Of a stretch of 34,481 bases of DNA, positions 1 through 34,481 are shown one piece after another. The stretch's first letter is position 1. Each line of letters starts with the position of its first letter. The translations under genes and the position numbers were made by a program. The stretch comes from a virus: IMG/VR virus record IMGVR_UViG_3300023284_000732, positions 1 to 34,481 of that record; one strand, written 5' to 3'. The notes beneath the pieces are model-generated. The model was given only the letters and a program-made list of their open reading frames with translations, was not told where the DNA came from and did no database searches.

Positions 1-144
1 AACCTCCTTCTCCATAATGTTCCCTCTTTGTGAATGTCCCTTTGGTTCTAAAATGTTGCGGACTTCCCTGTTGATGCCCTCGCAGGATGTTATCTTGACG
101 AGGTTGAATGGCCAGTCAATAGAGTTCTCATGTGCGTGAAAGTC
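1..144. repeat. Terminal direct repeat, left copy
   Basis: Positions 1 to 144 are identical to 34338 to 34481. A coding frame runs unbroken across the join, so this is the overlap of a circular or circularly permuted molecule rather than a dispersed repeat. True fixed terminal redundancy cannot be excluded. Confidence 0.95.
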
Positions 145-357
145 GTCGTGATATGTCCAATAAACCATCAGGATCACGTTGTACTTGTTCACGTCGAGTG
201 CTGAGATTTTGGGGATGCTATTGAATAAGGCGTGGAGGTTCTTGTGTATCTTCTCACTGCCGACGACGTGAAGGTCAGAGCAGAACTTGACTTGTTTGAT
301 GATTCCTTGCTTGTTTTGAACTGGTTTAGTAAAAAAGGAGATGGAGTTTGAGATCAT
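1..357 (-). CDS. Hypothetical protein, N-terminal 119 residues (continues across circular join)
   Basis: The start ATG at 357 overlaps the stop of the annealing-protein gene as ATGA, so translation is coupled. The frame is open to base 1 and continues at 34337, ending with TGA at 34299, which gives 131 residues in the circular genome. The protein is mixed hydrophobic and charged, with a His/Asp/Glu-rich stretch (YHDDFHAHEN) about two thirds along. I do not recognise the family. Its place between a recombinase-like gene and a DNA methylase suggests a DNA-metabolism role, but this is inference from context only. Confidence 0.8.
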   Translation of the reverse strand, partial: MISNSISFFTKPVQNKQGIIKQVKFCSDLHVVGSEKIHKNLHALFNSIPKISALDVNKYNVILMVYWTYHDDFHAHENSIDWPFNLVKITSCEGINREVRNILEPKGHSQRGNIMEKEV

Positions 358-1013
358 TGCTTTCTCATCTCATAGAGTGTGTCTATTTGTCCGACAGTCA
401 ATGGCTTGCCACAAGTTGCGCAGATGGAGTCTTCATTCTTGATTTTATCCCAAGGGCAATGACAGACATCTTGATTCTTTGGGTTGTTTGGACGTACTTC
501 TTGTCCTGCACCTTTTGGCATCTTGCTCTTCTTCTCAGGTGCTCCCATCATCGTGACGTAACATCGCTCCTTTCCTCTGGTCACTGCCATTGCTCGGACA
601 GTGTGCTCGTTGGCTCCCTTGCGGTCGTTCTCAGTGTTGTCAGCAAAGCCGACATCCATTGTGATTCTTCCATTTGGAGCAGTGCATTGGATTGTGAACT
701 TATAGCCGATGTATGTGGGATCATCTGGTTTGGTTATCTTTCTCTCTTCGACAATTAGAGTGTCGAGATTGAAAGCGACTCCTAACTTGTAGAGTCCTGA
801 TTTGCCCAGTGCTTGTCCATGTTCTGTCGTGTAGTAATCCTCTTCACTTAGGATGAGTTCTTTGACCTTCTCATATTTCTTGAACTTGGCTGCAATCTCT
901 TCGGGGTCTTCTTGAATCTGCACCATTCCCAAGGTGTGATCCTTGGCTTTGGTAATTACAGGTCCAGGAGGAGAAGAGACCTCAACTGCGGTCTGATTTG
1001 ATTCGTCGCTCAT
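354..1013 (-). CDS. Probable Rad52-like single-strand annealing protein with C-terminal zinc ribbon
   Basis: This 219-residue protein has a core with the order GKSGLYKLGVAF, then CTAPNGR and GFADN, then HTVRAMAVTRGKERC. The layout (Gly-rich start, PNGR strand, late TR..R helix) resembles Rad52/Sak/DdrA-type annealing proteins of viruses. A CxC and CxxC cluster (DVCHCPWD, CATCG) near residues 184 to 204 forms a probable zinc ribbon. In other viruses such proteins anneal single-stranded DNA during replication and recombination. No polymerase or helicase lies nearby. A TATA-like box (CATAAAG) sits about 20 bases before the ATG. The family call rests on motif pattern only, and another DNA-binding fold is possible. 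Confidence 0.5.
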   Translation of the reverse strand: MSDESNQTAVEVSSPPGPVITKAKDHTLGMVQIQEDPEEIAAKFKKYEKVKELILSEEDYYTTEHGQALGKSGLYKLGVAFNLDTLIVEERKITKPDDPTYIGYKFTIQCTAPNGRITMDVGFADNTENDRKGANEHTVRAMAVTRGKERCYVTMMGAPEKKSKMPKGAGQEVRPNNPKNQDVCHCPWDKIKNEDSICATCGKPLTVGQIDTLYEMRKQ

Positions 1014-1033
1014 GAAGACTGATGGAACTGTGT

Positions 1034-1045
1034 TGGCTTTATGTT
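1034..1045 (-). promoter_or_regulatory. Putative TATA-like box for annealing-protein gene
   Basis: On the minus strand the box reads AACATAAAGCCA and lies 20 bases before the ATG at 1013, the spacing shared by other boxes in this genome. It is weaker than the CTTCTTTTTATT version. Confidence 0.4.
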
Positions 1046-1091
1046 TGACTGTTTAGAATTCTGATGTGAAGATGAGTCAGATATTGACTAA

Positions 1092-2006
1092 TTATCCTCT
1101 CAAGCAGACTAAGCACTTCTTGGTTTGTCCAACTGTTCCCGATTCCAAAGCCATCGCAAACACCTTTGAGGGCACATGAGCAGAGATTGAACCTGTTGGA
1201 GTGCCTGCTCCGGCTGCTGTGTTTGATCCTGATGGGGTGCCTGCTGATTTATTACTTGTATCATAATCTATATTTTCTGTTGTTGTTGCTCCTGTTGTGT
1301 GAGCCAAACATATTCGATCCTGCCCTCCCTCCTCGGTAATTGCAACATTTTTACCGTTATTTATCACATCTCCTAATGATGATATTGTTTTTTGAGTCAA
1401 TCCAGCATCTATAGCCCAAGCGTGATCGTGTACTGCCAACAAGTCGCCAGTAAATGTGTGATTGTGTGTTCCCAATGCGTTGCCTGAGAAGGTTGGGACG
1501 GTTGAGTTCTCAGGATAGAGTCTCGCAGTTGTTGCACCTGCGATTAATGAATCGCCTGCTGTGACTGTTGTTCCGCACACATAATCAGCAACTCCAAAAA
1601 CTATCATATCCTCTGCACCAATTAAGACAGTGTTGTTGACTGCGTTCACCATAATTCCGATGCCTTGTCTTTCTTTTGTTGATGTTACTTTCAGGACGGT
1701 CAAGTTTCCGTCAATCATGACCGCGTCATTTGCAGCCAAGTTCTCACCTGCTGTCAACAAGCCTCCTTCCATGAATGTCTTTGTTCCACTTGCAGAGAGA
1801 ACCAAAGTCCAGACAGGTGCGGCGAGGGTTCCAGTGTTCTCATAAAGTTGGCTTGAGTCTGTTTTTAGGAATAGACCATTTGTAGGGACTTCATTTGTTG
1901 GATTGGTTGGAAGAGTGGTTCCATGCCAGAGCAGAGTTCTGTCGAGTTTGTCTCCAGTGACTTGGTCTCCTTTGATTCCAGAGGTTCCATCAAAGTCGCT
2001 GCTCAT
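1092..2006 (-). CDS. Tail fibre / receptor-binding-like protein with HxH motifs
   Basis: The protein has 304 residues rich in Gly, Thr, Ala and Asn. Repeating Gly/Thr strands are followed by a region with HNHTFTG and HDHAW, near residues 180 to 196. Paired HxH motifs of this kind occur in metal-bound trimeric tips of phage fibres. The C-terminus (KKCLVCLRG) carries two Cys. The ATG overlaps the upstream stop as ATGA, and this is the last gene of the tail operon, the usual place for host-recognition proteins. The attachment role is inferred from composition, motif and position. Confidence 0.65.
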   Translation of the reverse strand: MSSDFDGTSGIKGDQVTGDKLDRTLLWHGTTLPTNPTNEVPTNGLFLKTDSSQLYENTGTLAAPVWTLVLSASGTKTFMEGGLLTAGENLAANDAVMIDGNLTVLKVTSTKERQGIGIMVNAVNNTVLIGAEDMIVFGVADYVCGTTVTAGDSLIAGATTARLYPENSTVPTFSGNALGTHNHTFTGDLLAVHDHAWAIDAGLTQKTISSLGDVINNGKNVAITEEGGQDRICLAHTTGATTTENIDYDTSNKSAGTPSGSNTAAGAGTPTGSISAHVPSKVFAMALESGTVGQTKKCLVCLRG

Positions 2007-2659
2007 ATCTGTGTTCCATTCGCGTGGGTGATGTTAGTCTGGACTGTAACTATGAGACCAGTGTCAAGGAGTTGCCCTGCTCCGATTACATGAAGAATGA
2101 GAACGCCTCCAGATGCAAGAGTCAAGACGCCTGCCTCTGTGATGGTTTTGGGTGGAGTAATATCAGCAGATGTGTAGGCTGTGCCATATCTTTCAGTCTG
2201 ATTGACAACTACTCGGTCGCCTATTGTCTTCCGTCCCACCTCTGTCTCGAGAGCGGTGTCGCCGAGTGCGGCGGCAGTTGTTCCAGTTCCAATTGCATGA
2301 TGAGTGTTTGTTGTGGACACCTCAGCAGTCGAACGCTTAGCCATCTCTTGCATTCCAACGTTTGGGAGGAGGTTCTTGAGTCTGTCTGAATAAGATAGGA
2401 CGCGAGGGTCTTGCATTCCATTGATTGCAGTTACTGATTGAGGTCTGGCGACTGTGTTCTTCTCTGTACTTGCAATCTCAGCCCAGAGTTTGTCAAGTTT
2501 GCTGATCAGTCCTGGTTTGTTCTCAAGGAATGGGACTTCGTCTGCATTCCAGGTTGCAAAGTTCCAAAGATTATGAGTTAAAGATAAGTGAATCGGATCA
2601 AAGCCATACTTTGCTTTCACTCCCTGCTTGAAGAGCCAGTCGGCGAGTCTGTCTCTCAT
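2003..2659 (-). CDS. Virion protein, fibre or baseplate accessory, with C-terminal beta domain
   Basis: The first 110 of 218 residues look helical (RDRLADWLFKQG, FNLWNF-like and KLWAEIAS stretches). The rest is a beta domain containing GTGTTAAALGDTALETEV, RYGTAYTSAD and ITEAGVL. Almost the same order of motifs occurs in the protein at 21308 to 21907, so the two probably share a jelly-roll-like domain. Both ends overlap neighbours as ATGA, so it is made together with the LamG-like and HxH proteins. The exact role is unknown. Confidence 0.6.
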   Translation of the reverse strand: MRDRLADWLFKQGVKAKYGFDPIHLSLTHNLWNFATWNADEVPFLENKPGLISKLDKLWAEIASTEKNTVARPQSVTAINGMQDPRVLSYSDRLKNLLPNVGMQEMAKRSTAEVSTTNTHHAIGTGTTAAALGDTALETEVGRKTIGDRVVVNQTERYGTAYTSADITPPKTITEAGVLTLASGGVLILHVIGAGQLLDTGLIVTVQTNITHANGTQI

Positions 2660-3624
2660 GATCCTATGAACATCCCTGCGAAAGCGTTTGGCATCGCTAT
2701 TAGTGAATCAATGTAAGGTAAAAAAGTAATTTCCTGTAGACCAGAGGCATCAGTGTCATGATCTAGGATGCCATCGTCATGGAAGGAGTCTATCCATGTC
2801 TGATTTAGTTCGTCGTTATACATTGCAATCCCAGCGAGTGCAATGCCTGTCTCAAGGAGTGCAGTTCCAGCAGCGCGTCCCCAAATTCCCAAGTTTGTCG
2901 CAGTGACTGAGATTGCGCCTGTTGGCGTTGCATCGAGTGCTTGTGTTTTGTTGACGTATGACCTGAAGCCGTTGGTTGTATCATAGGAGAAGCCAAAGGA
3001 CACCCAAGCATCATTCGGGATGGTCACATCAATGGTGACAGTGCCTGCTCCTCTGGTTAATGAGAATCTGAGGTTGGTCTTTGTAGTTAGTCCGACCCAG
3101 TATTGCAAGTCATCTTTATGGACGACGTACTGCGTGCTCCCGACTGTTGCGGTGCTTGGAACGTATATCCAACCAACGATAGCAATCTCATCAGTCGGAT
3201 TGAGAAGAGCATCATCATCAATAATCTGATATTCTGTTCCGACTGTTCTGGCTCCTCCTGAATACTTGAGACCATAGTCGCCAGTCTTGAACTCTGTGTC
3301 TCCTGGTTTGATGAACTCGATGAGGGTTGCATTTGTGTCGGTATGGATAAGATCATAAGCATCGACTAAATCTGGGATGTTCTTTCTGAATCCTAATAGT
3401 CCATAATCATCTGCATCCACTGGCTCATCGAAGTTTGGTGCTCCGAGGACGATAGTTGTGTCATGAAGGTCTACAAGTGGAGCGTACATGAACCACTTGA
3501 TGATGGCGTCGTCTTCGATTGGTTCATTGGAACGTTGATATGATGTGAGTATCTGTGCAATCTTTTCGACGCTGATGGTTCGAGATTGCTGATTCAGATT
3601 GTCTGCAAAGGAACGACTACTCAT
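2656..3624 (-). CDS. LamG / concanavalin-like tail protein
   Basis: The 322-residue reading starts at the ATG that overlaps the hub stop as ATGA; the frame is open further upstream inside the hub gene, but that part is not needed. Residues about 110 to 290 hold a concanavalin-like pattern: GDYGLKYSGG, EIAIVGWIYVP, WVSFGFSYD, RSYVNKTQALD, LGIWGRA, GIAMYNDELNQTWIDSFHDDG. LamG-type domains bind glycans or surface proteins. It is placed just after the baseplate hub, so a host-surface-binding tail component is likely. The N-terminus (NQQSRTISVEKIAQIL) may bind the tail. Confidence 0.65.
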   Translation of the reverse strand: MSSRSFADNLNQQSRTISVEKIAQILTSYQRSNEPIEDDAIIKWFMYAPLVDLHDTTIVLGAPNFDEPVDADDYGLLGFRKNIPDLVDAYDLIHTDTNATLIEFIKPGDTEFKTGDYGLKYSGGARTVGTEYQIIDDDALLNPTDEIAIVGWIYVPSTATVGSTQYVVHKDDLQYWVGLTTKTNLRFSLTRGAGTVTIDVTIPNDAWVSFGFSYDTTNGFRSYVNKTQALDATPTGAISVTATNLGIWGRAAGTALLETGIALAGIAMYNDELNQTWIDSFHDDGILDHDTDASGLQEITFLPYIDSLIAMPNAFAGMFIGS

Positions 3625-5282
3625 AGGAACACCTTTGCCACATATACCAACATGTTCTCGGCTCCAAGATTGCCTCCATCGATTGAAGATGCGCCTATAC
3701 CGAATCCCATAATGTCCACTGTGTCTTCCAGGCCAGTCGCAGCATCTATGACCTCGCATGTCTTGCCTAGATCAAGATAGTCGTCTGGAGTTGAGCAGAC
3801 GATTGGATTATAGATGCGTTTAATCTTAGATAGGTTCTCAAGCATGCCTTCCATCGCAACAGTGGCAGAGTCTTCATCTGGGAAGTCAGACAGGTCCATA
3901 GTGTGCTCCTTGTCTCGCAGTGATCGTCTTGCGACTACGTTCTGACCGATGATGTGCATTGTCTTTGAGTGGTAGGTTCTGAACTTGATGTCTCCTGTTT
4001 GTGAAGCACCATTGAGATAGTAAGTTCCAGTTGCAGCCTGATAATCTATTCTCAGTTCACCAGAGTCAGGATAAGCGTCGATTAGGATGGCATATTCAGT
4101 ATTCGCTTCGAGTGCGATCTTGCTGTTGAATGCTATCTCAATATAGACGCCTCCTGTTGTTACTTCCCTCTCGAGACGTTCGGCAGATATCACGATTCTC
4201 TGTTTGACTGCATTTGGATCAGGGATGCCACCGCTATCAACATCGACGATGCAGACATGAAGGTCTTTGTCTACTGTTCCAACCTTGCTCAGGAAGAGTC
4301 CGACCTTTGTGATGTTGTCATGAGCAGCAGTAAACTTCCAGGATGTGTTTGTTGTCGCAAGGTCTTCAAGTGAGTCAGAGGCGGTTTGGTCTGCGTCAAG
4401 GATGTGGTTTTGTGCTCCAGTTCCATGAATGATAGTGAAACCTGAGTCAATTGTTGAATCTTTATAGTTAAATCGCTGTTGTCTGCTGATCAGTAGTTTA
4501 GCAACAGGCCAACCAGTTGTCTTTAATGATGAGAGGTCGTTTGTAATCAAGAAACCTGACGGAGTTGAGCCTCGTAATCTAAGAAACGCATCTTTGAGCG
4601 GCGTGATGCCATATAGTGCTCCTGCAATGTTGGCGAGTTCGTTGCAAAGTGAACCAATACTCACAAAGTCCCTCTGAAGGTCAGGTAGTTTGATGTCTAT
4701 CGTGTCCACGCCGACGACTGTGATCCCAGTAGTTACACCGCCAGGGAATGCAAGGTGATCAGTGTCTTCAAGACAGTCTTTGAAGAGTTCTGAGACTCTT
4801 GCGTTTGTGTCGGTTGTATCTAAGTCAAGACCGCCAGATAGTTTCTTTTGAAAGCGTCTGATTCGTGAGAACTTCTTGGCAGTTAGTATTCCCCATCCAA
4901 TAGCGGTGATTTTGATCATTGTGATGGTTCCTTCGACTTCAATCAGTTCAGGCTCTTCGATAATACCATCGAACCACGTTTCAAGACCTGCAGCATCCTT
5001 GCCGAGGTTGATTATGATCTCCCAACCATTCTTAATCTTGATAGGACGTCCCAAGTCAGTCGTATCAAGCAAAGCCTGGTTCCTGTCATCGATGGTGATG
5101 GTAGCAAGCCCATGGAATGTATTTACACCTCCATCGATGCTCCAACCGGCCAGATCAAAGTCTTTTGTGGGTGATGGGTCGATTGCATCGTGTTCCCAAG
5201 TGTATTGAGTAGCACCTAAGAGGTCTTTGATTATGATCTGAGGGTTCAGACCATCTGCATTGAATCCTGATGGATAACTCAC
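3621..5282 (-). CDS. Baseplate hub / tail tip protein with inserted jelly-roll domain
   Basis: This 553-residue protein lies directly after the tape measure gene with a GTGA overlap (GTG start). The N-terminal 230 residues (AGWSIDGGVNTFHGLATITIDD, GWEIIINLG, WFDGIIEEPE) and the C-terminal 120 residues (RRSLRDKEHTMDLSDF, YNPIVCSTPDDYLDLGKTCEV) look like tail-hub sequence. Between them, at about residues 285 to 430, sits a carbohydrate-binding-like jelly roll (KVGLFLSKVGTVDKDLHVCI, GGIPDPNAV, LEANTEYAILID). Hub proteins close the tail tube and organise fibres. Assignment is from gene order and these patterns, and the inserted domain could be a separate adhesive unit. Confidence 0.65.
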   Translation of the reverse strand: MSYPSGFNADGLNPQIIIKDLLGATQYTWEHDAIDPSPTKDFDLAGWSIDGGVNTFHGLATITIDDRNQALLDTTDLGRPIKIKNGWEIIINLGKDAAGLETWFDGIIEEPELIEVEGTITMIKITAIGWGILTAKKFSRIRRFQKKLSGGLDLDTTDTNARVSELFKDCLEDTDHLAFPGGVTTGITVVGVDTIDIKLPDLQRDFVSIGSLCNELANIAGALYGITPLKDAFLRLRGSTPSGFLITNDLSSLKTTGWPVAKLLISRQQRFNYKDSTIDSGFTIIHGTGAQNHILDADQTASDSLEDLATTNTSWKFTAAHDNITKVGLFLSKVGTVDKDLHVCIVDVDSGGIPDPNAVKQRIVISAERLEREVTTGGVYIEIAFNSKIALEANTEYAILIDAYPDSGELRIDYQAATGTYYLNGASQTGDIKFRTYHSKTMHIIGQNVVARRSLRDKEHTMDLSDFPDEDSATVAMEGMLENLSKIKRIYNPIVCSTPDDYLDLGKTCEVIDAATGLEDTVDIMGFGIGASSIDGGNLGAENMLVYVAKVFL

Positions 5283-7690
5283 ACCAGGTTCGCCTCTAGC
5301 ATTGCTCTTTCATCAAATGCTTGCTTGTTTGCGAGGTCGATTGCTGCCTGTGCTCTTTGTATCTCTGCAAGTGCAGCATCTGCTTCTGCTTGGAGTCTTT
5401 CTGCTTCTTGTCTGAGTGGCAGTTCTAAAGCGAAGTTGATTCGAGTGGCTAACTGTGTCCTGATTGCTGATTGTGTTGCAGCACCTGAGCGGAGACGTGA
5501 TGCGGATGAGGCTCCTGTTCTTCTTGTCATTGGTGCGGCACCTACGCCAAGTCTGAAATTGACATCAACGCCTCCAGCCTCTGCTTCTTCAAGTATCTGT
5601 TCTGCACTGGTTCCAACCTTTGCGAGTTCAATGTTCAGGAGTTTGACTCTTGCTCTTGCGAGTGCTAGTAATTCGGTCGAGTTTGTAACCTCATCGGGAT
5701 GAATGAGTCCAAAGCGCGCAGCCAGGAAGACAACTTCTCTCTCTTCTGCCGATACACGACCAACTCCACTGGTTCTTAATCTTCGTGATTGTCCACTAGA
5801 GAGTGCTCGTCTTTGGAAGCCAGTTCCGAGGACTGTTCTGACAATACTTCCCAGAGCGCTTATTCTTTGACCTTCATCTGAGTTTCTGAATGTCTTTTGC
5901 TGTGCTCTTCGTTGGATTGCTAGGTTCAGTCCGAGTCTTTGTTGATCAGTTACTCCAGCACCTCCAAATTGTGGTCCGCCTGATGCGAAGTTGTTGAATG
6001 ACCTTGCTTGGAATGTTCTGATGGCATTTAATGCCTGTCCGCCTTGTGGGGTCGGCAGATTAGTGAGAATACGACTGGAGATTGGTCTCAGACCTTGTCT
6101 GATGGTGCCTTCATTTTGTGTGACGAATGTTGATCTAAATCCTGCTAGTTGTCTGCCAGTTTGTGAGAAGATGCCATTCCTACCGAACAGAGTATCAACG
6201 AATGACTCCGATGTCTCCGCGGAAACCGTTCGGGATAAGTTCTCTCGTTTTTTTTTAAAGGCGTCCAGTTCAGCACCTGCGGTGCCTGCAGCAGAGCCAA
6301 CATTGACGAAGCCCTGTTCTAATAAGTCAAGATCAGTGATAAGTCCTTGCTGTAAGTCAACTCCTAACTCGTTAGAGATGTCTTTGAGGTCAGTCAGTTC
6401 AGCGGTTGCGCCAGTTGCAGCAGTTGCAACATCTTCAAGCCCATCCTCTGCTTTGGGGAAGACACTTTGAACAAGAGTCTCGACTGCTGTTAAGATTGGA
6501 ATGAACTTCTTCAGCCACTGCCACAATTCAACAACCGCCTCCTGGACTCCGAACGCATTGGTCTCCCATATCTCAAATGCGACGCCGATGGCAATCATTG
6601 CAATGCCAAGTGGACCAAGTGCAAACATAAAGGATCTGACACTGATGCCAAGGGTGCGGATTCCAACTGATGCGCCAGCCATTCCGAGTCTGAACTTCTT
6701 CATGCTGAAGATCAGTCTGGTGAAGGTGCTGTTCATTGCAAGGAGGTGGAGTTTGCTTCCAATTACTGCTCTGTTCAATCCTGGGAGCATTGTCTTTGTC
6801 AGGAATAGCATCATGAGACCAGTGTTGGCTATAGAGATGGTCATGTTGATGTATGTGTCCTGTAAATCATCAGCAACTTGGAGGGCGTCGTCTTCTGCAA
6901 TCTTGATGTCCTTGAGTTTGACTGCATAATCATCTGTCGCAGTGATTAGTTTCTGATTTTGAAGTGCGAGGTTTGCCTTTGCGATGGTGTAAGTGTCGGT
7001 CGCTTGTAGTCCTTGCTCTTCCATCTTTGCGACTGATAATGTGAATCGTCTGACTGCGAGTTGAGTGGATGAGAGAAGGTCGTTTGCTCTTGCGAGTCCG
7101 ACTGTGCTCTTCTCGACTTTCTGATGTGCTTTGTTAAGTGATAGTTCTGCTTTATTGAGATTTGACATGCCTGTGAACGTGGTTCCGATAGATGTGCCAA
7201 GTGCTGCAATTCCTAGGATCATAACTCCAGATGAAGCGGTTGCTGTTTGAGTTGCGAGGTTTAATTGGCGGACTGAGTTTGTCGCTTGGTTCATACCGAC
7301 TGCAACCTGACCGCCTGCTCTTGAACCTGCGGCGCCGAGGTTTGCCATGCTTGTCGCGCCTGCTGTACCTGCGGATGACAGTTTCTGCTTTGTCTGATCT
7401 GCGCTTGTTCCGATTTTGCCCAGTGCCTGCTGACCTGTGACTCCTAGTGAACTCATCTTCTGTTTGGTTTGGTCTGCTGATGAACCTATCTTGTCAAATG
7501 ACCTTTTGCCTGCGTCTCCCATTGAACTGAACTTCTGCTTTTGTGCATCTGCGGCTGTCCCGACTTTGTTGAGTGCTGTCTTGCCTTCATCGCCCAGTTT
7601 CTTGACTGCATTCTTTGCTTTGTCGGCGGACTGGACAAACTTGTCGCTCCTTAGTTCAATTGTAGCAATACCTTTAACGTTACTTGACAC
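5279..7690 (-). CDS. Tape measure protein
   Basis: This is the longest protein (803 residues) and lies downstream of the tail chaperone and gp10-like genes, as is usual. It has long helices and three hydrophobic segments near residues 155 to 172, 290 to 303 and 353 to 373. The N-terminus holds three near-identical 25-residue repeats (32 to 56, 57 to 81, 82 to 106) with the core ADQTKQKxSS. The C-terminal third is Arg- and Gln-rich. Tape measure proteins set tail length; at about 1.5 angstrom per residue this predicts a tail near 120 nm. The GTG start is supported by a promoter box exactly 20 bases upstream. Confidence 0.85.
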   Translation of the reverse strand: MSSNVKGIATIELRSDKFVQSADKAKNAVKKLGDEGKTALNKVGTAADAQKQKFSSMGDAGKRSFDKIGSSADQTKQKMSSLGVTGQQALGKIGTSADQTKQKLSSAGTAGATSMANLGAAGSRAGGQVAVGMNQATNSVRQLNLATQTATASSGVMILGIAALGTSIGTTFTGMSNLNKAELSLNKAHQKVEKSTVGLARANDLLSSTQLAVRRFTLSVAKMEEQGLQATDTYTIAKANLALQNQKLITATDDYAVKLKDIKIAEDDALQVADDLQDTYINMTISIANTGLMMLFLTKTMLPGLNRAVIGSKLHLLAMNSTFTRLIFSMKKFRLGMAGASVGIRTLGISVRSFMFALGPLGIAMIAIGVAFEIWETNAFGVQEAVVELWQWLKKFIPILTAVETLVQSVFPKAEDGLEDVATAATGATAELTDLKDISNELGVDLQQGLITDLDLLEQGFVNVGSAAGTAGAELDAFKKKRENLSRTVSAETSESFVDTLFGRNGIFSQTGRQLAGFRSTFVTQNEGTIRQGLRPISSRILTNLPTPQGGQALNAIRTFQARSFNNFASGGPQFGGAGVTDQQRLGLNLAIQRRAQQKTFRNSDEGQRISALGSIVRTVLGTGFQRRALSSGQSRRLRTSGVGRVSAEEREVVFLAARFGLIHPDEVTNSTELLALARARVKLLNIELAKVGTSAEQILEEAEAGGVDVNFRLGVGAAPMTRRTGASSASRLRSGAATQSAIRTQLATRINFALELPLRQEAERLQAEADAALAEIQRAQAAIDLANKQAFDERAMLEANLV

Positions 7691-7710
7691 ACAGGAACTT
7701 TAATTCTGAA

Positions 7711-7722
7711 AATAATAAGAAG
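7711..7722 (-). promoter_or_regulatory. Promoter box before tape measure gene
   Basis: The minus strand reads CTTCTTATTATT, 11 of 12 matches to the box before the tail zinc-ribbon and decoration genes. It ends 20 bases before the GTG start, fitting an archaeal TATA box with a leaderless transcript. Confidence 0.65.
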
Positions 7723-7730
7723 TTACAAGA

Positions 7731-8174
7731 TTAGAACAGTTTGAAGTGCTTTTTGAACAGTTTATTGAAGATTTGTGGGTATTCCTTCATCGTCTCTCTG
7801 AGGGCAGGTCGGACGTGTGGCATCTCTTCAAAGCCTGGATTATTAACAAAAGCGAGGAATGTGTCTGCTCCATTCCATACAAACGCAAGCACGCTTCCTG
7901 GTGAGGCGTCTATTCTTCCAGGAGTACGACCTTGAAACTCTAGAATATCATATAGTTCACCTTGAGGTGTCTCTACTGTTGCCTTTGATGCTGTTACTTC
8001 TCCAGCCTTCCATGATTGTGAATAGGAGCCAGTCTTCCGAGGTGCGTTCTTCTTGATCTTCTTCAGGAAGATGGTTTGAAGTTCAGTCAGTAGTGCCTTC
8101 TTGAACTTGTCAGGGTTCTTCAGTTCATCAATGGCTTGATTTAGAGGGACGAATGCTTGAATCTTGAAACTCAA
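7731..8174 (-). CDS. HK97 gp10-like tail completion protein
   Basis: The protein has 147 residues. The hallmark sequence KNAPRKTGSYSQSWKAG, followed by LEFQGRTPG and HVRPALRETMKEY, matches the HK97 gp10-like head-tail/tail-completion family. The start is TTG, overlapping the stop of the frameshifted chaperone as TTGA, with a good ribosome site (AGGAG at 8185 to 8181, six bases away). No ATG lies near, so the TTG is well supported. In the virion it probably joins the tail tube to the connector. Confidence 0.75.
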   Translation of the reverse strand: MSFKIQAFVPLNQAIDELKNPDKFKKALLTELQTIFLKKIKKNAPRKTGSYSQSWKAGEVTASKATVETPQGELYDILEFQGRTPGRIDASPGSVLAFVWNGADTFLAFVNNPGFEEMPHVRPALRETMKEYPQIFNKLFKKHFKLF

Positions 8175-8841
8175 TGCTTTCTCCTGTGGAATGCTTTGAT
8201 GCAGACCTTATACTCTTCCATATCTGCGCGAGTGGGCTTTGTCTTGAACTCAAGTTCATGCAGGTCAATGATAGTGCCTACGCCATAAGTGAAGAGTGAA
8301 AATACATCATAAATGCGGTCTAAGGAGTTAAACCACTTGATCCATTCTGGTCGACCAATTTCGATAGCATTTGCAAGTGCTTCGATCCTGCCTTGCCTCC
8401 GAGTTCCACTAAAAAAGAGCGGACTTCCTCTGCGAGCAGTCCTAGATTTGCAGGTCCAGCGTCTATCTCGTTCGCAGCCTCATTATATTTGAATCCGACA
8501 AGGGCGTATTCTAGAATGCCTTTAGTTGTCTTCTCGTAGAGTTCTTCCTTCTCATAACCGAGCGTGGTTGTAGTGTCTTCAAAGACACGCATCTGAACTT
8601 GAAAGTTCTTGTATATTTCGCGGATGCAATCAGTACAATTCTTCGTGTGGCCGTCTGGTCTGATCTTCCATCTGAGTTTTCCACAATATGCTTCGAGTGT
8701 GGTTGTGTTAATTCCTAACCAAGCACCTGGGAACATGCCATCCTCATCAGGCTCTAATCGGATGAGTTTAGGTTTAGGAGTTTGAGGTTTTGGTGATTCA
8801 GTAACTTGCGTCTCGCCGACTTTAGTTTCTTTTATGCCCAT
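8171..8841 (-). CDS. Tail assembly chaperone, long form by -1 frameshift (GT-like)
   Basis: If ribosomes slip back one base on T TTT TTA at 8416 to 8410, the first 144 residues of the short form join 79 residues from the -1 frame. The product is 223 residues, stopping at TGA 8173 to 8171, which overlaps the next gene's TTG. The extension begins SGTRRQGRIEALANAIEIG and is mostly helical, with acidic and aromatic residues. Known siphoviruses make G and GT tail chaperones by exactly this kind of slip between the tube and tape measure genes. The heptamer is in the correct phase and the -1 frame is fully open to the gene junction. Frameshifting itself is inferred. Confidence 0.75.
8320..8841 (-). 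CDS. Tail assembly chaperone, short form (G-like)
   Basis: The zero-frame product has 173 residues, lying between the major tail protein and the gp10-like/tape measure genes, the normal place for chaperone G. The N-terminus is Pro/Lys/Thr-rich. A CGK and CTDC pair lies near residues 53 to 70, and the C-terminal half is helical (KGILEYALVGFKYNEAANEI, LGLLAEEVRSFL). The last 29 residues after the slip site are specific to this form. The ATG at 8841 overlaps the tail-tube stop by ten bases. It is likely to coat the tape measure during tail assembly and to be absent from the virion. Confidence 0.7.
   Translation of the reverse strand: MGIKETKVGETQVTESPKPQTPKPKLIRLEPDEDGMFPGAWLGINTTTLEAYCGKLRWKIRPDGHTKNCTDCIREIYKNFQVQMRVFEDTTTTLGYEKEELYEKTTKGILEYALVGFKYNEAANEIDAGPANLGLLAEEVRSFLVELGGKAGSKHLQMLSKLVDQNGSSGLTP
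8410..8416 (-). promoter_or_regulatory. Slippery heptamer T TTT TTA (-1 ribosomal frameshift site)
   Basis: Codons TCT TTT TTA place a canonical X XXY YYZ heptamer in the reading phase of the tail chaperone gene. A shift of -1 continues for 79 codons to the next gene start. Confidence 0.75.
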
Positions 8842-9737
8842 GCTAGGATATCAGCCTCGAACGATTTAGTTTCCAATGTAGCGTCACTTTTGTCGCCATC
8901 TATTTCTTCTCCTGATGGCATGAAGATAAACCTTGTGAAGGTTGCAACGATTTGCCCTGTGTCGACTGTTAGAACCGCAGTGCGTGGGGTGACTGCACGA
9001 GCATCAACATCAAAGACGTCTGATTTCTTGAACAAGTCTATCGACCCAGTGATGACTCGTTGCGTCGGTCGACGATAGAGATCCGTCTTAACACCGCTCG
9101 CGTCTTGTATTGCTTCAGTTAGGACGACTGTGATCGAGAAGCCCTTTTGCTCGTATGCGACTGAATTGTACACAAATGGAGCGGCTCCGCCATCATCGTG
9201 AATAAGTGGGGTGCCAGCGTTAGCAGTTGCGAAAGCACCTGTGCCAAGTGTTGGACCAGTGCCGTCGATTGTAACTGTTTTGACTGAATAAGTGACTTCG
9301 AGAGTCATATAGCCCTCGTTGTTTATAGTTAAAGTTGAATTGATTGGTTTGGCTCCTAGGAATTGCTCAAAGACTTCGACTGCAGCGTCGTCAGTGTATG
9401 ACCATAATAGACTCCAAGATTCGTCTGGAGTTGCGGCGCCTGCTGGAAGGTTCTGAGCGTGTGCGAGTATTGCCTCATCACCTGTAAGCATTAGCAACTT
9501 GACTGTGACTGCGTTCTTTTCGCGAGTCTTTGTCTTCTCTTGTCTGTCAACATTTCCGCCGATTCTCTTCTCGGCGGTAGTCGGATCAGTATCTTTAACA
9601 AGAGTTGCATTTTGTCCAAATGCTGTGTATGTTGGATCAACTGGAGTGACTCCATAAAGTGCGACTGTGGTTCCTTCGATAATATATTGAGGTATCTTTA
9701 GAACGTCCCTTTGAGTTATCATGGAAGACGCAGCCAT
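8832..9737 (-). CDS. Major tail tube protein
   Basis: This 301-residue protein lies just before the tail chaperone. It is rich in beta strands and Thr/Ala/Gly: N-terminal ALYGVTPVDPTYTAFGQ, central TLTINNEGYMTLEVTYSV, late RRPTQRVITGSIDLF and GQIVATFTRFIFMPSGE. These fit the tube fold, in which hexamer rings stack around the tape measure. The ATG overlaps the upstream zinc-ribbon stop as TAATG, and the 3' end overlaps the chaperone by ten bases. Assignment comes from order, size and composition. No sheath gene follows, so the tail should be non-contractile. Confidence 0.75.
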   Translation of the reverse strand: MAASSMITQRDVLKIPQYIIEGTTVALYGVTPVDPTYTAFGQNATLVKDTDPTTAEKRIGGNVDRQEKTKTREKNAVTVKLLMLTGDEAILAHAQNLPAGAATPDESWSLLWSYTDDAAVEVFEQFLGAKPINSTLTINNEGYMTLEVTYSVKTVTIDGTGPTLGTGAFATANAGTPLIHDDGGAAPFVYNSVAYEQKGFSITVVLTEAIQDASGVKTDLYRRPTQRVITGSIDLFKKSDVFDVDARAVTPRTAVLTVDTGQIVATFTRFIFMPSGEEIDGDKSDATLETKSFEADILAWA

Positions 9738-9967
9738 TAATCAGTCGCCTCCTTCTTGATAGTCCACTCTTTAAGACCTCTCCAATATCCACAGTCAGGA
9801 CAGTGTTTGGTTCCTTCCATTCCAGGTTCAGTGACAAAGCGGTCTTTGCCACACTTTGGACAGGTGCTGAGTTTAGATGTCTTCTTCATTTTGTTCCATC
9901 CTGGACCAACTGCATATCGGACTTCGTCCTTGGAAGCGTCTTTCTTGGGTTTAGTCTCTTGACTCAC
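9737..9967 (-). CDS. Small zinc-ribbon protein in tail operon
   Basis: The protein has 76 residues. A Lys-rich N-terminus is followed by CPKCGKDRF and CPDCGYW (residues about 36 to 61), a classic two-CxxCG zinc ribbon, then a basic tail. It opens the tail tube operon, behind a perfect CTTCTTTTTATT box 20 bases before its GTG start. It could be a regulator or a structural part; the sequence does not decide. Confidence 0.75.
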   Translation of the reverse strand: MSQETKPKKDASKDEVRYAVGPGWNKMKKTSKLSTCPKCGKDRFVTEPGMEGTKHCPDCGYWRGLKEWTIKKEATD

Positions 9968-9987
9968 GAAGTAATTGCTAGAGTTTG

Positions 9988-9999
9988 AATAAAAAGAAG
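9988..9999 (-). promoter_or_regulatory. Promoter box of tail tube operon
   Basis: CTTCTTTTTATT on the minus strand begins immediately after the stop codon of the upstream gene and ends exactly 20 bases before the GTG at 9967. An identical 12-mer at the same spacing precedes the decoration/capsid operon. The T-rich start may also help end upstream transcripts. Confidence 0.7.
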
Positions 10000-10542
10000 T
10001 TATGACTTGTTACGTTGCCAGACAACGCCCAACTCTCCAGCCCATTGATATTGAATGCCACCTTTGTCAAAGTCACCAATCTTCAAGAAGGAGACAACTT
10101 GCCTGTCGAATGTGTGAATCGCAGAGTCATCAGTGTTGTTGCTCTTCTTGATTCTGACGGAGTTGTTTGGGATTGTCTCCTGGATGATTCTGTTGATCTC
10201 CCTATCAAAGAGGAATGCGCGGTTAGGTGTCTCCGCAAAGATGTCGATGTTCACTGTAGTGAGCATCGCGTAAGACTTGTTTCCAGATGGTTGGAATGGT
10301 TCGAATGCAATTGTTTCAACCTGTTTGAATCGGATTAAGTCCTTGTTAATGTTCTTCATCCAAGCGTTTGCTGAGATGGTGGTTGCAAGGTCTGCGACAG
10401 TAGTGGAACGTCCATGAGGTGAGAGGAATATGGGTGTCACTCCTTCTGTGTTTGCGCTAGTCCAGTCTCTTGCAATGAGTGCTCTGATGGTTTCGTCAAA
10501 TGGTTCAGGATCACCGACCAGATAGTTGTCAGTGATTACCAT
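10000..10542 (-). CDS. Tail terminator-like protein
   Basis: The protein has 180 residues in the order adaptor, helical protein, this gene, tail tube. An N-terminal helix (DPEPFDETIRALIARDW) is followed by strands around NKSYAMLTTVNIDIFAETPNRAFLFDREINRII. The pattern of a strand with a D.F residue pair and then a long helix (a subunit fold with a central sheet) fits tail terminator/completion proteins that cap the tube. The ATG directly abuts the preceding TAA. The function is inferred from order and fold-like pattern. Confidence 0.55.
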   Translation of the reverse strand: MVITDNYLVGDPEPFDETIRALIARDWTSANTEGVTPIFLSPHGRSTTVADLATTISANAWMKNINKDLIRFKQVETIAFEPFQPSGNKSYAMLTTVNIDIFAETPNRAFLFDREINRIIQETIPNNSVRIKKSNNTDDSAIHTFDRQVVSFLKIGDFDKGGIQYQWAGELGVVWQRNKS

Positions 10543-10830
10543 TTACCCTCTTCTCTCCAAGTCTTTGACTAACTTTAGCGCAGCAGTTCGACAAACAGAA
10601 GCCTCCTGCTCAAACTTCAACTGACACTTTAGGATATCATCAAGGTCTGCTTTGATCTCGCGTTTGGTTCGCTTTGCCATATCTGCCTTCCTAGCGATTC
10701 CAGTCCCATCGCTTGCAGAGTCTAGGGCTGTCTTCTCATCTGTGAATCTAGTCTTCAGCTCTTCAGTAGTGGTAAGCATCTCAGCACGACGTTCACTGTT
10801 TGCTTTGATGTCGTCTTGTGCTTGTGTCAT
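10543..10830 (-). CDS. Small coiled-coil protein of the connector operon
   Basis: This 95-residue protein is almost entirely helical and charged (AQDDIKANSERRAEML, KADMAKRTKREIKADLDDIL), with two Cys near residues 69 and 80. Its start overlaps the adaptor stop as ATGA and its stop abuts the terminator start, so it is made with the connector. I do not recognise a family; a head-tail joining or assembly factor is plausible. Confidence 0.55.
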   Translation of the reverse strand: MTQAQDDIKANSERRAEMLTTTEELKTRFTDEKTALDSASDGTGIARKADMAKRTKREIKADLDDILKCQLKFEQEASVCRTAALKLVKDLERRG

Positions 10831-11198
10831 CTGTTGTTAAACCCCGATGTCTTCTGGAATGAAGGTACGCCACCAGACTCGGACTTCTTGTTGATGCGCT
10901 TCATTGTCTTCTCTGCTGACGCTCTGAACTCTGTTGCTTTCTTGGCTGATTGGTCAGTTGGAATGCCATCTAGGACTTCAGCGGCAGCCCATTGTTCAGC
11001 GGCTTGGATTCTAAGATTAGCGTCGTCTAGTGTGTCGATCCACGCGATTGAGCCGTTTTGCATCCATTCATCACCGCGATTAAGAAATTCGTCGCCATCT
11101 GCATCGGGTAAGTCAGAGACAGATAGACTGCCAGATAGATAGCGCAGTCGAGCCCTACGTTTGACGAGTGTGTTGTCGGATGTGTCAATTAATACCAT
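10827..11198 (-). CDS. Head-tail adaptor-like protein
   Basis: This 123-residue protein heads the connector operon. The sequence around NRGDEWMQNGSIAWIDTLDDANLRIQ is followed by helices (AAEQWAAAEVLDGI, KKATEFRASAEKTMKRINKK). This resembles the all-helical adaptors that bind the portal in HK97-like viruses. The promoter box CTTCTTTTTTTA lies 21 bases before its ATG. The assignment rests on size, helicity and place, so it is tentative. Confidence 0.5.
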   Translation of the reverse strand: MVLIDTSDNTLVKRRARLRYLSGSLSVSDLPDADGDEFLNRGDEWMQNGSIAWIDTLDDANLRIQAAEQWAAAEVLDGIPTDQSAKKATEFRASAEKTMKRINKKSESGGVPSFQKTSGFNNR

Positions 11199-11219
11199 GT
11201 TTTATTCATCTTCAAGAAG

Positions 11220-11231
11220 TAAAAAAAGAAG
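11220..11231 (-). promoter_or_regulatory. Promoter box of connector operon
   Basis: The minus strand reads CTTCTTTTTTTA, 21 bases before the ATG at 11198 and just after the upstream stop codon. Confidence 0.6.
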
Positions 11232-11239
11232 TGAGTGGA

Positions 11240-11515
11240 CTAGAAAGGGACTTTGTCCTTCCATGTGTCTCGGTCTGTTTGAGTGATTCTATTCCAGGAT
11301 CTCTTAATCTTGAAGCGTGCAATCTCAAGCAGTGCGGTCTTCCTGAGTATCTCTTCCTCTGTCATTTTGTAGCCAGGATCAGTCTTAGGAACACCCATCA
11401 AGTCCATTATGTAGAGCGACCTCTCAGATGATTTGATGGTCTTGAGATAATAGATGGCTTGTGCAATTGCGTTCGTGTATGGAATCCAGTCGGCGGATTT
11501 TGTCCAGTCTGCCAT
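11240..11515 (-). CDS. Small helical protein upstream of connector genes
   Basis: The protein has 91 residues from the second in-frame ATG, chosen because a TTTAAG-type box lies exactly 20 bases upstream of it; an ATG seven codons earlier would overlap the box region. It is mostly helical, with several Trp (DWTKSADWIPYTNAIAQAI, RSWNRITQTDRDTWKDK). The family is not recognised. Its place between the membrane genes and the adaptor allows either a head-tail or an accessory role. Confidence 0.6.
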   Translation of the reverse strand: MADWTKSADWIPYTNAIAQAIYYLKTIKSSERSLYIMDLMGVPKTDPGYKMTEEEILRKTALLEIARFKIKRSWNRITQTDRDTWKDKVPF

Positions 11516-11535
11516 GATAAAAATAGAGGAGAGCA

Positions 11536-11547
11536 CTGTTTAAGTAG
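11536..11547 (-). promoter_or_regulatory. Promoter box before 91-residue gene
   Basis: The minus strand reads CTACTTAAACAG, ending 20 bases before the ATG at 11515. The TTAAA core matches other boxes in this genome. Confidence 0.55.
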
Positions 11548-11556
11548 GTTTCAATG

Positions 11557-11727
11557 CTATTTCTTTTTGCCTTTGCTGTCTGAGTATTTGTCCCATGTGA
11601 ACATTCCTGCTATAGGTGCAAGCAGTGCAATCACTTGAAGCGGCTCAGTGACGATGTCCTTGGCTATGATTAGGATGGCGAGGCCAACATAACCGACCAG
11701 AGACATGTGACGAGTTCGGAATTCCAT
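11557..11727 (-). CDS. Small two-helix membrane protein (holin-like size)
   Basis: A 56-residue frame starts at ATG 11727 and ends TAG at 11559 to 11557. Two hydrophobic stretches (SLVGYVGLAILIIA and LQVIALLAPIAGMF) surround a short KDIVTEP loop, and the tail is KYSDSKGKKK. A box CTCCATAAATAC lies 20 bases upstream. The two-helix hairpin with a basic tail is holin-like, but archaeal virus egress is poorly known and no lysin is present. It may instead anchor something at the host membrane. Confidence 0.65.
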   Translation of the reverse strand: MEFRTRHMSLVGYVGLAILIIAKDIVTEPLQVIALLAPIAGMFTWDKYSDSKGKKK

Positions 11728-11747
11728 GATCAGGATTTGGTTGATGG

Positions 11748-11759
11748 GTATTTATGGAG
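11748..11759 (-). promoter_or_regulatory. Putative promoter box before small membrane gene
   Basis: The minus strand reads CTCCATAAATAC with a TATA-like core, ending 20 bases before the ATG at 11727, directly behind the stop of the 50-residue gene. Confidence 0.5.
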
Positions 11760-11912
11760 TTATATTTGCTCAAGCGTGTCTTTTACGAAACTGGTCAAAA
11801 GTAGGATAAGAGGTGACGCGCATTTGGTGCAGTAGTATTGCTTTCCTCCATCCTTGAGCGTGTTGATGACGACGTGTTTATCTTCTGGATTGTGAGTGTG
11901 ATTAATTGACAT
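11760..11912 (-). CDS. 50-residue Cys/His miniprotein
   Basis: The start ATG at 11912 overlaps the end of the exported-protein gene by eleven bases. The sequence has HTHNPEDKH followed by YYCTKCASPLILLL, a possible H/C zinc site plus a short hydrophobic segment. It is probably translationally coupled to the exported protein. The family is unknown. Confidence 0.55.
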   Translation of the reverse strand: MSINHTHNPEDKHVVINTLKDGGKQYYCTKCASPLILLLTSFVKDTLEQI

Positions 11913-13044
11913 CAGACTCCAATGCTCGGAGTCGTTGCTGTTGCAAGTCGTCGAACATTGCTTCTCCACTGTCTGATTTGAATAGTAACACTTTCTCAGA
12001 TGGTGTAAGTTCACGATATGCTTTGTTAGTGTTCTCTTGTTCTCCATAATTCAATGGAAGTGTGAGAGGTTCAGTGACTATCGGGATGCAACCAGTGCCG
12101 TCTTCGTTGAGTGTGGTTGTATCTCTGCAAGTCCCGTCCAAGTTGAACCCAACTGTTAGGTCTAACTTAGGGCAGTCATTATCATCTTTGTACATTTGTG
12201 AGACTGCTGACTTGCACATGAACTCCCAAGAGGTCAACTCTGCAGCAGTTAAGTCATGTTCATCAATAGGTTCGTCGTGAGTTGGAATGGTGGTCCAATT
12301 GTAGATGATGGCCTTGTCTCCATGATATGGTTGAATATCATCGGAGTATGCCTGTCGACTCTTATAGTCATCTGGTTCACGATAGTCTCCCAATAATGGT
12401 AACATGTATCTAATCTGAGCGAGGCATTCCTGAACTGCTGCTGAGAGTTCAGCGTGTGCTCCATCTCTATTCATTCCTGTGAGATATGCTTCGTGATAGT
12501 TAATCCATAATTCTGAGATTACAAAGAACCTGCTGTCTTGGATGCCTTTGGCTTGACCTGCACCTTGTTCGCATTCACCTCGGAGTTTGAGCATCTCAAG
12601 ATACTCTCTGTCTTTGATATTAAGTTCCTCACCTCTGTCGAACTTGTCCTGGAGTTGCTGTTCATCTCTATCATATTGTGTGACATTGTTAGTTATGAAT
12701 TCAGGTCGAGTGCAGACTCCATCTATCAGAGTCTCTCTTGGATCACACTGTTGTTCTTCTGGTTCTGGTGTTGGGATGGGGTTAGTGTAATTATACATCC
12801 AGTCTGCAATATCAGGCGCAGTGAATATGTATGTGCAACCGAAGACGACGGTGTCGCCTTCTGAGAATGTAAGAAAGCACTGATCTAATGTGTTCTCAAG
12901 GTTGTCGGGGACTGGGAGGTCTCCTTCATAGTGATAGACATCGGCGTATGCCATAAAGGGGATGAGTAAGATTGCACCTAATGAGATTATGATTGCAAAG
13001 ATACAGGCAACTGGGATGATATCTTCGTTATCCATTCGAACCAT
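11902..13044 (-). CDS. Exported or membrane-anchored Cys-containing protein
   Basis: The protein has 380 residues. Residues about 9 to 33 are strongly hydrophobic and end in MAYADV, a likely signal peptide or anchor. The exterior part is acidic and contains TPEPEEQQCDPRETLIDGVC, LNIKDREYLEMLKLRGECEQ and NLDGTCRDTTTLNEDGTGC. The DGxC motif type recalls the DGNC/DGTC repeats in the protease fusion. No second membrane segment is seen. It is likely to be displayed on the host surface or in the envelope space; roles in exclusion or exit are guesses. The gene interrupts the usual capsid-to-connector order. Confidence 0.6.
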   Translation of the reverse strand: MVRMDNEDIIPVACIFAIIISLGAILLIPFMAYADVYHYEGDLPVPDNLENTLDQCFLTFSEGDTVVFGCTYIFTAPDIADWMYNYTNPIPTPEPEEQQCDPRETLIDGVCTRPEFITNNVTQYDRDEQQLQDKFDRGEELNIKDREYLEMLKLRGECEQGAGQAKGIQDSRFFVISELWINYHEAYLTGMNRDGAHAELSAAVQECLAQIRYMLPLLGDYREPDDYKSRQAYSDDIQPYHGDKAIIYNWTTIPTHDEPIDEHDLTAAELTSWEFMCKSAVSQMYKDDNDCPKLDLTVGFNLDGTCRDTTTLNEDGTGCIPIVTEPLTLPLNYGEQENTNKAYRELTPSEKVLLFKSDSGEAMFDDLQQQRLRALESDVN

Positions 13045-13062
13045 TGTCTCTCTTTGATTGCA

Positions 13063-13170
13063 TCATTTGAATAGTGTTGTCAACATTGTTGGAGCAAGTG
13101 GTTCACACAAGACGGGTTCGAGGACGTCGGGGATCGTCCACTTGCTCCATCTGTTGATTATGATTTGCAT
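13063..13170 (-). CDS. Possible 35-residue peptide
   Basis: ATG at 13170 to TGA at 13063 encodes a peptide starting MQIIINRWSKWTIPDVLEPV. It covers the 58-base inverted repeat at 13091 to 13148, so the apparent frame may be accidental. No clear promoter or ribosome site is seen. Confidence 0.25.
   Translation of the reverse strand: MQIIINRWSKWTIPDVLEPVLCEPLAPTMLTTLFK
13091..13148. repeat. Perfect 11-base inverted repeat with 36-base loop
   Basis: GGAGCAAGTGG at 13091 to 13101 pairs with CCACTTGCTCC at 13138 to 13148. The loop is GC-rich with inner self-complementary parts (GACG...CGTC). It lies between two membrane-protein genes and may be a structured RNA, operator or recombination site. 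Confidence 0.7.
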
Positions 13171-13191
13171 AAATTAAGTAGCACGCATAAA

Positions 13192-13296
13192 TTAGTCTTC
13201 TTCTTCTTTTTTATCTGGTATTGCTTCTTCACATAATGGGACTGCGTATTCGCATCCTATCTTCAAGGCTTTGCTAATCTTGCCTCTGATTTCCAA
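13192..13296 (-). CDS. Possible 34-residue acidic-tailed miniprotein
   Basis: A TTG start at 13296, inside the end of the membrane-protein gene, opens a frame starting MEIRGKISKALKIGCEYAVP and ending KKEEED before TAA. The overlap with the upstream gene and TTG use fit local habits. There is no independent evidence. Confidence 0.3.
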   Translation of the reverse strand: MEIRGKISKALKIGCEYAVPLCEEAIPDKKEEED

Positions 13297-13486
13297 ACTT
13301 GTCCAACTCTCTGAAGATAACTAAACCCGTCACAATTAAGGATGAGAACAATGCTGTTAAAAGGATTTTGACATTTGGGTCTTCCACTGGGATGTTGAAT
13401 GCAAGACCACCGCCAAGGAGAGGTGAGAGGAATGCGAGTCCCCAGTTGCTTACTATTCGCGCAGCCCAGCGACTCTTTGTCTTCAT
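13274..13486 (-). CDS. Two-helix small membrane protein
   Basis: The protein has 70 residues with a basic N-terminus (MKTKSRWAARIV). One hydrophobic segment is near residues 14 to 30 (GLAFLSPLLGGGLAF), followed by a short IPVEDPN loop and a second segment near 40 to 58 (KILLTALFSSLIVTGLVIF), then a charged tail. The size and hairpin topology resemble holins, and a second such gene lies at 11557 to 11727. A box CAGATAAACCAT lies 20 bases before the ATG. The role in membrane permeabilisation is unproven. Confidence 0.65.
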   Translation of the reverse strand: MKTKSRWAARIVSNWGLAFLSPLLGGGLAFNIPVEDPNVKILLTALFSSLIVTGLVIFRELDKFGNQRQD

Positions 13487-13506
13487 GATATCATAACGTC
13501 ACAAAC

Positions 13507-13518
13507 ATGGTTTATCTG
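13507..13518 (-). promoter_or_regulatory. Putative promoter box before 70-residue membrane gene
   Basis: The minus strand reads CAGATAAACCAT, ending 20 bases before the ATG at 13486, in the gap after the capsid gene. Confidence 0.45.
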
Positions 13519-13539
13519 AATAATAGAAAGGGTTGGGTG

Positions 13540-14523
13540 TCAGGCGTCTTCGATTCGTGCGATTGCTGCAGAGCGACCATCTTGCAAGTCGTATCTAGTG
13601 GATATCTGAATGCCTGTCTCGTTTGGTGGGAGGTCGAAGGTTGTGACCATTGCGTCTCTTCGAATACAATAGAGGACTGCTATCTTTGAATCCAGCATGG
13701 TGACCTCTGTTGCTGGCACTTGAGTGCTGACAAAGATGTCCACGCCGAGGATGGTTCTGCCAAAGTGTCCTGTGGCTATATCCACAAACTCTCCGAGTAT
13801 AGTTGAATCCTTAAAGTCAGAGTCTTTGAAGAGGTCTCCTGCTTGGTCTGGGTGCATGTAGACTTTGTCAGGAGTGAAGTTCTCTGCTTGAATTGCTGAC
13901 CACATGTTCACGAGGTCTGCATAGGCCATGGTTCCAGCAACTGCAGCAGATACGAGTCCGCCTGATGCGAGGTTTGCTGTTGATACTGCTTGGATGTGGT
14001 CGATTAAGGTTTGTGATTCTAATTCTTTTAGTGCTCTGCTTGTCTCTGCTGCTTCTTCTGCTGCAACATCCCAGTCAGCGTCTTCAAGATAGTTGGTGTC
14101 CCAGACATCTCGTGATTCAAACTCATCGGTTGGTGTACAAGTGACGAAGGTCTCTCTTTGTCCTCTTGATGTGGTTGAGGTCTTTCTGCCTGTCTTTCTT
14201 GCAAAGCCTCTTGATGGTAGTCTGATCTTGATTGACTCTTTGACTGTTTCAATTACTCTGACAAAGTTGCGTCCGATTGCATTAGGAGCAGCGGCATCAA
14301 TTACGATTCCAGAGAGTTCATTGATTGCAGCAGTTGTATCTTGTGCTTTAGTGTGTTTTATGATTTGATTGTAAAATGGTGATTTCTGTAGTGATTCAAG
14401 AATCTGTCTGCTTGATATTTTGTTGTCGCCTGTCTCTTTTGCGCCTAAGATGACATCTGCCATTGTGTGGCATTTACGATTGAGTAGTTTCTTGTGAAGG
14501 TCTTCGAGTTCAAATTGATCCAT
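13540..14523 (-). CDS. Major capsid protein, HK97 fold
   Basis: This 327-residue protein has the layout of an HK97-type coat protein. A helical N-terminal arm (ELEDLHKKLLNRKCH, SSRQILESLQKSPFY) is followed by E-loop-like strands (ESIKIRLPSRGFARK) and the A-domain end (KVYMHPDQAGDLFKDSDF, GRTILGVDIFVST, KIAVLYCIRRDAM, TGIQISTRYDLQDGR). It is directly preceded by a small decoration protein (two-base gap) and lies downstream of the protease, as in many tailed viruses. It would assemble hexamers and pentamers of the head. Confidence 0.9.
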   Translation of the reverse strand: MDQFELEDLHKKLLNRKCHTMADVILGAKETGDNKISSRQILESLQKSPFYNQIIKHTKAQDTTAAINELSGIVIDAAAPNAIGRNFVRVIETVKESIKIRLPSRGFARKTGRKTSTTSRGQRETFVTCTPTDEFESRDVWDTNYLEDADWDVAAEEAAETSRALKELESQTLIDHIQAVSTANLASGGLVSAAVAGTMAYADLVNMWSAIQAENFTPDKVYMHPDQAGDLFKDSDFKDSTILGEFVDIATGHFGRTILGVDIFVSTQVPATEVTMLDSKIAVLYCIRRDAMVTTFDLPPNETGIQISTRYDLQDGRSAAIARIEDA

Positions 14524-14525
14524 GA

Positions 14526-14936
14526 TTATGATCCTATTCCATCAAAGAAGATGAGTCCAGTATCGAGGTCTGCGGCTCCATTAGATATGATGGTGCCGTT
14601 TGCAAGTCCGTTGCCTGCGGCTGCGATGTTGATTGCTTTATTAGATGAAACTGATAATACTCCGCCGACTGTAACGTTGGCTCCGAATGTGACTTTGGTA
14701 ACTCCATAAATTAAACATGGTTGTCTATCTCCTGAGACTCCTGCAAACATTGCGACTCCAATTGCTCGGTCTGTGCCTGCTTGTTTTGCAACAGTTAAGA
14801 CATTGTCAGCAGATACTCCGCCGACTTCAAGAAAGTCGCCGATAACAATGGTCGCAGTGTATTCGACTACAAGATGCTTTGAGATTTCAGGTATTACATC
14901 CTCGCCTAATGCGTGGTCACTTGCGAATTCTGCCAT
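14526..14936 (-). CDS. Head decoration / stabilisation protein (DUF2190-like)
   Basis: The protein has 136 residues, Gly/Ala/Val-rich and all beta by appearance: VEYTATIVIGDFLEVGGVSADNVLTVAK, RAIGVAMFAGVSGDRQPCLIYG, TFGANVTVGGVLSV. This is typical of the small trimeric decoration proteins coded next to the capsid gene. It shares a transcript with the capsid gene, two bases apart. A perfect CTTCTTTTTATT box ends 20 bases before its ATG, so the capsid genes probably have a strong leaderless promoter. Confidence 0.75.
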   Translation of the reverse strand: MAEFASDHALGEDVIPEISKHLVVEYTATIVIGDFLEVGGVSADNVLTVAKQAGTDRAIGVAMFAGVSGDRQPCLIYGVTKVTFGANVTVGGVLSVSSNKAINIAAAGNGLANGTIISNGAADLDTGLIFFDGIGS

Positions 14937-14956
14937 GCGTTAGTTCTGATTTTTGC

Positions 14957-14968
14957 AATAAAAAGAAG
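14957..14968 (-). promoter_or_regulatory. Promoter box of decoration/capsid operon
   Basis: The minus strand reads CTTCTTTTTATT, identical to the box before the tail tube operon and at the same 20-base spacing to the ATG at 14936. Confidence 0.7.
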
Positions 14969-14975
14969 TGTGTGT

Positions 14976-15365
14976 CTAAGGGTAGGGAACCAAGGTTCCA
15001 GTGATTCCATTTCGTCTGCAATTTGGACAGAGGTATTGCCCTTTGTCATTCTTTGCAGGTCGGCCTCTTTTATCCTGGAGTGCTTGTTTTCTGGCATAGC
15101 GAGTCATGAATCCGCAACTATTAGAACATTTGAAGATCTCTTCCTTTGTTTCAGGACGTGATCTTGATTGAGTTTTTACTGATTTGGATGTTGATGATGC
15201 ACCTCTTTTTGATGATCTGGGTGCTGTCTTTGTTGGTGTTGGTTTTGCATCATCAGTGCTTTCAGATGTTGTATCTGGTGCGTCTGCTGTTGAGAGTGTT
15301 GTTGTCTCTGATGCTGATGTTGATTCAGTTAATTCAGTAGAACTCGAATCTGTGTCAGTTGACAT
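14976..15365 (-). CDS. Disordered Ser/Thr-rich protein with C-terminal zinc ribbon
   Basis: The protein has 129 residues from the ATG at 15365, chosen by the box 20 bases upstream. The first 75 residues are almost only Ser, Thr, Glu, Asp, Ala and Pro, followed by a Lys/Arg/Ser patch (APRSSKRGASSTSKSVK). The C-terminus holds CSNSCGF and CPNCRRNG separated by about 30 basic residues, a zinc-ribbon arrangement. It sits between the repeat protein and the capsid genes. It may bind nucleic acid in the head or act as a regulator; the sequence does not decide. Confidence 0.65.
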   Translation of the reverse strand: MSTDTDSSSTELTESTSASETTTLSTADAPDTTSESTDDAKPTPTKTAPRSSKRGASSTSKSVKTQSRSRPETKEEIFKCSNSCGFMTRYARKQALQDKRGRPAKNDKGQYLCPNCRRNGITGTLVPYP

Positions 15366-15385
15366 GATTATGATTATTGTTGCTG

Positions 15386-15397
15386 ATGTAAAAGGAT
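15386..15397 (-). promoter_or_regulatory. Promoter box before zinc-ribbon head gene
   Basis: The minus strand reads ATCCTTTTACAT, ending 20 bases before the ATG at 15365, just after the stop of the repeat protein. Confidence 0.5.
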
Positions 15398-15400
15398 GTC

Positions 15401-16768
15401 TTAACTTGCGACTTGATAGATTGCTAATACACTGAACCGTCTCAATGTGATTGATGATGCGCACTGGAAATTGATGATGTCTCCGTCGATTACTGGGACA
15501 GTGAATTCGTTGACTGCATCAGCGACCATGATTGGTCCAAGGTTGACGAATGCGGCTCCGTCATATGCTATCTTCAGAGTGACTGCTTCAACTGAATGGC
15601 ATAATACTCTGAGATAAGATGGAGTCCTTCCTCTTTGTCCACTAACTGAGAAGTCGACGGCGTGCTTTGGTGATGTTCCGCCTGTAAAAGTTGCACCACT
15701 GACTGCCAATGTTGTTCCATCTGTTGAGGTGAGTGTGATTGCATTTCCTGCGGTTCCACCGATTGTCTCTTCGGCAGTCACGACGTTTGTTGATGCGGTT
15801 GCGACAACGTCCAGGGTGGTTCCGACTCTGACGTCTGCTGTGACTGCTGCTGCTAAGTCTGTCGCAGTTGCATTGTCTGAAGTGTCTGTGCTGAACTCTG
15901 TATCATCTGCTCGAGCACCTGCGACTGCTTTGTAGTTTAATCCATTAATTACAACTTGATCAGCATCTACGCCGCCAGTCATTAGTGCTCCACTTACTGA
16001 CATTCGGACTCCTGATGTTGATTCCACGATATCGATAGAGTTTGCACTTGATGCGTTCAATACTGTTGCAGGCACTAGAGTCACGACTGCGACTGATGAC
16101 GTTGCAGTGACGTCGATTAGTGGGACTGTGACTGGTGTTCGAGTATCTCCTGAAATTGCGGCAGCCAGATCCGTCGCTCTTGCGGTGTCGCTTGTATCAA
16201 CACTAAACTCAGTATCGTCAGCCCTTGCTCCGACTGTTGCTGTATAGACTAAACCATTAACTGTGACGGTGTCACCATTGATGCCTCCTGCGAGTGTTGC
16301 ACCTGATAATGTGATTGCGGCGGTGTCATCTGCAAGTGTGATTGCGTTGCCACCTGTGCCTCCAACTGTTGAGACAATTGTGACGACGTTTGTCGATGCG
16401 GTTGCAGTAACATCGTCCAAGGTTCCGACTCTAGTATCGTCATCAATAGAATCTGCCAAGTCAGTCGCTGCAGCGTTATCAGTTCCACTGATATCAAACT
16501 CTGTATCGTTGGCTTTCGCTCCACTTACTGCAGTATAGATAAGACCATTAACTGTGATTGTTTCACCTACTAGAACCGACACGAGTGTCGCAGTTCCAGA
16601 AGCATGGACTTCACCTGTTGGTCCATTCATTGTGATTGTGCCTGTTGCCTTTGTTTCTTCGAGGACGGTTGCGCATGTGATTGTGCCTGTCGCCTTCTCA
16701 TCTCTGAAGAAGTCTTCATCGGCATCTATTACGCCAGCAATTCGTGCAAGGAGTGAACTATTACCCAT
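15401..16768 (-). CDS. Triple-repeat beta protein, probable capsid decoration or adhesin
   Basis: The protein has 455 residues. Three repeats of about 100 residues (roughly 65 to 160, 161 to 262, 263 to 360) share VNGLxYTAVxGARADDTEFS, then ATDLAAAI, VTATAS, GNAITL and SGAxxTGG. Similar NGxxYTA/AxxLAxAI/GNAITL modules occur in many phage virion proteins. The final 90 residues (SGQRGRTPSYLRVLCHSVEAV, FSVLAIYQVAS) form a different beta domain. It is placed between protease and capsid genes, so it probably decorates the head. The repeats could bind the host surface or glycans. Confidence 0.65.
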   Translation of the reverse strand: MGNSSLLARIAGVIDADEDFFRDEKATGTITCATVLEETKATGTITMNGPTGEVHASGTATLVSVLVGETITVNGLIYTAVSGAKANDTEFDISGTDNAAATDLADSIDDDTRVGTLDDVTATASTNVVTIVSTVGGTGGNAITLADDTAAITLSGATLAGGINGDTVTVNGLVYTATVGARADDTEFSVDTSDTARATDLAAAISGDTRTPVTVPLIDVTATSSVAVVTLVPATVLNASSANSIDIVESTSGVRMSVSGALMTGGVDADQVVINGLNYKAVAGARADDTEFSTDTSDNATATDLAAAVTADVRVGTTLDVVATASTNVVTAEETIGGTAGNAITLTSTDGTTLAVSGATFTGGTSPKHAVDFSVSGQRGRTPSYLRVLCHSVEAVTLKIAYDGAAFVNLGPIMVADAVNEFTVPVIDGDIINFQCASSITLRRFSVLAIYQVAS

Positions 16769-16788
16769 GAAGGAAGTTATCGTTCTCA

Positions 16789-16800
16789 GTAGTTTAAGAA
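16789..16800 (-). promoter_or_regulatory. Promoter box before triple-repeat gene
   Basis: The minus strand reads TTCTTAAACTAC, ending 20 bases before the ATG at 16768, downstream of the frameshifted protease stop at 16818. Confidence 0.5.
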
Positions 16801-16817
16801 CTTACTGCCCAATGAAA

Positions 16818-19096
16818 CTAAGGGAAGAAGTCGTCTGGTTCAATATCAATATCGTCCAAAGTGCAGACGCAGTTCAGATGTGTGTCGTCAACTGGTTGAG
16901 GCATTGTTCCGTCTCTGACTTCCCACACTTGTCCTTCATATTGAGTGCAGAGGTCATCTTCTGCTCCATGAAGAACCCATACCTTTCCAGGAATAGGTTC
17001 ATCATGTTCGGCGTTTAGTTTTAGGTTTTTTTTAGGATATGATCCAAGTCATGAAGGTCTTTGCGGAGTTTGGCTAATCTGCCCATCTTCTCCATCGAGT
17101 CTCTACCGACTCCAATAACCATTCCTATCTTGTTGATCTCCTTTATGATCTTGTCACGACGCTCAAGGTATTGTTTCTTTACGATTGAGACCTTGACCTT
17201 TGGTTTGGCTTCGATCTTGACTGTTGGGTTTGTGTGCTTTCTGAATAGTTTGAATAGTCTGCCATTCTTGATTAATCTGAGTTTGTTTGGCACGCCTTCA
17301 GGTATCATGCACATTGGAGTCCCATCTACTTCGCCAAGCACCCATCCATCTGGACAGTTGCCATCTGCATCTGGTTCGATTGGTTCTTCTTGGTTCTCCA
17401 TTATCTTCTCGCACATTCCAGTCTCTTCGTTTAGTTTCCAGCCTTCATTGCATGTGCCGTCTTCGTTTGGTTCGACTGGATCTGGATGTTCTGCATTTGG
17501 GTCGTTGCCAGATTCATCAGCAGGTTCTTGATCTGGTTCTGCTGTTCCGCCTCCGCCAGGTGATGCTTCGAATCTGTCACAGGTATCGGTTCCCAAGATG
17601 TCACCAGAGACGATTGCACAAACACCTGGTCCAGCCATATCTGAGGGATCAAGTGCAAAGAACCATCGGCACTCTTGACACATTGAGCCTTCTGCTCCTG
17701 GACCATAGTTGACTTCGTCCTTTCCTAGTTGATCAATATCTTTGAGTACCTTCAAGCCGTCTGCATTATGTTTGATTAATGAAAGCGCAGCAAGTTGTTT
17801 TGAGTGTTGGAGTAGTTTAGCGTTCTGAGCCATCTCAGTGATGTGTCTGAACCATGCAACCAAGTCCTCGGCTGACATGTTCTCATACTGGTATTGATTG
17901 AGGGCTTCTGGGTGAGCAAATAGATAATCTGCCATATCTGAAGCGGTTGTTTCAGGAATACTCTTCTCATCGACTAAGAAAGCGACGATTGAGGTCTTGC
18001 CGTCGTTCCAGACTCCTGTTTCAGTGTTCATATAGTTATCAAGTTCATACTGGGCATGTAGTTTCTTGTTTTGTCCCAAGAGGATGGTCTTCATTCGCAT
18101 CCTTGGGTCTTTGTTTAGTTTGAGTTTAAGTTGAGCAATGAGTTCCTCTGATGGTCTCTCAATTATGGTTCCAACATCTTCAGGACCAAGTGCTTGAACC
18201 CATGTGCCGTTTGAGTTTGGCACTTCTTCGAGGATGAAGGTGTTCATCAAGAAGTGTGAGCCTTCAATTGTGCATTTGTTGCAGACATCGCCTTCCTTTT
18301 GGTCTGTTCCGCAGTCACATGTCTCTTTTCTGTAGTAATCAACGACTGAGCATCCTTTGAACTTGGCTTTTAGAATCATATCATAGACTAGAGGGTTTGT
18401 ACATGCGCCAATGAACTCAACCTGAGCGTATTCTTTGCCTCCAGGTTCTGTTTTGTTAATTTCAACTGCAGCATCAATAATGAATGCTGGAGGATATGGA
18501 TTAATCAAGTCCTTGCCGTATTTCTCGAGATATGATTGAGGAATCTCTGCAGCAGTCTCAAAGTGGTCAATATCCATAAGGGCGACTCCCATCATTGCGG
18601 CTGTGCTCATTGCGCCAGTTGCAAATATGAGATTGTCTTTGTCCATCTTCTCACCACGTTTCATCTCTCCTGATTGCATTGCAACTCCTTTGAAGAGCAT
18701 GAACTCCTTCTCCTCTCCTGGTGCGAGCATTAATGGAACTGGCCAGGCGAACTTATGTTTGAGTGAGTGCTTTTTGGTAACTAAATTCCGTAACATTGAT
18801 TCAGGTGTTGGTTCTGTGATTGCATCTGTCTCAGGTGTTGTATCTTCAGGCATCACACACATTGGGATTCCATCAAGGTCTTTGAGTTCCCATCCATCTT
18901 GACAGTTGCCATCTGCATCCGGTGCAATTGGTTTGTGTTCAGCGTTGGAACTATCTTCATAGAGTTTAAAGAAATGCTTGTAAATTGCAGAGTCTTTGCT
19001 CATCTTCATCGTGATAATGTCGTCTTTTGTGAAGCCTATTGTTTCGAGGTACTTGTAGAACTTGGCTGCAATCTCTTCGACGGTCGGATGAGTCAC
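16818..19096 (-). CDS. Prohead protease fusion extended by -1 frameshift with minor-head-like Cys/His tail
   Basis: A -1 slip on A AAA AAA at 17033 to 17027 would replace the final Thr and stop with 69 further residues, giving 759 residues in all. The extension contains GKVWVLHGAEDDLC, YEGQVWEVRDG, then MPQPVDDTHLNCVC. The order C...GxVW...D...P...HxNCxC matches the zinc-binding end of SPP1 gp7/Mu gpF-type minor head proteins. In this frame no ATG, GTG or TTG precedes the first part of the motif after the last stop, so independent translation could not make it whole. Either programmed frameshifting or a homopolymer sequencing error explains it. Confidence 0.6.
17021..19096 (-). CDS. Prohead protease (XkdF/U35-like) with Cys-rich extensions, zero-frame form
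   Basis: The protein has 691 residues from the GTG at 19096, fixed by a box exactly 20 bases upstream. Residues about 110 to 270 resemble a phage prohead protease: GVALMDIDHF (candidate His 178) and KFKGCSVVDYY (candidate Ser 250), with a CxC/CxxC insert after the Ser. Around 472 to 507 is a cluster MCQECRWFF...GVCAIVSG...DTCDRFE. Three modules with the pattern DGxCxxGWxL...MC lie at about 58 to 85, 543 to 567 and 575 to 601, flanking the protease. A basic helical C-terminus may act as scaffold. It should mature the capsid proteins. Confidence 0.7.
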   Translation of the reverse strand: MTHPTVEEIAAKFYKYLETIGFTKDDIITMKMSKDSAIYKHFFKLYEDSSNAEHKPIAPDADGNCQDGWELKDLDGIPMCVMPEDTTPETDAITEPTPESMLRNLVTKKHSLKHKFAWPVPLMLAPGEEKEFMLFKGVAMQSGEMKRGEKMDKDNLIFATGAMSTAAMMGVALMDIDHFETAAEIPQSYLEKYGKDLINPYPPAFIIDAAVEINKTEPGGKEYAQVEFIGACTNPLVYDMILKAKFKGCSVVDYYRKETCDCGTDQKEGDVCNKCTIEGSHFLMNTFILEEVPNSNGTWVQALGPEDVGTIIERPSEELIAQLKLKLNKDPRMRMKTILLGQNKKLHAQYELDNYMNTETGVWNDGKTSIVAFLVDEKSIPETTASDMADYLFAHPEALNQYQYENMSAEDLVAWFRHITEMAQNAKLLQHSKQLAALSLIKHNADGLKVLKDIDQLGKDEVNYGPGAEGSMCQECRWFFALDPSDMAGPGVCAIVSGDILGTDTCDRFEASPGGGGTAEPDQEPADESGNDPNAEHPDPVEPNEDGTCNEGWKLNEETGMCEKIMENQEEPIEPDADGNCPDGWVLGEVDGTPMCMIPEGVPNKLRLIKNGRLFKLFRKHTNPTVKIEAKPKVKVSIVKKQYLERRDKIIKEINKIGMVIGVGRDSMEKMGRLAKLRKDLHDLDHILKKT
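17027..17033 (-). promoter_or_regulatory. Slippery heptamer A AAA AAA (-1 frameshift candidate)
   Basis: Codons CTA AAA AAA ACC TAA put A AAA AAA in phase four codons before the stop. The run is eight A on the minus strand. The -1 frame continues for 69 codons. Confidence 0.6.
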
Positions 19097-19116
19097 GAGT
19101 ACCTTTTGTGATGTTA

Positions 19117-19128
19117 AACTTAAAGAAG
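19117..19128 (-). promoter_or_regulatory. Promoter box before protease gene
   Basis: The minus strand reads CTTCTTTAAGTT, ending 20 bases before the GTG at 19096 and beginning just after the upstream stop. It supports the GTG start over the ATG at 19165, which would lie inside the previous gene. Confidence 0.65.
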
Positions 19129-19130
19129 TG

Positions 19131-20732
19131 TTAGTCTGAAGCAGCGAACAAAGCCAAGATATCATCCGCAGTCATCGTCTTCTTCTTGTATTCATCCAGA
19201 GCCGTCTTTAATGATTCAATGAACTCCTTCTGAGCATCACCTTCGCGCTTTAGTTGCTTGATATGTTTCAAAAGAGCAGTCAACTCTTTATCCTTCAATT
19301 TCAGTGATTTGATGAGTGATTGGTGCTGTTCTTGCTGAATTTGGGTAAGTGCGCGCAGGTGATCGCTTACTTTGTATTCTGTTAATTTCAGCCTCAAAGT
19401 TGATATTAATCGCTCCTTTTGCTTCAAAACCAGATTAAGTTTGAATTTAGTATGATCTTTGGTTAGCCACTTCTCAGGCTGTTTGATGAGGGTGGTTAGT
19501 GACTCTCTTTGGTAGAGTCTGAGTCCGATTGTGCTTGATATCGTCGCAGATGTTAGTTCTTTCTTGAAGAGAGTGACTTGGAGGAAGACTGTGAGTCTTT
19601 CCGTTGTTGGAGGTTCGTGAATTGGGCGCAGTGGTTTGATTGCTGATGGTTCATTCCTTGGTTGTACTGCTGAAGGAGGTGCAGCAGTGGTCTCGATGAC
19701 AACAGAGTCAGAATGAGTGAGTGATTGTGCAATTGCTCTTGCGAATGTTGACAATTGAGCAATGGCTTCGGAGTGAGTCAGAATTTGCGACGCGATTCTG
19801 TTGAATGTAGAACCTGCTCGACTGACTGCATCAATATGTGTCAGGGTTTGTGTGGCAGTCCTCATCGCTTCAGTGATCTTGGCAATTGATTCAGAGTGTG
19901 TGATGATCTGTGATGCTGTTCTTGCAACACCTGTGATGATTGCAACAACCTCAGAATGCACCAACGTTTGAGCAGCAGTGACAAAGCGTTCGGTGAGTTT
20001 GGCGATGCTCTCGCTATGAAGTAGGTTCTGCGCAACTATTCTCGAATACTCTCGCAGAATTACGACAGACTCGGAATGTGTCAAGGTCTGTGATGCTGTC
20101 ACTGATTTGCCAAAGCCTGAGACAGCAGAGTCAATATGTGTGAGTGTTTGTGCAGGTGCTCTGTTTGCTCCTTTGATTACTGGATTGACTGATGAGTGTG
20201 TCAGTGTCTGGGATGCGGTAACTTCAAAAGCCGTGCCAGACGCATCGAATGGCACTTCAAGCAGAGAGTCCACATCATTGACGACCATGGTGATCCCTTC
20301 ATTTCCATGGTTTGCTGGTCTTGTGGTTAGTATCTCCATGACAAGTCTGTCACCTGTTGCTCCTGCAGCAGGGTTGATGCTAGTTGGAGCATATACGAAG
20401 GGTCCAGTTGAACTCTGAGACGTTGAGGTTGCTAGTATCTCGGCTCGTGAGTCAGTTGATAGATATCTGGAGAGTTGAATCTTGAAGGTAGAGTTCGCAC
20501 CAAGGACAGAGCATTCCACTCCGCCTCGATATGTTCCTGTCGCCCAGTCTGCATCGCTTAGTTGTGGAGTTGCCCAAGTTACATCATTCCTGTCTGTGAC
20601 GTTGGCTTGGACAGTCCAAGCGATGTCAGTTGTGTCAGTTCGTGATGCAGGTGCTTCTTCGTTTGAGTCTGAGCCTGCGGTAATGTTTGAGTCAGTTGCA
20701 TTCTGTCCTTCTGGTTCAAAGAGTTGCACCAT
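19131..20732 (-). CDS. Fibre-like protein with nine THSES repeats and helical stalk
   Basis: The protein has 533 residues from the ATG overlapping the upstream stop as TAATG; a GTG nine bases earlier is the alternative. Residues 1 to 170 form a beta domain (DIAWTVQANVTD, NSTFKIQLSRYLS, GDRLVMEILTTRPANHG). Residues about 175 to 365 hold nine degenerate 20-residue repeats with the core ASQTLTHSES(I/V). A Pro-rich linker follows, then a Lys/Leu-rich coiled coil to the end (LKLKDKELTALLKHIKQLKRE). Such a head-stalk-anchor plan suits a virion spike or fibre. Thr/His/Ser repeats of this style occur in surface proteins of Nitrososphaeria, which would hint at the host. Confidence 0.6.
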   Translation of the reverse strand: MVQLFEPEGQNATDSNITAGSDSNEEAPASRTDTTDIAWTVQANVTDRNDVTWATPQLSDADWATGTYRGGVECSVLGANSTFKIQLSRYLSTDSRAEILATSTSQSSTGPFVYAPTSINPAAGATGDRLVMEILTTRPANHGNEGITMVVNDVDSLLEVPFDASGTAFEVTASQTLTHSSVNPVIKGANRAPAQTLTHIDSAVSGFGKSVTASQTLTHSESVVILREYSRIVAQNLLHSESIAKLTERFVTAAQTLVHSEVVAIITGVARTASQIITHSESIAKITEAMRTATQTLTHIDAVSRAGSTFNRIASQILTHSEAIAQLSTFARAIAQSLTHSDSVVIETTAAPPSAVQPRNEPSAIKPLRPIHEPPTTERLTVFLQVTLFKKELTSATISSTIGLRLYQRESLTTLIKQPEKWLTKDHTKFKLNLVLKQKERLISTLRLKLTEYKVSDHLRALTQIQQEQHQSLIKSLKLKDKELTALLKHIKQLKREGDAQKEFIESLKTALDEYKKKTMTADDILALFAASD

Positions 20733-21292
20733 TAAGTCCACTCTCGATAGTTGTGGTCTTTCTCTTTCTCATATTCTTCATAGAGCGCAGGATCAATGAG
20801 GACTCCATGCCTAGTGAGTGCTTCAGGTGGTTTGACAAAGTCTGCAAACTTGTTGATCTTCACCTTTCTGGTTCCGCAGTAGATTGGTAAGGTTCCATCA
20901 GCAGTCAGTTGGCGGATAAGGTTTGGTGAGTAGTATCTTTCTTCAGTCATGTTTGGAACCCACTTCTGAACTCCATTCAGTGTTCTCAGTGACATTGATT
21001 GAATCCACCATATTCCTGCGTGTCTCTCATCTTCATCTGGATCAGAGTCATTCCAGAATGTGATCTTGATTGCATCTGCTGGATATCCAGCAGGTCTCTC
21101 TTCAATACAATAGTGGTCTGCTTTGAATGTGATGCCCATGACGCTGATGGATTGAATCCAGCCTTTTGATGAGTCTATGATAACGTTCCGACCAGTTGGG
21201 TCGTCCTTCTTTGGTATGTTCTTCCATTCTGATGAGTCTAGTTCTTGAGGACTTGATTTGGGATTAGTTGCATGTTGAATGAATATCTTCAT
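20732..21292 (-). CDS. Hypothetical protein linked to fibre gene
   Basis: The protein has 186 residues, rich in Trp, Lys and Asp: KGWIQSISVMGITFKADHYCI, AIKITFWNDSDPDEDERHAG, WWIQSMSLRTLNG. A box TAACTTTAAACG inside the end of the upstream gene is 20 bases from its ATG. The stop overlaps the fibre start as TAATG. I know no family; a beta-rich virion accessory protein is likely from its neighbours. Confidence 0.55.
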   Translation of the reverse strand: MKIFIQHATNPKSSPQELDSSEWKNIPKKDDPTGRNVIIDSSKGWIQSISVMGITFKADHYCIEERPAGYPADAIKITFWNDSDPDEDERHAGIWWIQSMSLRTLNGVQKWVPNMTEERYYSPNLIRQLTADGTLPIYCGTRKVKINKFADFVKPPEALTRHGVLIDPALYEEYEKEKDHNYREWT

Positions 21293-21307
21293 GATTAGAC
21301 AAGAAGC

Positions 21308-21907
21308 CTAATCGTTTAAAGTTACAGTTACACTGACTTTGAGTGTGTCTGTGTTGACTAGGTTTGTACTTGTGAAGAGATAGATGATTCCCATTACTCC
21401 TGCGGAGTTTGCATCAAAGAGTGCGCCCTTTTGGACTGCGGTGTGAGTTGCAGTTGCAGTGTAAGTGTGTTCGACTAGAGTGGTCTTTTGACCTGTTGTG
21501 TGAGTTGTAGTGTCTGCGTCTGTTCGTGTCAGTCCCCCAGTTGTGATCTCTGCGAGCATTGTGTTCGCTGAATCTGCTGGAAGTCCTGCGGCATTATCAG
21601 ATACGCCCATGTGTGTAAAGCCCAATTGTGTCGCGGCTCCTTGGTTCTCCCAAAGTGCAATATGCATCGAGTCTGCACCATCGTCTTGGAGTTGGTTTTC
21701 AACTGCCCGACAAAGATACTCTTCATCTGGTCTGCCTTCGTTCTTGATAACTGTGATATACGCTTTATGCCTGTGATTCTGAACTGAGCCGCGCATCATT
21801 CCGAGTTCTGTCTTGATTACCTTGGACATTACGTTTGATTGGAGAAGTGCTTCAAGCGAATCGAATTGTTTAGGTGGATCTTCTGCTGCTTTCCCGAATC
21901 CGAACAT
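21308..21907 (-). CDS. Virion protein with beta domain shared with tail accessory protein
   Basis: The protein has 199 residues. The N-terminal part is mixed (DSLEALLQSNVMSKVIKTEL). From residue about 95, HMGVSDNAAGLPADSANTML, AEITTGGLTRTDAD, EHTYTATATHTAVQKGALFD and GVMGIIYLFTS mirror the motif order of the C-terminal domain at 2003 to 2659. A jelly-roll-like attachment domain used in both head and tail proteins is likely. The ATG overlaps the upstream stop as TGATG. Confidence 0.6.
   Translation of the reverse strand: MFGFGKAAEDPPKQFDSLEALLQSNVMSKVIKTELGMMRGSVQNHRHKAYITVIKNEGRPDEEYLCRAVENQLQDDGADSMHIALWENQGAATQLGFTHMGVSDNAAGLPADSANTMLAEITTGGLTRTDADTTTHTTGQKTTLVEHTYTATATHTAVQKGALFDANSAGVMGIIYLFTSTNLVNTDTLKVSVTVTLND
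21313..21324 (-). promoter_or_regulatory. Promoter box inside end of upstream gene
   Basis: The minus strand reads TAACTTTAAACG, ending 20 bases before the ATG at 21292. It overlaps the last codons of the 199-residue gene. Confidence 0.5.
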
Positions 21908-22206
21908 CAGGAAGTTACCCCCAAGTTCTTCAGGAATGCTGTTTTGCAGGCATCATCACAAAAGACTGTGATGTGTCTGGGGTTCTTATTGTGATCTGAT
22001 GGTTGTGGAACCTTGCCCTTGAGACCTTTGTGTGTTCCCTTCTTGCCACAGTTCTCGCATTTGGCAGTGATTGTGATGCCTGAATGTGAGACGTCGCGAT
22101 TGTGTTGATACCAGTCATCCTCCTGTTCAGGAATGGATTTAGTTCCATCTGTTGCAAACTTGCAAGGACTGCAAACGAATGGACCTGGAACTTTAGGATA
22201 AGTCAA
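21907..22206 (-). CDS. Multi-Cys zinc-binding protein
   Basis: The protein has 99 residues with a TTG start. It carries CSPC near residue 12, CENCGKKG near 50, and CDDAC near 83, plus His pairs, so two zinc sites are plausible. A box TTCTTTAAGTAA is 20 bases upstream and AGGAG lies nine bases before the TTG. It heads the transcript for the beta-domain virion protein. The role is unknown. Confidence 0.65.
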   Translation of the reverse strand: MTYPKVPGPFVCSPCKFATDGTKSIPEQEDDWYQHNRDVSHSGITITAKCENCGKKGTHKGLKGKVPQPSDHNKNPRHITVFCDDACKTAFLKNLGVTS

Positions 22207-22226
22207 TACTAGGTTCTCCTTTTTGA

Positions 22227-22238
22227 TTACTTAAAGAA
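22227..22238 (-). promoter_or_regulatory. Promoter box before 99-residue gene
   Basis: The minus strand reads TTCTTTAAGTAA, ending 20 bases before the TTG at 22206. Confidence 0.55.
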
Positions 22239-22242
22239 CTGC

Positions 22243-22602
22243 TCATCTGAACGTTCTGACCTTTTTGTAATTAAACTCCATCTGGAGGATGTGCTTCTGT
22301 TCATTCTGATCGTATATGTCCTTGCTTTTGTCGTTGAACAGTTCCTCGGTGAATATGGTAAGATGCACCGCGCCATTCTTAGCCATCTTGAGGTTGTCTG
22401 GGTGCTCTATCTTGTAGAGGTCCAGGCTCATGTTTGTCTTGAATGTAATCTGCTCAATATCATAGTGATTGCCTCTTTCATCTTTAACGTTCATCAGTTT
22501 GAAGTGATATGTGTGATCACCAGCCACCTCCAACTCTTTCAAGTCAATGAAACTCATATCGGCGTACTTCTCGCCCTTGTATTCAATCTGAAGAGATGGC
22601 AT
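22243..22602 (-). CDS. Hypothetical beta-rich protein downstream of portal
   Basis: This 119-residue protein overlaps the portal end by 20 bases. It has strand-like, charged sequence: MPSLQIEYKGEKYADMSFID, HTYHFKLMNVKDERGNHYDI, AVHLTIFTEELFND. No Cys cluster or membrane segment is present. Its position suggests a head or connector accessory role. The family is not recognised. Confidence 0.6.
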   Translation of the reverse strand: MPSLQIEYKGEKYADMSFIDLKELEVAGDHTYHFKLMNVKDERGNHYDIEQITFKTNMSLDLYKIEHPDNLKMAKNGAVHLTIFTEELFNDKSKDIYDQNEQKHILQMEFNYKKVRTFR

Positions 22603-23989
22603 ATTTCCTCACTAAGTATTCCAGTATCTTCTTCTTTTGCTTTGCGTTAGGATCAGTCCTTGTGATGGTCTCTGGCTTTGGAACCTTCACAGTGATTGAG
22701 CGTCCTTTATCTGATAGGCCTATAATCTTCTTGAGTGCGTTCATGTCGGTTGTAGTTTCTGCGGCAGTGGTCTTCTTGACCTTGATACCTGCATCAATGA
22801 ACATATCTAGGAATGTATCTGCGTCAATCTTGTCGGTGAACATTGGATCCTTGAGTATGTTGAACACGTCTCCGATTTCTGCTGGAGTCATCGGATCCTC
22901 CTGTCCCCAGTGGAGTTTTACGTTAGCCTTCTTCAAGTCGAGTCCTTCCTGGACTATTAATGGAGCGTATATCATGCGCTCTGTGAATCGTTTATGAAAT
23001 CTCCGATACATCTGAATAAGTGGGAACATTGCGTCCACTGCTTCCTTTGAGGAGGCATAACTGAAGTTCAGTGATGACCAGAGTCGGATTAGTGGAGACA
23101 TGGTTCCAGATATGATTTGGTCATCAACATATCTGATGAATGAGTCAAAGCGGTTCTGAGTATCTAGTGAGACTGTGCTTACTGTTCCTTTGACGTTGGT
23201 TGCAAAGTGCTCAAGCGGATCCAGTTTATTGAATTGAGTATTAACGCCGTCAATGAATTCAGCATCTGCTCCTTCGCCCTCGAAGAATGCGAAATACCTT
23301 GGAAGTCCTGCATAGATCATCTTTGCAGACACGTCTTCAATCTTCTCAGCAGTTGTGAACATGTCATCTCTTTGGACGATGGTTCCGCCGTCTGTTTTGT
23401 AGCCTACTCCCTTTCGTCCAAGTGCTTGTCCAATTCCTTCACCAAATGCACTCTCATCTATTGGCAGCCATCTTGCATGAAGTATGTCTCCTGGATCAAC
23501 ATCAATGTCACCTCTTCCTCCCCAATTTTGAACAAACTTGACATAGTTGCCACCTTCATCTCTGTATATTTTGGTGAATGAGGATAGTGGAAGCATGTAA
23601 ACTCCAGCGAATGGATTCTCAGCATCTGATACTGGATTGAGGAATGCGTTGCCAGTTCCCCAAGTGTCGCGCGCTTGCTTTTGGTTGAGTGTATCGAGAT
23701 CCCATTCTTCTGCAAAGTCGTTGACAATCTCAAGAGCCTTGCGGCCGGTTGGAGTTGATTTGTCAGCGGAATTGAAGAAGCCGACTCCGACAGAGTTGGC
23801 CATGTAAGTGAAGACTGTTAATTTGTACTTGAGGTTTCTTTTGAGGTTCTCTACTAGATCCTTCAGTGGGATGTCTAGTGTTTCACCAGTGAAGACCTTG
23901 GATGTTTCAGTGATGCTGACTGATGCGTCAACCTTCTTGACAGAATCAGGATGTGATGCGTGTGACATTGCAAGGTCAAAGGCGTCCAT
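22583..23989 (-). CDS. Portal protein
   Basis: The protein has 468 residues. Typical portal pattern: early KRNLKYKLTVFTYMANSVGVGF, then ARDTWGTGNAFLNPV, GVYMLPLSSFTKIYRDEGG, DPGDILHARWLPID, DDQIISGTMSPLIRLWSS (crown/stem region), KEAVDAMFPLIQMYRRFHKRF, and a C-terminal MTPAEIGDVFNILKDP. Portals form the 12-fold ring where DNA enters. It lies downstream of TerL, separated by the miniprotein train, and is followed by head genes. The start ATG is ten bases after the stop of a zinc-ribbon gene. Confidence 0.85.
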   Translation of the reverse strand: MDAFDLAMSHASHPDSVKKVDASVSITETSKVFTGETLDIPLKDLVENLKRNLKYKLTVFTYMANSVGVGFFNSADKSTPTGRKALEIVNDFAEEWDLDTLNQKQARDTWGTGNAFLNPVSDAENPFAGVYMLPLSSFTKIYRDEGGNYVKFVQNWGGRGDIDVDPGDILHARWLPIDESAFGEGIGQALGRKGVGYKTDGGTIVQRDDMFTTAEKIEDVSAKMIYAGLPRYFAFFEGEGADAEFIDGVNTQFNKLDPLEHFATNVKGTVSTVSLDTQNRFDSFIRYVDDQIISGTMSPLIRLWSSLNFSYASSKEAVDAMFPLIQMYRRFHKRFTERMIYAPLIVQEGLDLKKANVKLHWGQEDPMTPAEIGDVFNILKDPMFTDKIDADTFLDMFIDAGIKVKKTTAAETTTDMNALKKIIGLSDKGRSITVKVPKPETITRTDPNAKQKKKILEYLVRKYAISSD

Positions 23990-23998
23990 TTGCTATTC

Positions 23999-24181
23999 TT
24001 ACTTGTTGACGCTTTTTAGAACTAAGAAGGTGACAACATCTTCCTCAAAGTAGAAACCAGTGCCACATGCGACGCACTTGTACTTTCTGACGTCGAGTGG
24101 CTTGCCTTGAACCTCTATCTGCTTGTCAATGATGCTGCACTTGCCTCCGCATCGAGGACAAGTGATTGGGTCGTCACTCAT
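23999..24181 (-). CDS. 60-residue zinc-ribbon protein before portal
   Basis: From the ATG at 24181 the protein starts MSDDPITCPRCGGKC and carries KYKCVACGTGFYFEED: two CxxC units in zinc-ribbon order. It overlaps the 42-residue gene upstream and ends ten bases before the portal start. It could regulate or bind DNA; nothing more can be seen. Confidence 0.65.
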   Translation of the reverse strand: MSDDPITCPRCGGKCSIIDKQIEVQGKPLDVRKYKCVACGTGFYFEEDVVTFLVLKSVNK

Positions 24182-24302
24182 CTTTGAACATCCTTCTGAG
24201 TTTAGTGTATAGTTCTGATTTGGCTTTAGGATTGAATATTGAATTGAGCCCACACATTGCCACCGCTTCTTTTACTCTGAGAAGGGTGATGGAGTCATTC
24301 AT
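24174..24302 (-). CDS. 42-residue helical miniprotein
   Basis: The ATG at 24302 overlaps the previous stop as ATGA. The sequence starts MNDSITLLRVKEAVAMCGLN and ends YTKLRRMFKDE, a basic amphipathic helix. Its stop overlaps the next start. It is part of the coupled train; the role is unknown. Confidence 0.55.
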   Translation of the reverse strand: MNDSITLLRVKEAVAMCGLNSIFNPKAKSELYTKLRRMFKDE

Positions 24303-24649
24303 GTCTTCTCATCCATCACTTTCTTTGTAAGTTCTTTGATCTTGGCGTCCATCCTTGCTTTGGCTTTGCGCATGTCATGTCTTTCCTCTGCATGTGTCTT
24401 CTTCTTCTTGGTTTCAGGGAATCTGCCACCATAGTCGAACATGCGCTCCATAGAGACGGCTATCTTTGCAACGAGGAATCGTGCAGTCTTTCGAGTCTCA
24501 AGCCAGAACCTGTTTGCCATTATATCCTTCTGATTACTCACGCAGATCATGCAGGCTGTTTGTCCCTTTGAATGAGCGTGGTCTTGGCCAGGAAGTACAA
24601 TCATCCTGCCTGTGCGCTTGTCTTCATTCTCCCAAGTAGCATAAGGCAT
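24299..24649 (-). CDS. Basic helical protein of the miniprotein train
   Basis: The protein has 116 residues from the ATG that overlaps the upstream stop as TGATG; an ATG 21 bases earlier is less likely. It has GRMIVLPGQDHAHSKGQTAC with an ACMIC motif, then a long Lys/Arg helix (EERHDMRKAKARMDAKIKEL). The basic tail suggests nucleic-acid or scaffold binding. No family is recognised. Confidence 0.6.
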   Translation of the reverse strand: MPYATWENEDKRTGRMIVLPGQDHAHSKGQTACMICVSNQKDIMANRFWLETRKTARFLVAKIAVSMERMFDYGGRFPETKKKKTHAEERHDMRKAKARMDAKIKELTKKVMDEKT

Positions 24650-24762
24650 CAGGTTCCAACTCCAGCCCATAGCGCGAAGAAGGTGACGGTCATTCCAATT
24701 GTAAGTATAACAAGTGCATGCTCTAGTTTTTCACCTGGACGATATGGTTGATGCCTTTGCAT
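24649..24762 (-). CDS. 37-residue single-pass membrane peptide
   Basis: ATG 24762 overlaps the previous stop as TGATG, and its TGA overlaps the next ATG in the same way. A polar N-terminus (MQRHQPYRPGEKLEHA) precedes one hydrophobic helix (LVILTIGMTVTFFALWAGV). This is a small membrane protein within a DNA-packaging operon; its function is unknown. Confidence 0.65.
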   Translation of the reverse strand: MQRHQPYRPGEKLEHALVILTIGMTVTFFALWAGVGT

Positions 24763-24959
24763 CAGTCTTCCTCCACTGGTGTCATGTTCATATCGTGAAG
24801 ACAGTCAGCAGTATAGTCTTTCAGTGCATCCAGCAGATCAACATTCTTCCGGTTCCCTGATTGACTCTTGAGTTGTCTGATGTGCTTCTCTAGTTTCTGC
24901 GTGCGTGTCACTATTGCGTTCCAGTCAAAGGTGACATTAATTGTCATCTTGGCGTCCAT
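24762..24959 (-). CDS. Small charged helical protein
   Basis: The protein has 65 residues starting MDAKMTINVTFDWNAIV, followed by a Lys/Gln helix (RTQKLEKHIRQLKSQSG) and an acidic end. It follows a TAG with no gap (TAGATG) and is coupled to the membrane peptide. The family is unknown. Confidence 0.6.
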   Translation of the reverse strand: MDAKMTINVTFDWNAIVTRTQKLEKHIRQLKSQSGNRKNVDLLDALKDYTADCLHDMNMTPVEED

Positions 24960-25076
24960 CTACTTCTCTGCCTTCTTTGGCTTTGGTGTGTTGTTTTTGC
25001 AGTCATTGCACTTCTCCATGACGCTTCTGTTAGTGGAGTCCTTGTGCTTGTTGCAAGGGGTTATGATTAACGTAAT
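24960..25076 (-). CDS. Possible 38-residue zinc peptide with AUU start
   Basis: The frame between two coupled genes encodes PCNKHKDSTNRS and EKCNDCKNN, a possible C/H, C/C zinc site. It has no ATG, GTG or TTG before this motif, only ATT at 25076 overlapping the upstream stop; an internal ATG would give just 19 residues. The rare start keeps confidence low. Confidence 0.3.
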   Translation of the reverse strand: MTLIITPCNKHKDSTNRSVMEKCNDCKNNTPKPKKAEK

Positions 25077-25177
25077 GCTCGAACCTCCATGAGTATCTCC
25101 TCATGTGTCTTCCTCATGTGTCTCTTTATCATTATTAGTTCACCATTAAGTGGACAAAATGGACACTTGAATATCAT
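25067..25177 (-). CDS. 36-residue C2H2 zinc finger miniprotein
   Basis: ATG 25177 overlaps the upstream stop as ATGA. Almost the whole protein is one finger: CPFCPLNGELIMIKRHMRKTH, that is C-x2-C-x11-H-x4-H. Single C2H2 fingers are common DNA-binding modules in archaeal viruses. The partner is not visible. Confidence 0.75.
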   Translation of the reverse strand: MIFKCPFCPLNGELIMIKRHMRKTHEEILMEVRALR

Positions 25178-25326
25178 GATTCGAACAGTGATTTCCTTAA
25201 GGTGCTGAGATAACCTCTTCTTGAATATGGGACACAATTGTGCTTCCCTCTGCAATATCCGCAGAGTCCTGTCTCCTTTGTTTTATCTGATGGGTTCCTT
25301 AGTGTCTTTCCGCATTTACATCTCAT
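25174..25326 (-). CDS. 50-residue zinc-ribbon miniprotein
   Basis: The ATG at 25326 overlaps the previous stop as ATGA and its own stop overlaps the next start the same way. MRCKCGKTL and LCGYCRGKHNC give a CxC/CxxC ribbon, followed by a basic tail (SRRGYLSTLRKS). A nucleic-acid-binding role is likely. Confidence 0.7.
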   Translation of the reverse strand: MRCKCGKTLRNPSDKTKETGLCGYCRGKHNCVPYSRRGYLSTLRKSLFES

Positions 25327-25565
25327 AGTTTGAGCCTCTCCCTGGTTAGTTCAATGAGGTCTTTCTGAAAGTGAGTCCAATAATAGCAACATAGGCAACC
25401 GCCTTCGAGGTCGATTGTGTTGGTTAGTTGTTTGATGTCTCTGTTTGCGTCCTGAGCAACTTCATCAATGTTGACCAGTGTGCTGAATAGTTCTAGTATA
25501 GCGGAGATCATCTTGTCCTGGAATATGTCTCTGCATTGGATGTGATGAGAGTTACAGAGTTGCAT
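25323..25565 (-). CDS. 80-residue Cys/His-rich helical protein
   Basis: It starts at the ATG that overlaps the previous stop as TGATG. CNSHHIQC near the start and CLCCYYW near residue 60 may bring metal ligands together around a central helix pair (ISAILELFSTLVNIDEVAQD). It is part of the coupled train; the family is unknown. Confidence 0.6.
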   Translation of the reverse strand: MQLCNSHHIQCRDIFQDKMISAILELFSTLVNIDEVAQDANRDIKQLTNTIDLEGGCLCCYYWTHFQKDLIELTRERLKL

Positions 25566-25723
25566 CAGTGTCTTGCAAACTCCATCAAGTTGTGCTGAGT
25601 CCTTGGACTTGTTCTCTGTCTCTTTCCACATCTAGGACACATGAGAGCGCAAGTGTAGTCTCTCTTTTGACAGAGTCTGCAGAAGTGGAATGCTCTGCCA
25701 CCTCCGAGTTTAGTGTAAGGCAT
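25565..25723 (-). CDS. 52-residue zinc-finger miniprotein coupled to TerL
   Basis: The ATG overlaps the TerL stop as TGATG. FCRLCQKRDYTCALMCPRCGKRQR shows CxxC, C, CxxC in 20 residues, a compact treble-clef-like or ribbon site, then a basic stretch. The tight coupling to the terminase suggests a packaging helper, which is inference. Confidence 0.65.
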   Translation of the reverse strand: MPYTKLGGGRAFHFCRLCQKRDYTCALMCPRCGKRQRTSPRTQHNLMEFARH

Positions 25724-27288
25724 CAGCGTCCGCTTCCCATCTTTCCAGTTGCGAATGCACCTTTGTGAGTGTCCTTCCTCTTCCATATCAGATATGCGAG
25801 CCACATGTAGAGCGTGGAGTGAAGGCCATCGTCTGGATTGAGTTTGCCATGGATGTATATCTTATGCTCTCCCTGTTGTGATTTGGATGTGATTGCTTCA
25901 ATTGCAGCAAAGTGATCAGTCATAAAGTCCACATCCTTCTGAACATCTTCATCATAAGGAATGGTGAGTCTTCCTTCAGTTACCATTCGAACGATCATGT
26001 CGATGGAGTATGTCCTGTTTGCTTGTACTTGATTCAATGGATAGAGTTTGTCGAAGACGATTGCAGGATCAGCCCAAGGTGGAAGATAGTGACATGTCTT
26101 GACGTTGTCGTATTCTGCTTTAATCTTCTTAATCTGATATGGTGCGCCTCCTGCATCTTGAACTCCAAAGACTGGCTCGTATCTGTCGATGACGTTGCGC
26201 ACTATCTCCAATTGCTTCTCTTCATCTGTTTCGATAATCTTCTCAATGAATCTGAGTTCAAACTTTGGTTTGTGTTGGATTGTATCGTCAACGAGTTGCC
26301 AGATTGCAGGGACAGTAAATGCAACGTCTCCACCTCCCCAGTCGCATCCGAAGAAGAGTGGTCCTAACTTCAAGTCAATCTCATCTGGTGTCATGAATGA
26401 CATTGTCGGATCGTGTAGCATCTCCATCATTTGATGAGTGATTGGTTTGGCTGCTGCTTTGTGTGGTTCTCCCATGACTTCCATTGCATATTCGGCAGGA
26501 GTATATTCAGCCCTCTTGTCTTCGAGGTCTTCCTTAGATATCCAAGGGACAATACTTTGAGGAACCCAATATCCATGAATCTTCGCTCCAGGGTTCTGTG
26601 GGATCCAAGTTCCAAGTGTCTCATCCCAGACGTTCTGATTGGTCTTCTTGTATGCAAGATCCCAGTCATCTCCTTCAAGTGGTCCAGTTCCAACTTCCCA
26701 CATTCTTCCCATTCCAGGTTCCTTCGAGTGGCCGAGTGATTCCTTCACCTTTGCGATGTTCTCTCCGTTCTGCTTCTGTCTCTCGTCGATATAGACAAAG
26801 TCAGCAGGGACAGAGAGTGCTTCATCGAAGTTGCTCCATCCTGAGAAGAAGTAACAAACTGAACCGTTGAGGAACTTGAGTCTGGTTGCAGAGTGGTCTT
26901 TCAGTCTTGCTATCTTCTTCATGATCACTTGAGATGCTTGGATTGTCCATTCCTTCACTCTTAGATTGGAGAAGATGGATGTGTGTGATGATCTGTCTGA
27001 CATGTAGAGCCCAACTGAACCAGGATAGTGATAGGCGTTCTCGAATATCTTGTTGACTAGGAACTCGGATATCTCTGTCTGTCTTCCCTTTCTGACGCGG
27101 ACGTGTTGAGCATCATCTCGGTATAGTGGTTTGAGATACTCCCTGTCTTTGAATGAGAACTTCTTCTTCTTGAGAATTCTAATCTGCTGCGTGAACTCTA
27201 CTGAATCCCTTGAGAAGACCTCGACCTCAATGACTGGATTAGGTTCATCAACTTCGTGCATCCTGTGGATGAACTTGTTTCGAGGCAA
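25723..27288 (-). CDS. terL: Terminase large subunit (TerL)
   Basis: The protein has 521 residues. The ATPase part has a deviant Walker A (VRKGRQTEISEF, residues 64 to 76, lacking the usual GK(S/T)) and Walker B FVYIDE (164 to 169). The nuclease part has Asp 316 in FGCDWGGGD and Asp 378 in GVQDAGG, with more acidic residues near 450. It pumps DNA into the prohead through the portal and cuts it. The start is TTG with GAGGTG close upstream; an ATG nine codons later is an alternative. It is one base downstream of the preceding stop codon. Confidence 0.9.
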   Translation of the reverse strand: MPRNKFIHRMHEVDEPNPVIEVEVFSRDSVEFTQQIRILKKKKFSFKDREYLKPLYRDDAQHVRVRKGRQTEISEFLVNKIFENAYHYPGSVGLYMSDRSSHTSIFSNLRVKEWTIQASQVIMKKIARLKDHSATRLKFLNGSVCYFFSGWSNFDEALSVPADFVYIDERQKQNGENIAKVKESLGHSKEPGMGRMWEVGTGPLEGDDWDLAYKKTNQNVWDETLGTWIPQNPGAKIHGYWVPQSIVPWISKEDLEDKRAEYTPAEYAMEVMGEPHKAAAKPITHQMMEMLHDPTMSFMTPDEIDLKLGPLFFGCDWGGGDVAFTVPAIWQLVDDTIQHKPKFELRFIEKIIETDEEKQLEIVRNVIDRYEPVFGVQDAGGAPYQIKKIKAEYDNVKTCHYLPPWADPAIVFDKLYPLNQVQANRTYSIDMIVRMVTEGRLTIPYDEDVQKDVDFMTDHFAAIEAITSKSQQGEHKIYIHGKLNPDDGLHSTLYMWLAYLIWKRKDTHKGAFATGKMGSGR

Positions 27289-27289
27289 G

Positions 27290-27637
27290 TTACACCTCTA
27301 ACAGTTTGTGCCCTTCGAGTTTCTCAAGATCTCCTTTTGATAGGAAATAGATATCGCGTCCCAGTTTTCTGGCGTATTCAATCTCTGAGGATGTAGAGTC
27401 TCCGATGTATCCATTAATATCAACCACAAAAATGGATTTGGATAGTTGTATCTTTTGTCTGTGAGTTTCGTCAAGTAGTTCTTTGTTCATCCTCTCGTGA
27501 TAGACTAATGTTTTGTCATCCATAGTATGGGAACCGATGGAGAATACTAGATAGCCTCTCATCGTTAGTTCGAGATTGATTTCATCAAATTTGTTGTAGA
27601 ATCTTGTAGAGCCACACAGTGTTATTATCTCGTTCAT
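27290..27637 (-). CDS. Nucleoside 2-deoxyribosyltransferase-like protein
   Basis: This 115-residue protein starts EIITLCGSTRF, the typical first strand and loop of the family. It then has GYLVFSIGSH, LSKSIFVVDINGYIGDSTSSEIEYARKLG, and a final IYFLSKGD. The Asp-x-Asn/Gly and Ser-x-x-E elements match the active-site region of NDT-like/DUF4406 enzymes, which exchange or hydrolyse bases of (deoxy)nucleosides. It starts inside the TerS stop (ATGA) and ends one base before TerL. Its place inside the terminase pair is unusual. Confidence 0.65.
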   Translation of the reverse strand: MNEIITLCGSTRFYNKFDEINLELTMRGYLVFSIGSHTMDDKTLVYHERMNKELLDETHRQKIQLSKSIFVVDINGYIGDSTSSEIEYARKLGRDIYFLSKGDLEKLEGHKLLEV

Positions 27638-28083
27638 CCTAATCCTTCCTCCGCCATCTTAATCTCCCACTTCATGTATTTGTGATAGAGTGGGACATCG
27701 TTGATTGTCTCGAGTTTCTCCTTGGAGTATCTGAAGAGTCTGTTCTTGGTTGCAGCCAGAACAGTTCCTCTCTTCTGTTGCATCTTGAATTGTCCATATT
27801 CTTCCTGAATGACTTCCTCCATTATTGATAGTTTCTCTGCACATTCAACCATGAACGCGCCTTGAGCAAGGTCATCTCCCCAACTCATTCCTGATTCGAC
27901 TATCTTCTTCTTGTCTTTCCTGATGGTCTCGTCATTGACGTTGAATATCTTGCCGAGGAGTGTGTTCGGCGTGAATGGATGAATCCTGAGATACTTGCTA
28001 AGCATCCCCTGTCTTTTGTTTAAATCTAAATTATCGAGAGTATTGACGTCTACCTTTGGAAGTGTCGTTTGCGCTGCGTTCAA
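27634..28083 (-). CDS. terS: Terminase small subunit (TerS)
   Basis: The protein has 149 residues. The N-terminal half holds a helix-turn-helix-like region (RQGMLSKYLRIHPFTPNTLLGKIFNVNDETIRKDKKKI, split by proline turns), followed by helices (EKLSIMEEVIQEEYGQFKMQQ). Its place before TerL and its DNA-binding look support TerS, which recognises the packaging site. The TTG start is backed by a TATA-like box CCTTATAGAAAG exactly 20 bases upstream. Confidence 0.7.
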   Translation of the reverse strand: MNAAQTTLPKVDVNTLDNLDLNKRQGMLSKYLRIHPFTPNTLLGKIFNVNDETIRKDKKKIVESGMSWGDDLAQGAFMVECAEKLSIMEEVIQEEYGQFKMQQKRGTVLAATKNRLFRYSKEKLETINDVPLYHKYMKWEIKMAEEGLG

Positions 28084-28103
28084 GTATTGGATCTTAGCAC
28101 CTT

Positions 28104-28115
28104 CTTTCTATAAGG
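28104..28115 (-). promoter_or_regulatory. Promoter box of terminase operon
   Basis: The minus strand reads CCTTATAGAAAG, ending 20 bases before the TTG at 28083. It supports this start and a leaderless message. Confidence 0.55.
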
Positions 28116-28121
28116 AAGGTC

Positions 28122-28221
28122 TGTCAGTTATTCCGATCCTAGTGGTTGGTTATCTTATAACACCATCAGAAGTCCTGATGGTGTAGATGGTAATTATGAC
28201 GCCTGTGTCAGTTATTCTGAT
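28122..28221. repeat. Direct repeats flanking a hairpin upstream of terS
   Basis: TGTCAGTTATTCCGAT at 28122 to 28137 and TGTCAGTTATTCTGAT at 28206 to 28221 differ at one base and flank the hairpin at 28160 to 28184. The second copy overlaps the end of the 42-residue gene. A packaging site or operator is possible. Confidence 0.65.
28160..28184. repeat. Ten-base-pair hairpin upstream of terS
   Basis: ACACCATCAG and CTGATGGTGT form a perfect stem around the loop AAGTC. It lies in the 128-base gap between the stop at 28212 and the TerS start. There is no T-run on the minus strand, so it is not a typical terminator. Confidence 0.75.
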
Positions 28222-28340
28222 GTTTTAAGCATCTGTTTAATTCTTCGGTAGGTTTGTTTTTGTTCCTCTTCATCTTTGAATCCATGTAGATTGATATAGA
28301 GGAATTGTCCCTTTGCTTTGGTTTTATGGACTTTAATCAA
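28212..28340 (-). CDS. 42-residue basic miniprotein
   Basis: It is read from the TTG at 28340, which overlaps the stop region of the CxxCxGxG gene; a longer reading from 28439 would lie within that gene. The sequence starts MIKVHKTKAKGQFLYINLHG and ends in a charged helix (EEEQKQTYRRIKQML). The family is unknown. Confidence 0.5.
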   Translation of the reverse strand: MIKVHKTKAKGQFLYINLHGFKDEEEQKQTYRRIKQMLKTSE

Positions 28341-28461
28341 TGTAGGTTCTCGCGCCCGTTCCGTTACAGTGATGACAGTCTTCTTGTTGAGTAGATGTGT
28401 TAATTTTGCCTGTGCCTTTACACCAATCACAGATAACAAATGTGTTTAATCTCTCTGACAT
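28333..28461 (-). CDS. 42-residue DnaJ-type CxxCxGxG zinc miniprotein
   Basis: From the ATG at 28461 the protein contains CDWCKGTGK and CHHCNGTGA, two half-sites of the DnaJ zinc-finger type, separated by 11 residues. A box GACATTTATCTA ends 20 bases upstream. In DnaJ such repeats bind unfolded protein, while stand-alone versions are often assembly or regulatory factors. The role here is not shown. Confidence 0.75.
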   Translation of the reverse strand: MSERLNTFVICDWCKGTGKINTSTQQEDCHHCNGTGARTYID

Positions 28462-28607
28462 GCTTTTGATTCTCCCTCTATTAGATAAATGTCACTGCTC
28501 TCCCCAAGCAGTGTGTGAAGGTTAGAGGGCTTCGCTGACTCTTTCGGTTCCGCCCTAGTCGTCGAATCCATCTGCACGAGGATTATGTGTTGGTCTCCAG
28601 CCCTCAA
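28446..28607 (-). CDS. Possible 53-residue acidic protein
   Basis: TTG at 28607 opens a frame with DQHIILVQMDSTTRAEPKES and LLGESSDIYLIEGESKACQRD, ending inside the next gene start region. Composition is protein-like, but no ribosome site or box supports the start, and a GTG 11 codons further is equally possible. If it is not real, this 200-base stretch holds only a small hairpin (28493 to 28513) and the next promoter. Confidence 0.3.
   Translation of the reverse strand: MRAGDQHIILVQMDSTTRAEPKESAKPSNLHTLLGESSDIYLIEGESKACQRD
28482..28493 (-). promoter_or_regulatory. Promoter box before CxxCxGxG gene
   Basis: The minus strand reads GACATTTATCTA with the TATA-like core TTTATC, ending 20 bases before the ATG at 28461. 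Confidence 0.5.
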
Positions 28608-28660
28608 GTCTTGCAGGAGGTGAGGTGAACCTTCATCGACGTCTTCTTCTCTACTGTGTT

Positions 28661-28990
28661 TTACTTAACTGTATGCGATACTCCTTGTCGCTTGAGGTGT
28701 GCCATCTTTACATCTGCCTTCATTCGCTCTAATGCTGATTTAAAGTGTGCTTTGGCTTCATCTATCACATCCCATGTAAGGGCGTTGTCTATTTCACTGA
28801 ATGCTTCGTTTGCTCTAGTTAGGGTTAGCATTATCATTTGTAGATGAAAATAACACGTCGATGCCTCTTCCAAGTGATGGATGATTGCTTTGTAAAAGAT
28901 GGGATATCTCTCTTCGATCTGTGCCTTGGCTAGGTCAGTTAGTTTGCCTGCGTCTTTTGGGATTTCAAATGTTTCATCGTTTCTTATCAT
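28661..28990 (-). CDS. Helical protein, first gene of the early-side operon
   Basis: The protein has 109 residues from the ATG at 28990, chosen for its near-perfect ribosome site AAGGAGGTGA five bases away; a GTG at 29047 is rejected because it overlaps the promoter box. The protein is all helical (KLTDLAKAQIEERYPIFYKAI, NALTWDVIDEAKAHFKSALERM). No family is recognised. This is one of few genes with a real leader, of about 30 bases. Confidence 0.65.
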   Translation of the reverse strand: MIRNDETFEIPKDAGKLTDLAKAQIEERYPIFYKAIIHHLEEASTCYFHLQMIMLTLTRANEAFSEIDNALTWDVIDEAKAHFKSALERMKADVKMAHLKRQGVSHTVK

Positions 28991-29043
28991 TGTTTCACCT
29001 CCTTCCTCCGATTCCTCGGCAGTGATTATGATGGAAGTTAATT

Positions 29044-29055
29044 TCACTTAAAGAT
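29044..29055 (-). promoter_or_regulatory. Promoter box with leadered transcript
   Basis: The minus strand reads ATCTTTAAGTGA. Transcription about 20 bases downstream would give a leader of about 33 bases ending in a strong ribosome site before the ATG at 28990. Confidence 0.55.
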
Positions 29056-29083
29056 GTCTGCTCAGCCTATTTTATCCTAGGTG

Positions 29084-29260
29084 TCAATTATGCCATATCT
29101 GGCGAGGTTGGATGTCGTATGCTAGTGAGTGAAGGAATTGGATGCCAGTTCTGAGATCAGTGATTATGAGGCAGGTTCTGCATTCGTGGTCTGTTAGTGA
29201 CTTGAGTCTATGTGAATAACCGTTGTGTTTGAATGTCTTCTCGCAGATTTTGCATCTCAT
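29084..29260 (-). CDS. 58-residue zinc-finger miniprotein
   Basis: The ATG at 29260 overlaps the upstream stop as TAATG. CKICEKTFKHNGYSHRLKSL and HECRTCLIITD give CxxC, H, H, CxxC ligands for one or two zinc ions. It is coupled to the CxxC/HxxH protein before it. Confidence 0.7.
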   Translation of the reverse strand: MRCKICEKTFKHNGYSHRLKSLTDHECRTCLIITDLRTGIQFLHSLAYDIQPRQIWHN

Positions 29261-29409
29261 TAGACTGGATTGTCCTCCGTATCTTCAGGACAAGCGCAGT
29301 TCCTTTGATATGGTCTTTCTCTATCAGTGTGAGGAGTGAAGCGTGTTGTGCCGACTGAGCATTTGTGCTTCTCATGTGCAGAATGTCCGCAGATATTGCA
29401 TTGTTTCAT
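29260..29409 (-). CDS. 49-residue zinc-knuckle-like miniprotein
   Basis: The ATG at 29409 starts MKQCNICGHSAHEKHKC, then RNCACPEDTED. The pattern C-x2-C-x4(G/H)-H-x-x-H-x-C resembles a zinc knuckle. A box with core CTTAAAAG lies about 35 bases upstream. It is transcribed away from the secreted-protein gene. Confidence 0.7.
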   Translation of the reverse strand: MKQCNICGHSAHEKHKCSVGTTRFTPHTDRERPYQRNCACPEDTEDNPV

Positions 29410-29489
29410 AATTCTGATTTATGCTCTCTATTTCTCCGCTTTGCTTTTAAGACTGTCATATAATTGAGACGTGCGATCAAGCGCGACTT

Positions 29490-29501
29490 TCTTAATAATT
29501 G
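29490..29501 (+). promoter_or_regulatory. Putative promoter box of the plus-strand gene
   Basis: TCTTAATAATTG on the plus strand ends 20 bases before the ATG at 29522, the same spacing as minus-strand boxes. Confidence 0.5.
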
Positions 29502-29521
29502 GTTTATCTTGCTATTCTCTA

Positions 29522-30031
29522 ATGATTTCCAAAAACGTGATCGCAGTTGTATTGGTAGCCTTTGCCGTTGGCTTGGTTGCTGTTCAATCTGCGGATGCTA
29601 TCAGCCCATTTACTGAGATTGGTAATTTGGCAGATGAGACACTTGATGCGTTGAATATGCTAGGTGATTTATTCAATGCGTTGGAGGCTGTTCAGTTATC
29701 TGAGCAAGCAGAGCAAAACACTCTCGAGTCAACAGTTGCAGCGTTGCCAGTGATAACATCTGTCAGGCTAACTGATACAAACAGCCCAACATGTGTGGTG
29801 ACTACTCCTGCTGTTCCTTCGAATGGCTGGTGTCCTGATGACTTGCAGAACTTCTTCATCATCAGTGATGTTGAGATAGAGGAGACATCCTTTGTTTCAG
29901 TCTCTGTCAGTGATGATGTTGATAAGACTACGCGGTGCTATGTCAACGATGTTGATGAGGATTCAGTTAGGATCTTATGTCAGCCTGCTCCATCAGATGG
30001 TTCAACACTTCACTATATGATAGTGGAGTAA
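29522..30031 (+). CDS. Secreted protein with signal peptide (only plus-strand gene)
   Basis: The protein has 169 residues. Residues 1 to 26 (MISKNVIAVVLVAFAVGLVAV then QSADA) are a textbook Sec signal peptide. The mature part has a helical start (FTEIGNLADETLDALNMLGDLF) and a beta-rich domain with four Cys (SPTCVVTT, NGWCPDD, RCYVND, ILCQPA), likely disulfide-bonded. It is isolated, divergent from the minus-strand operons and followed by a T-run. Such lone, separately controlled exported genes are often host-interaction factors, for example for superinfection exclusion. The function is inferred only. Confidence 0.75.
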   Translation: MISKNVIAVVLVAFAVGLVAVQSADAISPFTEIGNLADETLDALNMLGDLFNALEAVQLSEQAEQNTLESTVAALPVITSVRLTDTNSPTCVVTTPAVPSNGWCPDDLQNFFIISDVEIEETSFVSVSVSDDVDKTTRCYVNDVDEDSVRILCQPAPSDGSTLHYMIVE

Positions 30032-30037
30032 CTCTCC

Positions 30038-30044
30038 TTTTTTT
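30038..30044 (+). terminator. T-run terminator of secreted-protein gene
   Basis: Seven T follow CTCTCC seven bases after the stop codon, fitting archaeal T-rich termination. It overlaps the end of the convergent methylase gene by two bases. Confidence 0.5.
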
Positions 30045-30558
30045 AAGTGAATGATAACAAGGAGTGATTAATCTTCTGTTGGACTGTGACGATCGTGTCA
30101 TTGTGCATGGTTCCATGATTGATGAGTATAATCTCTATAATTTCAAAGCCTGCTACTCTCTTGCTGTTCCAACCAAGTGAAATGAGATATCCTCCTGGTC
30201 TGATAGTCCTTTTGATTTCTTTGTAGAGTTTGCCAAAGTATTTTCTGTTTGTTGGAACCATCGCAATTCCTTTGCCTCCGTAATGCTTCTCTAGTTGATT
30301 ATTTGAATAAGGAGGATCAAATGTGATGCAATCAATGCTATCTATTTTATGGTCCTGGAGATGCTCCAGGGCATCTCTCTGATATGGAAAGGGGAAGAGG
30401 TCGATGACTTTGCCTGTTGCATATTTCTTGAGGAGTTTCTTGACGTGTGTGATTTGATATGGTTGTTTGTTTGGGAGGGAGAAGACTCTTGTCATCTTTG
30501 GCTGCTTGTTACGAGGAGCAGAGCCATTCCCATGCGCAATATTTCTCATCAATGTCAT
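30043..30558 (-). CDS. Small DPPY DNA methyltransferase-like protein
   Basis: The protein has 171 residues. Motif IV is clear (CITFDPPYSNNQLEKHYGGKG, residues about 76 to 96), after DLFPFPYQRDALEHL. Later GGYLISLGWNSKR resembles motif VI. An FxGxG SAM motif is not obvious, so the enzyme is short or permuted compared with usual N6-adenine or N4-cytosine methylases. It may protect viral DNA from host restriction, alongside the Dam-like enzyme at 33851. AAGGA lies upstream of the ATG. Confidence 0.65.
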   Translation of the reverse strand: MTLMRNIAHGNGSAPRNKQPKMTRVFSLPNKQPYQITHVKKLLKKYATGKVIDLFPFPYQRDALEHLQDHKIDSIDCITFDPPYSNNQLEKHYGGKGIAMVPTNRKYFGKLYKEIKRTIRPGGYLISLGWNSKRVAGFEIIEIILINHGTMHNDTIVTVQQKINHSLLSFT

Positions 30559-30574
30559 CCGGTTCCTTTCAAGA

Positions 30575-30727
30575 TTAAGAGCCGAGTGTGCTCACCTTGA
30601 TATCTGGGTGAGCGGTTCTTCGGCTAGGTTTCTTCTTATCACATTGAAGACATCTTCGTCTATCATCGTGATTGACTCCGCTGCACTTGCAGATCCAATG
30701 GTCTACTGGTGCTCGGTGTCGAACCAT
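30575..30727 (-). CDS. RanBP2-type zinc finger miniprotein
   Basis: The protein has 50 residues. HWICKCSGVNHDDRRRCLQC fits W-x-C-x-C-x3-N-x6-C-x2-C, the RanBP2 finger, followed by KKKPSRRTAH. RanBP2 fingers bind ubiquitin or single-stranded RNA in eukaryotes, and archaeal versions are little studied. The start at 30727 assumes transcription about 20 bases after the TTTATAC box; an ATG at 30769 would give 64 residues. It is in one operon with the DPPY methylase. Confidence 0.65.
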   Translation of the reverse strand: MVRHRAPVDHWICKCSGVNHDDRRRCLQCDKKKPSRRTAHPDIKVSTLGS

Positions 30728-30778
30728 GATTCGGTTTGATGTGACTGGGATTAATGATGCCTTGTTCATAATAGTTGA

Positions 30779-30786
30779 GTATAAAG
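30779..30786 (-). promoter_or_regulatory. TATA box (CTTTATAC) of RanBP2-finger/methylase operon
   Basis: The minus strand reads CTTTATAC, the best consensus TATA box in the window. It directly touches the inverted repeat at 30785 to 30818. Confidence 0.6.
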
Positions 30787-30818
30787 TGAGGACATAAGAG
30801 CGACCTTTAGTCCTCACT
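30785..30818. repeat. Nine-base inverted repeat abutting a TATA box
   Basis: AGTGAGGAC at 30785 to 30793 pairs with GTCCTCACT at 30810 to 30818 around a 16-base loop. It lies at the TATA box, so it may be an operator or a hairpin ending the upstream transcript. Confidence 0.65.
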
Positions 30819-30836
30819 CGAATCGATCATGATTCG
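30819..30836. promoter_or_regulatory. 18-base palindrome-like site CGAATC-GATCAT-GATTCG
   Basis: CGAATC and GATTCG arms surround GATCAT. Part of it (CATGATTCGGT) recurs at about 30725. It directly adjoins the previous inverted repeat and may be a regulator-binding site. Confidence 0.45.
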
Positions 30837-30875
30837 GTCCTTGAGGGGACAATTAGAATGTGGTTTAGTTGGTTA

Positions 30876-31640
30876 TTAGTCTTCAGCAGGTTCGCCAGGT
30901 AGCGGAAGGAGTTCCATGCCTTTGTCTAGGCGTATCTTTTGCTCGTTGAACCAGTCTGAGATGACTTGATACTTGGCATCTGTCTTGAATAGCAATTGCG
31001 CAAGGTGTTCGAGTTCAAAGTTGCGTTCGATGCCCTGTTTAACCCATTTGGATGATATTCCAGCAAGTCTGTGAATCTCGTTCTTGCTCATATAGAAACT
31101 CTGCACTTTTAGCAGGAATTTAGTGAAATTGTCAAGTTTTTGGCGTTCATCGTGGATTTGTTTGATTCTTGCAAGGGTGACAGAGGCATCCTTCCAGTAT
31201 TCAATGCGTTTCTTCAATTCGGCTAAACCGCCGAATTGTTCAATGATGAAGGTGTTTAGTTCCTTTCGTTGATCAATATCAGCCTCTCTATACTTGTCGC
31301 GGATGCTTCCAATGATTGAGATAGCGTCACCAAGTACATCTTCCATCAGTTTGAGTGCTTCATCAAGCAGATCAATGGGTGCTTTGTTGATCTCTTCGAT
31401 AACGTATTGCCTTTTGTATTGTGAAGGACAATATTTGCGCACGTCTCTGTCTGCTTCTTTGGGGAAGAACTTGGTCAGGACAGTGCATATCTTAGTGTAA
31501 TCATCAAAGTATGGTTCTAGTTTCTTGGCTGCTGAGATAATGATTGGCTCCATTGCCTCACGCTTGGTTCTGAATATCTGTTCGAGGGTGCGAATCTCAT
31601 CGGCTAAGACTTCCCTAATATTGACTTGGTCGAGCGACAC
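30876..31640 (-). CDS. Helical protein with possible helix-turn-helix
   Basis: The protein has 254 residues with a GTG start and a TTAAATTAACTA box 20 bases upstream. It is mostly long charged helices (ADEIRTLEQIFRTKREAMEP, LLDEALKLMEDVLGDAISI), with a helix-turn-helix-like section MSKNEIHRLAGISSKWVKQGI near residues 184 to 204. It may bind DNA as a regulator or replication initiator. No family is recognised. It is the largest gene of this accessory region, so it deserves profile searches. Confidence 0.55.
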   Translation of the reverse strand: MSLDQVNIREVLADEIRTLEQIFRTKREAMEPIIISAAKKLEPYFDDYTKICTVLTKFFPKEADRDVRKYCPSQYKRQYVIEEINKAPIDLLDEALKLMEDVLGDAISIIGSIRDKYREADIDQRKELNTFIIEQFGGLAELKKRIEYWKDASVTLARIKQIHDERQKLDNFTKFLLKVQSFYMSKNEIHRLAGISSKWVKQGIERNFELEHLAQLLFKTDAKYQVISDWFNEQKIRLDKGMELLPLPGEPAED

Positions 31641-31660
31641 TCTGATGGAACTAAGTTGTT

Positions 31661-31672
31661 TAGTTAATTTAA
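31661..31672 (-). promoter_or_regulatory. Putative promoter box before 254-residue gene
   Basis: The minus strand reads TTAAATTAACTA, ending 20 bases before the GTG at 31640. Confidence 0.45.
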
Positions 31673-31714
31673 GATAATGGGGAGATCAAAAGTTGACTTG
31701 TTGCGTTCTTTCAA

Positions 31715-31963
31715 TCAGTTCGTTAGATGCCAGAGTGCAGTCATGGCTATGCTCATTAGTATTGCTCCCCAAGCAATGCCTCTCCACATATCGCCTCCGC
31801 CCTTTCTGTTTGATAGCATCTTCAGGTGCAGACGTGCAACCTCAGGCATGTGATAGTCGCAGACTCCATTGCAGACCGCACATCTGTCTCCAGATATTGT
31901 TTGGAGCATTGTCTGGACTTCTTCATCTGTGATGTTATCCCAGTTCTTGTATTCGATGGTCAT
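31715..31963 (-). CDS. Zinc-site protein with C-terminal membrane anchor
   Basis: The protein has 82 residues. CAVCNGVCDYHMPEV near residue 28 is a Cys/His cluster. RGIAWGAILMSIAMTALWHL near the C-terminus is a membrane helix, so the zinc site probably faces the cytoplasm (tail-anchored). The ATG overlaps the previous stop as ATGA. The role is unknown. Confidence 0.65.
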   Translation of the reverse strand: MTIEYKNWDNITDEEVQTMLQTISGDRCAVCNGVCDYHMPEVARLHLKMLSNRKGGGDMWRGIAWGAILMSIAMTALWHLTN

Positions 31964-32118
31964 AATCCTAGTTTCTCCTTACCTATCTTCTCAAGGATAG
32001 GGTTGATTATTTCAGGATGTTCTTCCATTGCATGATCCATGATTGCTTTCCAGTTGCGATCGTAGTCCTTAGTCACGATGATGTTGACGTCGCAGTGAGG
32101 GCATTTGACTGTGGTCAA
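31960..32118 (-). CDS. 52-residue C2H2 zinc finger miniprotein
   Basis: The TTG at 32118 overlaps the previous stop as TTGA. The N-terminal CPHCDVNIIVTKDYDRNWKA and HAMEEH give C-x2-C...H-x4-H, a C2H2-like finger, then a Lys-rich helix. This agrees with the start-stop overlap habit of the region. Confidence 0.65.
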   Translation of the reverse strand: MTTVKCPHCDVNIIVTKDYDRNWKAIMDHAMEEHPEIINPILEKIGKEKLGL

Positions 32119-32255
32119 TCTTTCCACTCCTTTCCGCATCTGTTGCAGACGAGTCTTCCATCTGGTAGAGTGTAAGGACTGCCTGCGTGTTTGTGGCATG
32201 GCTCCTCAATTCGTCTGATGAGGTCGTTTGCAACCTTGTTGCCTGCTCTTCCCAT
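32115..32255 (-). CDS. 46-residue zinc-binding miniprotein
   Basis: ATG 32255 overlaps the previous stop as TAATG and has GGAGGAG seven bases upstream. A helix (NKVANDLIRRIEE) precedes PCHKHAGSPYT and VCNRCGKEW, giving C-x-x-H and CxxC ligands. Confidence 0.65.
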   Translation of the reverse strand: MGRAGNKVANDLIRRIEEPCHKHAGSPYTLPDGRLVCNRCGKEWKD

Positions 32256-32425
32256 TAGGACTCCTCCAGTTGTGTCAAGTCTTTGAAGATGACTTCCAAG
32301 TGAAGGATCTTGCGTCCTTCGACATAGGTGACTTTGTCCACGATGAGTTTGTCGCCTTTATTGAGTTTCTTGGCTTCTTTGTTCATGACGCCTTGTGCTC
32401 GTTCGGTGTAGAGTTTGATTGTCAT
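32255..32425 (-). CDS. 56-residue basic beta protein
   Basis: ATG 32425 overlaps the preceding stop as ATGA. The sequence MTIKLYTERAQGVMNKEAKK, then KGDKLIVDKVTYVEGRKILHLEV suggests a small beta barrel (OB- or SH3-like), a fold seen in nucleic-acid binders. There are no Cys. The family is unknown. Confidence 0.6.
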   Translation of the reverse strand: MTIKLYTERAQGVMNKEAKKLNKGDKLIVDKVTYVEGRKILHLEVIFKDLTQLEES

Positions 32426-32550
32426 GTGGATACCTCCCAGAAGAGTTCGTCATTGATCCAGATGCCGATGACTGTGCCCTTGTCGTCTTTCTGTATCTCA
32501 ACGAGTGGCTCATGGTTGAGTTCAGTGAGGTTCATTGGTTTGTCACTCAT
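32422..32550 (-). CDS. 42-residue acidic miniprotein
   Basis: ATG 32550 overlaps the SWIM-gene stop as ATGA. The sequence MSDKPMNLTELNHEPLVEIQ then GTVIGIWINDELFWEVS looks like a small beta sheet. It is coupled on both sides; the role is unknown. Confidence 0.6.
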   Translation of the reverse strand: MSDKPMNLTELNHEPLVEIQKDDKGTVIGIWINDELFWEVST

Positions 32551-32798
32551 TGGATGTTCCCCCTGTAGAGTCCGACTGCTTTGATGTGTGAGCAGACTGG
32601 AAACTTGATGCCTTTGGCTCCTTGCCAGTAATATCCGTCACAGTTGCATGCTCGAGGAGTTCCATAATAAACAAAGTACGATTTGCCCTCTCGGGTTGCA
32701 CTTGGAACTTGATAGAGAATACCTGCGACAACCTCAGTGATCTTGCCTTCTTCAAGAAGGTTGACCGCTTGGTTCTTTTGATAAATGGTCGCTCTCAT
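32547..32798 (-). CDS. SWIM-type zinc finger protein
   Basis: The protein has 83 residues. CNCDGYYWQGAKGIKFPVC then SHIKAV matches the SWIM pattern C-x-C-xn-C-x-H, after a beta part (GILYQVPSATREGKSYFVYYG). SWIM fingers occur in recombination-linked and transposase-linked proteins, where they bind DNA or partners. The start at 32798 is set by the box AAGATAAATACT 20 bases upstream. It leads the chain of coupled miniproteins down to 31715. Confidence 0.75.
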   Translation of the reverse strand: MRATIYQKNQAVNLLEEGKITEVVAGILYQVPSATREGKSYFVYYGTPRACNCDGYYWQGAKGIKFPVCSHIKAVGLYRGNIQ

Positions 32799-32814
32799 GT
32801 ATGTATGTATGTAC
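32799..32814. repeat. Short ATGT tandem repeat in spacer before SWIM gene
   Basis: Four copies of a 4-base unit (GTAT) fill the spacer between the promoter box and the SWIM start codon. Slippage here would change the box-to-start distance. Confidence 0.6.
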
Positions 32815-32818
32815 ATTG

Positions 32819-32830
32819 AGTATTTATCTT
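32819..32830 (-). promoter_or_regulatory. Promoter box of SWIM/miniprotein operon
   Basis: The minus strand reads AAGATAAATACT, ending 20 bases before the ATG at 32798. Confidence 0.55.
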
Positions 32831-32851
32831 TTCGACGCCTAAGATCGAGAA

Positions 32852-33214
32852 TTACTTGAGTTTGGAGTCTTTTCGTCCCCATCCATCAGTATTATCTCGA
32901 TGCCATTTTCCGTGACATTTAGGACATAGTTCCAAAGTATTTTTGAGGGGGTCATCATCGTGATATGCAATGTGATGAAGTTGTGTGCCTTTCTTCGAGC
33001 CACATTTTGAGCAGATGCCTGTCTTGACATTGTAGTCAAAGCGGATGACTCTTCCTCTGTATATTATAGTGTCAAGTCTCTCAGTTAGTTGATGGGTTTT
33101 AGCATGTCTTTGCATCAACACTTGAGTCTCGAATCTGGAGTCGCACTTCTTGCATTGATAAGGTAGTTCCCAATAGATGTCCTCGACTTGTTTTGCTTGC
33201 TCCATAACTGCCAC
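32852..33214 (-). CDS. HNH endonuclease with N-terminal C2H2 finger
   Basis: The protein has 120 residues (GTG start; an ATG three codons later is possible). Residues about 20 to 41 form a C2H2 finger, CKKCDSRFETQVLMQRHAKTH. The C-terminal half is an HNH nuclease: CSKCGSKKGTQLHHIAYHDD, then N of LKNTLELCPKCHGKWH. HNH enzymes next to terminases often aid packaging; here it is far from terS and could be a homing-type or repair nuclease. The finger may guide DNA binding. Confidence 0.8.
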   Translation of the reverse strand: MAVMEQAKQVEDIYWELPYQCKKCDSRFETQVLMQRHAKTHQLTERLDTIIYRGRVIRFDYNVKTGICSKCGSKKGTQLHHIAYHDDDPLKNTLELCPKCHGKWHRDNTDGWGRKDSKLK

Positions 33215-33215
33215 A

Positions 33216-33389
33216 CACCTGTGCTTCCACTAGATGATTAACACTCTAGTTTAGATTTGTAGATTATTATTATTGTTTTATTTTACTTCAGAATTTAATT
33301 TTTCAATAAATTAGCGCTGGAAACACAGGTGGCTGTGTGTCGTGCCTAGACTGGAAGCGTCAGGGATGTGTTTGATGCCTAGAGTGGAA
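33216..33389. other. AT-rich intergenic region with inverted and direct repeats (candidate origin)
   Basis: CACCTGTGCTTCCA at 33216 to 33229 and TGGAAACACAGGTG at 33318 to 33331 are inverted copies (13 of 14). They flank about 88 bases of very AT-rich DNA. Beyond them TGCCTAGACTGGAA (33343) and TGCCTAGAGTGGAA (33376) are direct repeats. No convincing gene fits between the nuclease genes. This resembles an iteron-type origin or control region; a promoter for the HNH gene probably also lies here. Confidence 0.5.
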
Positions 33390-33777
33390 ATGGCTTGATG
33401 CCTATCTTTGCAAACTCTTCAATCAGTGCATATCTGAGTCCTTTGTCTGAGTAGCCGCCAGTCAGTAATTCATAAATCACAATATACTTGACCTTCGTTG
33501 TGCTGTATTCATATTCTCTCTCAATGTCTCGAGGTGATTCGACGTGGAATGGTGCATCTCCATGCAGGTCGATGGCTATCTCAGGGATGTGTGCTTTGAT
33601 GAGGATGTCTGGGAAGTTTGGCCAGGATTTGTCTGGGATGAACACAGTCTCTCCAGTCAGTCCATAAAGACCGAAGAGTTCCTTGATAAGATAGATGGTT
33701 TTGAACTTCTCATCAAGATCTCCCTCACCAGATGAGTTCTTCTGCGCGAGGTTAATCCACTTGTTATTCTTGCTCAA
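33379..33777 (-). CDS. PD-(D/E)XK-like nuclease
   Basis: The protein has 132 residues with a TTG start overlapping the 28-residue gene. The core PNFPDILIKAHIPEIAIDLHG, followed by HVESPRDIEREYEYSTTKVKYIVIYE, resembles the Vsr/DUF559 branch of the PD-(D/E)XK fold, where PD, a strand with an acid, and a following His bind metal. Substrates could be mismatches, recombination junctions or unmodified DNA. The final catalytic residue is not certain, so a non-cutting relative is possible. Confidence 0.55.
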   Translation of the reverse strand: MSKNNKWINLAQKNSSGEGDLDEKFKTIYLIKELFGLYGLTGETVFIPDKSWPNFPDILIKAHIPEIAIDLHGDAPFHVESPRDIEREYEYSTTKVKYIVIYELLTGGYSDKGLRYALIEEFAKIGIKPFPL

Positions 33778-33850
33778 TGTCTCTGATGCCTAAGTGCTCA
33801 CATATCTCTCGGAGCCCTTGTTGACCTGATGACCAGTCTATGTCCTCCAT
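33764..33850 (-). CDS. 28-residue peptide between methylase and nuclease
   Basis: The ATG at 33850 directly follows the Dam stop and has GGAGGTGA five bases upstream, a strong ribosome site. The sequence starts MEDIDWSSGQQGLREICEHL. It may be a short functional helix or a translational coupler for the nuclease gene. Confidence 0.5.
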   Translation of the reverse strand: MEDIDWSSGQQGLREICEHLGIRDIEQE

Positions 33851-34327
33851 CTACTTCACCTCCGCGTAATTATAGATCGCAATGATGGTGTCGATGTTTG
33901 GTGAACCTGGGTATGGTTCGCCGTCTTTCCAGAACTTCATCCTGCCTGTGATGGGTGTGATCTCGGCACATGCGTCAATCACCAAGTCCTTGAACCAGTC
34001 TGCTCCTGTGTATGCTGGAAGGATGCAGACTCCAATGACGTGATGAAGTGAGCATTGACTGATTGCTCTGGTCAGCATCTTCTCGAGTATCTTAGTGAGC
34101 CAAGGTGGATTCATCAGGAAGTTCTCGCTCCAAGGTTTGCGATAAGTCTCAGCCATTGTAAGGAAGAGTCGGCAGCATGATTGAAGAGGGTCTTCTGCAC
34201 ATACATCTAGTTTAAGATCATACCATTGTTTCAGCTCTTTCAATCCCCAGTCCATCCTTCCGAAGTTGCCTGACTTTGGTGTCTGCCACCAATAGGCCTC
34301 AGAGTCGATTGGTGATGTTCCCAGCAT
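33851..34327 (-). CDS. Dam-like N6-adenine DNA methyltransferase (phage type, PF05869-like)
   Basis: The protein has 158 residues. DLKLDVCAEDPLQSCC, FLMNPPWLTK (motif IV NPPW), VIGVCILPAYTGADWFKDLV, and ITGRMKFWKDGEPYPGSPNID follow the order of the phage Dam family, whose members methylate adenine, for example in GATC. It probably masks viral DNA from host nucleases. It overlaps the gene crossing the join by 29 bases and is followed at once by a 28-residue peptide and a nuclease gene, an arrangement with a restriction-modification look. Confidence 0.8.
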   Translation of the reverse strand: MLGTSPIDSEAYWWQTPKSGNFGRMDWGLKELKQWYDLKLDVCAEDPLQSCCRLFLTMAETYRKPWSENFLMNPPWLTKILEKMLTRAISQCSLHHVIGVCILPAYTGADWFKDLVIDACAEITPITGRMKFWKDGEPYPGSPNIDTIIAIYNYAEVK

Positions 34328-34481
34328 ATTGGGCTCGAACCTCCTTCTCCATAATGTTCCCTCTTTGTGAATGTCCCTTTGGTTCTAAAATGTTGCGGAC
34401 TTCCCTGTTGATGCCCTCGCAGGATGTTATCTTGACGAGGTTGAATGGCCAGTCAATAGAGTTCTCATGTGCGTGAAAGTC
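34299..34481 (-). CDS. Hypothetical protein, C-terminal part (continues from the gene at 1 to 357)
   Basis: This frame enters from the window end and stops at TGA 34301 to 34299. Bases 34338 to 34481 repeat the left end, so only the last 12 residues (RAQYAGNITNRL) are new. Together with the left part it makes a 131-residue protein. It overlaps the Dam-like gene by 29 bases. Confidence 0.75.
   Translation of the reverse strand, partial: DFHAHENSIDWPFNLVKITSCEGINREVRNILEPKGHSQRGNIMEKEVRAQYAGNITNRL
34338..34481. repeat. Terminal direct repeat, right copy
   Basis: It is identical to bases 1 to 144 and marks the circular join of the sequence. Confidence 0.95.

Follow-up and report, generated by a model that had tools for sequence, protein, structure and literature searches.

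Introduction

Recoding, whereby a minority of the products of a gene acquire a C-terminal extension through a -1 (or +1) frame change, is known from the assembly modules of tailed phages, with lambda G/GT and other recoded structural genes as examples, and capsid extensions produced by recoding have been proposed in Listeria phages. In tailed viruses of haloarchaea, -1/+1 recoding is believed to underlie the G/GT tail chaperones (PMC8211752; PMC5009743), and a 2021 review listed one proven -1 frameshift in archaea alongside predictions in these same haloarchaeal chaperones (PMC8211752). Among cellular genes, Saccharolobus solfataricus fucA1 and the archaeal Mg-chelatase shift by -1 at A-rich heptamers (A_AAA_AAT and A_AAA_AAR), fucA1 with a flanking stem-loop and rare codons. 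In magnesium chelatase reporters, frameshifting rose with the length of the poly-A run, from 10% with 7 As to 40% with 9 and 63% with 11 (PMC3711429), and hence a bare A run can suffice. Two families of head proteins are also relevant here: the MuF/SPP1 gp7 minor head proteins (PF04233, TIGR01641), whose C-terminal end carries a Cys/His motif, and the XkdF, S78 and P2 gpO-like protease-scaffolds, which combine a herpes-protease-like fold, an invariant His and an invariant Ser with a C-terminal part resembling a coiled coil. As is established for SPP1 gp7, MuF proteins are portal-associated. A MuF-like protein and a capsid maturation protease are fused in frame in Microbacterium cluster EG phages (PMC7302621), and the arrangement of the protease is fluid among thaumarchaeal proviruses (PMC6563490).

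The locus described here, in a 34.5-kb IMG/VR virus record analysed over its whole length (hereafter, the window), shares elements with each of these systems and differs from all of them. As in lambda G/GT, an assembly-module gene would yield a minority product with a C-terminal extension, but the gene is a putative head protease-scaffold and the extension a MuF-type Cys/His end. Relative to MuF/SPP1 gp7, with which it shares the C-terminal motif, this extension lacks the N-terminal MuF domain, has Tyr or Trp in place of the second Cys of CxxC, and is attached through a change of frame. The Microbacterium fusion is one ordinary gene for a MuF-like protein, whereas here only the MuF end is involved and presumably only a fraction of the copies carry it. 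The -1 shift at an A-rich heptamer recalls fucA1 and Mg-chelatase, but those are cellular enzymes, while the gene here belongs to virus assembly and its A run is bare. Finally, the upstream ORF shares its predicted fold, the invariant His and Ser and the coiled-coil-like C-terminus with the XkdF, S78 and P2 gpO-like proteins, but differs from them in matching no sequence model and in having extra Cys-rich modules besides the recoded tail. The fusion of protease and tail is very likely a real product, given the conserved layout, the coding character of the tail, its MuF homology and the predicted protease fold, although no protein or RNA data are at hand.

Putative Slip Site and Reading Frames

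All genes here lie on the minus strand of the window. The zero-frame ORF (17021-19165, minus strand) encodes 714 aa, comprising a domain of predicted prohead-protease fold, Cys-rich modules and a C-terminal coiled-coil-like (scaffold-like) region, and its 3' end reads TTG GAT CAT ATC CTA AAA AAA ACC TAA. An A8 run (17026-17033, minus strand) holds the heptamer A_AAA_AAA in phase (17027-17033). In the -1 frame no stop interrupts 17048 to 16821, and the frame closes at a stop at 16818-16820 (stop-to-stop frame 16818-17048); its tail (16818-17027, minus strand) has 69 codons plus the stop. A slip by -1 would read AAC CTA AAA CTA AAC GCC and onwards for 69 codons to that stop, adding the residues NLKLNAEHDEPIPGKVWVLHGAEDDLCTQYEGQVWEVRDGTMPQPVDDTHLNCVCTLDDIDIEPDDFFP, among which VWVLHGAEDDLCTQYEGQVWEVR is an example of a peptide of the -1 frame. 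Ahead of the Cys/His motif, ATG, GTG, TTG and CTG are all absent from this frame, the sole start-like codon being one ATT. A sequence-only reading of the window had claimed the in-phase run close to the end of the protease ORF, the 69-codon -1 frame and the lack of a normal start before the motif, and all of these held.

Poly-A runs of this length are not rare in the window, where T8 has three overlapping matches, from two runs, against 2.8 expected. A match alone is thus unremarkable, and it is the place and phase of the run across three lineages that exceed chance. From the density of runs of at least eight As on the coding strand of the three lineages (2 per 34.5 kb, 2 per 21 kb and 3 per 15.3 kb), we calculate a chance of about 1e-7 that such a run falls inside all three ORF overlaps (28, 61 and 55 nt), a figure that leaves out the conservation of frame and protein.

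Elsewhere in the window, a second A run, an A9 at 6248-6256 (minus strand), lies within an 803-aa ORF (5279-7690) and recurs in the same phase in the nearest relative (L011 6567-6575), inside a homologous ORF of 873 aa; it could conceivably be a further slip site, with a truncated product. Two large ORFs, 3621-5282 and 2656-3759 (both minus strand), share 139 nt, each in a different frame, and relatives of both are present in the nearest virus.

Relatives and Conservation of the Layout

Single-sequence searches of IMG/VR and phage records with the protease or the tail returned no relatives. A search with the major capsid protein led to the nearest relative, IMGVR_UViG_3300010939_000098, whose portal is 74% identical to that of the window; that contig breaks off within the major capsid gene at one end and past the portal region at the other, so that the slip region is missing and the record counts neither for nor against the layout. 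A two-row portal alignment yielded L014 (JAPOPJ010000073.1), a 21-kb contig placed in the bin of a Thaumarchaeota MAG, and an alignment of two protease rows yielded two IMG/VR contigs, L020 and L021. The proteases of these three are about 35-39% identical to that of the window and the L014 terminase is 41% identical, and the lineages must therefore be old. L020 and L021, closely related to each other at 93% DNA identity, were counted as one lineage, leaving only three that are independent. On the basis of one MAG contig and of gene likeness, these viruses probably form a small tailed group with ammonia-oxidising archaea/Nitrososphaeria as hosts.

More distant protease homologues occur in two Nitrososphaeria genomes, L018 and L019, and a reading of the DNA beside them revealed no tail; these XkdF-like proteases (L018 3972-5489 and L019 35-1219, both minus strand) follow the portal gene and have different ends. 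A weak tail-like ORF in another genome, G330, sits at a contig end and cannot be interpreted. Both L020 and L021 have a low-complexity repeat ORF (SAAR/SAAE/SAAW; L020 3-581) ahead of the packaging genes.

The layout is conserved in all four records that cover it (the window, L014, L020 and L021). In each, the protease ORF is followed by the tail in the -1 frame, and A_AAA_AAA lies in phase within the overlap, two to five codons before the zero-frame stop. The relation between the frames is always -1 in the three distant lineages, even as the run varies between A8 (window) and A9 (the other three) and the slip codons between CTA AAA AAA ACC (window), CTA AAA AAA AAG (L014) and GAA AAA AAA AGC (L020/L021). 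No relative compared (L014, L020, L021) joins protease and tail in a single-frame ORF, and no ATG, GTG or TTG precedes the tail motif in the window, L020 or L021, L014 having one TTG. Comparison with related genomes had been set beforehand as a test of the sequence-only reading, which named runs of seven or nine As with both parts in one frame as the alternative; the outcome was favourable, with the same in-phase run and -1 tail in L014, L020 and L021 and the two parts joined in none.

The tail is, moreover, conserved as protein in the same relative frame. Despite proteases only about 35-39% identical, 23 of its residues are invariant across the four records (consensus W..HGA.D..CTQ..G..WE...G..P.P..DTH.NC.CT.D). 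When L020 is compared with L021, dN is 0.041 and dS 0.194 for the tail in its -1 frame, where 11 of the 17 changes fall at third positions, and the relation is reversed when this DNA is taken in the zero frame (dN 0.086, dS 0.020); the -1 frame is thus under purifying selection between these two viruses. A change-free stretch of 104 nt spans the slip in this pair, the longest such gap inside the protease ORF being 72, but the spacer past the tail is similarly quiet and the point is weak alone.

A Tail Homologous to the C-terminal End of MuF Proteins

Across the records the tail is about 69-85 aa long and consists mostly of the motif and a variable linker, the last 45 or so residues forming the Cys/His end. 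In the window, the MuF/gp7-type motif W-VLHGAEDDLC-TQYEGQVW-...-P-x-P-..-H-LN-C-V-C (16863-16979, minus strand) was delineated by tail alignment, profile search and hhalign. Where tails alone matched anything in PHROGs or NCBIfam, the models were almost all for head morphogenesis and the matches below threshold (PHROGs 4728, 1657, 241 and 4611, and the last third of TIGR01641); the tails scored 12.9-13.7 bits with TIGR01641, short of its curated cut-off of 39.65, and had no Pfam match. A profile built from four tails and searched over 250 genomes of the family of the MAG had two clear best matches beyond L014, in G052 and G448 (E 9e-7 and 8e-6), both in ORFs of 272-276 aa directly after a portal-like gene, with the stand-alone MuF motif CPTC/CPIC ... 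DG ... P.PV.D.H.GCRC. These two, L023 and L024, are stand-alone MuF genes adjoining the portal in other Nitrososphaeria proviruses: that of L024 exceeds the cut-offs of both PF04233 (30.0 bits) and TIGR01641 (44.0 bits), and that of L023 falls below both yet is significant.

Comparison of the tail with MuF by hhalign gave 95.7% probability. The tail is therefore homologous to the C-terminal end of MuF/SPP1-gp7 proteins, and is not a full MuF protein, the N-terminal MuF domain being absent from its 69-85 or so residues. This upholds, with one qualification, the earlier likening of the tail to the zinc end of SPP1 gp7/Mu gpF: in the recoded tails, CxxC has Tyr or Trp where its second Cys would stand. 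The metal ligands would then probably be C-H-C-C, metal binding itself being inferred. By sequence, the tail has no match among solved structures, and its structure model is of low confidence (pLDDT 59), too weak for use. Neither a PF04233 search of the window (E<=10) nor a motif scan of the fetched DNA of its relatives found a separate MuF gene, and these viruses probably do without one.

Predicted Protease Fold of the Upstream ORF

The sequence family models of Pfam, PHROGs and NCBIfam do not match the 714-aa ORF, and the label of protease, also given in the sequence-only reading, consequently rests on a predicted fold. An AlphaFold2 model of the protease domain (18113-18793, minus strand), made from six sequences, has a pLDDT of 71. 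Its top matches by VIA-align are the varicella-zoster (VZV) protease (Z 8.9 over 121 residues) and T4 gp21 (Z 8.6 over 124), and each of the best 20 rows is a herpes or prohead protease; matches in BFVD include XkdF, prohead proteases and the scaffolding protein of phage KSP20. Unlike VIA-align, Foldseek against the PDB gave no significant match for the domain. The ORF is thus predicted to have a prohead/herpesvirus-protease fold (clan S78, XkdF, U9, S21), with His201 (18563-18565, in DIDH) and Ser273 (18347-18349, in GCSVV) as likely catalytic residues, a role inferred, like the activity, from their invariance across six relatives. Beyond the domain come Cys-rich modules and then a charged, coiled-coil-like stretch up to the slip, an arrangement that appears reminiscent of protease-scaffold proteins. 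The ORFs of the window, L014, L020 and L021 have a CxxCRWF...C...C Cys module and repeated D.DG.C..GY/W....G..MC units.

Putative Slip Signal and Alternative Explanations

No conserved stimulatory RNA structure was found downstream of the slip in the four records, and no clear Shine-Dalgarno-like site was seen upstream. The window has a hairpin at 16967-17006 (minus strand; 120-nt fold, z -3.9), but some 20 nt separate it from the run upstream and it is not seen in the relatives, whose slip regions fold no better than shuffles (z -0.4, 0.9 and 1.1 in L014, L020 and L021), and it is therefore probably not a stimulator.

The most serious rival concerns only the machine that slips. In transcriptional slippage, RNA polymerase would add one A within the A8/A9 run and the ribosome would read a continuous frame, with an identical product. 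The A9 runs of L014, L020 and L021, the lack of conserved stimulators and the range reported for transcriptional realignment (An, n>7; PMC3711429) keep this possibility in play. Against it, the run of the window is merely A8, the heptamer stays in phase in every lineage though its flanks differ, and a limited literature search found nothing useful on slippage by archaeal polymerases. The constant phase tips the balance slightly to the ribosome, and transcriptional slippage remains a close second. The frameshift put forward in the sequence-only reading is supported, with the qualification that the slip may be transcriptional.

The remaining alternatives, which deny the recoding or the expression of the tail, are all very unlikely. 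Homopolymers are prone to sequencing and assembly errors, and one inserted A would join the frames of the window, so that the true run might be nine As (or six) and protease and tail one ordinary ORF; yet the -1 relation holds in at least three separate viruses, whose runs of 8, 9 and 9 differ in their flanking codons, and none has the joined ORF. Were the tail instead a separate small protein, begun at an unusual start codon of its own or by ribosomes that reinitiate once past the protease stop, the TTG of L014, eight codons ahead of the motif, or the ATT, ATC or ATA codons scattered in all the records could serve. However, ATG, GTG and TTG are absent in the window, L020 and L021, no alternative start has a conserved position, and the conserved in-phase A run would be left unexplained. 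That one Cys and the N-terminal MuF domain have been lost might suggest an unexpressed, decaying remnant of a lost MuF gene, which is hard to square with a motif invariant over three distant lineages and with purifying selection between L020 and L021.

Proposed Model and Implications

We consider one recoded gene with two proteins the likely best explanation overall. Most copies would end at the zero-frame stop as a capsid protease with a scaffold-like C-terminus, and a fraction of expression would slip by -1 at the A8/A9 run, more plausibly, by a small margin, through tandem Lys-tRNA slippage on A_AAA_AAA, and otherwise through the addition of one A to the mRNA by RNA polymerase, a route we rate just below even. 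The slipped copies would gain the tail of about 69-85 residues ending in the MuF/gp7 Cys/His end, and by analogy with MuF this tail may dock them at the portal vertex, a minority of the protease-scaffold being anchored there. The slippage itself, its machine, the ratio of the products and the docking are inferred. As regards the two protein forms in fixed ratio envisaged at the outset, the existence of both is very likely, and the fixed ratio and their presence in virions remain inferences.

The partial literature searched contained no report of a recoded protease/minor-head pair or of conserved recoding in a head gene of an archaeal virus. Recoded phage head proteins are already known; what is probably new is the pairing of a protease with a minor-head tail. 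The locus adds a case of conserved recoding in a head gene of likely Nitrososphaeria viruses, with an unusually simple signal, and standard gene calling would miss the minor head module in these viruses. If the model is true, capsid protease, scaffold and minor head protein are joined in one recoded gene, which offers a way of counting portal-linked copies. A bolder reading, no more than possible at present, is that in archaeal head-tailed viruses a conserved -1 recoding produces a subpopulation of portal-docking protease-scaffold, that the separate MuF gene has been lost, and that recoding sets the number of proteases at the portal vertex.
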